From Campylobacteraceae bacterium (lineage in GTDB: Bacteria; Campylobacterota; Campylobacteria; Campylobacterales; Sulfurovaceae): DNA of 34,107 nucleotides. The notes below the pieces were generated by a model. That model made no database searches. It had not been told where the DNA came from and saw only the letters and a list, made by a program, of their open reading frames with translations. This document shows positions 1 to 34,107 of this stretch, piece by piece; positions within the stretch are counted from its first letter, which is position 1; each line of letters starts with the position of its first letter. The DNA lies in the NCBI GenBank assembly GCA_027024155.1, contig JALVTE010000065.1, forward strand, positions 1 through 34,107, in the 5' to 3' direction. Both the position numbers and the translations under genes were made by a program.

Positions 1-815
1 TTTATTAATGCATTGTATTTTGCTTCGTTTGTTAGCAAGTTTAAGTCGCTACCAATGTTGTGAAAACGCACATTCTCTTTTTTGTTTGCATTGTAAAATT
101 TAATAACTGTATGCTCTCTATCTAAATGGTCTTTAAATATTATTTTTTCTACATTTACACCAAAGAACTCCTCTTCTGTAGTCTCTACCTCTTTAACTAG
201 TTTTTCATTTGCAAGGCGGTACTCTACAATATCAGATATATATACAATCTTTAAGTCGTGCTCTTTCTTAAACTCTTCTAAATCGTCGCGTCTTGCCATT
301 GTGCCATCATCTTTAATAATTTCGCAAATAACAGCCACAGGTGATAGACCAGCTAACATACACAAATCTACAGAGCCCTCTGTATGTCCAGTTCTAACAA
401 GCACTCCACCTTTTTTTGCAATAAGTGGAAATATATGCCCAGGGCGAACAAAATCATTAGCCTTACTAAGTGGAGAAGCAAGTTTTTTTATACAGTCGTT
501 TCTTTCAAAAGCAGATATACCAGTTTTAGCGTTTGCACTATCTACCGAAACAGTAAAAGCAGTTTCATGCATAGAGTCGTTATTGCTAACCATAGGTGTA
601 AGCTCTAACTTGTTTGCAATCTCTTGTGTCATAGGTGTACATATAAGCCCACGAGCCTCTTTTGCCATAAAGTTTACCATATCAGGTGTGCTAAATGTAG
701 CGGCATAGACTAAGTCGCCTTCATTCTCTCTATCTTCGTCATCCATCATAATGACCATTTTCCCTCTTTTAATCTCATCTATTGCAACTTCTACACGTTT
801 AATAGCACTGCTCAT
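1..815 (-). CDS. ribBA: RibBA: 3,4-dihydroxy-2-butanone 4-phosphate synthase with degenerate GTP cyclohydrolase II-like domain (3' end cut by window)
   Basis: Reading the complement from ATG at 815 gives 271 codons that stay open to the window edge, so the C-terminus is missing. The start has AGGA 6 nt upstream (822-825). Residues 1 to about 205 form a complete DHBP synthase domain: the acidic loop DDEDRENEGD near residue 25, RTGHTEG, and DDGTMARRDD. This enzyme makes the four-carbon precursor of riboflavin from ribulose 5-phosphate. The visible part of the second domain has EH and VRFHNIGSD where active GTP cyclohydrolase II has a conserved HSECLTGD zinc and substrate loop, so that half looks inactive, as I recall for Helicobacter and Campylobacter relatives. 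The cell would then need a separate RibA. The DHBPS call is firm; loss of the second activity is inferred from the visible part only. Confidence 0.93.
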   Translation of the reverse strand, partial: MSSAIKRVEVAIDEIKRGKMVIMMDDEDRENEGDLVYAATFSTPDMVNFMAKEARGLICTPMTQEIANKLELTPMVSNNDSMHETAFTVSVDSANAKTGISAFERNDCIKKLASPLSKANDFVRPGHIFPLIAKKGGVLVRTGHTEGSVDLCMLAGLSPVAVICEIIKDDGTMARRDDLEEFKKEHDLKIVYISDIVEYRLANEKLVKEVETTEEEFFGVNVEKIIFKDHLDREHTVIKFYNANKKENVRFHNIGSDLNLLTNEAKYNALI

Positions 816-843
816 TTTTCATCCTATTTTCTTGATTTTTATA

Positions 844-849
844 ATTATA
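844..849 (-). promoter_or_regulatory. Likely -10 box for ribBA
   Basis: On the minus strand TATAAT lies at 849-844, preceded by TGTG, about 29 nt upstream of the ribBA start codon. That is a plausible leader length. No good -35 box is visible, which is usual in Campylobacterota. It is divergent from the tRNA promoter. Confidence 0.5.
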
Positions 850-880
850 CACAATTTTTTTGTTTTTTTTATAAAAACTC

Positions 881-909
881 TTGACAAGCCTAAAATTATT
901 TGCTATAAT
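881..909 (+). promoter_or_regulatory. Consensus sigma-70 promoter for the tRNA pair
   Basis: TTGACA at 881-886 and TATAAT at 904-909 are separated by exactly 17 nt, a perfect match to the vegetative consensus. The tRNA-Gln gene begins 18 nt after the -10 box. Campylobacterota promoters often lack a recognisable -35, so this one is expected to be strong, as suits stable RNA genes. Confidence 0.85.
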
Positions 910-926
910 TCCGTCACTTAAAAAGT

Positions 927-1001
927 TGGGGTATCGCCAAGCGGTAAGGCAGTGGCTTTTGGTGCCACCATTCGGGGGTTCGAATCCCTCTACCCCATCC
1001 A
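927..1001 (+). tRNA. tRNA-Gln (anticodon TTG)
   Basis: A full cloverleaf can be folded: acceptor TGGGGTA (927-933) pairs with TACCCCA (991-997), the anticodon loop is CTTTTGG with TTG, and the T-arm is GGGGGTTCGAATCCCTC. The discriminator is T, and the CCA end is encoded (999-1001). Campylobacterota typically charge this tRNA through a misacylating GluRS plus GatCAB; that is family knowledge, not visible here. Confidence 0.95.
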
Positions 1002-1021
1002 CCTTTTAAGTACTTTTCAAT

Positions 1022-1098
<77 letters not shown>

Positions 1099-1198
1099 AT
1101 CATAACTTTTCATTTTATTTTAATCACTACAACTTACGCACTAGATAATTTTCACAATTTTATTATATGTTCTAATCTAAATACTCTTCTATAAATGG

Positions 1199-1221
1199 TA
1201 TAATTATTCTAATAATAATTA
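1199..1221 (+). promoter_or_regulatory. -10 box and overlapping palindrome upstream of the TetR gene
   Basis: TATAAT at 1199-1204 is overlapped by a perfect 8-bp inverted repeat, TAATTATT (1201-1208) and AATAATTA (1214-1221), with a 5-nt centre. It ends just before the ribosome binding site AAAAGG (1221-1226). A regulator bound here would block its own promoter, the usual TetR arrangement. Both arms contain only A and T, so chance is a real alternative. Confidence 0.4.
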
Positions 1222-1234
1222 AAAGGTATATATT

Positions 1235-1819
1235 TTGACTAAGAAAGAGTTAAAACGAGAATCTATTATACAAGCATCTCTTAAATTGTTCTCTTCTAAT
1301 GGGTTTCATAAGACTACTATTCCTGATATTGCTAAAGTTTTGGGTATGAGTGTTGGGAATTTGTATAACTATTTTAAATCTAAAGATATTTTAGCAAAAG
1401 AGATTATTAAATATACTTCTGAAATATTAGGACAGGAGATAAAAAAAGTTAATATACTAGATATTAGTTCTGAAGAAAAAATAAAAAAGATTGTAGAGTT
1501 ATATTTTAAAATGGCAGAAGAGAAACCTGAGATGATAGAGTATTTTTTACGGGTTTATCTATCGCATAGAGAGGTTTTTAGCGATGGTTGTGAGGGTATG
1601 CTTTGTGTCTCTGGTTTTGTAACAGAGATTATGATATTTTTTGATGATGGTGTAGAGAGGGGAGAACTTAGAGACCAAGATTTTTTCTCAGCATTTGGGC
1701 TATTTATGGGCTATTTGGGTGGTATGGTATTTTTAAAAGGTGAAAATATTCTACCAAAAGAGTTACATGAATATATAGATGATATTTCTAAAAATATTTA
1801 TAATGCTCTTAAAGTATAG
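1235..1819 (+). CDS. TetR/AcrR-family transcriptional regulator
   Basis: The 194-residue product has the normal TetR length. Residues 8-57 form the N-terminal helix-turn-helix, including SSNGFHKTTIPDIAKVLGMS and the NLYNYFKSK recognition segment. The rest is a helical ligand-binding and dimerisation domain without a recognisable subfamily signature. It carries two cysteines (C119, C124) close together. The start is TTG at 1235, chosen because AAAAGG lies 8 nt upstream and the family N-terminus begins right there. The stop is only 8 nt from the next gene, a cytoplasmic hydrogenase small subunit, and the ribosome binding site of that gene overlaps this stop, so the three genes look like one operon. 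It may control hydrogenase or nickel genes; the ligand is unknown. Confidence 0.88.
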   Translation: MTKKELKRESIIQASLKLFSSNGFHKTTIPDIAKVLGMSVGNLYNYFKSKDILAKEIIKYTSEILGQEIKKVNILDISSEEKIKKIVELYFKMAEEKPEMIEYFLRVYLSHREVFSDGCEGMLCVSGFVTEIMIFFDDGVERGELRDQDFFSAFGLFMGYLGGMVFLKGENILPKELHEYIDDISKNIYNALKV

Positions 1820-1827
1820 GAACTGTT

Positions 1828-2721
1828 ATGAGCAAAAAGCCTAAACTTCTTTGGCTACAGTCTCTTACTTGTAATGGAAATAGCCACTCTTTTTTTAACC
1901 ATAGTGACCTTTTTTCTATACTTTCACATTTTGAGCTTATACACTTTCCTTTGATAGATACAAAATATACACTTGAAGATGTTTTAAATAAAAGAGTTAA
2001 TTGTGATATATTAATTATAGAAGGTTCTATAAAGCATGGTTTAGAAAAGTGTGGTGTGGATATAGCTACTTTAATTGATTATTATGCTAATGAAGCAAAA
2101 TATATTATAACTGCAGGAACTTGTGCAACTTTTGGTGGTATGTTTAAAGAGTATGATAGTGATAATATTAATGGGTTTGCCTTTGATAGAGATAAAGCTA
2201 TTGATAATTTTTCTAAATTTAGGAAAAAACTCATCTCTTTGCCTGGTTGTCCAATTCATCCTAAATGGCTTTCGTATGTATTGTTAATGATAGCAAATAA
2301 AAAAAATATACCGTTAGATGATAAAAATAGACCACAAGAACTTTATAGTATTACAGTACACACTGGATGTGTTAGAAATGAGTATTTTGAGTGGAAAATA
2401 GATACTCATGGTTTTGGGCATAAAGAGGGATGCTCTTTTTATGAAAATGGCTGTCAAGGACCATTTACTAGAGGTAGTTGTAATAAAATTTTATGGAATG
2501 ACGTTAGTTCTAAAACTATTATAGGGACTCCATGTTTTGGTTGCACAGAACCAGACTTTCCAAAAGAGAGACTATTTTTTACAAAAACAAATATGGGTAT
2601 TCCGCAAAAGATGCCATTAGAAGTTCCTAAAAGAGCATATTTAACTATTACAGGTGTTGCAAAAAGTTTTAATATAAAAAGATTAGAAAGAAAATTGATA
2701 GAGTATAATAATGATAATTAA
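1828..2721 (+). CDS. Cytoplasmic [NiFe]-hydrogenase small subunit (HupU/HoxB-like)
   Basis: The 297-residue protein starts directly at the catalytic fold (KLLWLQSLTC) and has no twin-arginine signal, so it stays in the cytoplasm. Three iron-sulfur cluster sites can be mapped. The proximal site uses C15, C99 (GTCATFGG) and C141 (LPGCP), with N18 where most hydrogenases have the fourth cysteine. The distal site is H178, C181, C202 and C209; the medial site is C218, C236 and C239. Its partner is the large subunit, whose start overlaps its 3' end by 11 nt. The pairing resembles group 2 enzymes (H2-sensing HupUV/HoxBC, or cytoplasmic uptake enzymes proposed in Campylobacterota and Aquifex). The absence of a C-terminal extension on the partner favours a sensor, but this is inference. 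Confidence 0.88.
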   Translation: MSKKPKLLWLQSLTCNGNSHSFFNHSDLFSILSHFELIHFPLIDTKYTLEDVLNKRVNCDILIIEGSIKHGLEKCGVDIATLIDYYANEAKYIITAGTCATFGGMFKEYDSDNINGFAFDRDKAIDNFSKFRKKLISLPGCPIHPKWLSYVLLMIANKKNIPLDDKNRPQELYSITVHTGCVRNEYFEWKIDTHGFGHKEGCSFYENGCQGPFTRGSCNKILWNDVSSKTIIGTPCFGCTEPDFPKERLFFTKTNMGIPQKMPLEVPKRAYLTITGVAKSFNIKRLERKLIEYNNDN

Positions 2722-3988
2722 AAAACTTATAGAAAAAGTAGAGGGAGAAGCTAATTTAAGCTTTGAATTTAAAGATGGCAAAATAAGTAATGTAGATATT
2801 ATTTTTAATATCTATAGAGGAATAGAAGAGATATTAAAGGGTAAGCCTACTCGTGATGCCTTGGTAATAACACCTAGAGTTTGTGGTATCTGTAATCATG
2901 CACATCTTATTGCTTCTGTTAGGGCTATAGAAGATGGTTTAAAAAATAATTCTTTGGAGTTTACATTAACACAGAAAGCTAAAGATATAAGAGAGTTTAC
3001 GCTTGCTTGTGAGCTTATACAAAATCATATAAAGTGGCTTTATTTAACTATCTATCCATACCTTGAGAGACTTTTAAAGATAGAAAGAAGTGATAATCAT
3101 ACACTAAAAGCCTCTTATATAGCTAATACAATTACTAAAGCAATGGCTATATTTGCTGGGCAGTGGCCACACTCTAGTTATGCTGTAGTAGGTGGAGTAA
3201 CATGTGACCCTACCTATCTTGATACTATACAATCATTAAGTCATATAGAAGATGCTATTAGATTTTATGAAAAGGTAGTAATAGGTATGAATTTAGATGA
3301 TTATCTAGCTATCGAATCTATATCTAACTTAGATAAATTAGGTGGAGATTTTGCAAAATTGCTTTATCTATTAGGTAAAAATGAGTTTGCTAAAATAGGT
3401 AAGAGTTTTGATAGGTTTATATCTTTTAGTGATAGTCATATATCTAAAAAAGCTAAATCTATTATTACGACAGTATCGGCTGTAGAGTTGAAATTTGTTA
3501 AAGAGTATAAACAAAAAGATAGTTTTGCTAAGGGAGTTAAGTATAAAAATAGATACTTCGAAGTTGGTCCTCTTGCAAGAGCTATGATAAATAAAGAGCC
3601 TATTGTAAAAAGTCTTCATAAAAAATATAAAGATGCTACTCTGACTAGGGTATATGCAAGAGTACACGAAGTTGCACTCCTTTTAAAACAGACAAAAGAG
3701 ATATTACAAAATTTAGATGTAACACAAGAGAGTTGTGTACTAGATTCTAAAATTGATATAAATAACATAACAGGTATTGGTACAGTAGAAGCTGCAAGAG
3801 GCTCTTTAATTCATAAATTAGAGGTAGAGAATTCACTTATTAAAAGTTATGATATTATTACACCAACTCAGTGGAATTTATCTAACAATGCAGTTGCAGC
3901 TAAGGCAATGATTGGTTTGGATAGTGAAGATATCGCTTCTTTTGTATTTAGAACATTTGATGTCTGTTCTGTATGTACTACGCATTAG
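2711..3988 (+). CDS. Cytoplasmic [NiFe]-hydrogenase large subunit without C-terminal extension (HupV/HoxC-like)
   Basis: The 425-residue catalytic subunit carries both nickel-binding motifs: RVCGICNHAH with C58 and C61, and DVCSVCTTH with C419 and C422. The protein stops exactly at H425, the residue after which uptake enzymes are normally cut. There is therefore no extension for a protease to remove, a hallmark of H2-sensing (regulatory) hydrogenases. It is short compared with HydB (587 residues). The ATG lies inside the small-subunit gene, indicating translational coupling. No histidine kinase or response regulator like HupT/HupR is seen nearby; a TetR gene heads the operon instead. The stop codon merges into a TTAAGAA-type repeat. 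Confidence 0.88.
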   Translation: MIIKKLIEKVEGEANLSFEFKDGKISNVDIIFNIYRGIEEILKGKPTRDALVITPRVCGICNHAHLIASVRAIEDGLKNNSLEFTLTQKAKDIREFTLACELIQNHIKWLYLTIYPYLERLLKIERSDNHTLKASYIANTITKAMAIFAGQWPHSSYAVVGGVTCDPTYLDTIQSLSHIEDAIRFYEKVVIGMNLDDYLAIESISNLDKLGGDFAKLLYLLGKNEFAKIGKSFDRFISFSDSHISKKAKSIITTVSAVELKFVKEYKQKDSFAKGVKYKNRYFEVGPLARAMINKEPIVKSLHKKYKDATLTRVYARVHEVALLLKQTKEILQNLDVTQESCVLDSKIDINNITGIGTVEAARGSLIHKLEVENSLIKSYDIITPTQWNLSNNAVAAKAMIGLDSEDIASFVFRTFDVCSVCTTH

Positions 3989-4007
3989 AATTAAGGGTTA
4001 AGAATTG
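3988..4007 (+). repeat. Heptad tract (TTAAGAR type) at the hupV-like stop
   Basis: GAATTAAGGGTTAAGAATTG consists of heptads of the form TTAAGRR. Its first base is the last base of the TAG stop codon. It is the shortest member of the repeat family described for the intergenic regions at 13134, 18676, 24222 and 25084. Confidence 0.7.
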
Positions 4008-4082
4008 TTTTGCATTTAATCCTAATTATGTTTAATTTAACTGTTTCGTTCTTACACAAGTTTACTTATACTTATTTGTAAT

Positions 4083-4105
4083 TATATAAATGAATAGTTA
4101 TTCAT
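4083..4105 (+). promoter_or_regulatory. Upstream hydA promoter (-10-like TATATA) with operator O1
   Basis: TATATA at 4083-4088 is followed at once by a perfect 7-bp inverted repeat, ATGAATA (4090-4096) and TATTCAT (4099-4105), with a 2-nt centre. The layout (-10 box, then palindrome at the expected transcription start) repeats at 4128-4149 and in front of cbiM at 13953-13972. A repressor bound there would block initiation. The regulator is not identified; the local TetR protein and a NikR-type protein are candidates. Confidence 0.5.
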
Positions 4106-4127
4106 AATATATTAAAGGAGGCTATTA

Positions 4128-4149
4128 TACAATAATGAATGAATATTCA
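4128..4149 (+). promoter_or_regulatory. Proximal hydA promoter (TACAAT) with operator O2
   Basis: TACAAT (4128-4133) is followed by AATGAATGAATATTCA, which contains the 10-bp palindrome TGAATATTCA at 4140-4149. The 13-nt string TACAATAATGAAT is identical to that in front of cbiM (13953-13965), where the palindrome is longer. The hydA start lies 58 nt downstream with ribosome binding site AAGGAG. A small inverted repeat, GTACCT (4157-4162) and AGGTAC (4172-4177), lies in the leader. Confidence 0.5.
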
Positions 4150-4207
4150 ATTAACAGTACCTTATTGTTAGAGGTACCATTAAGATTTAGTTAAAAAAGG
4201 AGAAGTA

Positions 4208-5446
4208 ATGGCAGGTGACAAAATAGAGTCCGTAAAGAGTCTTTTTACAGCTAAAAGTGCTAAAGTCGAGACAAATAAGGGTGAAGAGTATTATCAAAAT
4301 TTATATGCTCAGTGTAGGGAAAGATTAGATAATTTAAAAAAAATTGTTCCAGTAAGTAATAATATTAAAATAAAAGAAGCAATAGAAGAAGAGGGTGTAA
4401 GTAGAAGAGACTTCTTAAAGTGGGCATCTGCTACAACAGCTATGCTTATGTTACCTGCTTCATTTACTCCACTTGTTGCAGAAGCTGCAACTTTAATGAA
4501 TAGAGTACCAGTAGTTTGGATTGAGTTACAAGATTGTGCTGGAAACTCAGAAGCACTTCTTAGAAGTGATGGACCAACTGTTGATGAGATAATTTTAGAT
4601 ATTATCTCTTTAGAATTTCATGAAACATTAATGGCGGCTGCTGGGCATCAAGCAGAAAAACAATTAGAAGATGCTATTGAAACTTTTAAAGGCAAGTATT
4701 TACTATTTGTTGAAGGTTCTGTTCCTATGGGTATAAATGGACAATATGGAACATTAGGTGCAAAAGGTGAAACATTTATAGACCATTTACATAGAGTTGC
4801 AAAAGATGCTGCTGCAATTATTGCTGTGGGGTCATGTGCGACATTTGGTGGTATTCCTGCAGCTGCTCCAAATCCGACAGATGCTAAAGGTGTTATGGAT
4901 GTTGTAAATGGAAAAACTATAGTTAATATTCCAGCTTGTCCAGCAAATCCTTCTAATATGGTTGGTGTAATACTACACTATGTTTTAACAGGTCAATTAC
5001 CAGAGTTAGACTCTCTACTTAGACCTAAATTTGCATTTGGATATAGAATTCATGATAATTGCGAAAGAAGAGCACACTTTGATGCTGGTGAATATGTAGA
5101 AGAGTGGGGTGATGAAGGGGCTAAAAATAACTTCTGTCTATATAAAATGGGATGTAAAGGTCCTATGACATTTAATAACTGTTCAATCGTTCGCTATAAC
5201 GAGGGGGTAAACTGGCCAGTAGGTGTAGGGCGTGGTTGTATTGGTTGTTCTGAGCCTGATTTTTGGGATAAATATGCATATGAGCGACCAATGGCAAATG
5301 CAAACATTAAAGCTCCTACAGGTGGTGTAGAAAAGAGTGTAGATGAGTTTGGTTTAGGCTTACTTACAGCAGCAGGTATAGGTATAGGAATTCACGCAGC
5401 AGCTAGTGCTATTGCAGGTAAAAAAGATAATCAAGGAGAGGCGTAA
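4208..5446 (+). CDS. hydA: HydA: periplasmic-facing [NiFe]-hydrogenase small subunit, Tat-exported
   Basis: This 412-residue electron-transfer subunit of the membrane-bound uptake hydrogenase passes electrons from the HydB active site towards HydC. A twin-arginine motif (SRRDFLKW, R66-R67) is followed by a hydrophobic stretch ending near AEAA at 94. About 63 unusual leading residues precede the motif. Distal cluster ligands are H282, C285, C310 and C316; medial ligands are C325, C344 and C347. Proximal ligands are C110, C210 and C244, but the fourth is N113 (QDCAGNSEA) instead of cysteine. Residues about 381-403 form a C-terminal membrane anchor. The sequence best fits group 1b of Campylobacterota. 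It overlaps hydB by one base (TAATG). Confidence 0.95.
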   Translation: MAGDKIESVKSLFTAKSAKVETNKGEEYYQNLYAQCRERLDNLKKIVPVSNNIKIKEAIEEEGVSRRDFLKWASATTAMLMLPASFTPLVAEAATLMNRVPVVWIELQDCAGNSEALLRSDGPTVDEIILDIISLEFHETLMAAAGHQAEKQLEDAIETFKGKYLLFVEGSVPMGINGQYGTLGAKGETFIDHLHRVAKDAAAIIAVGSCATFGGIPAAAPNPTDAKGVMDVVNGKTIVNIPACPANPSNMVGVILHYVLTGQLPELDSLLRPKFAFGYRIHDNCERRAHFDAGEYVEEWGDEGAKNNFCLYKMGCKGPMTFNNCSIVRYNEGVNWPVGVGRGCIGCSEPDFWDKYAYERPMANANIKAPTGGVEKSVDEFGLGLLTAAGIGIGIHAAASAIAGKKDNQGEA

Positions 5447-7209
5447 TGGCTAAAAAACATATTATTGTAGACCCCATAACAAGGATTGAAGGTCACTTAA
5501 GAATAGAAGCAATTATTGATGAGAATAATAAAATTGTAGATGCATATTCATCTTCTACTATGTTTAGAGGTATGGAGACAATTATGAAGGGTCGTGACCC
5601 TAGAGATTGTGGTTTAATGGCTATGAGAATTTGTGGTGTTTGTACAGGTACACACTATCAAAGAAGTATCGAAGCTGTAGAAGATGCATTTAAAATAACT
5701 ATTCCTAAAAATGCAAGACTTGTTAGAAACCTTATTCAAGGTGCTTTGTTTATGCATGACCATTTAGTTCACTTTTATCATTTGCATGCATTAGATTTTG
5801 TAGATGTAGTATCAGCAACAAAAGCAGACCCAGAATTAGCAGCCAAAGAAGCAGAAAAATGGGCAAAGATTGCTGGACATAAGCCATATATATCTGGTGC
5901 ACCAGATTTTAAAGCTGTTCAAGATAGAATTATCAAATTTGTTAAAGAGGGTCGTTTAGGTATATTTGGTAACGGTTATTGGGGTAATCCTCATTACAAA
6001 TTAACACCAGAGCAAAACTTAGTTGGTGTTGCACACTATCTTAAAGCTCTTGATATTCAAAGAGATTTAGCTAAAATGCAAGCAATTTTTGGTGGTAAGA
6101 ATCCACATCCACAATCTATTGTTGTTGGAGGTGTTACTTGTGTTCAAGATATACAAAATCCAGCTAGAACAGCACTATTTAAAACTTTACTCAAAGAGGG
6201 GCGTGAGTTTATAAAAGGTGCTTATCTTCCAGATATTTATATGGCAGGAACTATGTACAAAGATGAGGCTGTTGATAAAGATGCTACATATAAAGGAGAA
6301 GGCGGTACCGGTGGTGGACTGTTAAGTTATATGGCATATGGTGGATTTAGATTAGATGATACAGGTTTTTATAAATCAGCTTCGCTATTTCCTGGTGGAT
6401 TAGTCTTAGATGGAGATTTAACAAAAATACATAAAGTAGATACAGATAAGATAGCAGAAGATGTTACACATGCATGGTATAAAGGTACAGGTAAGCCCGA
6501 ACATCCTTATAATGGAACAACAATTCCAGAATATACAGGGTTAGAGAAAAAAGAAGATGGCTACGCATATCTTAAAACAAAAGAGAAATACTCTTGGATT
6601 AAATCACCAAGATATGATGGTAAAGCTGTAGAAGTTGGTCCACTTGCTCGTATGGTTGTTGGATATGTAGGTGGAGATAAAAGAATTAAAAAATATGTAG
6701 ATAATTTCTTAAAGCGTTCAGGACTTCCTATTGAAGTTTTATTCTCAACTATTGGTAGAACAGCTGCAAGAGCTATTGAATCTGAATTAATCTCAGATGT
6801 AATGATGGAGTGGGTAGATGAGTTGGCTGTAAATGCTGCAAGTGGAGATTTAAGTACTTGGACAGAATTTGATTTTGATAAAGTATCTGTAGATACTAAA
6901 GGTGCAGGATTAGAAGAGGCACCACGAGGAGCACTAGGGCACTGGATGAAAATCAAAGATGGTAAAGTAACAAATTATCAAGCCATTGTACCTTCTACTT
7001 GGAATGCAGGTCCAAGAGATGCCAAAGGCGATTTAGGTGCTTACGAAGCGGCATTAATAGGTACAAAAGTAGCTGACCCAGAACAACCATTAGAAATTAT
7101 TAGAACAGTTCACAGTTTCGACCCTTGTATTGCATGTGCAGTGCATGTTGTTGATACAAAAGGTAAGGAGTTAGCAGTTTATAAAGTTGATCCTACCTGT
7201 GCATTCTAA
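5446..7209 (+). CDS. hydB: HydB: [NiFe]-hydrogenase large (catalytic) subunit
   Basis: The 587-residue subunit oxidises H2 at a Ni-Fe(CN)2CO centre. The N-terminus has the family motif DPITRIEGH. Nickel ligands are in RICGVCTGTH (C63, C66) and in DPCIACAVH (C561, C564). Twenty residues follow H567, ending DPTCAF; these form the extension removed by a maturation protease once nickel is in place. HydB has no signal peptide and is expected to cross the membrane bound to HydA by the Tat route. It is translationally coupled to hydA through TAATG, and hydC follows after 10 nt. Length and motifs are typical of group 1 enzymes. Confidence 0.96.
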   Translation: MAKKHIIVDPITRIEGHLRIEAIIDENNKIVDAYSSSTMFRGMETIMKGRDPRDCGLMAMRICGVCTGTHYQRSIEAVEDAFKITIPKNARLVRNLIQGALFMHDHLVHFYHLHALDFVDVVSATKADPELAAKEAEKWAKIAGHKPYISGAPDFKAVQDRIIKFVKEGRLGIFGNGYWGNPHYKLTPEQNLVGVAHYLKALDIQRDLAKMQAIFGGKNPHPQSIVVGGVTCVQDIQNPARTALFKTLLKEGREFIKGAYLPDIYMAGTMYKDEAVDKDATYKGEGGTGGGLLSYMAYGGFRLDDTGFYKSASLFPGGLVLDGDLTKIHKVDTDKIAEDVTHAWYKGTGKPEHPYNGTTIPEYTGLEKKEDGYAYLKTKEKYSWIKSPRYDGKAVEVGPLARMVVGYVGGDKRIKKYVDNFLKRSGLPIEVLFSTIGRTAARAIESELISDVMMEWVDELAVNAASGDLSTWTEFDFDKVSVDTKGAGLEEAPRGALGHWMKIKDGKVTNYQAIVPSTWNAGPRDAKGDLGAYEAALIGTKVADPEQPLEIIRTVHSFDPCIACAVHVVDTKGKELAVYKVDPTCAF

Positions 7210-7219
7210 GGAGTATGCT

Positions 7220-7963
7220 ATGAAAAAAGGATACAAAAAAGTAGAAAGAATGACCTCAGCGATGAGAATTATTCACTGGATAAATTTCTTTTCGATGATT
7301 GTAGCAATAGCAACAGGATTATATATTGCTGCACCATATTATCAAACATTAATTGCTGAACCAGCAGTAGATAAGTATGTAATGGCTTGGAATAGATGGG
7401 GACACTTTATGGTGGCAATTATATTTGATGTAACATCTATAGTTGTAGCTTATCTTTACTTTTTTTCGAGATTTGAGAAGCCTTATAAAAAGGTGTTGCC
7501 AACAGCTAAAAATATAAAAGAGTTTTTTGCTGTATTAGTTAATTTGATTACACTAAATAGAAGTAAAAAGTTTGATTCTAGTCATAGTGATAGCTTTAAT
7601 ACTGTATATTTTACAATTTTTCATCTGCTTTTATTGTTGATGTTATTTACTGGTTTACAGCTATATGTAGAAGGTTTAGAGAGTGGATTAAGCTCTATAG
7701 GAACATGGTGGCCATCTATGTTACATATTGCTACTGATTGGACTATACCTTTTAGTCATTTCTTGGTTGGTAGTTCAGTACAAGATGCAACAATTATGGA
7801 TGTAAGAATTGTACATCATAGATTTATGTGGCTTATTATTGTTTGGGTAGTATTTCATATATATTACCAAGTATGGAGAACAATCTTCTGGCAAGAGGGT
7901 GATATAGCAATCGCATTTGGTGGAAGCAAATATGTAAAAGAAGATAAAAAAGCTGAAAACTGA
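7220..7963 (+). CDS. hydC: HydC: cytochrome b subunit of the membrane-bound hydrogenase
   Basis: This 247-residue membrane protein anchors HydAB and transfers electrons to menaquinone. Four hydrophobic segments can be seen (about 20-40, 62-82, 130-150 and 198-218). Candidate heme ligands are H19 (MRIIHW), H62 (WGHFM), H199/H200 (VHHRFMW) and H213 (FHIYYQ). I place the start at ATG 7220, because AAGGAG at 7208-7213 is correctly spaced and the family begins with a short basic N-terminus. An upstream TTG at 7187 would overlap hydB by 23 nt and precede the ribosome binding site. The leader between hydB and hydC is only 10 nt. Confidence 0.93.
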   Translation: MKKGYKKVERMTSAMRIIHWINFFSMIVAIATGLYIAAPYYQTLIAEPAVDKYVMAWNRWGHFMVAIIFDVTSIVVAYLYFFSRFEKPYKKVLPTAKNIKEFFAVLVNLITLNRSKKFDSSHSDSFNTVYFTIFHLLLLLMLFTGLQLYVEGLESGLSSIGTWWPSMLHIATDWTIPFSHFLVGSSVQDATIMDVRIVHHRFMWLIIVWVVFHIYYQVWRTIFWQEGDIAIAFGGSKYVKEDKKAEN

Positions 7964-8045
7964 TACCACAAAGCTAATTGTGTGGCTGTCACTTTTATTA
8001 AGAGGCTTTAAGCTTTGTGCTTAGAGCTTTTCATAAGGAAAATAA

Positions 8046-8585
8046 TTGAAAATAGCATTAATAGGTATGGGAAATATTATGTTTTGCGACGAGGGGCTTG
8101 GTACCTATTTAGCAAAATATATAGAAGAGAATTATGAAATACCTGATAGTTTAGAAATTGTTGATGGTGGCTTACTCGGATTTGGACTAATGAGCTATTA
8201 TCAAGAGTTTGATAAACTTTTGATTGTTAGTATTACATCAAAAGACGGAAAATCTGGAGAGATTTTTAGATACAGTGCAGACGATATGCTTCGCCTTGGT
8301 AAAACACGCCAAAGTGCAAATGAAGTTGAAGTTGCAATGATGATAGAGATATGCTCTTTTAAAGAGGATATGGCAGAGATAGAATTTTTAACAATGGTAC
8401 CAGAAAATATAGAAGATGTTAAAAATGGCTTAAGCCAGAAAGTGCTTGAGAATATGCCTATATTAGCCCAAAAAACTTTAGATATTTTAAAAGAGTACGG
8501 TATTAATCTACAGCAAAAAGATAGTGTAAGTTTTAGTGATATTATTGACAGAGTTGCAAACCCAAGTAATATTAGAACTTTTTAG
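8046..8585 (+). CDS. hydD: HydD-like hydrogenase maturation protease homologue with missing metal ligands
   Basis: The 179-residue protein has the HyaD/HybD fold signature: IGMGNIMFCDEGLG at the N-terminus with the acidic ligand E16, then IVDGGLLGFGLM. These proteases sense the inserted nickel and cut the large-subunit extension. However, the two other HybD-type ligands are not found: the LLILD aspartate position reads LLIVS (S62), and the SxHxxG histidine region reads RQSANEV with no histidine. It may be a non-catalytic or altered paralogue, while the intact protease at 25316-25834 would do the cutting. The start is TTG at 8046 with AAGGA 6 nt upstream. Its place after hydABC matches hydD in Helicobacter and Wolinella. 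Confidence 0.8.
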   Translation: MKIALIGMGNIMFCDEGLGTYLAKYIEENYEIPDSLEIVDGGLLGFGLMSYYQEFDKLLIVSITSKDGKSGEIFRYSADDMLRLGKTRQSANEVEVAMMIEICSFKEDMAEIEFLTMVPENIEDVKNGLSQKVLENMPILAQKTLDILKEYGINLQQKDSVSFSDIIDRVANPSNIRTF

Positions 8586-8586
8586 C

Positions 8587-8646
8587 CTATAGCCAGATAA
8601 TTTTCTAAAAAACAGATTAGCATCTTTTCTAAGTATTTGGCTATAG
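8587..8646 (+). repeat. Inverted repeat directly after the hydD stop
   Basis: CTATAGCCA (8587-8595) is the perfect complement of TGGCTATAG (8638-8646); with one mismatch the arms extend by 3 more pairs. The loop of about 40 nt is AT-rich. It could act as a 3' stabiliser or processing structure. There is no T-run, so it is not a classical terminator. Confidence 0.5.
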
Positions 8647-8740
8647 ACTATAGAGTTTATATTGAGGTGGCCTTCAATGCCATCGTATAATAAGGATTTT
8701 ATATCGGTATAATGGTATGCTATAAAATAATGCAATCGTC

Positions 8741-8841
8741 GTCATTCTGAGCGGATGCGAAGAATCTAGTTTAAACGGCTGTAAAGCTAATAGTTTATCT
8801 CGGCTTTTTAAGTTAGATTCTTCGCATCCGCTCAGAATGAC
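8741..8841. repeat. MITE/REP-like element with perfect 27-bp inverted termini
   Basis: Arms 8741-8767 and 8815-8841 are exact reverse complements over 27 bp, beginning GTCATTCTGAGCGGATGCG, with a 47-bp centre containing no ORF. TGCAAT occurs at 8731-8736 and again at 8842-8847, possibly a target duplication, though 4 nt separate the left copy from the arm. Its G+C content is higher than its surroundings. I recall closely similar GTCATTCTGAGCG strings in other bacterial genomes, but could not check. Confidence 0.75.
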
Positions 8842-8868
8842 TGCAATGGTAAATATTTTCATCTCTTC

Positions 8869-8888
8869 TGGCTTTAAACTTAAAGCCA
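8869..8888. repeat. 20-bp palindrome
   Basis: TGGCTTTAA and TTAAAGCCA flank a 2-nt centre (AC), a near-perfect DNA palindrome. It lies between two larger inverted repeats. It could be a protein-binding site for the hydE-hypF unit; nothing else supports a function. Confidence 0.45.
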
Positions 8889-8896
8889 ATAAATGG

Positions 8897-8967
8897 ATAT
8901 AGGGAATCCTTAACTTAATGGCAATGAAGGTGCCTTTCATTGTTATTAAGTTAAGGATTCCCTATAT
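8897..8967. repeat. Long hairpin upstream of hydE (23-bp perfect arms)
   Basis: Arms 8897-8919 and 8945-8967 are exact reverse complements over 23 bp (ATATAGGGAATCCTTAACTT...). Inside them two G.U pairs and 7 more Watson-Crick pairs (8922-8928 with 8936-8942) continue the stem, leaving a 7-nt loop. The transcript would form one almost unbroken stem of 32 pairs. It ends 38 nt before the hydE start. It could be a small mobile repeat or an RNase III-type processing site. Confidence 0.7.
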
Positions 8968-9005
8968 AATTTTACAAATATTCTATCATAAAAGGAAACT
9001 TCAAA

Positions 9006-10931
9006 ATGTATTTCATCTTCGAAATAGAGTTTAAATCACAAAAAAGTTATATTAAAAATTTAATTCAAAGTTATATTGAACAAATAGGTATAGAGGCAGA
9101 GGTTATACAATCTTCTAAAAAGATATATATAACAATAGATAAAGATAATTCACAAATAGAGAGTTTTTTACTAGGTTTAGAGGCAGTTTTACCAGCTTCT
9201 ATATTTATGGGGCAGAGTAAACACTATTTTATCGATGATAAACCAAATGTTACTGATATAGAAGATTATAACTTACCATTAAATATATCTATGTGTCCTA
9301 ATTGTCAAAAAGAGATGTTTGATATTAGCTCTAATAGATACTACTACCCATTTACATCTTGTAATAGTTGTGGAGGGCAGTTGCCATTTGTGCAAAAGTA
9401 TCCATTTAATAGAAAAAATAGCTCATTTAAATTTTTAAATCCATGCCCTAGTTGTCAAGAGGAGTTAAAAAATAATCCATTTAGAAAAGATTATCAGCTA
9501 ATCTCTTGCTTAGAGTGTGGAGTAAATTTAAAAATGAACGATGGTAAGTCTGAACGCTATGCCAACGATAAAGGAAGCTACAGAAAACTTTTTGAAGTTG
9601 CTTCTAAAGCTATTAGCAAAGATAAAACTATTTTAGTAAAAACCTTAAATGGCTATAGAAAATTCTTTGCCCCTAAAGTTGGTGATAATTTAGATAAAGC
9701 TATACTACTTTTTTGTGACTCTAGCTCTTTAAATTCTAAATTAATGTTAATTCCACAAGAGTTTAATACACTACTAAGTATAGAGAGACCAATTCTTAGA
9801 ATTTCGACTAAATCAGATGACTTAAAAGAGCTCTTTGGGAGTAGTGCATATGTAAAATATCCAGATGATGGCATAACAATACTTTTAGCAAAAGAGCTTT
9901 TAACTTTAGGTATTAAATATGTTTGTTATGAAGAAGTCGAAGCAGACGAGAATGCAGATTTTTTAATAGATTTCGATTTACCAATAGAACCCCAAAAAGA
10001 TACTAAACTTTTTATTAATCAAGACAAAACTCTTTTTGTAAGTGGTGAAAGAATTGTTTATCCGGTAGTGGCAGATAATCCTAAAAAAGTTTTAACAATA
10101 GCGAATGGCTTAGTTGCCTCTATTGTTGATGATACTACTATAATAGACGCTATGGAGAGATTCGAGAGTGTAGATGTTAGAGAGGTTAGGGTACTAGAAA
10201 ATGAACCAATCGAGACAGGGCATAGAAGAGAGCGACGCTTTAAATTAAGAGAGGCTTCTATGCTCTCTGTTTTAAAAGAGCACAATTTAATCGGACAAAA
10301 AGCAGTAGGTGTGCATTTTGATAGCAATTTATATTTTTTATACTATAATGGTGCAAAAGTTGTAGATGTTATAAAACCAATAGAGTTTAATAATAGTAAT
10401 CTATGGGAAGAGATAGCAAAACTTCGTGATGGTTCAGATAGATTGGTTAAAAATTATAAAAATAAGTTTCCTAAAACTTATGATGAGTTAGAGAATTTAA
10501 ATGGTGAAATAGATATTTTTATAATCGCCTCTAAAATAATTGGTTTAAGTAGTGTTGGAATAGATGCAATCTCAAAAGAGGCACTAAACTTTTATGGTAA
10601 AGGTGGTATCGCTATCGATACAAGAATAAAAGATGAACGCTTCGATAATTATGCATTTTTGGCAAGTATTATAAGTTATAAATTAGCAGATGTAGAGCCT
10701 GCCATGTTATGCTATAGCATTTACGAATCGTTTGGTGACTATATAGGAGAGATTATCCCACAAATGAGTAAAAGCCTAGAGACTAGAAATATTATACTAA
10801 GTGGTGCAAGCTTCGCTAATCAAGCTTTATACGCAAGAGTAGAAAAGAATATAGGAATATATAAGCCACTTACCAATATAAACTTACCTATTGGTAAAGA
10901 GAATGCAGTATTTGGAGCTTTGTATCTATAG
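9006..10931 (+). CDS. hydE: HydE: HypF-related hydrogenase accessory protein
   Basis: The 641-residue protein looks like a divergent paralogue of HypF, which follows it directly (its TAG is adjacent to the hypF ATG). Residues 1-80 form a small N-terminal domain without the acylphosphatase arginine motif. Two four-cysteine zinc fingers follow: C97, C100, C119, C122 and C147, C150, C168, C171, with the HypF-like phrase RYYYPFTSCNSCGG. The C-terminal half ends in a Kae1/carbamoyltransferase-like segment (GLSSVGIDA, IILSGASFANQALYARVE). The HxxxH metal motif and the DGTGxGDDG loop of true HypF are absent. It matches the position of hydE in Wolinella and Helicobacter clusters, where it is needed for active hydrogenase as I recall. 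Its exact reaction is unknown. Confidence 0.75.
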   Translation: MYFIFEIEFKSQKSYIKNLIQSYIEQIGIEAEVIQSSKKIYITIDKDNSQIESFLLGLEAVLPASIFMGQSKHYFIDDKPNVTDIEDYNLPLNISMCPNCQKEMFDISSNRYYYPFTSCNSCGGQLPFVQKYPFNRKNSSFKFLNPCPSCQEELKNNPFRKDYQLISCLECGVNLKMNDGKSERYANDKGSYRKLFEVASKAISKDKTILVKTLNGYRKFFAPKVGDNLDKAILLFCDSSSLNSKLMLIPQEFNTLLSIERPILRISTKSDDLKELFGSSAYVKYPDDGITILLAKELLTLGIKYVCYEEVEADENADFLIDFDLPIEPQKDTKLFINQDKTLFVSGERIVYPVVADNPKKVLTIANGLVASIVDDTTIIDAMERFESVDVREVRVLENEPIETGHRRERRFKLREASMLSVLKEHNLIGQKAVGVHFDSNLYFLYYNGAKVVDVIKPIEFNNSNLWEEIAKLRDGSDRLVKNYKNKFPKTYDELENLNGEIDIFIIASKIIGLSSVGIDAISKEALNFYGKGGIAIDTRIKDERFDNYAFLASIISYKLADVEPAMLCYSIYESFGDYIGEIIPQMSKSLETRNIILSGASFANQALYARVEKNIGIYKPLTNINLPIGKENAVFGALYL

Positions 10932-13139
10932 ATGAAAACATATAAAATAGTAGTAAAAGGCATAGTTCAAGGGGTTGGGTTTCGACCTTTTGTTTACCAG
11001 TTGGCTACTAAGTATAAGCTTTTGGGAGAAGTTTTAAATGACTCTTTGGGTGTAGATATTACTATAAATGCTACTAATGAAGAGTTGAGGCAATTTATAG
11101 ATGATTTAAAAAGTAATTTGCCGGTTCTTGCTAAAATAGATACTCTTGAAATTAAAGAGATTGATTTTAGAGAGTTTAGCGATTTTAAAATAGTTCAAAC
11201 TCAAGAGAGTAGTACCAAAACGGCTCTGTTGCCTCCTGATATTTCTATCTGTAAAGAGTGTGAAAAAGAACTTTTTGATAAGATTAATCGCCGTTATCTC
11301 TACCCATTTATTACTTGTACAAATTGTGGGGTTCGTTACTCTATAATAGAGAATTTGCCATATGATAGGGTAAATACCTCTATGAGATTTTTTAAAATGT
11401 GTAAAGCTTGTGAAAAAGAGTATAGTAATCCACTTGATAGAAGGTATCATGCTCAGCCTATTGGGTGTTGGGAATGTGGACCAACTTTGGAATTAAGAAT
11501 TAAGAGTGAAGAGTTAAGAGTTAGTGGGTTGGAGGCTATTGGTGGGGCTGTTGAGCTTTTAAGGAGTGGTGGTATTTTAGCTGTTAAAGGGGTTGGTGGG
11601 TATCATTTGGTTTGTGATGCTACTAATTCTGAAGCAATAGCTAAACTTAGGGAGCGTAAAAGACGACCTACTAAGCCGTTTGCTTTAATGGTTAAAGACA
11701 TAGAGATGGCTAAAGGGGTAGCCAATATTTCTAAAAAAGAGGAGGAGCTTTTAACTTCAAAAGAGCGACCTATTGTTATTCTTAACTCGTCACTCTCAAC
11801 TCTTCATTCTTCTATTGCTCCAAATATTAGTAAGATTGGTTTGTTTTTACCTTATACGCCTTTGCATCTGCTTATTTTAAAAGAGTTAAACCGTCCAATA
11901 GTTGCTACAAGTGCTAATGTTACAGATGAGCCAATTTGTACTAATATAAAGAGTTTAGAGAAGTTACAAAATGTTTATGACGGAGTGCTCGAACACAATC
12001 GAGAGATAGTAAATGGTTGTGATGATTCAGTGCTTATGGTTGTTAAAGATAGGGTTATAACGCTAAGAAGAGCCAGAGGTTATACACCTATTAGTGTTAA
12101 ATTGCCATTTAAATTAGAGCAAAAAACTTTAGCACTTGGGGCAAACCAAAAAAGTACAGTTGCTATTGGCTTTGATAGAGAGGTTATACTATCGCCACAT
12201 ATTGGAGATTTAGACTCTATTGGTTCAGTTGAGTATTATAAAAAGAATATCGAAACACTCTTTAGGATTTATGGGTTTAAGCCAGAGGTAGTCGCCCATG
12301 ATTTGCACCCAAATTATGAAAGTACCAAGCTAGCCAAAGAGTTTGAAGGCGTAGAGTTAAGAGAGGTACAGCACCACTTTGCACACATTTTAGGGGTAAT
12401 GGTAGAGTATAAATTAAAGGGTAAAGTGTTTGGAGTTGCGTTTGATGGTACTGGACTTGGAGACGATGGCAACTTATGGGGTGGAGAGTTTTTAATATGT
12501 GACTATAAAGGTTTTGAGAGGGTTGCTCATATTGAGTATTTTAAGCTACTCGGTGGAGAAAAGGCGATAAAAGAGCCAAGGCGAGTAGCCCTGAGCCTGC
12601 TTTTTGAGTGCTTCGGTAAAAATGCAATAAATTTAAATATACCAACAATAAAAGCATTTAGCCAAACAGAGTTAAATGCACTCTATATTGCATGGCAAAA
12701 AGGACTTAATGCACCGCTAAGTTCTTCTGCTGGGCGACTATTTGATGCAATAGCTTCTCTTGTTGGGGTTAATCAAGTTGTAAGTTACGAGGGAGAGAGT
12801 GGATTAATGTTAGAAGAGTTATATAACAGAGATGAAAAATCTAGCTACCCATTTGAATATACAGATGGCAAAATAGATATACACCTACTTGTAAAAGCTA
12901 TAATAAAAGAAGATAGCAAAAGCAAAGCAGTATCGAAATTTTTTAATACTCTCATTGAAATTATCGCTACAGTTTACAAAGACTACTCTCATCTACCATT
13001 AGTAGCAAGCGGAGGAGTATTCCAAAATAGAGTTTTACTAGAACTATTACTAGAGCGTTTCCCAAATGCCTATATACCAAGCCAAATTCCACCAAACGAC
13101 GGTGGAATTGCCTTGGGGCAAACAGCGTCATTAAATTAA
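10932..13139 (+). CDS. hypF: HypF: carbamoyltransferase for cyanide ligand synthesis
   Basis: The 735-residue protein takes carbamoyl phosphate and ATP and loads a carbamoyl group onto the C-terminal cysteine of HypE. Domains in order: acylphosphatase (GIVQGVGFRPF, R18); two zinc fingers (C107, C110, C129, C132 and C157, C160, C179, C182); a YrdC-like domain (about 200-380, with KGVGGYHLVCDAT and KRRPTKPFALM); and a Kae1-like domain with HHFAHI, AFDGTGLGDDGNLWGGEF and ASGGVFQNRVLLE. All expected motifs are present. Two variable loops (residues 187-198 and 283-294) are encoded by copies of the intergenic heptad repeat, kept open by base changes. The stop codon lies at the start of another such repeat. 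Confidence 0.96.
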   Translation: MKTYKIVVKGIVQGVGFRPFVYQLATKYKLLGEVLNDSLGVDITINATNEELRQFIDDLKSNLPVLAKIDTLEIKEIDFREFSDFKIVQTQESSTKTALLPPDISICKECEKELFDKINRRYLYPFITCTNCGVRYSIIENLPYDRVNTSMRFFKMCKACEKEYSNPLDRRYHAQPIGCWECGPTLELRIKSEELRVSGLEAIGGAVELLRSGGILAVKGVGGYHLVCDATNSEAIAKLRERKRRPTKPFALMVKDIEMAKGVANISKKEEELLTSKERPIVILNSSLSTLHSSIAPNISKIGLFLPYTPLHLLILKELNRPIVATSANVTDEPICTNIKSLEKLQNVYDGVLEHNREIVNGCDDSVLMVVKDRVITLRRARGYTPISVKLPFKLEQKTLALGANQKSTVAIGFDREVILSPHIGDLDSIGSVEYYKKNIETLFRIYGFKPEVVAHDLHPNYESTKLAKEFEGVELREVQHHFAHILGVMVEYKLKGKVFGVAFDGTGLGDDGNLWGGEFLICDYKGFERVAHIEYFKLLGGEKAIKEPRRVALSLLFECFGKNAINLNIPTIKAFSQTELNALYIAWQKGLNAPLSSSAGRLFDAIASLVGVNQVVSYEGESGLMLEELYNRDEKSSYPFEYTDGKIDIHLLVKAIIKEDSKSKAVSKFFNTLIEIIATVYKDYSHLPLVASGGVFQNRVLLELLLERFPNAYIPSQIPPNDGGIALGQTASLN
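11490..11524 (+). repeat. Heptad repeat tract inside hypF (forward)
   Basis: Five TTAAGAR-type units encode E187-S198 (ELRIKSEELRVS). One unit reads GTGAAGA instead of GTTAAGA; the changed base (11508) turns what would be an in-frame TAA into GAA. The tract lies between the second zinc finger and the YrdC-like domain. Confidence 0.7.
11778..11812 (-). repeat. Heptad repeat tract inside hypF (reverse orientation)
   Basis: The plus strand reads as degenerate (AYTCTTA) heptads, the complement of the TTAAGAR family. It encodes residues 283-294 (ILNSSLSTLHSS) in a loop of the YrdC-like domain. At codon 287, where an intact unit would give TAA, the sequence is TCA. With 11490-11524 it forms an imperfect inverted pair within the gene. 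Confidence 0.55.
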
Positions 13140-13291
13140 GAATTAAGAGTTAAGAATTTTTTGGTGTGGTAAGGGTACCATACCCTTGTATAATAAAATC
13201 ATTGCGAAGCAATGTCTCCAAAACTATTCACTTATATATGCGACAAGGTCGTACCTACAATTCTTAACTCTTAATTCTTAACTCTTAATTC
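13134..13291. repeat. Composite mosaic repeat R1 (reverse orientation)
   Basis: Read on the minus strand this is heptad tract, then the B hairpin (TACGAC/GTCGCA), AAGTGAATAG, the C hairpin CATTGC-TTC-GCAATG (plus-strand 13200-13214), TTTTATTATA, then the D hairpin AAGGGTA-TGG-TACCCTT (13171-13187) and a second heptad tract. The same A-B-C-D order occurs at 17374 and 18676. The tracts supply the end of hypF on one side and the last codons and stop of the transposase-like gene on the other. Confidence 0.8.
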
Positions 13292-13879
13292 AAAATTAAA
13301 CCTCCACTCTGCCTCTTTAAGATAGTAGATAAAGTTTTCGCTATTTACTCCTTTGTATTGCAAGATAAACTCTTCGAAGTAGTCCCAAAATTTTGTTATG
13401 GTGTTTTGGGCAGTGGAGATTTTGGATACTCTGTTAAATTGCAGGTATTTAAGTAATAGCTTGTCTGGATTTGAGCCATATTTTTTGATTGAGGGCATCA
13501 TAATATTATAAACTTTATTATCATAAGAGAGTGTTAAGAAGTGTTGTAGTTTATTTATATTTGCTTCTACTTTTAAACTTTTTGGTAGATACAAATATTC
13601 GTCGTATCCTGTTACTTTATGGGCATTTTGATTGTACTCTTTATCTGCTTTTAGTGCTAACTCTATTCTAAAGTTCATAAAATATTTTAGTACTGTTGCT
13701 ATGTGCATTTTTTGGCTCTTAGCACAATTAGTAGCATTTACACCTTTTTCAAAGCATTCCCACAAAAGCTCTTTTTGTATTATCTTTTTAGCAGAGAATT
13801 TACGCCTGCATCTAGCACACTTCTTTTGATTGTTAGCAAGGTTATAAATTTTTGTGTTGTTACAATATGGGCAATTCAT
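13271..13879 (-). CDS. IS1595-like transposase homologue, probably a remnant or domesticated copy
   Basis: The 202-residue protein begins with a transposase zinc ribbon (CPYC at 3-6 and CARC at 17-20), then a helix-turn-helix-like region. It ends with a segment resembling the close of IS1595-type DDE domains (FIYYLKEAEWRFNF). A possible first acidic residue is in GYDEYLYLP; the remaining catalytic residues are unclear and the protein is short for the family. No terminal inverted repeats flank it. The final codons (ELRVKN, stop) are formed entirely by a TTAAGAR repeat, so the original C-terminus may have been replaced. It lies on the opposite strand between hypF and the nickel transporter genes. 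Confidence 0.6.
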   Translation of the reverse strand: MNCPYCNNTKIYNLANNQKKCARCRRKFSAKKIIQKELLWECFEKGVNATNCAKSQKMHIATVLKYFMNFRIELALKADKEYNQNAHKVTGYDEYLYLPKSLKVEANINKLQHFLTLSYDNKVYNIMMPSIKKYGSNPDKLLLKYLQFNRVSKISTAQNTITKFWDYFEEFILQYKGVNSENFIYYLKEAEWRFNFELRVKN

Positions 13880-13952
13880 AAAATATTATACAGTTTGGTT
13901 CCTAAATTATAGTAGAAATAGAATTTTTAACTTAAAATTAAAAGAAAAGTAA

Positions 13953-13972
13953 TACAATAATGAATATTCATT
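13953..13972 (+). promoter_or_regulatory. cbiM promoter (-10-like TACAAT) with operator O3
   Basis: TACAAT (13953-13958) is followed by the perfect 14-bp palindrome AATGAATATTCATT at 13959-13972, then the ribosome binding site AAAAAGG (13974-13980) for cbiM. The string TACAATAATGAAT is identical to that upstream of hydA at 4128-4140. This suggests that nickel uptake and hydrogenase structural genes answer to one regulator. Confidence 0.55.
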
Positions 13973-13986
13973 CAAAAAGGTATATT

Positions 13987-14628
13987 ATGCATATTCCAGA
14001 TGGTTATTTATCGCCAACAGTTGTAATTGCTACTTATGCAGTTGCTCTACCACTATGGGTATATGGATTTAAAAAATTAAAAAGCAGTTTAAATGAAGAA
14101 ACTCTACCTCTTATTGGCGTGTTGAGTGCAATGAGTTTTATTATTATGATGTTAAATATTCCAATACCTGGAGGAACAAGTGGTCACGCAGTAGGTGCTG
14201 TATTGATAGCTATACTTTTTAATCCTTGGATAGCATATATCTCTATCTCTATTGTTCTTTTAATTCAGGCAATTATTTTTGGAGATGGTGGAATTAGCAC
14301 TTTTGCAACAAATTCTCTTACTATGGGCTTTGTAGGGGCTTTTGTTGGATATTATGTTTTTGAAGCTTTAAAAAAGTATAAGTTTGCCCCATATCTTGCA
14401 GGATGGAGTGGAATAGTTGCTTCTTCTTTGTTGGTTGCAATATTATTAGGAATAGAACCCATTTTTTGGACCAAAAATGGAATGCCACTATATTTTCCTT
14501 TTGGATTAAAAACAACGATTCCTGCTTTGGTGGGGGCTCATATGCTATTTTTTGGAGTAGTTGAAGCAATTTTTACAGGATTAATTTATAATTATGTTAA
14601 AAATAAAAATTTGGAGTTTATAAAGTGA
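13987..14628 (+). CDS. cbiM: CbiM/NikM: substrate-binding membrane component of a nickel ECF-type transporter
   Basis: The 213-residue integral membrane protein begins MHIPDGYLSP, the signature N-terminus of the family in which the amino group and H2 bind Ni2+ or Co2+. I therefore place the start at 13987, preceded by AAAAAGG, and not at the ATG 27 nt upstream, which lies inside a palindrome. A second conserved site is GGTSGHAVGAVL. About six or seven hydrophobic segments are visible. It is followed by nikN, nikQ and nikO with overlapping starts, a complete importer. Nickel and not cobalt is inferred from the hydrogenase context and the absence of cobalamin genes. Confidence 0.93.
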   Translation: MHIPDGYLSPTVVIATYAVALPLWVYGFKKLKSSLNEETLPLIGVLSAMSFIIMMLNIPIPGGTSGHAVGAVLIAILFNPWIAYISISIVLLIQAIIFGDGGISTFATNSLTMGFVGAFVGYYVFEALKKYKFAPYLAGWSGIVASSLLVAILLGIEPIFWTKNGMPLYFPFGLKTTIPALVGAHMLFFGVVEAIFTGLIYNYVKNKNLEFIK

Positions 14629-14918
14629 AAAAAAGGGTTTATATAGTTCTTATAGTTTTAACTGCTCTTATTCCACTTGGTCTCTTAACCAATGCACCGG
14701 CATGGGGAGAGTGGGGTAAAGAGTATTATAAAAATAGCCTTGGTTTTATTCCGAAGGGAATTGAGAGTACAAAAGAACTTAATTCTCCCATAAAAGATTA
14801 CACTATTGCATCTTTAGGTGATATTAGTAGTTACTATTTAAGTGCAATAATTGGTATTATTATGATTTTTATAATTTTCTATATTTTAACAAAGGTTTTT
14901 AATGCTAAGAATTCATAG
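14625..14918 (+). CDS. nikN: NikN/CbiN-like small membrane component of the nickel transporter
   Basis: The 97-residue protein has a transmembrane helix at each end (about 5-22 and 70-90). Between them lies a periplasmic loop containing APAWGEWG, a variant of the PDGLEWG motif of NikN/CbiN-like accessory subunits. It starts with GTG at 14625, overlapping the TGA of cbiM by 4 nt. It probably stabilises CbiM and helps metal loading. Confidence 0.8.
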   Translation: MKKRVYIVLIVLTALIPLGLLTNAPAWGEWGKEYYKNSLGFIPKGIESTKELNSPIKDYTIASLGDISSYYLSAIIGIIMIFIIFYILTKVFNAKNS

Positions 14919-15444
14919 AGTTCTATTTATTATTACTCTTTTTGTAATATTAAGTTTGCATAATATTGTTTATATAGCATTGATTTTACTAATTTGTTTC
15001 TGTGCTGATTTAAGAAATATAAAAAGCATAAATAGAAAAGTTTTAAAATCTATATTCATTTTTAATTTTGCTATTACAATATCTTACAGTATAATGTATT
15101 TTTTTAGAGAAGATTTAAATCTTTGGTATTTGTTATATATAAATTTAAAAGTTTATACTATTACCTATTTTGTAACTCTCTTTTTTAGAAAAGTGGATAT
15201 GGTACAATTTTTTGCATTTAGCAAAGATTTAAGTTTTCTTTTAATAGTGACTTTATCACAAATAATATCTTATAAAAAGAGTTTTTATGATTTAAAGACA
15301 GCTTTTCAAGCAAGAGTAATTAAAAAACTAAGAGAAAGAGAAAAAGGGTTTATTATAAGAGTATTTGAATTCTTTTTTACTAAAGCTATGAAAGATTCTA
15401 AAGAGAGGGCTTTAGCAATGAAAGCAAGGGGACTTTTTGATTAA
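14902..15444 (+). CDS. nikQ: NikQ/CbiQ: transmembrane (T) component of the nickel transporter
   Basis: The 180-residue protein has about four hydrophobic helices in its first 120 residues. Two cytoplasmic coupling segments follow: AFQARVIKK and, at the end, ALAMKARGLFD, the characteristic A-x-RG motif that contacts the ATPase. It is shorter than typical CbiQ (about 220-260), mainly at the N-terminus. It overlaps nikN by 17 nt and nikO by 8 nt, so translation is coupled. Confidence 0.87.
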   Translation: MLRIHRVLFIITLFVILSLHNIVYIALILLICFCADLRNIKSINRKVLKSIFIFNFAITISYSIMYFFREDLNLWYLLYINLKVYTITYFVTLFFRKVDMVQFFAFSKDLSFLLIVTLSQIISYKKSFYDLKTAFQARVIKKLREREKGFIIRVFEFFFTKAMKDSKERALAMKARGLFD

Positions 15445-16189
15445 ATTAAATAACATCTCTTACTATTTTGAAGATAAAAAAGTATTAGATTCTATTAGCT
15501 TTAATGTTGCAAAAGGAGAAAAAGTTGCACTTTTAGGGTGTAATGGCAGTGGTAAATCTACTCTTTTGCGTATTATTGCAGGATTATATTTTACAAAAGA
15601 GGGTAGTATTTATATTAATAATAGAGAAATTTCTAAAAAAAATATTAACAAAGGTTTTAGAAAGAGTATTGGTATTTTATTTCAAAACCCAGAGAGTATG
15701 ATTTTTAACCCAACTGTAAGAGATGAAATTGCCTTTAGCTTAAAAGAGTTTAATATGGACAGTATTAGCTCTAGGGTCGAAAGTATCTCGAAGAGTTTTG
15801 AGATAGAGTATATGCTTAATAGTAATCCACTAAATTTAAGTGGTGGTGAAAAACAGAAGCTTATGCTTGCGTCAATTTTAGCTTATGAGCCAGAATTACT
15901 TTTACTAGATGAACCAACAGCTTCAGTTGATCCAAGAACAAGTGGATGGATAATTGATATGCTTTTAGAAATTGATAAAACAGTTATAGTAGCTACACAC
16001 GATTTATCTTTTGCTTATGAAGTTAGTGATAGAGCTATAGTATTAGATGAGAATCATCAAATAATTTTTGATGGAGAGATGGATAGACTTTTTGAAGATT
16101 TAGAGTTGTTAATTAGAGCTAATCTAATTCATAAGCATAAACATAAACATAAAAATTTTATCCATTCACATTACCATAAACATTTTTAA
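15437..16189 (+). CDS. nikO: NikO/CbiO: ATPase of the nickel transporter, with histidine-rich tail
   Basis: The 250-residue ABC ATPase drives nickel import. Visible motifs: Walker A GCNGSGKST (34-42), Q-loop Q83, signature LSGGEKQ (134-140), Walker B LLLLDEP (154-160) and the H-loop H188. It starts with TTG at 15437 inside nikQ; no nearer ATG fits the family N-terminus. The last 19 residues contain eight histidines in alternating K-H patterns, an extension not needed for ATP hydrolysis and likely a nickel-binding buffer next to the channel. hypB follows 11 nt later with AAAGGAG. Confidence 0.93.
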   Translation: MIKLNNISYYFEDKKVLDSISFNVAKGEKVALLGCNGSGKSTLLRIIAGLYFTKEGSIYINNREISKKNINKGFRKSIGILFQNPESMIFNPTVRDEIAFSLKEFNMDSISSRVESISKSFEIEYMLNSNPLNLSGGEKQKLMLASILAYEPELLLLDEPTASVDPRTSGWIIDMLLEIDKTVIVATHDLSFAYEVSDRAIVLDENHQIIFDGEMDRLFEDLELLIRANLIHKHKHKHKNFIHSHYHKHF

Positions 16190-16200
16190 AGGAGAATAAT

Positions 16201-16974
16201 ATGTGTACAGATTGCGGATGTAGTATAGGTGGAGCAGAAGGGGCAGGGCATAGTCATCATCATGACCATAGTCACGAGCATCAAGCTACCCATGAGACTT
16301 TGCATCATAACCCACAACTTAATGATGAAAAGACAATTTCGGTTATAAAGAAAATTTTGGATAAAAATGACCATGAGGCATCTCATAACAGAAGCCATTT
16401 AGAGAGTAGTGGAGTGCTTGGTATTAATCTTATGAGTAGCCCAGGCAGTGGTAAAACTACGCTTTTAGAGTATTTGGCAGATGTTGCAGATTTCAGTTTT
16501 GCAGTTGTAGAGGGTGATTTAGAGACAAACAAAGATGCTGATAGACTTAAAAGCAAAGGCATTAATGCAGTTCAAATACAAACAGGAAGTGCATGCCATT
16601 TAGATGCATTTATGGTTCATAAAGGATTGCACGATATTGATTTAAACGAAATAGATGTACTCTTTGTTGAAAATGTAGGTAACTTAGTCTGCCCTGCAAG
16701 TTATGATGTTGGAACACATTTAAATATTGTGCTTGTCTCTGTACCAGAGGGCGAAGATAAAATTGCTAAATACCCTGTAATGTTTAGACAAGCAGATTTG
16801 ATTTTAATAACAAAAACAGACCTTTTACCTCATTTTAAATACGATATAGAATCAGAAAAAAAAGAGGCTAGAAAACTAAAACCAAATGTAGATATTTTAG
16901 AGGTAAATATAAACGATATAGAGAGTATTAAAGCTGTTGCGGATTGGATAGAGTTTAAAAGAAAAATGCGATAA
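16201..16974 (+). CDS. hypB: HypB: nickel-insertion GTPase with His-rich N-terminus
   Basis: The 257-residue GTPase works with HypA to insert Ni2+ into the large subunit. The N-terminus has the high-affinity nickel motif C2, C5, C7 (CTDCGC) followed by ten histidines within residues 17-36, a nickel storage region. The G-domain has the P-loop SSPGSGKTT (79-87), EGDLETNKDADR, and the dimer metal site TGSACHLD (C132, H133) plus C164. The guanine-specificity motif reads TKTD. It lies directly after nikO. A hairpin made of repeat sequence separates it from hypC. Confidence 0.96.
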   Translation: MCTDCGCSIGGAEGAGHSHHHDHSHEHQATHETLHHNPQLNDEKTISVIKKILDKNDHEASHNRSHLESSGVLGINLMSSPGSGKTTLLEYLADVADFSFAVVEGDLETNKDADRLKSKGINAVQIQTGSACHLDAFMVHKGLHDIDLNEIDVLFVENVGNLVCPASYDVGTHLNIVLVSVPEGEDKIAKYPVMFRQADLILITKTDLLPHFKYDIESEKKEARKLKPNVDILEVNINDIESIKAVADWIEFKRKMR

Positions 16975-16978
16975 GTTT

Positions 16979-17050
16979 GTTGATGGTTAATAGTTAATGG
17001 TTGATGGTTGTATCAATACTATCAACCATTAACAATCCACTATCAACTTT
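16979..17050. repeat. GTTAATA/GTTGATG heptad tract with hairpin between hypB and hypC
   Basis: The left half is tandem heptads (GTTGATG, GTTAATA, GTTAATG, GTTGATG); the right half is their complement. Arms 16993-17007 and 17019-17033 pair at 14 of 15 positions around an 11-nt loop. It may tune relative expression of hypB and hypC. It ends 8 nt before the hypC ribosome binding site. Confidence 0.65.
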
Positions 17051-17069
17051 TCGACTGAAAGGAGAAGTT

Positions 17070-17369
17070 GTGTGTTTATCAATTCCAAGTAAAGTAGTAA
17101 AAATTAGTGAAGATAAGAGTATCTGTACTGTCGATACAATGGGTGTACAGAGAGAGGCTAGCTTAATGATGATGGGCGAAGATGATGTAAAAATTGGTGA
17201 TTATGTACTTTTACACATTGGCTTTGTGATGAATAAAATAGATGAAGAGGAAGCCTTAGCCTCCATAGATACCTATAAAGAGATATTAGAATTAATGGAT
17301 GAAGAGGAGAGAAGGCAAGCTATTTTAGATGATGATGCGTGCGAAAACCGCACAGTTAATGGTTTATAG
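17070..17369 (+). CDS. hypC: HypC: hydrogenase maturation chaperone
   Basis: This 99-residue chaperone carries the Fe(CN)2CO unit between HypD and the large subunit. The mature N-terminus is MCLSIPSKV, the invariant start that exposes C2. I therefore choose GTG at 17070, with AAAGGAG at 17058-17064, over a longer in-frame ATG at 17001 that lies in the repeat. The remaining sequence has the usual small beta-barrel and an acidic helical tail. The final codons and TAG (AGTTAATGGTTTATAG) resemble the neighbouring heptad repeats, so the natural C-terminus may have been extended or replaced. Confidence 0.93.
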   Translation: MCLSIPSKVVKISEDKSICTVDTMGVQREASLMMMGEDDVKIGDYVLLHIGFVMNKIDEEEALASIDTYKEILELMDEEERRQAILDDDACENRTVNGL

Positions 17370-17373
17370 CTGA

Positions 17374-17515
17374 TAGTTTATGGTTATTTGTAGGTGCGAC
17401 CGTGTCGCACAAATAAGTGAATAGTTAAAAGTGAATAGTGAATAGTTTTAAAAACTTCGCTTCGCAATTATTTTATTATAATTGTAGGGTGTGGTGCCCT
17501 TACCACACAAAGGCT
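17374..17515 (+). repeat. Composite mosaic repeat R2 between hypC and hypD
   Basis: In order: heptad-like lead; B hairpin GTGCGAC (17394-17400) with GTCGCAC (17404-17410); AAATAAGTGAATAG; three extra GTGAATA/GTTAAAA heptads; a decayed C hairpin (around 17454-17469); TTTTATTATAATTGTAG; and D hairpin GTGTGGT (17489-17495) with ACCACAC (17502-17508). The order matches 13134-13291 read on the minus strand, and 18676 onward. Confidence 0.8.
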
Positions 17516-17531
17516 CAAATAAAGGTAAGAA

Positions 17532-18677
17532 ATGAAAAGTTTAGAGTTAAAAAATCTATATGACGATTTTAGAGATAGTAAAACTATTAAAGCGTATGCA
17601 TCTTTAATTGAGCAAGAGGCTAAAAAGATAGATAGGTCTATTAATATTATGGAAGTGTGTGGTGGGCATACGCATACAATTATGAAGTATGGCTTGCCGC
17701 AATTAATGCCTGATAATGTAAAGTTTATACATGGTCCTGGCTGTCCTGTCTGTATTATGCCAAAACATAGAATTGACCACGCTTATATTTTAGCAATGCA
17801 AGAAGATGTTATATTGGTAACTCTTGGCGATATGATAAAAGTACCAGGCAGTAAAGGGAGTTTACAAAATGCCAGAGCTAAAGGGGCTGATGTTCGGTTT
17901 GTATATTCACCAATGGAATGTATAAAAATTGCAAGTGATAACCCAGATAAAAAGATAATATTCTTTGCAATAGGTTTTGAGACAACAACCCCAATGACAG
18001 CAGTTTTAATAGATACTGTAATAAAGAAGAATATAAATAATATCTACTTTCATATAAACCATGTAACAGTGCCAGAAGTTATGGAAGAGCTTATAAATAG
18101 TCGAGATGAACATATAGATAGCTACAATAACCAAATAGATGCCTTTTTGGGTCCAAGCCATGTAAGTGTAATTGCAGGCTCTAAAATTTACGAGAAATTC
18201 CCAAAAGAGTATAAGCGTCCGGTAGTAGTAACAGGTTTTGAACCAGTAGATATGATGGAAGGTGTGCTAAAGATACTCAAGCAATTTAGCGAAAATAGAT
18301 GTGAAAATGAGATACAGTATAAAAGAGTAGTTAGTTTTGAAGGCAATATTAAAGCTCAACAATTAATAGATACTTACTTTAATAAAGCCTCTTTATTTAA
18401 GTGGCGTGGGCTTGGCAATGTACCAAATAGTGGACTAAAGCTAAAAAAGGAGTATGCTAATTTAGATGCAGAAATTATCTATAAAGATGTACTACCAATA
18501 GAAGAGGTAGAAGACCATAAATTATGTATTTGTGGAGATATACTGCGTGGTATGGCACACCCAACAGAGTGTACAATTTTTGGTACCGCTTGTAAGCCAA
18601 ATAGTCCTGTAGGTAGCTGTATGGTAAGTAGTGAGGGGGCTTGTGCGGCTTATTATAAGTATGGAAACCTGCTTTGA
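17532..18677 (+). CDS. hypD: HypD: scaffold iron-sulfur protein for Fe(CN)2CO assembly
   Basis: The 381-residue protein carries the [4Fe-4S] cluster that drives ligand transfer in the HypCD complex. Conserved motifs are EVCGGHTHTIMKYG (C43), HGPGCPVC (C71, C74), GFETTTP, and the C-terminal cysteine-rich block CICGDILRGMAHPTEC with FGTACKP and SSEGACAAYYKYG. Length is normal for the family. It starts at ATG 17532 with AAAGGTAAG upstream. It is separated from hypC by a composite repeat of about 140 bp and is followed by another, so it may need its own promoter or rely on read-through. Confidence 0.96.
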   Translation: MKSLELKNLYDDFRDSKTIKAYASLIEQEAKKIDRSINIMEVCGGHTHTIMKYGLPQLMPDNVKFIHGPGCPVCIMPKHRIDHAYILAMQEDVILVTLGDMIKVPGSKGSLQNARAKGADVRFVYSPMECIKIASDNPDKKIIFFAIGFETTTPMTAVLIDTVIKKNINNIYFHINHVTVPEVMEELINSRDEHIDSYNNQIDAFLGPSHVSVIAGSKIYEKFPKEYKRPVVVTGFEPVDMMEGVLKILKQFSENRCENEIQYKRVVSFEGNIKAQQLIDTYFNKASLFKWRGLGNVPNSGLKLKKEYANLDAEIIYKDVLPIEEVEDHKLCICGDILRGMAHPTECTIFGTACKPNSPVGSCMVSSEGACAAYYKYGNLL

Positions 18678-18815
18678 AATTAAGAATTAAGAGTTAAGAG
18701 TTAAGAGTTGTAGGTGCGACTGTGTCGCACGAATAAGTGAATAGTTTTGGAAACATTGCTTTGCAATGATTTTATTATTGTATTGGCGGTGCTATCACTG
18801 CATAAAACCAATTTA
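18676..18815 (+). repeat. Composite mosaic repeat R3 between hypD and hypE
   Basis: Right after the hypD stop come four TTAAGAR heptads, then B hairpin GTGCGAC (18714-18720) with GTCGCAC (18724-18730), GAATAAGTGAATAG, C hairpin CATTGC (18754-18759) with GCAATG (18763-18768), and TTTTATTATTG. A different D-like segment follows (GGCGGTGCTATCACTGC), related to the hairpin at 32866-32883. It is the clearest plus-strand copy of the A-B-C order. Confidence 0.8.
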
Positions 18816-18832
18816 AATATTTTGGAGGTAGT

Positions 18833-19831
18833 ATGAAAAAGAGTGTTCCTTTATCGGCTGGTAATGGTGGCGAAGAGAATAATGAGCTAATTAGCAAAGT
18901 TTTTTATAAAGCATTTAAAAACGATATTTTATTAAAAAGCGAAGATGCTGCTGTGTTAGAGTTAGATGCCAATAAAATAGCAATGAGTACCGACAGTTTT
19001 ACTGTTACACCTCTCTTTTTCCCTGGTGGAGATATTGGTAAATTAGCAGTTTGTGGTACTTGTAACGATATAGCAATGATGGGAGCAAAACCAAAATATA
19101 TAACTGTAGGCTTTATTATCGAAGAGGGTTTTGATTTAAGAGAGTTAGAAAAAATTGCCCGCTCTATGAAAAAGGAGTTAGAGGTAAATGGTGCAATGGT
19201 TGTTAGTGGCGATACCAAAGTAATGCCAAAAGGCACAATCGATAAGCTCATAATTAACACTTCCGGAATTGGAGAGCTAGAGTACGAGGGCATTAGCTCT
19301 AACAATATAAGTAAAGACGATACAATATTAGTTAGTCGAGACATAGGAGCACATGGGGCAACTATCTTTACAGCACGAGAGGGTATAGAGTTACAGAGTA
19401 ATTTACAATCTGATTGTAACTCTTTATACCCAACAGTAAAAGCTCTAATAGATGCAGGTATAAAAATAACAGCCCTAAGAGATGCCACAAGAGGCGGAGT
19501 ATCTGCCGTACTTAACGAGTGGGCAAAACAGAGTGATATATGTATAGAGGTAGAAGAAGACTCTATTCCAGTATCTCCTGAAGTTTTTGGGGTATGCGAA
19601 ATGCTAGGCTTCGAGCCAACAATGCTAGCAAACGAAGGCACATTCTGCTTAGCAATAAAAAACGAAGATGCAAGTAGAGCTTTAGAGATACTAAAACAAT
19701 TTAGCCAAAATGCCACAATTATTGGTAAAGTTACAGACACCCACAAACAAAGAGTAATACTAAACAGCAGTTATGGCACAAAACGCTTTTTAGACACCCC
19801 AACAGGCGAATTACTGCCAAGGATTTGCTAG
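18833..19831 (+). CDS. hypE: HypE: thiocarbamate dehydratase making the cyanide ligand
   Basis: The 332-residue protein belongs to the PurM/SelD-like ATPase fold. It dehydrates the carbamoyl group placed by HypF on its C-terminal cysteine to a thiocyanate, the CN- donor. The protein ends PRIC, so the required terminal cysteine is present. The N-terminus has the family glycine-rich segment SAGNGGEENNELI; the ATP-binding segments STDSFTVTPLFFPGGDIG and RDATRGGVSAVLNEWA are also visible. GGAGG lies 7 nt before ATG 18833. It is the last gene before the ATPase-nuclease cassette that separates it from hypX and hypA. Confidence 0.96.
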   Translation: MKKSVPLSAGNGGEENNELISKVFYKAFKNDILLKSEDAAVLELDANKIAMSTDSFTVTPLFFPGGDIGKLAVCGTCNDIAMMGAKPKYITVGFIIEEGFDLRELEKIARSMKKELEVNGAMVVSGDTKVMPKGTIDKLIINTSGIGELEYEGISSNNISKDDTILVSRDIGAHGATIFTAREGIELQSNLQSDCNSLYPTVKALIDAGIKITALRDATRGGVSAVLNEWAKQSDICIEVEEDSIPVSPEVFGVCEMLGFEPTMLANEGTFCLAIKNEDASRALEILKQFSQNATIIGKVTDTHKQRVILNSSYGTKRFLDTPTGELLPRIC

Positions 19832-19909
19832 TGCATAAAACTAAAATTAATTATAATTTAATTATAACCACGCTAAAATATAAAATATTAATAAAATAGT
19901 AGGGTTATA

Positions 19910-21118
19910 ATGTATATAAATAGATTTTTAGAGCAAAAAATAGAAAAATATCTTGATAAACCAGAAATTATTGCTATTTTTGGCCCAAGACAGGTTGGTA
20001 AGACTACACTTTTAAAAGAGTTTTATAAAAAAAGCAAAAATCCAATATTTTTAACATTTGAAGATATTGAGCTAAAAATACTTTTCCAAGAAGATATAAA
20101 AAGTTTTATTAAGCTCTATATAGAGCCTTATGATACCATATTTATAGATGAGTTTCAATACGCAAAAACAGGTGGTAAAAACTTAAAATTTATCTACGAT
20201 ACTGTAGATAATAAAAAGATATTTATAAGTGGTTCATCAGCAGTAGAGCTCTCTATAAATGCAGTAAAATATTTAGCTGGGCGTATTTTTGTCTTTAATT
20301 TATACTCATTCTCATTTGGAGAGTATTTATCTTATAAAGATAACAATTTATATAGATTAATCAGTACAGAAACAAACCCCTCTTCGATTATCATTGATAA
20401 AGTAAACAGCTATCTTGATGAGTATATTACATATGGCGGTTACCCACGAGTAGTATTAGCAAATGATGAAGATGAGAAAAAAGAGGTACTGAAAAACTTG
20501 CTAAATATCTATCTGTTGCGAGATATAAAATATGTTGCAGGAATTGTAGATGAAGCTAAAATGTATAAACTGCTAAAGGCACTCTCTTTACAAATTGAGA
20601 ATGTGATAGTCTATAATGAGCTTGCAAATCTTGTTGGTGTTAATACAATTAAGCTAAAAGAGTATCTTGATATTTTAGAAAAAGTTTTTCTTGTTAAAAA
20701 AATAGTGCCATTTTTTACTAATAAAAGAGTAGAGTTAGTTAAAAACCCAGAAGTTTTCTTTTTCGATTTAGGTTTAAGAAATGTAATAATAAATAATTTT
20801 CTAAAGCTAGAAGATAGAGGTGATAGCGGAGCAATGCTAGAGAATTTTGTCTTTAGAGAGTTAGTAGATAACGATTTAAAATACTACCGTACCAAAAACG
20901 GTGCAGAGGTAGATTTTATACTAAACGATACTACGCCTATAGAAGTAAAATCAAATTTAAGTGATTTTAAAATTAGTAAATCGTTTCACTACTTTTTAGA
21001 AAACTATAAACCGCTAAAGGGGTATTTGCTAAATTTAAACAGAGTTGGCAAAAAAGAGATAAAAGGTATTAAAGTAGAGTTTTTGCCTCTTTTTATGGCT
21101 AAAAATGTTACTAATTAA
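19910..21118 (+). CDS. AAA-type ATPase with DUF4143/nuclease-like C-terminus
   Basis: The 402-residue protein has an N-terminal P-loop GPRQVGKTT (25-33) and Walker B IFIDEFQ (77-83), then SGSSA and the YGGYPRV segment typical of the ATP_bind/DUF4143 family. A winged-helix-like middle follows. The C-terminal region (about 325-350) contains NGAEVDFIL and IEVKS, a PD-(D/E)XK-like core (D335, E345, K347). Such proteins are common, mobile and of unsettled function. A 78-nt AT-rich gap after hypE contains -10-like strings, so it may have its own promoter. A 45-residue gene follows 9 nt later. The gene is unrelated to hydrogenase maturation. Confidence 0.88.
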   Translation: MYINRFLEQKIEKYLDKPEIIAIFGPRQVGKTTLLKEFYKKSKNPIFLTFEDIELKILFQEDIKSFIKLYIEPYDTIFIDEFQYAKTGGKNLKFIYDTVDNKKIFISGSSAVELSINAVKYLAGRIFVFNLYSFSFGEYLSYKDNNLYRLISTETNPSSIIIDKVNSYLDEYITYGGYPRVVLANDEDEKKEVLKNLLNIYLLRDIKYVAGIVDEAKMYKLLKALSLQIENVIVYNELANLVGVNTIKLKEYLDILEKVFLVKKIVPFFTNKRVELVKNPEVFFFDLGLRNVIINNFLKLEDRGDSGAMLENFVFRELVDNDLKYYRTKNGAEVDFILNDTTPIEVKSNLSDFKISKSFHYFLENYKPLKGYLLNLNRVGKKEIKGIKVEFLPLFMAKNVTN

Positions 21119-21127
21119 GGAGCTTTT

Positions 21128-21265
21128 ATGTCTGTAGAGTTAAGTTTTAATTTTGATGAAGAGATGGGTATAAGTGAAGAAGAGGTAATAAAAATAGCTC
21201 TTAAAGTGTATGAGAAAGAAAGAGAAAAAGCTAAAGAAGAGATTAATAAAACAAGGTTAAAATAA
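21128..21265 (+). CDS. 45-residue hypothetical protein between ATPase and nuclease genes
   Basis: ATG at 21128 has AAGGAG nearby (21117-21122) and the frame ends TAA at 21263-21265, sharing one base with the ATG of the nuclease gene. The product is acidic in its first half (FDEEMGISEEEV) and then a single charged amphipathic helix (about 15-45). Codon use matches its neighbours. The tight spacing on both sides makes a real gene likely. Its size and charge suit an antitoxin or partner subunit, but no family is recognised. Confidence 0.6.
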   Translation: MSVELSFNFDEEMGISEEEVIKIALKVYEKEREKAKEEINKTRLK

Positions 21266-22251
21266 TGGGAAATAATATATTCAATTATGCACCAAAAGAG
21301 TTAGTAATGGATGCTTTTTTTGCTTGGCTATTTGAAGAGTTAAAAACTGATAACTTATCTAAGTATAAGGCTGATTTTTTAGACAATTTAAACATTAAAG
21401 GATTTTCTAATAGTTCAGTAATAAGAAAAATAGAAAAGCAAAAATTTAATACAGATCTACTGATTACCATGGATAATGATAAGAAGATTTTATTTGAAAA
21501 TAAAACTACTTCAACTATTCACTCTAATCAACTAAAAGTATATAAAGAGAAAATACCTGATTGTTATAAGTATATCTATATGAAATTATCTTTCATTGAT
21601 TACAAAGAAAGATTGGAAGCTGGCGATAATGGTTATACAGTCGTTGGAGCAGAAGATATACAAAAAGCATTATTTCCTTTTAAAAATTGTTGTCAAATAG
21701 TAGAACAGTATTACGATTATATTGAGGAAAATTATATTCATAAATTTAAACAAATAAAATACAAAGTTAAAAATAGTGACCCTAAAATTTATTCTAAAAT
21801 AGATGCACAAAGATTTTTTTTAAGTTTATTACATGAAAAGCTTGAAGAAAAAGTAGAAGAATTAAAATTCAACTATAAGGCAAATAAAGGTGGTAATCCT
21901 TGGACACAGTTAACTATTATACAAAAACCTAAAATGTATGGAGAAAAAAAAGAATCAATTTTTTGGAGAATTGACAAAAATAAAAAGGGGTATTATATTA
22001 GGTTAACCCAATATGCCAAAATATCTAAAGAATATAAAAAAGATAAAATGAAAAGACTAAAAAAATTAAGAAAAATCATGAATAATATTTTTGAAAGTGA
22101 AACAAATATAAAAAAAGGTGAAGTAGGAGATAGAGGTTTATATGCCTCAGAAATTACTATTTTTTACTTTTTTGAAAATAAATATGAAGATCTGTTACCA
22201 ACTTTAGAAAATATATCAATTAAATTTTGTAAAGAATATAGTGAATTATGA
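21265..22251 (+). CDS. PD-(D/E)XK nuclease superfamily protein
   Basis: The 328-residue protein opens with YAPKELVMDAFFAWLFE, like PDDEXK_4-type proteins. Its core has D64, then E78-N-K80 in ILFENKT, and Q89 in SNQLKVY, the expected D...ExK...QL..Y catalytic layout of restriction-endonuclease-like enzymes. The remainder is lysine-rich, without a recognised domain. It starts on the TAATG shared with the 45-residue gene and ends with TGA overlapping the hypX ATG by 4 nt. It could be a defence or toxin nuclease; no methylase or other defence gene is adjacent. Confidence 0.78.
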   Translation: MGNNIFNYAPKELVMDAFFAWLFEELKTDNLSKYKADFLDNLNIKGFSNSSVIRKIEKQKFNTDLLITMDNDKKILFENKTTSTIHSNQLKVYKEKIPDCYKYIYMKLSFIDYKERLEAGDNGYTVVGAEDIQKALFPFKNCCQIVEQYYDYIEENYIHKFKQIKYKVKNSDPKIYSKIDAQRFFLSLLHEKLEEKVEELKFNYKANKGGNPWTQLTIIQKPKMYGEKKESIFWRIDKNKKGYYIRLTQYAKISKEYKKDKMKRLKKLRKIMNNIFESETNIKKGEVGDRGLYASEITIFYFFENKYEDLLPTLENISIKFCKEYSEL

Positions 22252-23891
22252 AAATAACCCTACTAATAAGCACCTTTAACTCTCTTTCTCAAATGGCATA
22301 TACCAAGTTTAAAGATTTGGGGCATAGTGTAGATGTGGTTTATGCTATTAATAATGAGCAAATGATTAGTGAGGTGGAGGCTTTTAGCCCAGATATTGTT
22401 GTATGCCCGTTTTTAAAAAAGTTTGTACCTAAAGAAGTTTTTTGTAAGTATCATACTTTTATTGTTCATCCTGGTATTGCGGGAGATAAGGGAGCATATG
22501 CACTTGATAATGCTATTAGAGAGGGCGTAAAGAAATGGGGTGTTACTATTTTAAGGGCGAATGAAGAGTTTGATGGTGGTGATGTTTATGCAGAAGTTTG
22601 TTTTGCTATGAGAGATAGCTATAAGGCTAGTATCTATAGAAGAGAGGTTTTAAATAGTGCCTCTAGGGCTTTGGATTTGCTTTTAGAGAGGATTGTTAGT
22701 AGCGAGTTTGTGCCTGCTAAACAGCCAGATACTCTTATGCATCAGTATTTAACTCAGCAAGATAGAGCCATTGATTGGGAGAGAGATACTACTGATGAGA
22801 TTGTTAAAAAGATATATATGAGCGATAGCCATCCAGGTGTACTTGATGAAATTTTAGGGGTTAAGTGTTATCTATTTGGTGTGCATAGAGAAGATAAGTT
22901 TAGAGGAGAGCCTAAAGAGATTTTAGCTAAAAGAGATGGGGCTATTTGTGTAGCAACTAGTGATGGGGCGGTTTGGATTAGCCATTTAAAAGAGGTTGGT
23001 GCTTTTAAACTGCCTGCTACTTATGTGTTAAAGAGTAGGCTAAAGGGTATTAAAGAGCATAGGCTTCCTTTAATATTTGATAAGAGTTATAACACTTTTT
23101 ATGAGATTAGTTGCGATATAAAGGGCGAAATTGCTTACTTACATTTTAACTTCCATAATGGGGCATTTAGGGCAGAGCAGTGTATGCGGTTAAAGTATGC
23201 TTTTGAGTATATAAAAGAGCAGGTTAAAGTGGTTGTTTTAATGGGTGGTGAGGATTTCTTTAGTAATGGCATTAATTTAAATATATTAGAAGATAGTGCT
23301 AAAAGTGGAGAGGATGGATGGAGTAATATTAATGCAATAAACGACTTGGTTCGCTCTGTTATTTTTGCTGAAGATGTAATTACGGTTGCAAGTTTACATA
23401 GGAATGCTGGAGCTGGTGGTGTATTTTTAGCAACTGCTTGCGATTATGTGGTAGCCCATAAAAATAGTGTGCTGAATCCTCATTATAAGACATTGGGGTT
23501 AAGTGGTAGTGAATACCATACTTACACTCTGCCTAAAAGGGTAGGTAAAGAGTTATCTAATAAGTTACTGCAAGAGTGTTTGCCAATTAGTGCAACATAT
23601 GCACAAAATATAGGCTTAGTAGATGAAGTTTATGAAGAGAACTATTTTGATAACTTAGAGAACTTTTGTAACGATTTGATTGCCGACGAAGATGCTTTTG
23701 AGGATTTTTTATGGGATAAAGAGGATTACTTGCAAAAAAACGAAGCCTACATAGATAGATGTAAAGAGGATGAGATAAAGATAATGCACCCAGAGTTTTG
23801 GGATGAGAATAGCGAGTTTCATAAACTGCGATATGATTTTGTCTATAAAGTCTGTCCACTAAAAACACCAGAGAGGTTAAAGAATGCATGA
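22248..23891 (+). CDS. hypX: HypX/HoxX: formyl-dependent CO-ligand synthesis protein
   Basis: The 547-residue fusion has an N-terminal formyltransferase-like domain (about 1-270; HPGIAGDKGAYALDNAI and GGDVYAEV) that binds formyl-tetrahydrofolate. Its C-terminal domain is an enoyl-CoA hydratase/isomerase-like (crotonase) fold (about 280-545; GGEDFFSNGINLNILED, NAGAGGVFLATACDYVVAH). In Aquifex and Ralstonia HypX makes the CO ligand of the active site under aerobic conditions; presence here suggests hydrogenase maturation with oxygen around. The ATG lies in the nuclease stop (ATGA) with no strong ribosome binding site, so translation probably depends on the upstream gene. It overlaps hypA by 8 nt. 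Confidence 0.92.
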   Translation: MKITLLISTFNSLSQMAYTKFKDLGHSVDVVYAINNEQMISEVEAFSPDIVVCPFLKKFVPKEVFCKYHTFIVHPGIAGDKGAYALDNAIREGVKKWGVTILRANEEFDGGDVYAEVCFAMRDSYKASIYRREVLNSASRALDLLLERIVSSEFVPAKQPDTLMHQYLTQQDRAIDWERDTTDEIVKKIYMSDSHPGVLDEILGVKCYLFGVHREDKFRGEPKEILAKRDGAICVATSDGAVWISHLKEVGAFKLPATYVLKSRLKGIKEHRLPLIFDKSYNTFYEISCDIKGEIAYLHFNFHNGAFRAEQCMRLKYAFEYIKEQVKVVVLMGGEDFFSNGINLNILEDSAKSGEDGWSNINAINDLVRSVIFAEDVITVASLHRNAGAGGVFLATACDYVVAHKNSVLNPHYKTLGLSGSEYHTYTLPKRVGKELSNKLLQECLPISATYAQNIGLVDEVYEENYFDNLENFCNDLIADEDAFEDFLWDKEDYLQKNEAYIDRCKEDEIKIMHPEFWDENSEFHKLRYDFVYKVCPLKTPERLKNA

Positions 23892-24225
23892 ATATAGCGT
23901 AGTACAAGCTTTAATAAACCAATGCGAAGAGGTTGCCGAGCAAAATGGAGCAAAAGAGATTAGCAAAGTTATTTGCAAAATTGGAGTAATGAGTGGTATA
24001 GAGATACACTTACTGAAAATCGCATTCGATACCTTTAAAGAGGGGACAATGTGTGAAAATGCCGAACTTGTTATAAATGAGCAAAAATTAAAACTGGAAT
24101 GCCGAGACTGCTATAAGGTTTTTGAAGTAGATGAAGTTAGATATTACTGTCCATACTGTGAAAGTTTAAGGGTTAAGGTGCTTGATGGGGAAGATATGTA
24201 TTTAATGAGCGTTGAAATGAGTTAA
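23884..24225 (+). CDS. hypA: HypA: nickel metallochaperone
   Basis: The 113-residue protein begins MHEYSVVQ with the nickel-binding H2 of the family. A zinc site is formed by two CxxC pairs (C73, C76 in LECRDC; C89, C92 in CPYC). It works with HypB to deliver Ni2+, in relatives also to urease; no urease genes are seen here. It overlaps the end of hypX by 8 nt. The stop codon TAA is part of a TTAAGAA repeat that starts the following intergenic tract. Confidence 0.95.
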   Translation: MHEYSVVQALINQCEEVAEQNGAKEISKVICKIGVMSGIEIHLLKIAFDTFKEGTMCENAELVINEQKLKLECRDCYKVFEVDEVRYYCPYCESLRVKVLDGEDMYLMSVEMS

Positions 24226-24312
24226 GAATTAAGAGTTAGTTATTGGTTATTGGTGTATTTGTTATTGGTAGATAGTAATAAACCAATAACTAATATACAA
24301 ATATACTATATT
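24222..24312. repeat. Heptad tract (TTAAGAR then TTATTGG) after hypA
   Basis: The hypA stop merges into GTTAAGAATTAAGAGTTAG, which changes without a gap into TTATTGG heptads (GTTATTGGTTATTGGTG). After a short spacer comes the complement, CCAATAACTAATATACAAATATAC, so the region can fold on itself. It ends shortly before AAGGAG (24329-24334) of the next gene. Confidence 0.65.
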
Positions 24313-24340
24313 ATTAATTCAAACGACGAAGGAGTGCACA

Positions 24341-25087
24341 GTGCAAGAGTATTGGGAAATTTATATGAAGAGTTTAGAGGGTAAGCCGGCTTCTATTTTA
24401 TTTAATGCGGGTATTTCGATGGATGTTGAGAATTTTAAATACATCTATCCAACTATTGCTTATATTAAAGTTAAGCTAAAAGAGCCTAAAGAGAATGGGC
24501 TTTTAAGTATAGAAGAAGAGCCTGAGATTATGTTTTTAGAAGATAAGCTAGAGGCTTCTTTAATTAAATTTAGAATTGGTAAGTATGTGGGGCGTATTAT
24601 AAATGATGGATATGTAACATTTCTTTATTATTTGCAATTTACCTATAATTGGCAAGACTTTTTAGAGTATGCTTTAGATGAACATACTGAGTATGAGATT
24701 TCAACAGGCTTCCAAGAAGATAGTGAGTGGAATTATTATAAGAATTTGCTATTTCCAAATGCTAAAGAGTGGCAAATTATCCAAAATCATAAAGTTTGCG
24801 ATGCCTTAAAAGCTAAGGGTGATACGCTAGAGCTTTCAAGAATTATAGAGCATAAAATATATTTTACAAACTCTACACAAGAGCAGAGAGAAGAGCTTTT
24901 AAATGTGCTAAAAGAGGATAAATTTGAAAAACTCGAAGATATAAAGAGTGAAAATGGCGTAGAAGGAGTAGTTATTTTTAGAGATGACAAACCATTTTAT
25001 ACCGATATTGATGAACTTACACTAAAACTTATTGATATTTGTGAAGAGTATGGTGCTAGTTATGATGGGTGGGAAACGAGAGTTTAA
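24341..25087 (+). CDS. DUF695 plus RraB-like domain protein
   Basis: The 248-residue cytoplasmic protein has an N-terminal DUF695-like region (about 1-140; EYWEIYMKSLEGKPASILFN and FLYYLQFTY). Its C-terminal region (about 148-248) resembles RraB, regulator of RNase E activity: QNHKVCDALKAKGDTLEL, RIIEHKIYF, and the closing YDGWET. The fused arrangement is known in many bacteria without a defined role. It starts with GTG at 24341, supported by AAGGAG 6 nt upstream. It lies between two repeat tracts and is probably its own transcription unit. No link to the hydrogenase is evident. Confidence 0.8.
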   Translation: MQEYWEIYMKSLEGKPASILFNAGISMDVENFKYIYPTIAYIKVKLKEPKENGLLSIEEEPEIMFLEDKLEASLIKFRIGKYVGRIINDGYVTFLYYLQFTYNWQDFLEYALDEHTEYEISTGFQEDSEWNYYKNLLFPNAKEWQIIQNHKVCDALKAKGDTLELSRIIEHKIYFTNSTQEQREELLNVLKEDKFEKLEDIKSENGVEGVVIFRDDKPFYTDIDELTLKLIDICEEYGASYDGWETRV

Positions 25088-25275
25088 TTAAAAATTAAGA
25101 GTTAAGAATTAAGAATTGTAGGTGTGGCTGTGCCACACAATTAGAGATATTACAAATTATCCTGTTACGATTTTAGTGCATTGGTGTATTAGTTATTGGT
25201 GTATTGGAGGAGTGTTATATAATTTCTAATATACCAATGACCAATTAACCAATATACTTAGATTTCTAATTTCGC
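25084..25275. repeat. Composite repeat between convergent genes (A, B, then TTATTGG module)
   Basis: It starts at the stop of the DUF695 gene with TTAAGAR heptads, then a B hairpin with changed but still complementary arms, GTGTGGC (25122-25128) and GCCACAC (25132-25138). After a spacer come TTATTGGTGTATTGG units (25180-25207) and their complement, CTAATATACCAATGACC... (25230-25258). The genes on either side are convergent, so the hairpins may serve as terminators. Confidence 0.65.
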
Positions 25276-25315
25276 AGAAATGACGGAAAGTTAAGCTTTA
25301 AGCATTTTATAATGG

Positions 25316-25834
25316 TTATACTCTTTTTACTTCGTTAATAATCTCTTCGAGAGTTGTTGTTTTCTCTTTTTGGGTGGCTTTTATTCCGTTTTTTTCTAGG
25401 TAGTTTAGGGCGGTTTTTATGTAGTTCTCAAAGCTGTTTTTTAATGTGTCGCTTAGGGATATATCGAATGTTATATGTTGAGGTATAATTCCTAGTATTG
25501 TAGCTTTTGGTGTTTTTTTGCCTTGGAGTTCTAGCATATCTATGCATTGTAATACACCAATTTCATGTGCAGCGCCACTGTTTAAGCCATGTCCGCTTAA
25601 CTCATAAGAGGGGATTAGGTATATAGAAGCTGGTTCATCTTTTAATTCTATTGAGTCCAATATCAATATATGCTCGTTTTGTTCAAAAATAGAGTATAGA
25701 TTTATACCCTCTACACCACCATTTATAATTTCAACATTTTCAGAGAAGTCATAGTTTTGTTTTAAATATGTAGAAGCATAAACTCCTATTCCGTCATCTT
25801 TTTGTAATATATTACCTATTCCTAATATAAGCAA
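25316..25834 (-). CDS. Hydrogenase maturation protease with intact metal ligands
   Basis: The 172-residue endopeptidase begins MLILGIGNILQKDDGIG and carries all three metal ligands of the HybD family: D14 (in place of glutamate), D60 (LILDS) and H90 (SGAAHEIGVLQ). It is therefore the better candidate for removing the 20-residue HydB extension than the hydD-like gene at 8046. The start is TTG (complement of 25832-25834), chosen because AAAGGAG lies 6 nt upstream (25841-25847) and the family starts here. The ATG at 25873 would add 13 foreign residues and overlap the upstream gene. It is on the opposite strand and about 17 kb from hydB. Confidence 0.88.
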   Translation of the reverse strand: MLILGIGNILQKDDGIGVYASTYLKQNYDFSENVEIINGGVEGINLYSIFEQNEHILILDSIELKDEPASIYLIPSYELSGHGLNSGAAHEIGVLQCIDMLELQGKKTPKATILGIIPQHITFDISLSDTLKNSFENYIKTALNYLEKNGIKATQKEKTTTLEEIINEVKRV

Positions 25835-25856
25835 AATAGACTCCTTTAAATTTACG

Positions 25857-26315
25857 CTATTTGCAAGCATCAATAACTTTTATATTTTTTGTAATTAGTA
25901 ATTTTTTATAAAATTTATGTTTGTTATTATGATACTCGAATATTCTTATATCTTTTATATAGCTATCTATTAATTTGTTGTTTTTATACCAGCTATATTC
26001 GAATTCGTATTTTCCTTTTAAAATATTTGTTATTTTTGTAAGTAAATAGTGTCCTGCTTTTAAGTTTATTGTTTTGAATTTATCTTTTGTAATATCTTTA
26101 TTGTATGGATTATAGATATTTTTTATTTTTAAAGAACATATTGTTGATGGGTTTTTTGCGTATAGGGTAATGTTTACATTGGTTTTTTTGCCTATATTTA
26201 AGCCTGTTAGTTTATTTAGAGCCATTATAATAGGTAAGTTTGCTTCTGTAGAGTTGCTCTCATTCTGGGCAAATAGAATTGTGCTTGTAACTATGAGTAT
26301 AAATATTCTTTTCAT
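25857..26315 (-). CDS. Exported hypothetical protein
   Basis: The 152-residue protein has a Sec signal peptide (MKRIFILIVTSTILFAQ, cleavage near residue 16-17) and a beta-rich, lysine-rich body with two cysteines (CSLKI and the penultimate C). No family is recognised. It lies 22 nt upstream of the protease gene on the same strand and may be co-transcribed with it. Periplasmic or outer-membrane location is inferred from the signal peptide only. Confidence 0.65.
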   Translation of the reverse strand: MKRIFILIVTSTILFAQNESNSTEANLPIIMALNKLTGLNIGKKTNVNITLYAKNPSTICSLKIKNIYNPYNKDITKDKFKTINLKAGHYLLTKITNILKGKYEFEYSWYKNNKLIDSYIKDIRIFEYHNNKHKFYKKLLITKNIKVIDACK

Positions 26316-26361
26316 AATACAATGTTATCTAAAAAAAATAATATATGCAATTATTTTTAGA

Positions 26362-26367
26362 TATAAT
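26362..26367 (+). promoter_or_regulatory. -10 box immediately before mlaE (possible leaderless start)
   Basis: TATAAT at 26362-26367 ends 5 nt before the ATG at 26373. If it is used, transcription would begin at or next to the start codon, giving a leaderless message. No ribosome binding site is visible between them. Confidence 0.4.
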
Positions 26368-26372
26368 TTGTT

Positions 26373-27485
26373 ATGGATATAAAATATAAAATAGAAGAGA
26401 ACAATGGTACTACTTATGTATATTGTTATGGTGTATGGCTAGTTAGTACAATAGACAAAGTAGAGAAAAGTTTAGATAAATTATCTTTTTTTACAAAGAG
26501 TATTGTTATAGATTTAAGCAGTGTAATAGAGTTAGATAGTAGTGGAGCTTTGTTGCTATTTATATTAAAAAATAAAATAATAAGTAATGGTTTACAAGTT
26601 GATATAAAGTATGCAAATGAGAGATATAAAAGACTTTTTGATTTAATAGAGAAGAGTTACAATAAAGAACCAAAAATTTTAATAAGAAAAGATAATTTTA
26701 TAGAAAATCTTGGTAAACAATTTATAGAAGCGTATAGATATATCCTTAGTTTTTTATCATTTTTTGGGGAACTTTTTATTAAATCTTTATATATTATTAA
26801 GAAGCCTTCTAATTTTAGATTTAAAGAGACTATATATTTTATTAATACAGCTGGTATAAATGCTCTGCCAATTATTGGTATGACATCTTTTTTGGTCGGT
26901 GTTGTGATTGCATACCAAACTATTGTTCAACTTAGTAAATTTGGAGCAGATATTTTTGTTGTAGATGCAAGTGCTATATCGATTGCAAGAGAGCTTGGAC
27001 CTATGATTACAGCCATTGTAGTTGCTGGTAGGACAGCCTCATCTTATACGGCAGAGATAGGTGCTATGAAATTAACGGAAGAGATAAATGCAATGAAGAC
27101 AATGGGTTTTATGCCTTTTTATTTTTTAGTAATACCTAGAGTTGTTGCACTTATTATTGCTTTGCCTATTTTAATCTTTTTTTCTGATGTTATAGGTATT
27201 TTTGGTTCAATGGTTGCAACAAAGGCACAAATTGGACTCTCGTTTGATATATTTTTAAATAGAGTTTATGAAGTTTTATCTTTAAAGAATTATCTTATTG
27301 GTATAGTTAAGGGACCATTTTTTGCTTTTATTATCGCAATTATTGGTGTTTTTCATGGGTTAAGAGTTAGCCAAAATACTGAAAGTATTGGAAAAGAGAC
27401 AACAAAAAGTGTTGTTAATGCTATATTTTTTGTAATTGTTTGTGATGCAATTTTTTCAGTAATTTTTACGGAGCTTGGAATATGA
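26373..27485 (+). CDS. mlaE: MlaE-type lipid transport permease fused to an N-terminal STAS domain
   Basis: The 370-residue protein has a STAS domain (about 1-100; VIDLSSVIELDSSGALLLF), equivalent to separate MlaB. A permease with five or six membrane helices (about 150-370) follows, with the MlaE signature TASSYTAEIGAMKLTEEINAMKTMG and the closing GxxHGLRVSQNTESIGKETTKSVV. With MlaF and MlaD it forms an inner-membrane ABC system moving phospholipids between the membranes. It overlaps mlaF by 4 nt (ATGA). Confidence 0.93.
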   Translation: MDIKYKIEENNGTTYVYCYGVWLVSTIDKVEKSLDKLSFFTKSIVIDLSSVIELDSSGALLLFILKNKIISNGLQVDIKYANERYKRLFDLIEKSYNKEPKILIRKDNFIENLGKQFIEAYRYILSFLSFFGELFIKSLYIIKKPSNFRFKETIYFINTAGINALPIIGMTSFLVGVVIAYQTIVQLSKFGADIFVVDASAISIARELGPMITAIVVAGRTASSYTAEIGAMKLTEEINAMKTMGFMPFYFLVIPRVVALIIALPILIFFSDVIGIFGSMVATKAQIGLSFDIFLNRVYEVLSLKNYLIGIVKGPFFAFIIAIIGVFHGLRVSQNTESIGKETTKSVVNAIFFVIVCDAIFSVIFTELGI

Positions 27486-28234
27486 AAAGTGTAGTAAAAA
27501 TAGAGAATATAGTAACAAAGTTTGGCTCTAAGGTTGTACATGATGGAATAAATTTAGAAGTAGAACAAAATGAGATATATGGGATACTTGGAGAGAGTGG
27601 GGCTGGTAAATCGGTATTACTAAAAGAGATGACAATGTTACTACAACCAACAAGTGGTAATATCTATATATTTGGAAAGAATATTAATAATTTAAGTAAT
27701 AAAGAGATAATAGAATTAAAGAAAAATTGGGGTGTATTGTTTCAGTTTGGTGCACTGTTTACTTCTTTATCAGTTGCTAATAATATTGCTATTTTATTAA
27801 AAGAGTATACCAATATTTCAAAAAAAATGGTAAACTACATTATTGATGAAAAGTTAGAAATGGTGGGCTTAGATGCAAGTGTTAAATATCTATATCCACA
27901 TGAATTAAGTGGTGGTATGGTAAAAAGAGCAGCACTTGCTAGAACTTTGGCACTTGACCCTAAACTTCTGTTTTTAGATGAGCCAACAAGTGGTTTAGAC
28001 CCAGTCGGTGCTAGAGGATTTGATGAGTTAATAGTGAGTTTGCGTGATATTTTGGACTTGACTATTGTAATGATTACGCACGATTTAGATACAATACACA
28101 ATATTGTAGATAAGTTATCTATTTTAGCAGATAAAAAAGTAGTAGCAAGTGGTACTTTAGAAGAGGTATTAAAGTCAAATCATCCATTTGTAAAGAAATT
28201 TTTTAAAAATGAGTATAAAAGTGAGAGTATTTAA
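27482..28234 (+). CDS. mlaF: MlaF: ATPase of the lipid transport system
   Basis: The 250-residue ABC ATPase shows Walker A GESGAGKSV, Q-loop LFQFGALF, signature LSGGMVKRAALAR, Walker B LLFLDEPTSGLD and H-loop ITHD. The phrase LFQFGALFTSLSV is typical of MlaF/Ttg2A. It starts in the mlaE stop, and its TAA is followed directly by the ATG of mlaD. Confidence 0.94.
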   Translation: MKSVVKIENIVTKFGSKVVHDGINLEVEQNEIYGILGESGAGKSVLLKEMTMLLQPTSGNIYIFGKNINNLSNKEIIELKKNWGVLFQFGALFTSLSVANNIAILLKEYTNISKKMVNYIIDEKLEMVGLDASVKYLYPHELSGGMVKRAALARTLALDPKLLFLDEPTSGLDPVGARGFDELIVSLRDILDLTIVMITHDLDTIHNIVDKLSILADKKVVASGTLEEVLKSNHPFVKKFFKNEYKSESI

Positions 28235-29218
28235 ATGTATGAAAAGATAAATTATAAATTGGTAGGACTTTTTGTTATTATATTTAGTGCTTTAGCTATT
28301 TATACAGCTTTTTGGCTTGCTAAAAGTGGATTAAGTAATAAAAACTATAACAATTATATAGCTTATTTTAGTGAATCAGTAGATGGTTTAAATAAAGATT
28401 CTGCGGTTAAATTAAATGGTGTAAATGTAGGTAGAGTTGTTAAAATTTCTATAAGCAATAAGTATCCATCTAAAGTAAGAGTAGATATGGCTATTGCTAA
28501 AGATATTAAAATTACAAAAGATATGTATGCTGTTTTAAAAAGTCAAGGTTTAACAGGTTTAAGATATATAAATGTAGAGGGTGGCACAAGTAGCGAATAT
28601 ATTAAACCTAATAGTAAAAATTCTATAATAAAAACTAAAATATCAATGCTTGCTAATGTCTCTAATACCTTGCCTCAAACTTTAGATAAATTGCTAATTT
28701 TTAGTAATAAATTAGATAAACTATTAAGTAATCAAAATTTAAATAACTTTTCTAAAATCTTAGTAAATGGTACTAAAGTTACAAATAAAGCTATCGATAT
28801 AGAGGATAAATTAAATAATATATTAAAAGATATTAATGCTAGTGGTGGTGGCTCTTTAAAGCAGTTTGTTACGATAGCTCGTGATATAAATAAATCTATT
28901 GTAACAACACTTAGCGAGTATAAGAAGTTAGCTAAAAAAGGAAATATTACATTAAATAATATTAATAAAAAACTACCAAAGCTTTTAAAAGATTTAGATG
29001 TAACTATGCTTAGCGTATCTAAAACTTCTAATATGATAGATAGAACAGTAAAACGAGGAGACTACAATTTTAAAAGAATTTTAAGACCTACTATTGTAGA
29101 TTTAAAAGAGTTATCTGTTGAATATAAAGATTTGGCAAATGAATTAAAAGCTTTAGCACAAAATCCTGCTGGTGCAATATTTAATGGAAAATCTCGACCT
29201 AAAGGACCAGGAGAATGA
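28235..29218 (+). CDS. mlaD: MlaD: MCE-domain periplasmic lipid-binding subunit
   Basis: The 327-residue protein has one N-terminal membrane anchor (about 9-31). An MCE domain follows (about 40-130; YFSESVDGLNKDSAVKLNGVNVGRV and GLTGLRYINVEGG), then a long helical region (about 150-310) that may extend a tunnel across the periplasm. It forms the hexamer that receives lipid from MlaEF. It overlaps the next gene by 4 nt. Confidence 0.92.
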   Translation: MYEKINYKLVGLFVIIFSALAIYTAFWLAKSGLSNKNYNNYIAYFSESVDGLNKDSAVKLNGVNVGRVVKISISNKYPSKVRVDMAIAKDIKITKDMYAVLKSQGLTGLRYINVEGGTSSEYIKPNSKNSIIKTKISMLANVSNTLPQTLDKLLIFSNKLDKLLSNQNLNNFSKILVNGTKVTNKAIDIEDKLNNILKDINASGGGSLKQFVTIARDINKSIVTTLSEYKKLAKKGNITLNNINKKLPKLLKDLDVTMLSVSKTSNMIDRTVKRGDYNFKRILRPTIVDLKELSVEYKDLANELKALAQNPAGAIFNGKSRPKGPGE

Positions 29219-29787
29219 AAAAAACTATTTTATTAACTACAATACTATTAATAACAGGATGCTCTGTAAAAACAACTACTCTAAAGAGTTATGATTTATC
29301 TAGTAATGTTAATATAGCATCTTTAAAAGTGCATAATAATAGAGTTTTAATGGTTAATTATCCAGTATCTTTAGATGCTCTTGGAAGTAGTAAAATATTT
29401 TATAAAAGAGCTGGTATAACAAGTTATTATCTATATAGCCAATGGAGCTCTCCATTGAATCGATTAATATATAGTCAATTAATTAAAAACCTTACTAATG
29501 CTCATATTTTTAAAAGTGTTATAGGTTATAACTCAGAGGCTAATTCTGATGTAATATTAGAGACACAAATTATAGATTTTTACCATATAATAGATGGGGA
29601 TAAATCTTATGCTGACATATCTATAAAAGCTAGATTAATAAATGCAAAAAATTCAAATATTATCAAAGAGAAGTTATTTCATTATAGATTAAATGTAGAT
29701 AAACTTAATGCAAAAAGTTTTATAGCTACCGCCAAAAAGGCTATAGCGGAGTTTAATAAAGATTTGATTAACTTTATATTACGGTAA
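29215..29787 (+). CDS. ABC-type transport auxiliary lipoprotein (PqiC/DUF330-like)
   Basis: The 190-residue protein has a lipoprotein signal with lipobox LITGC (C16). The rest resembles the auxiliary lipoproteins that accompany MCE systems (YFTxR-like strand pattern, SPLNRLIYSQLIKNL and DVILETQIIDFYH). It is expected in the outer membrane or periplasm as the receiving partner of MlaD. AGGAG precedes its ATG inside the mlaD end. Its 3' end overlaps the convergent gene by 9 nt. Confidence 0.8.
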   Translation: MKKTILLTTILLITGCSVKTTTLKSYDLSSNVNIASLKVHNNRVLMVNYPVSLDALGSSKIFYKRAGITSYYLYSQWSSPLNRLIYSQLIKNLTNAHIFKSVIGYNSEANSDVILETQIIDFYHIIDGDKSYADISIKARLINAKNSNIIKEKLFHYRLNVDKLNAKSFIATAKKAIAEFNKDLINFILR

Positions 29788-30825
29788 TGAGCGTCCAATT
29801 CTATTTAAAACTCTTTTTGAGCTATAGTTACAAGCTCTATGTTGTTTTGTAGCTATTTTCCAGCCATTGCTATTTTGAATTAAGTTATAAGTGTTTCTTG
29901 AACATACTGTTTTGCCATTTCGCAATGAATAAACAATTTCTGCTTCTACTTTATTTATACTTATAAGTTTTGTTTTTCTTACATATATATGTTTTAAACT
30001 AGTACTTAACCATCCTTGGTAGCTACTATCGTTTAATGCAACTTCATTATTAAAAACAACTCCATTATTTGCGTTAAGAACAGAGTTTACTTTATTTATA
30101 TAGCGTTTTACATACTCTACTTGCGTTATTCCATATTGCTTCTGATTTCTGGCTACTTTTTGTCTGTATGTTGGTGCATTTCTTTTGTAATATCTACTTT
30201 TATTGCTATTAGAAGCTATAAAATTAACTGTTGGTAATCCTCTTCTTATTCTAAGTAATCTTCTATCTCTTCTTGTTGTCCAATGCATACTGGTATATTT
30301 TGTTTGAAACATTTCTGTTATTATCTGTCGTGGAGCTTGAACATAGTCTGCATAACTTAAAACACTAGCTAAATCTTTTTGCATAGTTGATAATTTTACT
30401 TGATTGCTATTTCTATAATAAAATGAGTGGAAACCTAATTTTGAATTTTTAGGAAGTATCATTAATTTTCTATTATACTTATCTCTTCCTCCTAAAAATG
30501 CTAGAGCACAGCTACTTGCACAAATACCATTTCTATTTACTGCACTACCTATATGATTTGCTCTTAAAAACTCACCAATTCTTAAGCCTTCGTTTAACTC
30601 TCCACCAGCACTATTAAAAACTAATATTGTCTGTTTATTATTATTAATTCTACTGTATTCTCTTTGTAATTTATATAAATCTCCATATCTAATTTTACCT
30701 GATGCATATATTAAATTATAATTTAAAAAATTCTTACTCGTAGAGTAGTTTAATGCACTTAAATGTAATGTAAAACTTATTAAAAAGATAAAAGTTAATG
30801 ATAAAATGTTATGTTTCTTTTTCAT
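29779..30825 (-). CDS. Exported ClpP/crotonase-fold protease-like protein
   Basis: The 348-residue protein has a Sec signal peptide (cleavage near residue 24). Residues 40-140 form a ClpP-like core: a glycine-rich VFNSAGGELNEGLRIGEFL, the candidate nucleophile S104 in CASSCALAFLGG, and the candidate H133 in LGFHSF. The remainder (150-348) is basic, tyrosine-rich and of unknown fold, with a beta-rich segment at the end. Similar secreted proteins exist in many Proteobacteria without a known substrate. It is convergent with the lipoprotein gene. Confidence 0.75.
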   Translation of the reverse strand: MKKKHNILSLTFIFLISFTLHLSALNYSTSKNFLNYNLIYASGKIRYGDLYKLQREYSRINNNKQTILVFNSAGGELNEGLRIGEFLRANHIGSAVNRNGICASSCALAFLGGRDKYNRKLMILPKNSKLGFHSFYYRNSNQVKLSTMQKDLASVLSYADYVQAPRQIITEMFQTKYTSMHWTTRRDRRLLRIRRGLPTVNFIASNSNKSRYYKRNAPTYRQKVARNQKQYGITQVEYVKRYINKVNSVLNANNGVVFNNEVALNDSSYQGWLSTSLKHIYVRKTKLISINKVEAEIVYSLRNGKTVCSRNTYNLIQNSNGWKIATKQHRACNYSSKRVLNRIGRSLP

Positions 30826-31065
30826 TGCTACTCTCTTTAGTGTTGAATATTTGTTTACAATTATTTTGTAAACAATGTAATTATGCCGTAAATTCGATTT
30901 AACTAAGTTTAAAGAACATAAAAATCACATAAAAAATAATATTTTTTACACAAAAAAAATAAATTATTATATATACTCTTAAATAAATAATAATTTTTGT
31001 ATAATAAGCTTCTTGCATAATATAAAATTTGTAAGGACAATACTTAAGAAAAGAGATAAATTAAT
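30826..31065. other. AT-rich divergent intergenic region
   Basis: This 240-bp gap between divergent genes is very AT-rich. It must hold promoters for both; TATAAT-like strings occur on both strands (for example TATAAT at 31002-31007). No ribosomal or regulatory RNA, and no clear operator, was recognised. Confidence 0.4.
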
Positions 31066-31401
31066 ATGAATTTTGATATATTTGATTCAAAAATTTTTAA
31101 AGATATAAGTAGTACAAAGTTTGGTGCTTCTTTTATTTTTGGATTTACTATAGGTTATTTGTTAAAAAAAAGTATAAAGTTAATGTTTATTGTTTTAATT
31201 GTTGCAATTATAGCTCTTTTTTGGTTAGATAATAGTAGAATAGAAGAGATTAAAAATATTGACTTTTCAAGTAGTTTAGATAGAATTATAGAATTACTTA
31301 AAATGTTTGGAAATTTTATATATGAAAAAATAGGTAATATAGACCAATCTTCAGGGGTTGGACTTATTGCAGGTTTTTTGGTAGGCTTAAAAATTGGATA
31401 A
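31066..31401 (+). CDS. FUN14-family membrane protein
   Basis: The 111-residue protein has glycine-rich hydrophobic segments at about 18-34 and 37-54 and at the C-terminus (GVGLIAGFLVGLKIG), with GFTIGYLLKKS early on, the pattern of FUN14-like proteins. The function in bacteria is unknown. A 36-residue membrane peptide is encoded 9 nt downstream and probably co-expressed. Confidence 0.65.
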   Translation: MNFDIFDSKIFKDISSTKFGASFIFGFTIGYLLKKSIKLMFIVLIVAIIALFWLDNSRIEEIKNIDFSSSLDRIIELLKMFGNFIYEKIGNIDQSSGVGLIAGFLVGLKIG

Positions 31402-31410
31402 GGAGAAAAA

Positions 31411-31521
31411 ATGTTTCAAAAATATGCACCATTAATTATTTTAGTACTATTTGCTATAGGTTCTTACTTTATGATACAAGGTATGGAGCATGCTACTGCA
31501 CTTGGACACCCTGTGAAATAG
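31411..31521 (+). CDS. 36-residue single-pass membrane peptide
   Basis: ATG at 31411 has AAGGAG at 31400-31405. The product has one hydrophobic helix (about 7-24; PLIILVLFAIGSYFMI) and a short polar tail ending GHPVK. The TAG stop is part of a GTTAATA tandem repeat. The ribosome binding site and the helix favour a real gene; no function is known. Confidence 0.6.
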   Translation: MFQKYAPLIILVLFAIGSYFMIQGMEHATALGHPVK

Positions 31522-31563
31522 TTAATAGTTAATAGTTAATAGTTAATAGTTGATTGTTGATTG
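31518..31563 (+). repeat. GTTAATA heptad tandem repeat
   Basis: Four perfect GTTAATA units are followed by GTTGATT variants. The tract includes the stop codon of the 36-residue gene. It lies between that gene and the convergent pyrF gene. Confidence 0.8.
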
Positions 31564-31575
31564 TGTGTGTTTAGG

Positions 31576-32274
31576 TTAGAAGTTTAGCTCTAACCTTTCC
31601 AAAATCTGTTTAACTTTAGCAGATGGATTTTCACTTTTGTAAATTGGGCGACCTACTACTATAAAATCTACTAAGTTTTTATTTGCTAACTCTATTGTTG
31701 CAACTCTTTGTTGGTCGTTTGCATCTTCACCAAATGGTCTAATGCCTGGGGTTAGTGTTAAAAACTCTTTGCTTGTACTCTTTTTAATATCTAAACTCTC
31801 AAATGCACTACATACTACACCATCAATTCCAGCCTCACATGCATCTTTTGCAAATTTTGTTGCTGTTGGGGCTAAATCTTGACTGTAAACATCTTTAAAC
31901 TCTTCGTTGCTAAAAGAGGTTAGGGCGGTTACTGCTAATACTATCGGGCGTTTCTCTAGCTTGGATAGACGCTCCATTACAGTTTGCATTGCCACTTTTC
32001 CGCTACTTGCGTGAACGTTAAACATATCTACACCTAAGTTTGCTATCTCTTCGCTAGCATCTGCCATTGTGTTTGGAATGTCGTATAATTTTAAATCTAA
32101 AAATATCTTAAAAGTTGGGTTTATCTCTTTTATCTTTTTTAAAAACTCTTTGCCATCTCTAATGTAGCTTCTAAAACCTACCTTTATCCATAGGTTGTTG
32201 TGCTCTTTAATACTCTCTAATAGTTGTAAATTTTGCTCAATATTGGGTAAATCTAGTGCGATACAAAGCTCCAT
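31576..32274 (-). CDS. pyrF: PyrF: orotidine 5'-phosphate decarboxylase
   Basis: The 232-residue TIM-barrel enzyme catalyses the last step of UMP synthesis. The start [10 protein letters not shown] matches the family; the catalytic [10 protein letters not shown] and the C-terminal phosphate site [12 protein letters not shown] are intact. I choose ATG at 32274 with GGAG upstream (complement of 32284-32287). A longer reading to 32418 would run through the promoter and 5' part of the divergent cyclophilin gene. Confidence 0.94.
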
Positions 32275-32289
32275 GGTGCATAACTCCAA

Positions 32290-32310
32290 TTTTTTTGGTA
32301 TAATCATACC
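32290..32310. promoter_or_regulatory. Bidirectional promoter between pyrF and the cyclophilin gene
   Basis: TATAAT at 32299-32304 faces the cyclophilin gene. On the other strand TATGAT (32307-32302) faces pyrF. The two overlap in a near-palindrome, GGTATAATCATACC. The gap between the two start codons is only 58 nt, so both promoters must lie here. Confidence 0.5.
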
Positions 32311-32332
32311 CAAAAAACTATTAGGAGCGATT

Positions 32333-32854
32333 ATGTTCGGCAAAAAAAAGACAAAAGAGTATAATTTAAGCGAAGAAGAACTAAACAAGTTGCAGTATGC
32401 AATTATAGATACAAACAAGGGTAAGATAGTAGTAAAACTATACCCTAAAGATGCACCAAATACAGTAGCAAACTTTGCACACTTGGCAAATAGCGGTTTT
32501 TACGATGGCTTAAAATTCCACAGAGTAATTCCAGGATTTATGGCACAAGGTGGTTGCCCATACTCTAAAACAAACCCAACTCTAGCAGGAACAGGCGGAC
32601 CAGACTGGGCGATTGCTTGTGAGACAGATAACGGCGTAAGACATAAAAGAGGAGCCCTATCTATGGCACACGCAGGTAAAGATACAGGTGGAAGCCAATT
32701 CTTTATTACATTTGTTGATACTCCACACTTAGATGGTGTACATACAGTATTTGGTGGAATCGACGAAGATGACATAGAGAGCTTTAAAAATTTAGATAGC
32801 ATTACACAAAATGATGATATTAACTCTATTAGAGTGGTTGAGAAGTTAGACTAA
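32333..32854 (+). CDS. Cyclophilin-type peptidyl-prolyl cis-trans isomerase
   Basis: The 173-residue protein has the full cyclophilin core: [16 protein letters not shown] with the catalytic arginine, [16 protein letters not shown], and [11 protein letters not shown]. No signal peptide is present, so it is cytoplasmic. It starts at ATG 32333 with AGGAG at 32323-32327; the longer in-frame reading from 32195 would run back through pyrF. Confidence 0.94.
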
Positions 32855-32865
32855 GCTAATAAAGG

Positions 32866-32935
32866 TGCAGTGATGGCACTGCATACTACAGTAAAAACTC
32901 AATTCTATCGTAGGGTGTGGTACCCTTACCACACC
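32866..32935. terminator. Two hairpins between the convergent cyclophilin and lpxB genes
   Basis: Hairpin 1 is TGCAGTG (32866-32872) with CACTGCA (32877-32883). Hairpin 2 is GGTGTGGTA (32914-32922) with TACCACACC (32927-32935), a perfect 9-bp stem with a 4-nt loop, followed by AAAAAGTTTTTAATT. Placed between convergent stops, they may end transcription. Hairpin 2 is also a copy of the D module of the mosaic repeats at 13134 and 17374, so terminator function is inferred. Confidence 0.55.
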
Positions 32936-32959
32936 AAAAAGTTTTTAATTGCATTACCT

Positions 32960-34003
32960 TTATTGGTTACATAAAACTTTTGCAACACTTTTTGCACTTC
33001 CATATTTTAAATACTCTCTTAACTCTTTTGAATTTTCTAAAAACTTCTCTTTATCGTAAGATATATAAGCATTGTATAGATTTTGGGCTGTAACATCCTC
33101 TTGTATTAACTCTGGATGCATAGGTTCTTTGCCCGATTGTTCAAAAAAGATATTTGCTAAACCTATATAGTTTAGTTTTATTAATTTAGAGCCTATAAAG
33201 TAATCTATTGGTTTGGCTTTATAAACTAATATAAAAGGTGTACCAATAATAGAGGCTTCTAGTGTAGCTGTTCCGCTACATATAAAGGCAAAATCTGCCT
33301 TTTTTAATGCCTCTTTTGCATCATATGTTATATTAAAGGCTGATGTGTCACCATACAAGCTAGCGTTATCTTTTAAGTGTTTTGGAACAACTAAAATTAA
33401 ATTTTTGTTTTGTAATTTAGAGCTAAACTCTCTAAAAATTGGCATTAGTTTACTAATTTCTCCTCTTCTACTACCTGGCATAAAGACAATGTTTTTATCT
33501 TTGTTAGATAAACTTGTTTTATACTCACTAATTTGGTCTAGTAGTGGATGCCCTACATACTCTATATTGGCATTTGGTGGGTAGTATTTTTGTTCAAATG
33601 GTAGTATGCTTAAGAGTCTATCTATATTTTTAGCTAATGTAAATACTCTTTTTCTCTTCCATGCCCAAGCTTGTGGTAAAATGTAGTAAATTATCTCTTT
33701 ATTTGGGTATTTTTTCTTTATCCTTTTTGCAAGGGGTAAGTTAAAACCAGAGCTATCTATTAAAAGTATTTTATCTGCATCTTTTGCTAAGTTTGTCATC
33801 TCTTTTGCTAGCTTTAAAAAGAATGGAAGCTTTTTTATAGCATCGCTAAAGCCCATAATTGCCTCTTTTTGCATATCGACTATTGGGTTACCTAACTCTT
33901 CGCTAAATATACCTTGCAGTTCATAATCGCAATTTAATTCTTTTAAAACAGACTTTAAATGCACATTTGCCGAGTGCTCCAAGGCACTTACCAAAAGCTT
34001 CAT
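32960..34003 (-). CDS. lpxB: LpxB: lipid-A-disaccharide synthase
   Basis: The 347-residue glycosyltransferase joins UDP-2,3-diacylglucosamine and lipid X in lipid A synthesis. Recognisable segments are DSSGFNLPLAKRIKK, YYILPQAWAWKRKRV, VGHPLLD, PGSRRGEI and CSGTATLEASIIGTPFILVYK. It is a little shorter than Enterobacterial LpxB (about 380), as usual in Campylobacterota. The ATG at 34003 has a weak GGGG upstream. Confidence 0.93.
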   Translation of the reverse strand: MKLLVSALEHSANVHLKSVLKELNCDYELQGIFSEELGNPIVDMQKEAIMGFSDAIKKLPFFLKLAKEMTNLAKDADKILLIDSSGFNLPLAKRIKKKYPNKEIIYYILPQAWAWKRKRVFTLAKNIDRLLSILPFEQKYYPPNANIEYVGHPLLDQISEYKTSLSNKDKNIVFMPGSRRGEISKLMPIFREFSSKLQNKNLILVVPKHLKDNASLYGDTSAFNITYDAKEALKKADFAFICSGTATLEASIIGTPFILVYKAKPIDYFIGSKLIKLNYIGLANIFFEQSGKEPMHPELIQEDVTAQNLYNAYISYDKEKFLENSKELREYLKYGSAKSVAKVLCNQ

Positions 34004-34107
34004 AGCTACCCCTAACTTTTACTCAGATAGTAAATCTTTTGCAAATTATTATGTATAATCTGAGTTTCTTTTAGTATAATTATAACCAAATAATTTAAGG
34101 CTATAGA
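34004..34107. other. Upstream region of lpxB and of a gene beyond the window
   Basis: TATAAT occurs on the plus strand at 34052-34057 and again at 34075-34080, and ATTATA strings serve the minus strand. AAGG near 34096 could be the ribosome binding site of a plus-strand gene starting just past the window edge. No coding sequence is visible inside. Confidence 0.4.

Follow-up and report, generated by a model that had tools for sequence, protein, structure and literature searches.

Dispersed heptad repeats and GTAG-type palindromes in variable loops of HypF and other enzymes of a Campylobacteraceae bacterium and its relatives

The window analysed here, a stretch of 34,107 nucleotides on contig C65 of a 2.15-Mb, 123-contig Campylobacteraceae genome (G000), carries hypF on its forward strand at 10932–13139. 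The gene encodes a carbamoyltransferase HypF of 735 amino acids, in which all HypF Pfam domains (acylphosphatase, two zinc fingers, YrdC-like and Kae1-like) score above cut-off. Among solved structures the best match is 3vth (E 5.7e-181), and the alignment to solved structures has small gaps at two of the sites referred to below as loops (1 and 3). The closest HypF proteins in named records come from MAGs labelled Nitratifractor sp. (86% identity) and Campylobacteraceae (83%), and others are labelled Sulfurovum; many genomes of our comparison set are likewise metagenome-assembled. Upstream of hypF, at 9006–10931, lies a 641-aa ORF with 35% identity to HypF residues 30–190, i.e. a HypF-like paralogue.

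Two tracts within hypF resemble the TTAAGAR heptad arrays that this genome carries between genes. Loop 1 (11490–11524, forward strand), at the junction of the second zinc finger and the YrdC-like domain, is a forward array with the sequence GAATTAAGAATTAAGAGTGAAGAGTTAAGAGTTAG and encodes ELRIKSEELRVS; loop 2 (11778–11812, reverse strand), within the YrdC-like domain, is a degenerate reverse array and encodes ILNSSLSTLHSS. A perfect array would give TAA at codon 193 (11508–11510, forward strand) and at codon 287 (11790–11792, forward strand), which read GAA and TCA, respectively, just as the original prediction had it. In the predicted HypF model (mean pLDDT 78.8), loop 1 is a low-confidence hairpin (58–68), and loop 2 (∼73) and loop 3 (∼86) score higher. 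The loop 3 site occupies codons 464–490 in the Kae1-like part (12321–12401, forward strand), and a clear array is absent from it in this hypF.

The forward tract agrees with a TTAAGAR array at 27 of 28 positions from 11490 (best 35-nt window 33/35, at 11489–11523), the change at codon 193 being the sole mismatch within the best forward 28 nt. For the reverse tract, the agreement is 24/28 at 11784, with a best 35-nt window of 30/35 at 11778–11812. Codon-order shuffles of hypF (n = 1000) yielded maxima of 22 forward and 21 reverse, so that both tracts are confirmed as TTAAGAR-like. Synonymous shuffles that kept the protein (n = 1000) went up to 27 forward and 23 reverse, and none of the 1000 shuffles of either kind attained 24 on the reverse side. 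Since synonymous shuffles reach 27, the forward tract taken alone is partly explained by its peptide and codon usage, and this is the point in favour of a chance origin, i.e. of charged or serine-rich loops that mimic a heptad through AT-rich codons (TTA, AGA, AAG). Unlike the synonymous choice in the forward tract, however, both the reverse tract and the 24/28 identity of loop 1 at lag 7 (shuffle maxima 20 for codon order and 23 for synonymous changes) lie beyond both shuffle types, and a lag of 7 nt is not a multiple of the codon.

Elsewhere in the window, and at the genomic sites inspected, heptad arrays lie between genes or at gene ends. Eight lag-7 arrays were detected in the window, and only that of hypF is wholly intragenic, although ∼88% of the window is coding; the remaining seven lie between genes or span gene ends. 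Intergenic arrays often provide the stop codon of the upstream gene, hypF included, whose TAA is part of an array at 13134–13158 (forward strand). Together with an inverted partner at 13259–13291 (reverse strand), this array forms one long hairpin (−49.5 kcal/mol) that encloses a REP-like core. A genome-wide 21-mer search (at most two mismatches) returned ∼16 places, and the 11 inspected outside the window were all intergenic or at the 3′ ends of genes. With an exact 7-nt period, several copies and dispersed, mostly intergenic loci near 3′ ends, the TTAAGAR arrays have the properties of heptameric tandem repeats. Two intergenic heptad arrays of the window, at gene 3′ ends (18680–18709 and 25086–25117, both forward), directly abut GTAG-type REPs on the same strand, namely GTAG plus a GTGCGAC/GTCGCAC hairpin at 18710–18730 and a GTGTGGC/GCCACAC hairpin at 25118–25138. 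As a side observation, GTAG-type palindromes immediately adjoin heptad arrays at 17390, 18710, 25118 and 13254. Adjacency of the two kinds suggests composite elements and, as the heptads run straight into the REPs at 18710 and 25118, both may travel or accrete together. In Nostoc-type cyanobacteria, small dispersed repeats have reportedly been described inside heptameric repeats. Y1_Tnp transposases are found in G000 and most of its relatives.

We scanned 70 complete HypF genes of the family in 28-nt windows at a threshold of at least 21/28 identical positions. There were 299 lag-7 windows in three loops and none elsewhere, with 20 genes affected; loop 3 was picked after the first scan, so its share of the 299 is post hoc and the zero covers the gene outside all three loops. 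At lags 4–6 or 8–13, no window in the loops of the 70 genes reached the threshold, lag 14, the double of 7, being the exception. The loops are naturally variable positions of HypF, and what fills them differs between relatives. The loop 1 TTAAGAR array is common to G018, G025, G162 and G158, and G158 is among the relatives with a more clear-cut reverse array in loop 2. Members of other genera have a different heptad (CTCAACG, CCAAACG or ACTTAAC) at loop 2, or else a palindrome that begins with GTAG. At loop 3, here delimited as codons 464–483, many relatives (including G162, G064, G117, G065, G136 and G168) have either heptads or REPs, e.g. (ACTCTTC)4 in G064 and (ACTCCTC)4 in G117. Chance similarity does not predict that a given loop should contain a perfect array of one heptad in one relative and of an unrelated heptad in another, nor the 299-to-0 restriction, and it is refuted by the lag specificity and by the genome concordance described below; we give it virtually no credence.

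The palindromes in relatives' HypF loops begin with GTAG, are dispersed and also occur as inverted pairs. GTAG at the foot of the hairpin, combined with inverted pairing, characterises the palindromes of the window and of the relatives, and is not seen in the tracts of the present hypF. The lowest-energy hairpin per gene fell within the loops in 15 of 73 cases, a measure too noisy to call REPs by itself, and loose GTAG/CTAC tags gave false positives and were left out of the counts. In three genomes (L073, L063, L108), HypF loop 3 is encoded by yet another family of palindromes (CTTCGACAGGCTCAGG...CTGAGCTTGTCGAAG).

The original prediction read the tracts as repeats inserted into hypF, which should appear as loops absent from or variable in orthologues. 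Their content is indeed variable, yet the expected extra length is lacking: loop 1 has 25 codons in G000, G018, G025 and the repeat-free G019 alike, and loop 2 measures 18 versus 17 codons, so that neither is longer than in repeat-free orthologues (∼25 and 17–18 codons). Because the hypF loops keep this repeat-free length, we are mostly dealing with replacement of a naturally variable linker without net insertion. Copy number does differ between some relatives, with exactly 21 nt between direct repeats distinguishing G158 from G168, and 51 additional nt in G162.

Loops tend to carry the type of repeat that is also found elsewhere in the same genome, be it TTAAGAR, CGTTGAG or GTAG-type palindromes. 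With hypF copies removed, the five genomes with a TTAAGAR loop contain 18, 37, 19, 15 and 4 TTAAGAR arrays, against a median of 0 in 62 other genomes (Mann-Whitney p 1.2e-5, kinship ignored), and those with a CGTTGAG loop contain 7, 16, 10 and 7 CGTTGAG arrays (p 2.7e-5, kinship ignored). G153, G165, G029 and G096 have REP type B (GTAGGTCGGG...CCCGACA) in loops and also at dispersed sites, and the loop 1 REP of G136 hypF is an identical 25-mer to intergenic copies in G000. Concordance is not universal, given that the REP is found only or nearly only in hypF of G028 and G077, and that G035 has many CGTTGAG arrays and none in HypF. Loop types also switch among near relatives: G029 and G030 have 95–96% identical flanks and different repeat families in loops 2 and 3. 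On a FastTree phylogeny built with the loops excluded, and with repeat types assigned by eye, parsimony requires at least 17, 21 and 17 changes of repeat type for loops 1, 2 and 3, respectively. The idea that repeats act as a source of protein linkers is therefore supported, with loop types that track genome repeats and switch between close relatives, and with other enzymes behaving likewise.

Ordinary homologous recombination could produce part of this pattern, if HypF alleles were imported from relatives whose repeats had been captured long ago. Two hypF alleles of G158 are 96–97% identical up to loop 1 and 100% beyond loop 2, against 70–81% from one loop to the other; G168 hypF is a chimera, and the divergence of G124 from G125 begins after codon 184. 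Some of the loop changes are thus due to recombination of larger segments, as in the G158 alleles and the G168 chimera. The G158 alleles (L142, L143), whose contigs both end near codon 335 and which differ mainly between loops 1 and 2, may be strain variants or the result of segment exchange. As a full account, however, recombination seems possible but doubtful to us, because loop types track the genome's own repeats, because the switch at loop 3 between G029 and G030 is clean, with near-identical flanks, and because a single site takes up several repeat kinds and frames, as do many unrelated genes.

The proposal that such loops are kept open by stop-avoiding changes can be put in numbers. Among 67 in-gene arrays, 30 are open (on a stop-free strand and frame) and 37 are closed, i.e. 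would contain stops, with 46 would-be stop codons within the 28 nt examined. These codons make up 13% of positions in the closed arrays and take 48 of their 83 mismatches, which upholds the proposal; related arrays are non-independent here, the statistics are conditional on an open gene, and the detection threshold favours regular arrays. Outside the stop codons, closed arrays are as regular as open ones, 17 of 30 of which have 0–1 mismatch. Survival accounts for the absence of stops; what is telling is how little the arrays differ otherwise. The codon 193 substitution recurs in the arrays of G018, G025 and G162 and, in G018, also in the DUF7033 gene. As to a repair of the reading frame after insertion, the stop-avoiding changes stand, but a repair step is indistinguishable from survival or arrival of open variants, since open units (TGAAGAG, AGTGAAT) are present outside genes, too, and since closed arrays that were never opened would not be visible in an intact gene.

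That the arrays in loops 1 and 2 are inverted relative to each other raises another possibility, namely that they pair in mRNA or single-stranded DNA and are selected for this nucleic-acid role. In line with this, the readable orientations are forward for loop 1 and reverse for loop 2, for heptads and REPs alike, and the intergenic pair at 13134–13291 does form a long hairpin. Loop 3, on the other hand, accommodates both orientations, the orientation of CGTTGAG-type repeats is set by the stop-free strand, and within a gene the repeats in different loops are often unrelated and unable to pair (G103, G117, G098), all of which makes selected pairing highly improbable. We also considered loops 1 and 2 as the ends of one mobile element and rejected this, as the intervening sequence codes for the conserved YrdC domain and loop 3 breaks the rule.

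HypF is not special in this respect: relatives have the third such loop in hypF, and many other genes are affected. A peptide search with three copies of ELRVKSE gave weak E-values, yet pointed to the genes of a DUF7033 protein and a DegT-type aminotransferase, which in this genus contain the same coding heptads as hypF and show a net length gain (+2 to +16 aa for DegT; ∼+5 aa for DUF7033 versus some relatives). At two loops of the DUF7033 protein, the heptads differ from one near relative to the next (TTAAGAG, AGAAGGG, AATTGAT; CCCTTCA, AATTATC, AACCAAA). Further in-frame arrays were found across the family in DnaX, a FrdB-like protein, CysQ, CysC, a nucleotidyltransferase, DsbD, a heptosyltransferase-like GT9 protein, AnmK, MurG and an ACC-deaminase-like protein (the last in the same loop of three genomes), so that repeats of these kinds are in frame in ∼10 other enzymes. 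The names DnaX, DsbD, MurG, AnmK, CysQ and CysC rest on Pfam matches, the FrdB-like and ACC-deaminase-like assignments were read from sequence with partial or no Pfam support, and long ORFs around relatives' arrays that lacked a Pfam match (L257, L261, L263) were not counted as genes. In G065, DnaX (L148) and the ACC-deaminase-like protein (L165) combine heptad-encoded segments with VGRG[AV]PTP, which matches the REP-encoded peptide in loop 1 of relatives' HypF.

Recurrence of ELRVKSE, STLNAQR and VGRGVPTPT in unrelated enzymes might indicate that these peptides are favoured as loop or linker modules, beyond mere tolerance. Their shared DNA explains this recurrence, however, and the same site switches freely among charged, serine-rich and glycine/proline-rich peptides, so we hold selection at the protein level to be unlikely by a wide measure. 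It follows as a warning that STLNAQR or VGRGVPTPT shared by unrelated enzymes reflects DNA repeats rather than homology. For the peptide STLNAQR, we found no mention in the literature searched, most subscription papers lying outside that search.

The explanation we favour, and regard as probable by a good measure, is that dispersed heptads and GTAG-REPs occupy, and exchange among, permissive enzyme loops, filtered for open frames. Genomes of the family (with relatives labelled Nitratifractor, Sulfurovum and Campylobacteraceae) carry many dispersed heptad arrays and GTAG-REPs, mostly just downstream of genes, and these repeats would land in, expand within and swap among a limited number of loops in conserved enzymes whose structure tolerates them, HypF having three such loops. 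Selection would leave only versions that are in frame and free of stops: arrays without a stop in the 21-nt reading cycle stay almost perfect, those with one (such as TTAAGAR, on both strands) carry roughly one change for each would-be stop, copy number shifts by multiples of 3 nt (e.g. 21 nt, or three heptads), and whole loops are overwritten by another repeat family. What the comparisons show directly is the identity of the repeats, their confinement to loops in HypF, the agreement with each genome's repeats, loop switching and a copy-number difference among relatives, and the avoidance of stops. Transfer would presumably run from intergenic DNA into genes, a direction that our comparisons do not polarise; slippage may alter array length in frame-keeping steps, REP-associated transposases (RAYT) may move the palindromes, and the loops may be near-neutral for enzyme function. 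As a 7-nt unit is translated into one and the same cycle of seven residues whichever frame is used, such arrays can serve as raw material for proteins irrespective of frame. We are evenly divided on the wider reading that loop sequence is supplied by repeat DNA throughout the genome and to this day, with heptads and REPs invading a fixed set of permissive loops in dozens of enzymes and each loop tracking the repeats of its genome over protein descent; here, selfish or slippage-prone repeats would be opened by minimal stop-removing changes and overwritten time and again by whichever family is current. Sister species in which one loop is filled by different repeats, with open arrays nearly perfect and closed ones off by about one base per stop, amount to a natural experiment in the conversion of non-coding repeats into protein sequence.

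Several known systems come close. Rickettsia palindromic elements (RPE) are known within protein-coding genes (summarised in PMC3733652), and our arrays resemble them as dispersed repeats that are tolerated in frame within conserved proteins. However, RPEs are palindromes inserted as a unit, whereas the hypF arrays lack palindromic structure, are built of 7-nt tandem units, take the place of existing loops with no net change in length and belong to different families in close relatives. A palindromic hairpin unit is found only in the REPs of relatives' loops and not in the TTAAGAR arrays, and a segment absent from orthologues exists in DegT and DUF7033 but not in HypF, where loop length is the same. 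Intragenic GTAG and CGTC REPs are known, too, with Sulfurovum NBC37-1 listed for both kinds; HypF has no mention in the main text of that paper (PMC3733652). Palindromes in the loops of relatives are similar to these in their initial GTAG, inverted pairs and dispersal and in the accompanying Y1_Tnp genes, but the present hypF carries heptads, and REPs and heptads alternate at one and the same loop.

Among heptameric repeats, GGGAATC in Xanthomonas and GGGGA(C/T)T in Nostoc hug stop codons; according to the available portion of the source, these are G-rich and quadruplex-forming in vitro, unlike TTAAGAR, and in-frame, loop-encoding arrays with stop-avoiding changes are not among the features described there (PMC4692102). 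Marine Beggiatoaceae share heptad arrays with hypF, in their case of TAACTGA, which has stops in all forward frames and is open in reverse, with reverse repeats in 11 ORFs (PMC4679880). For the most part, those repeats precede starts or are found at the ends of proteins or in hypothetical ones (PMC4679880), whereas arrays of the hypF type sit in internal loops of conserved enzymes and, where closed, have been opened by single changes. On bacterial loops derived from repeats, our literature search found nothing closer than these three reports and the description of REPINs (PMC3116915). Intragenic REPs and RPEs are thus already known; for internal enzyme loops that are replaced over and over by different families of heptads and REPs, with changes that avoid stops, the search found no precedent, subscription papers being mostly outside it.

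Heptads of other sequences were encountered as well. In G035 (L238–L267), several families (CGTTGAG, ATTTTGG, GGAATGA, TTGGTCG, GAATGGA) form arrays at one or more loci. In the window, a perfect intergenic array of five AATAGTT units, followed by a hairpin (GGTTAGA...TCTAACC), lies at 31509–31571.
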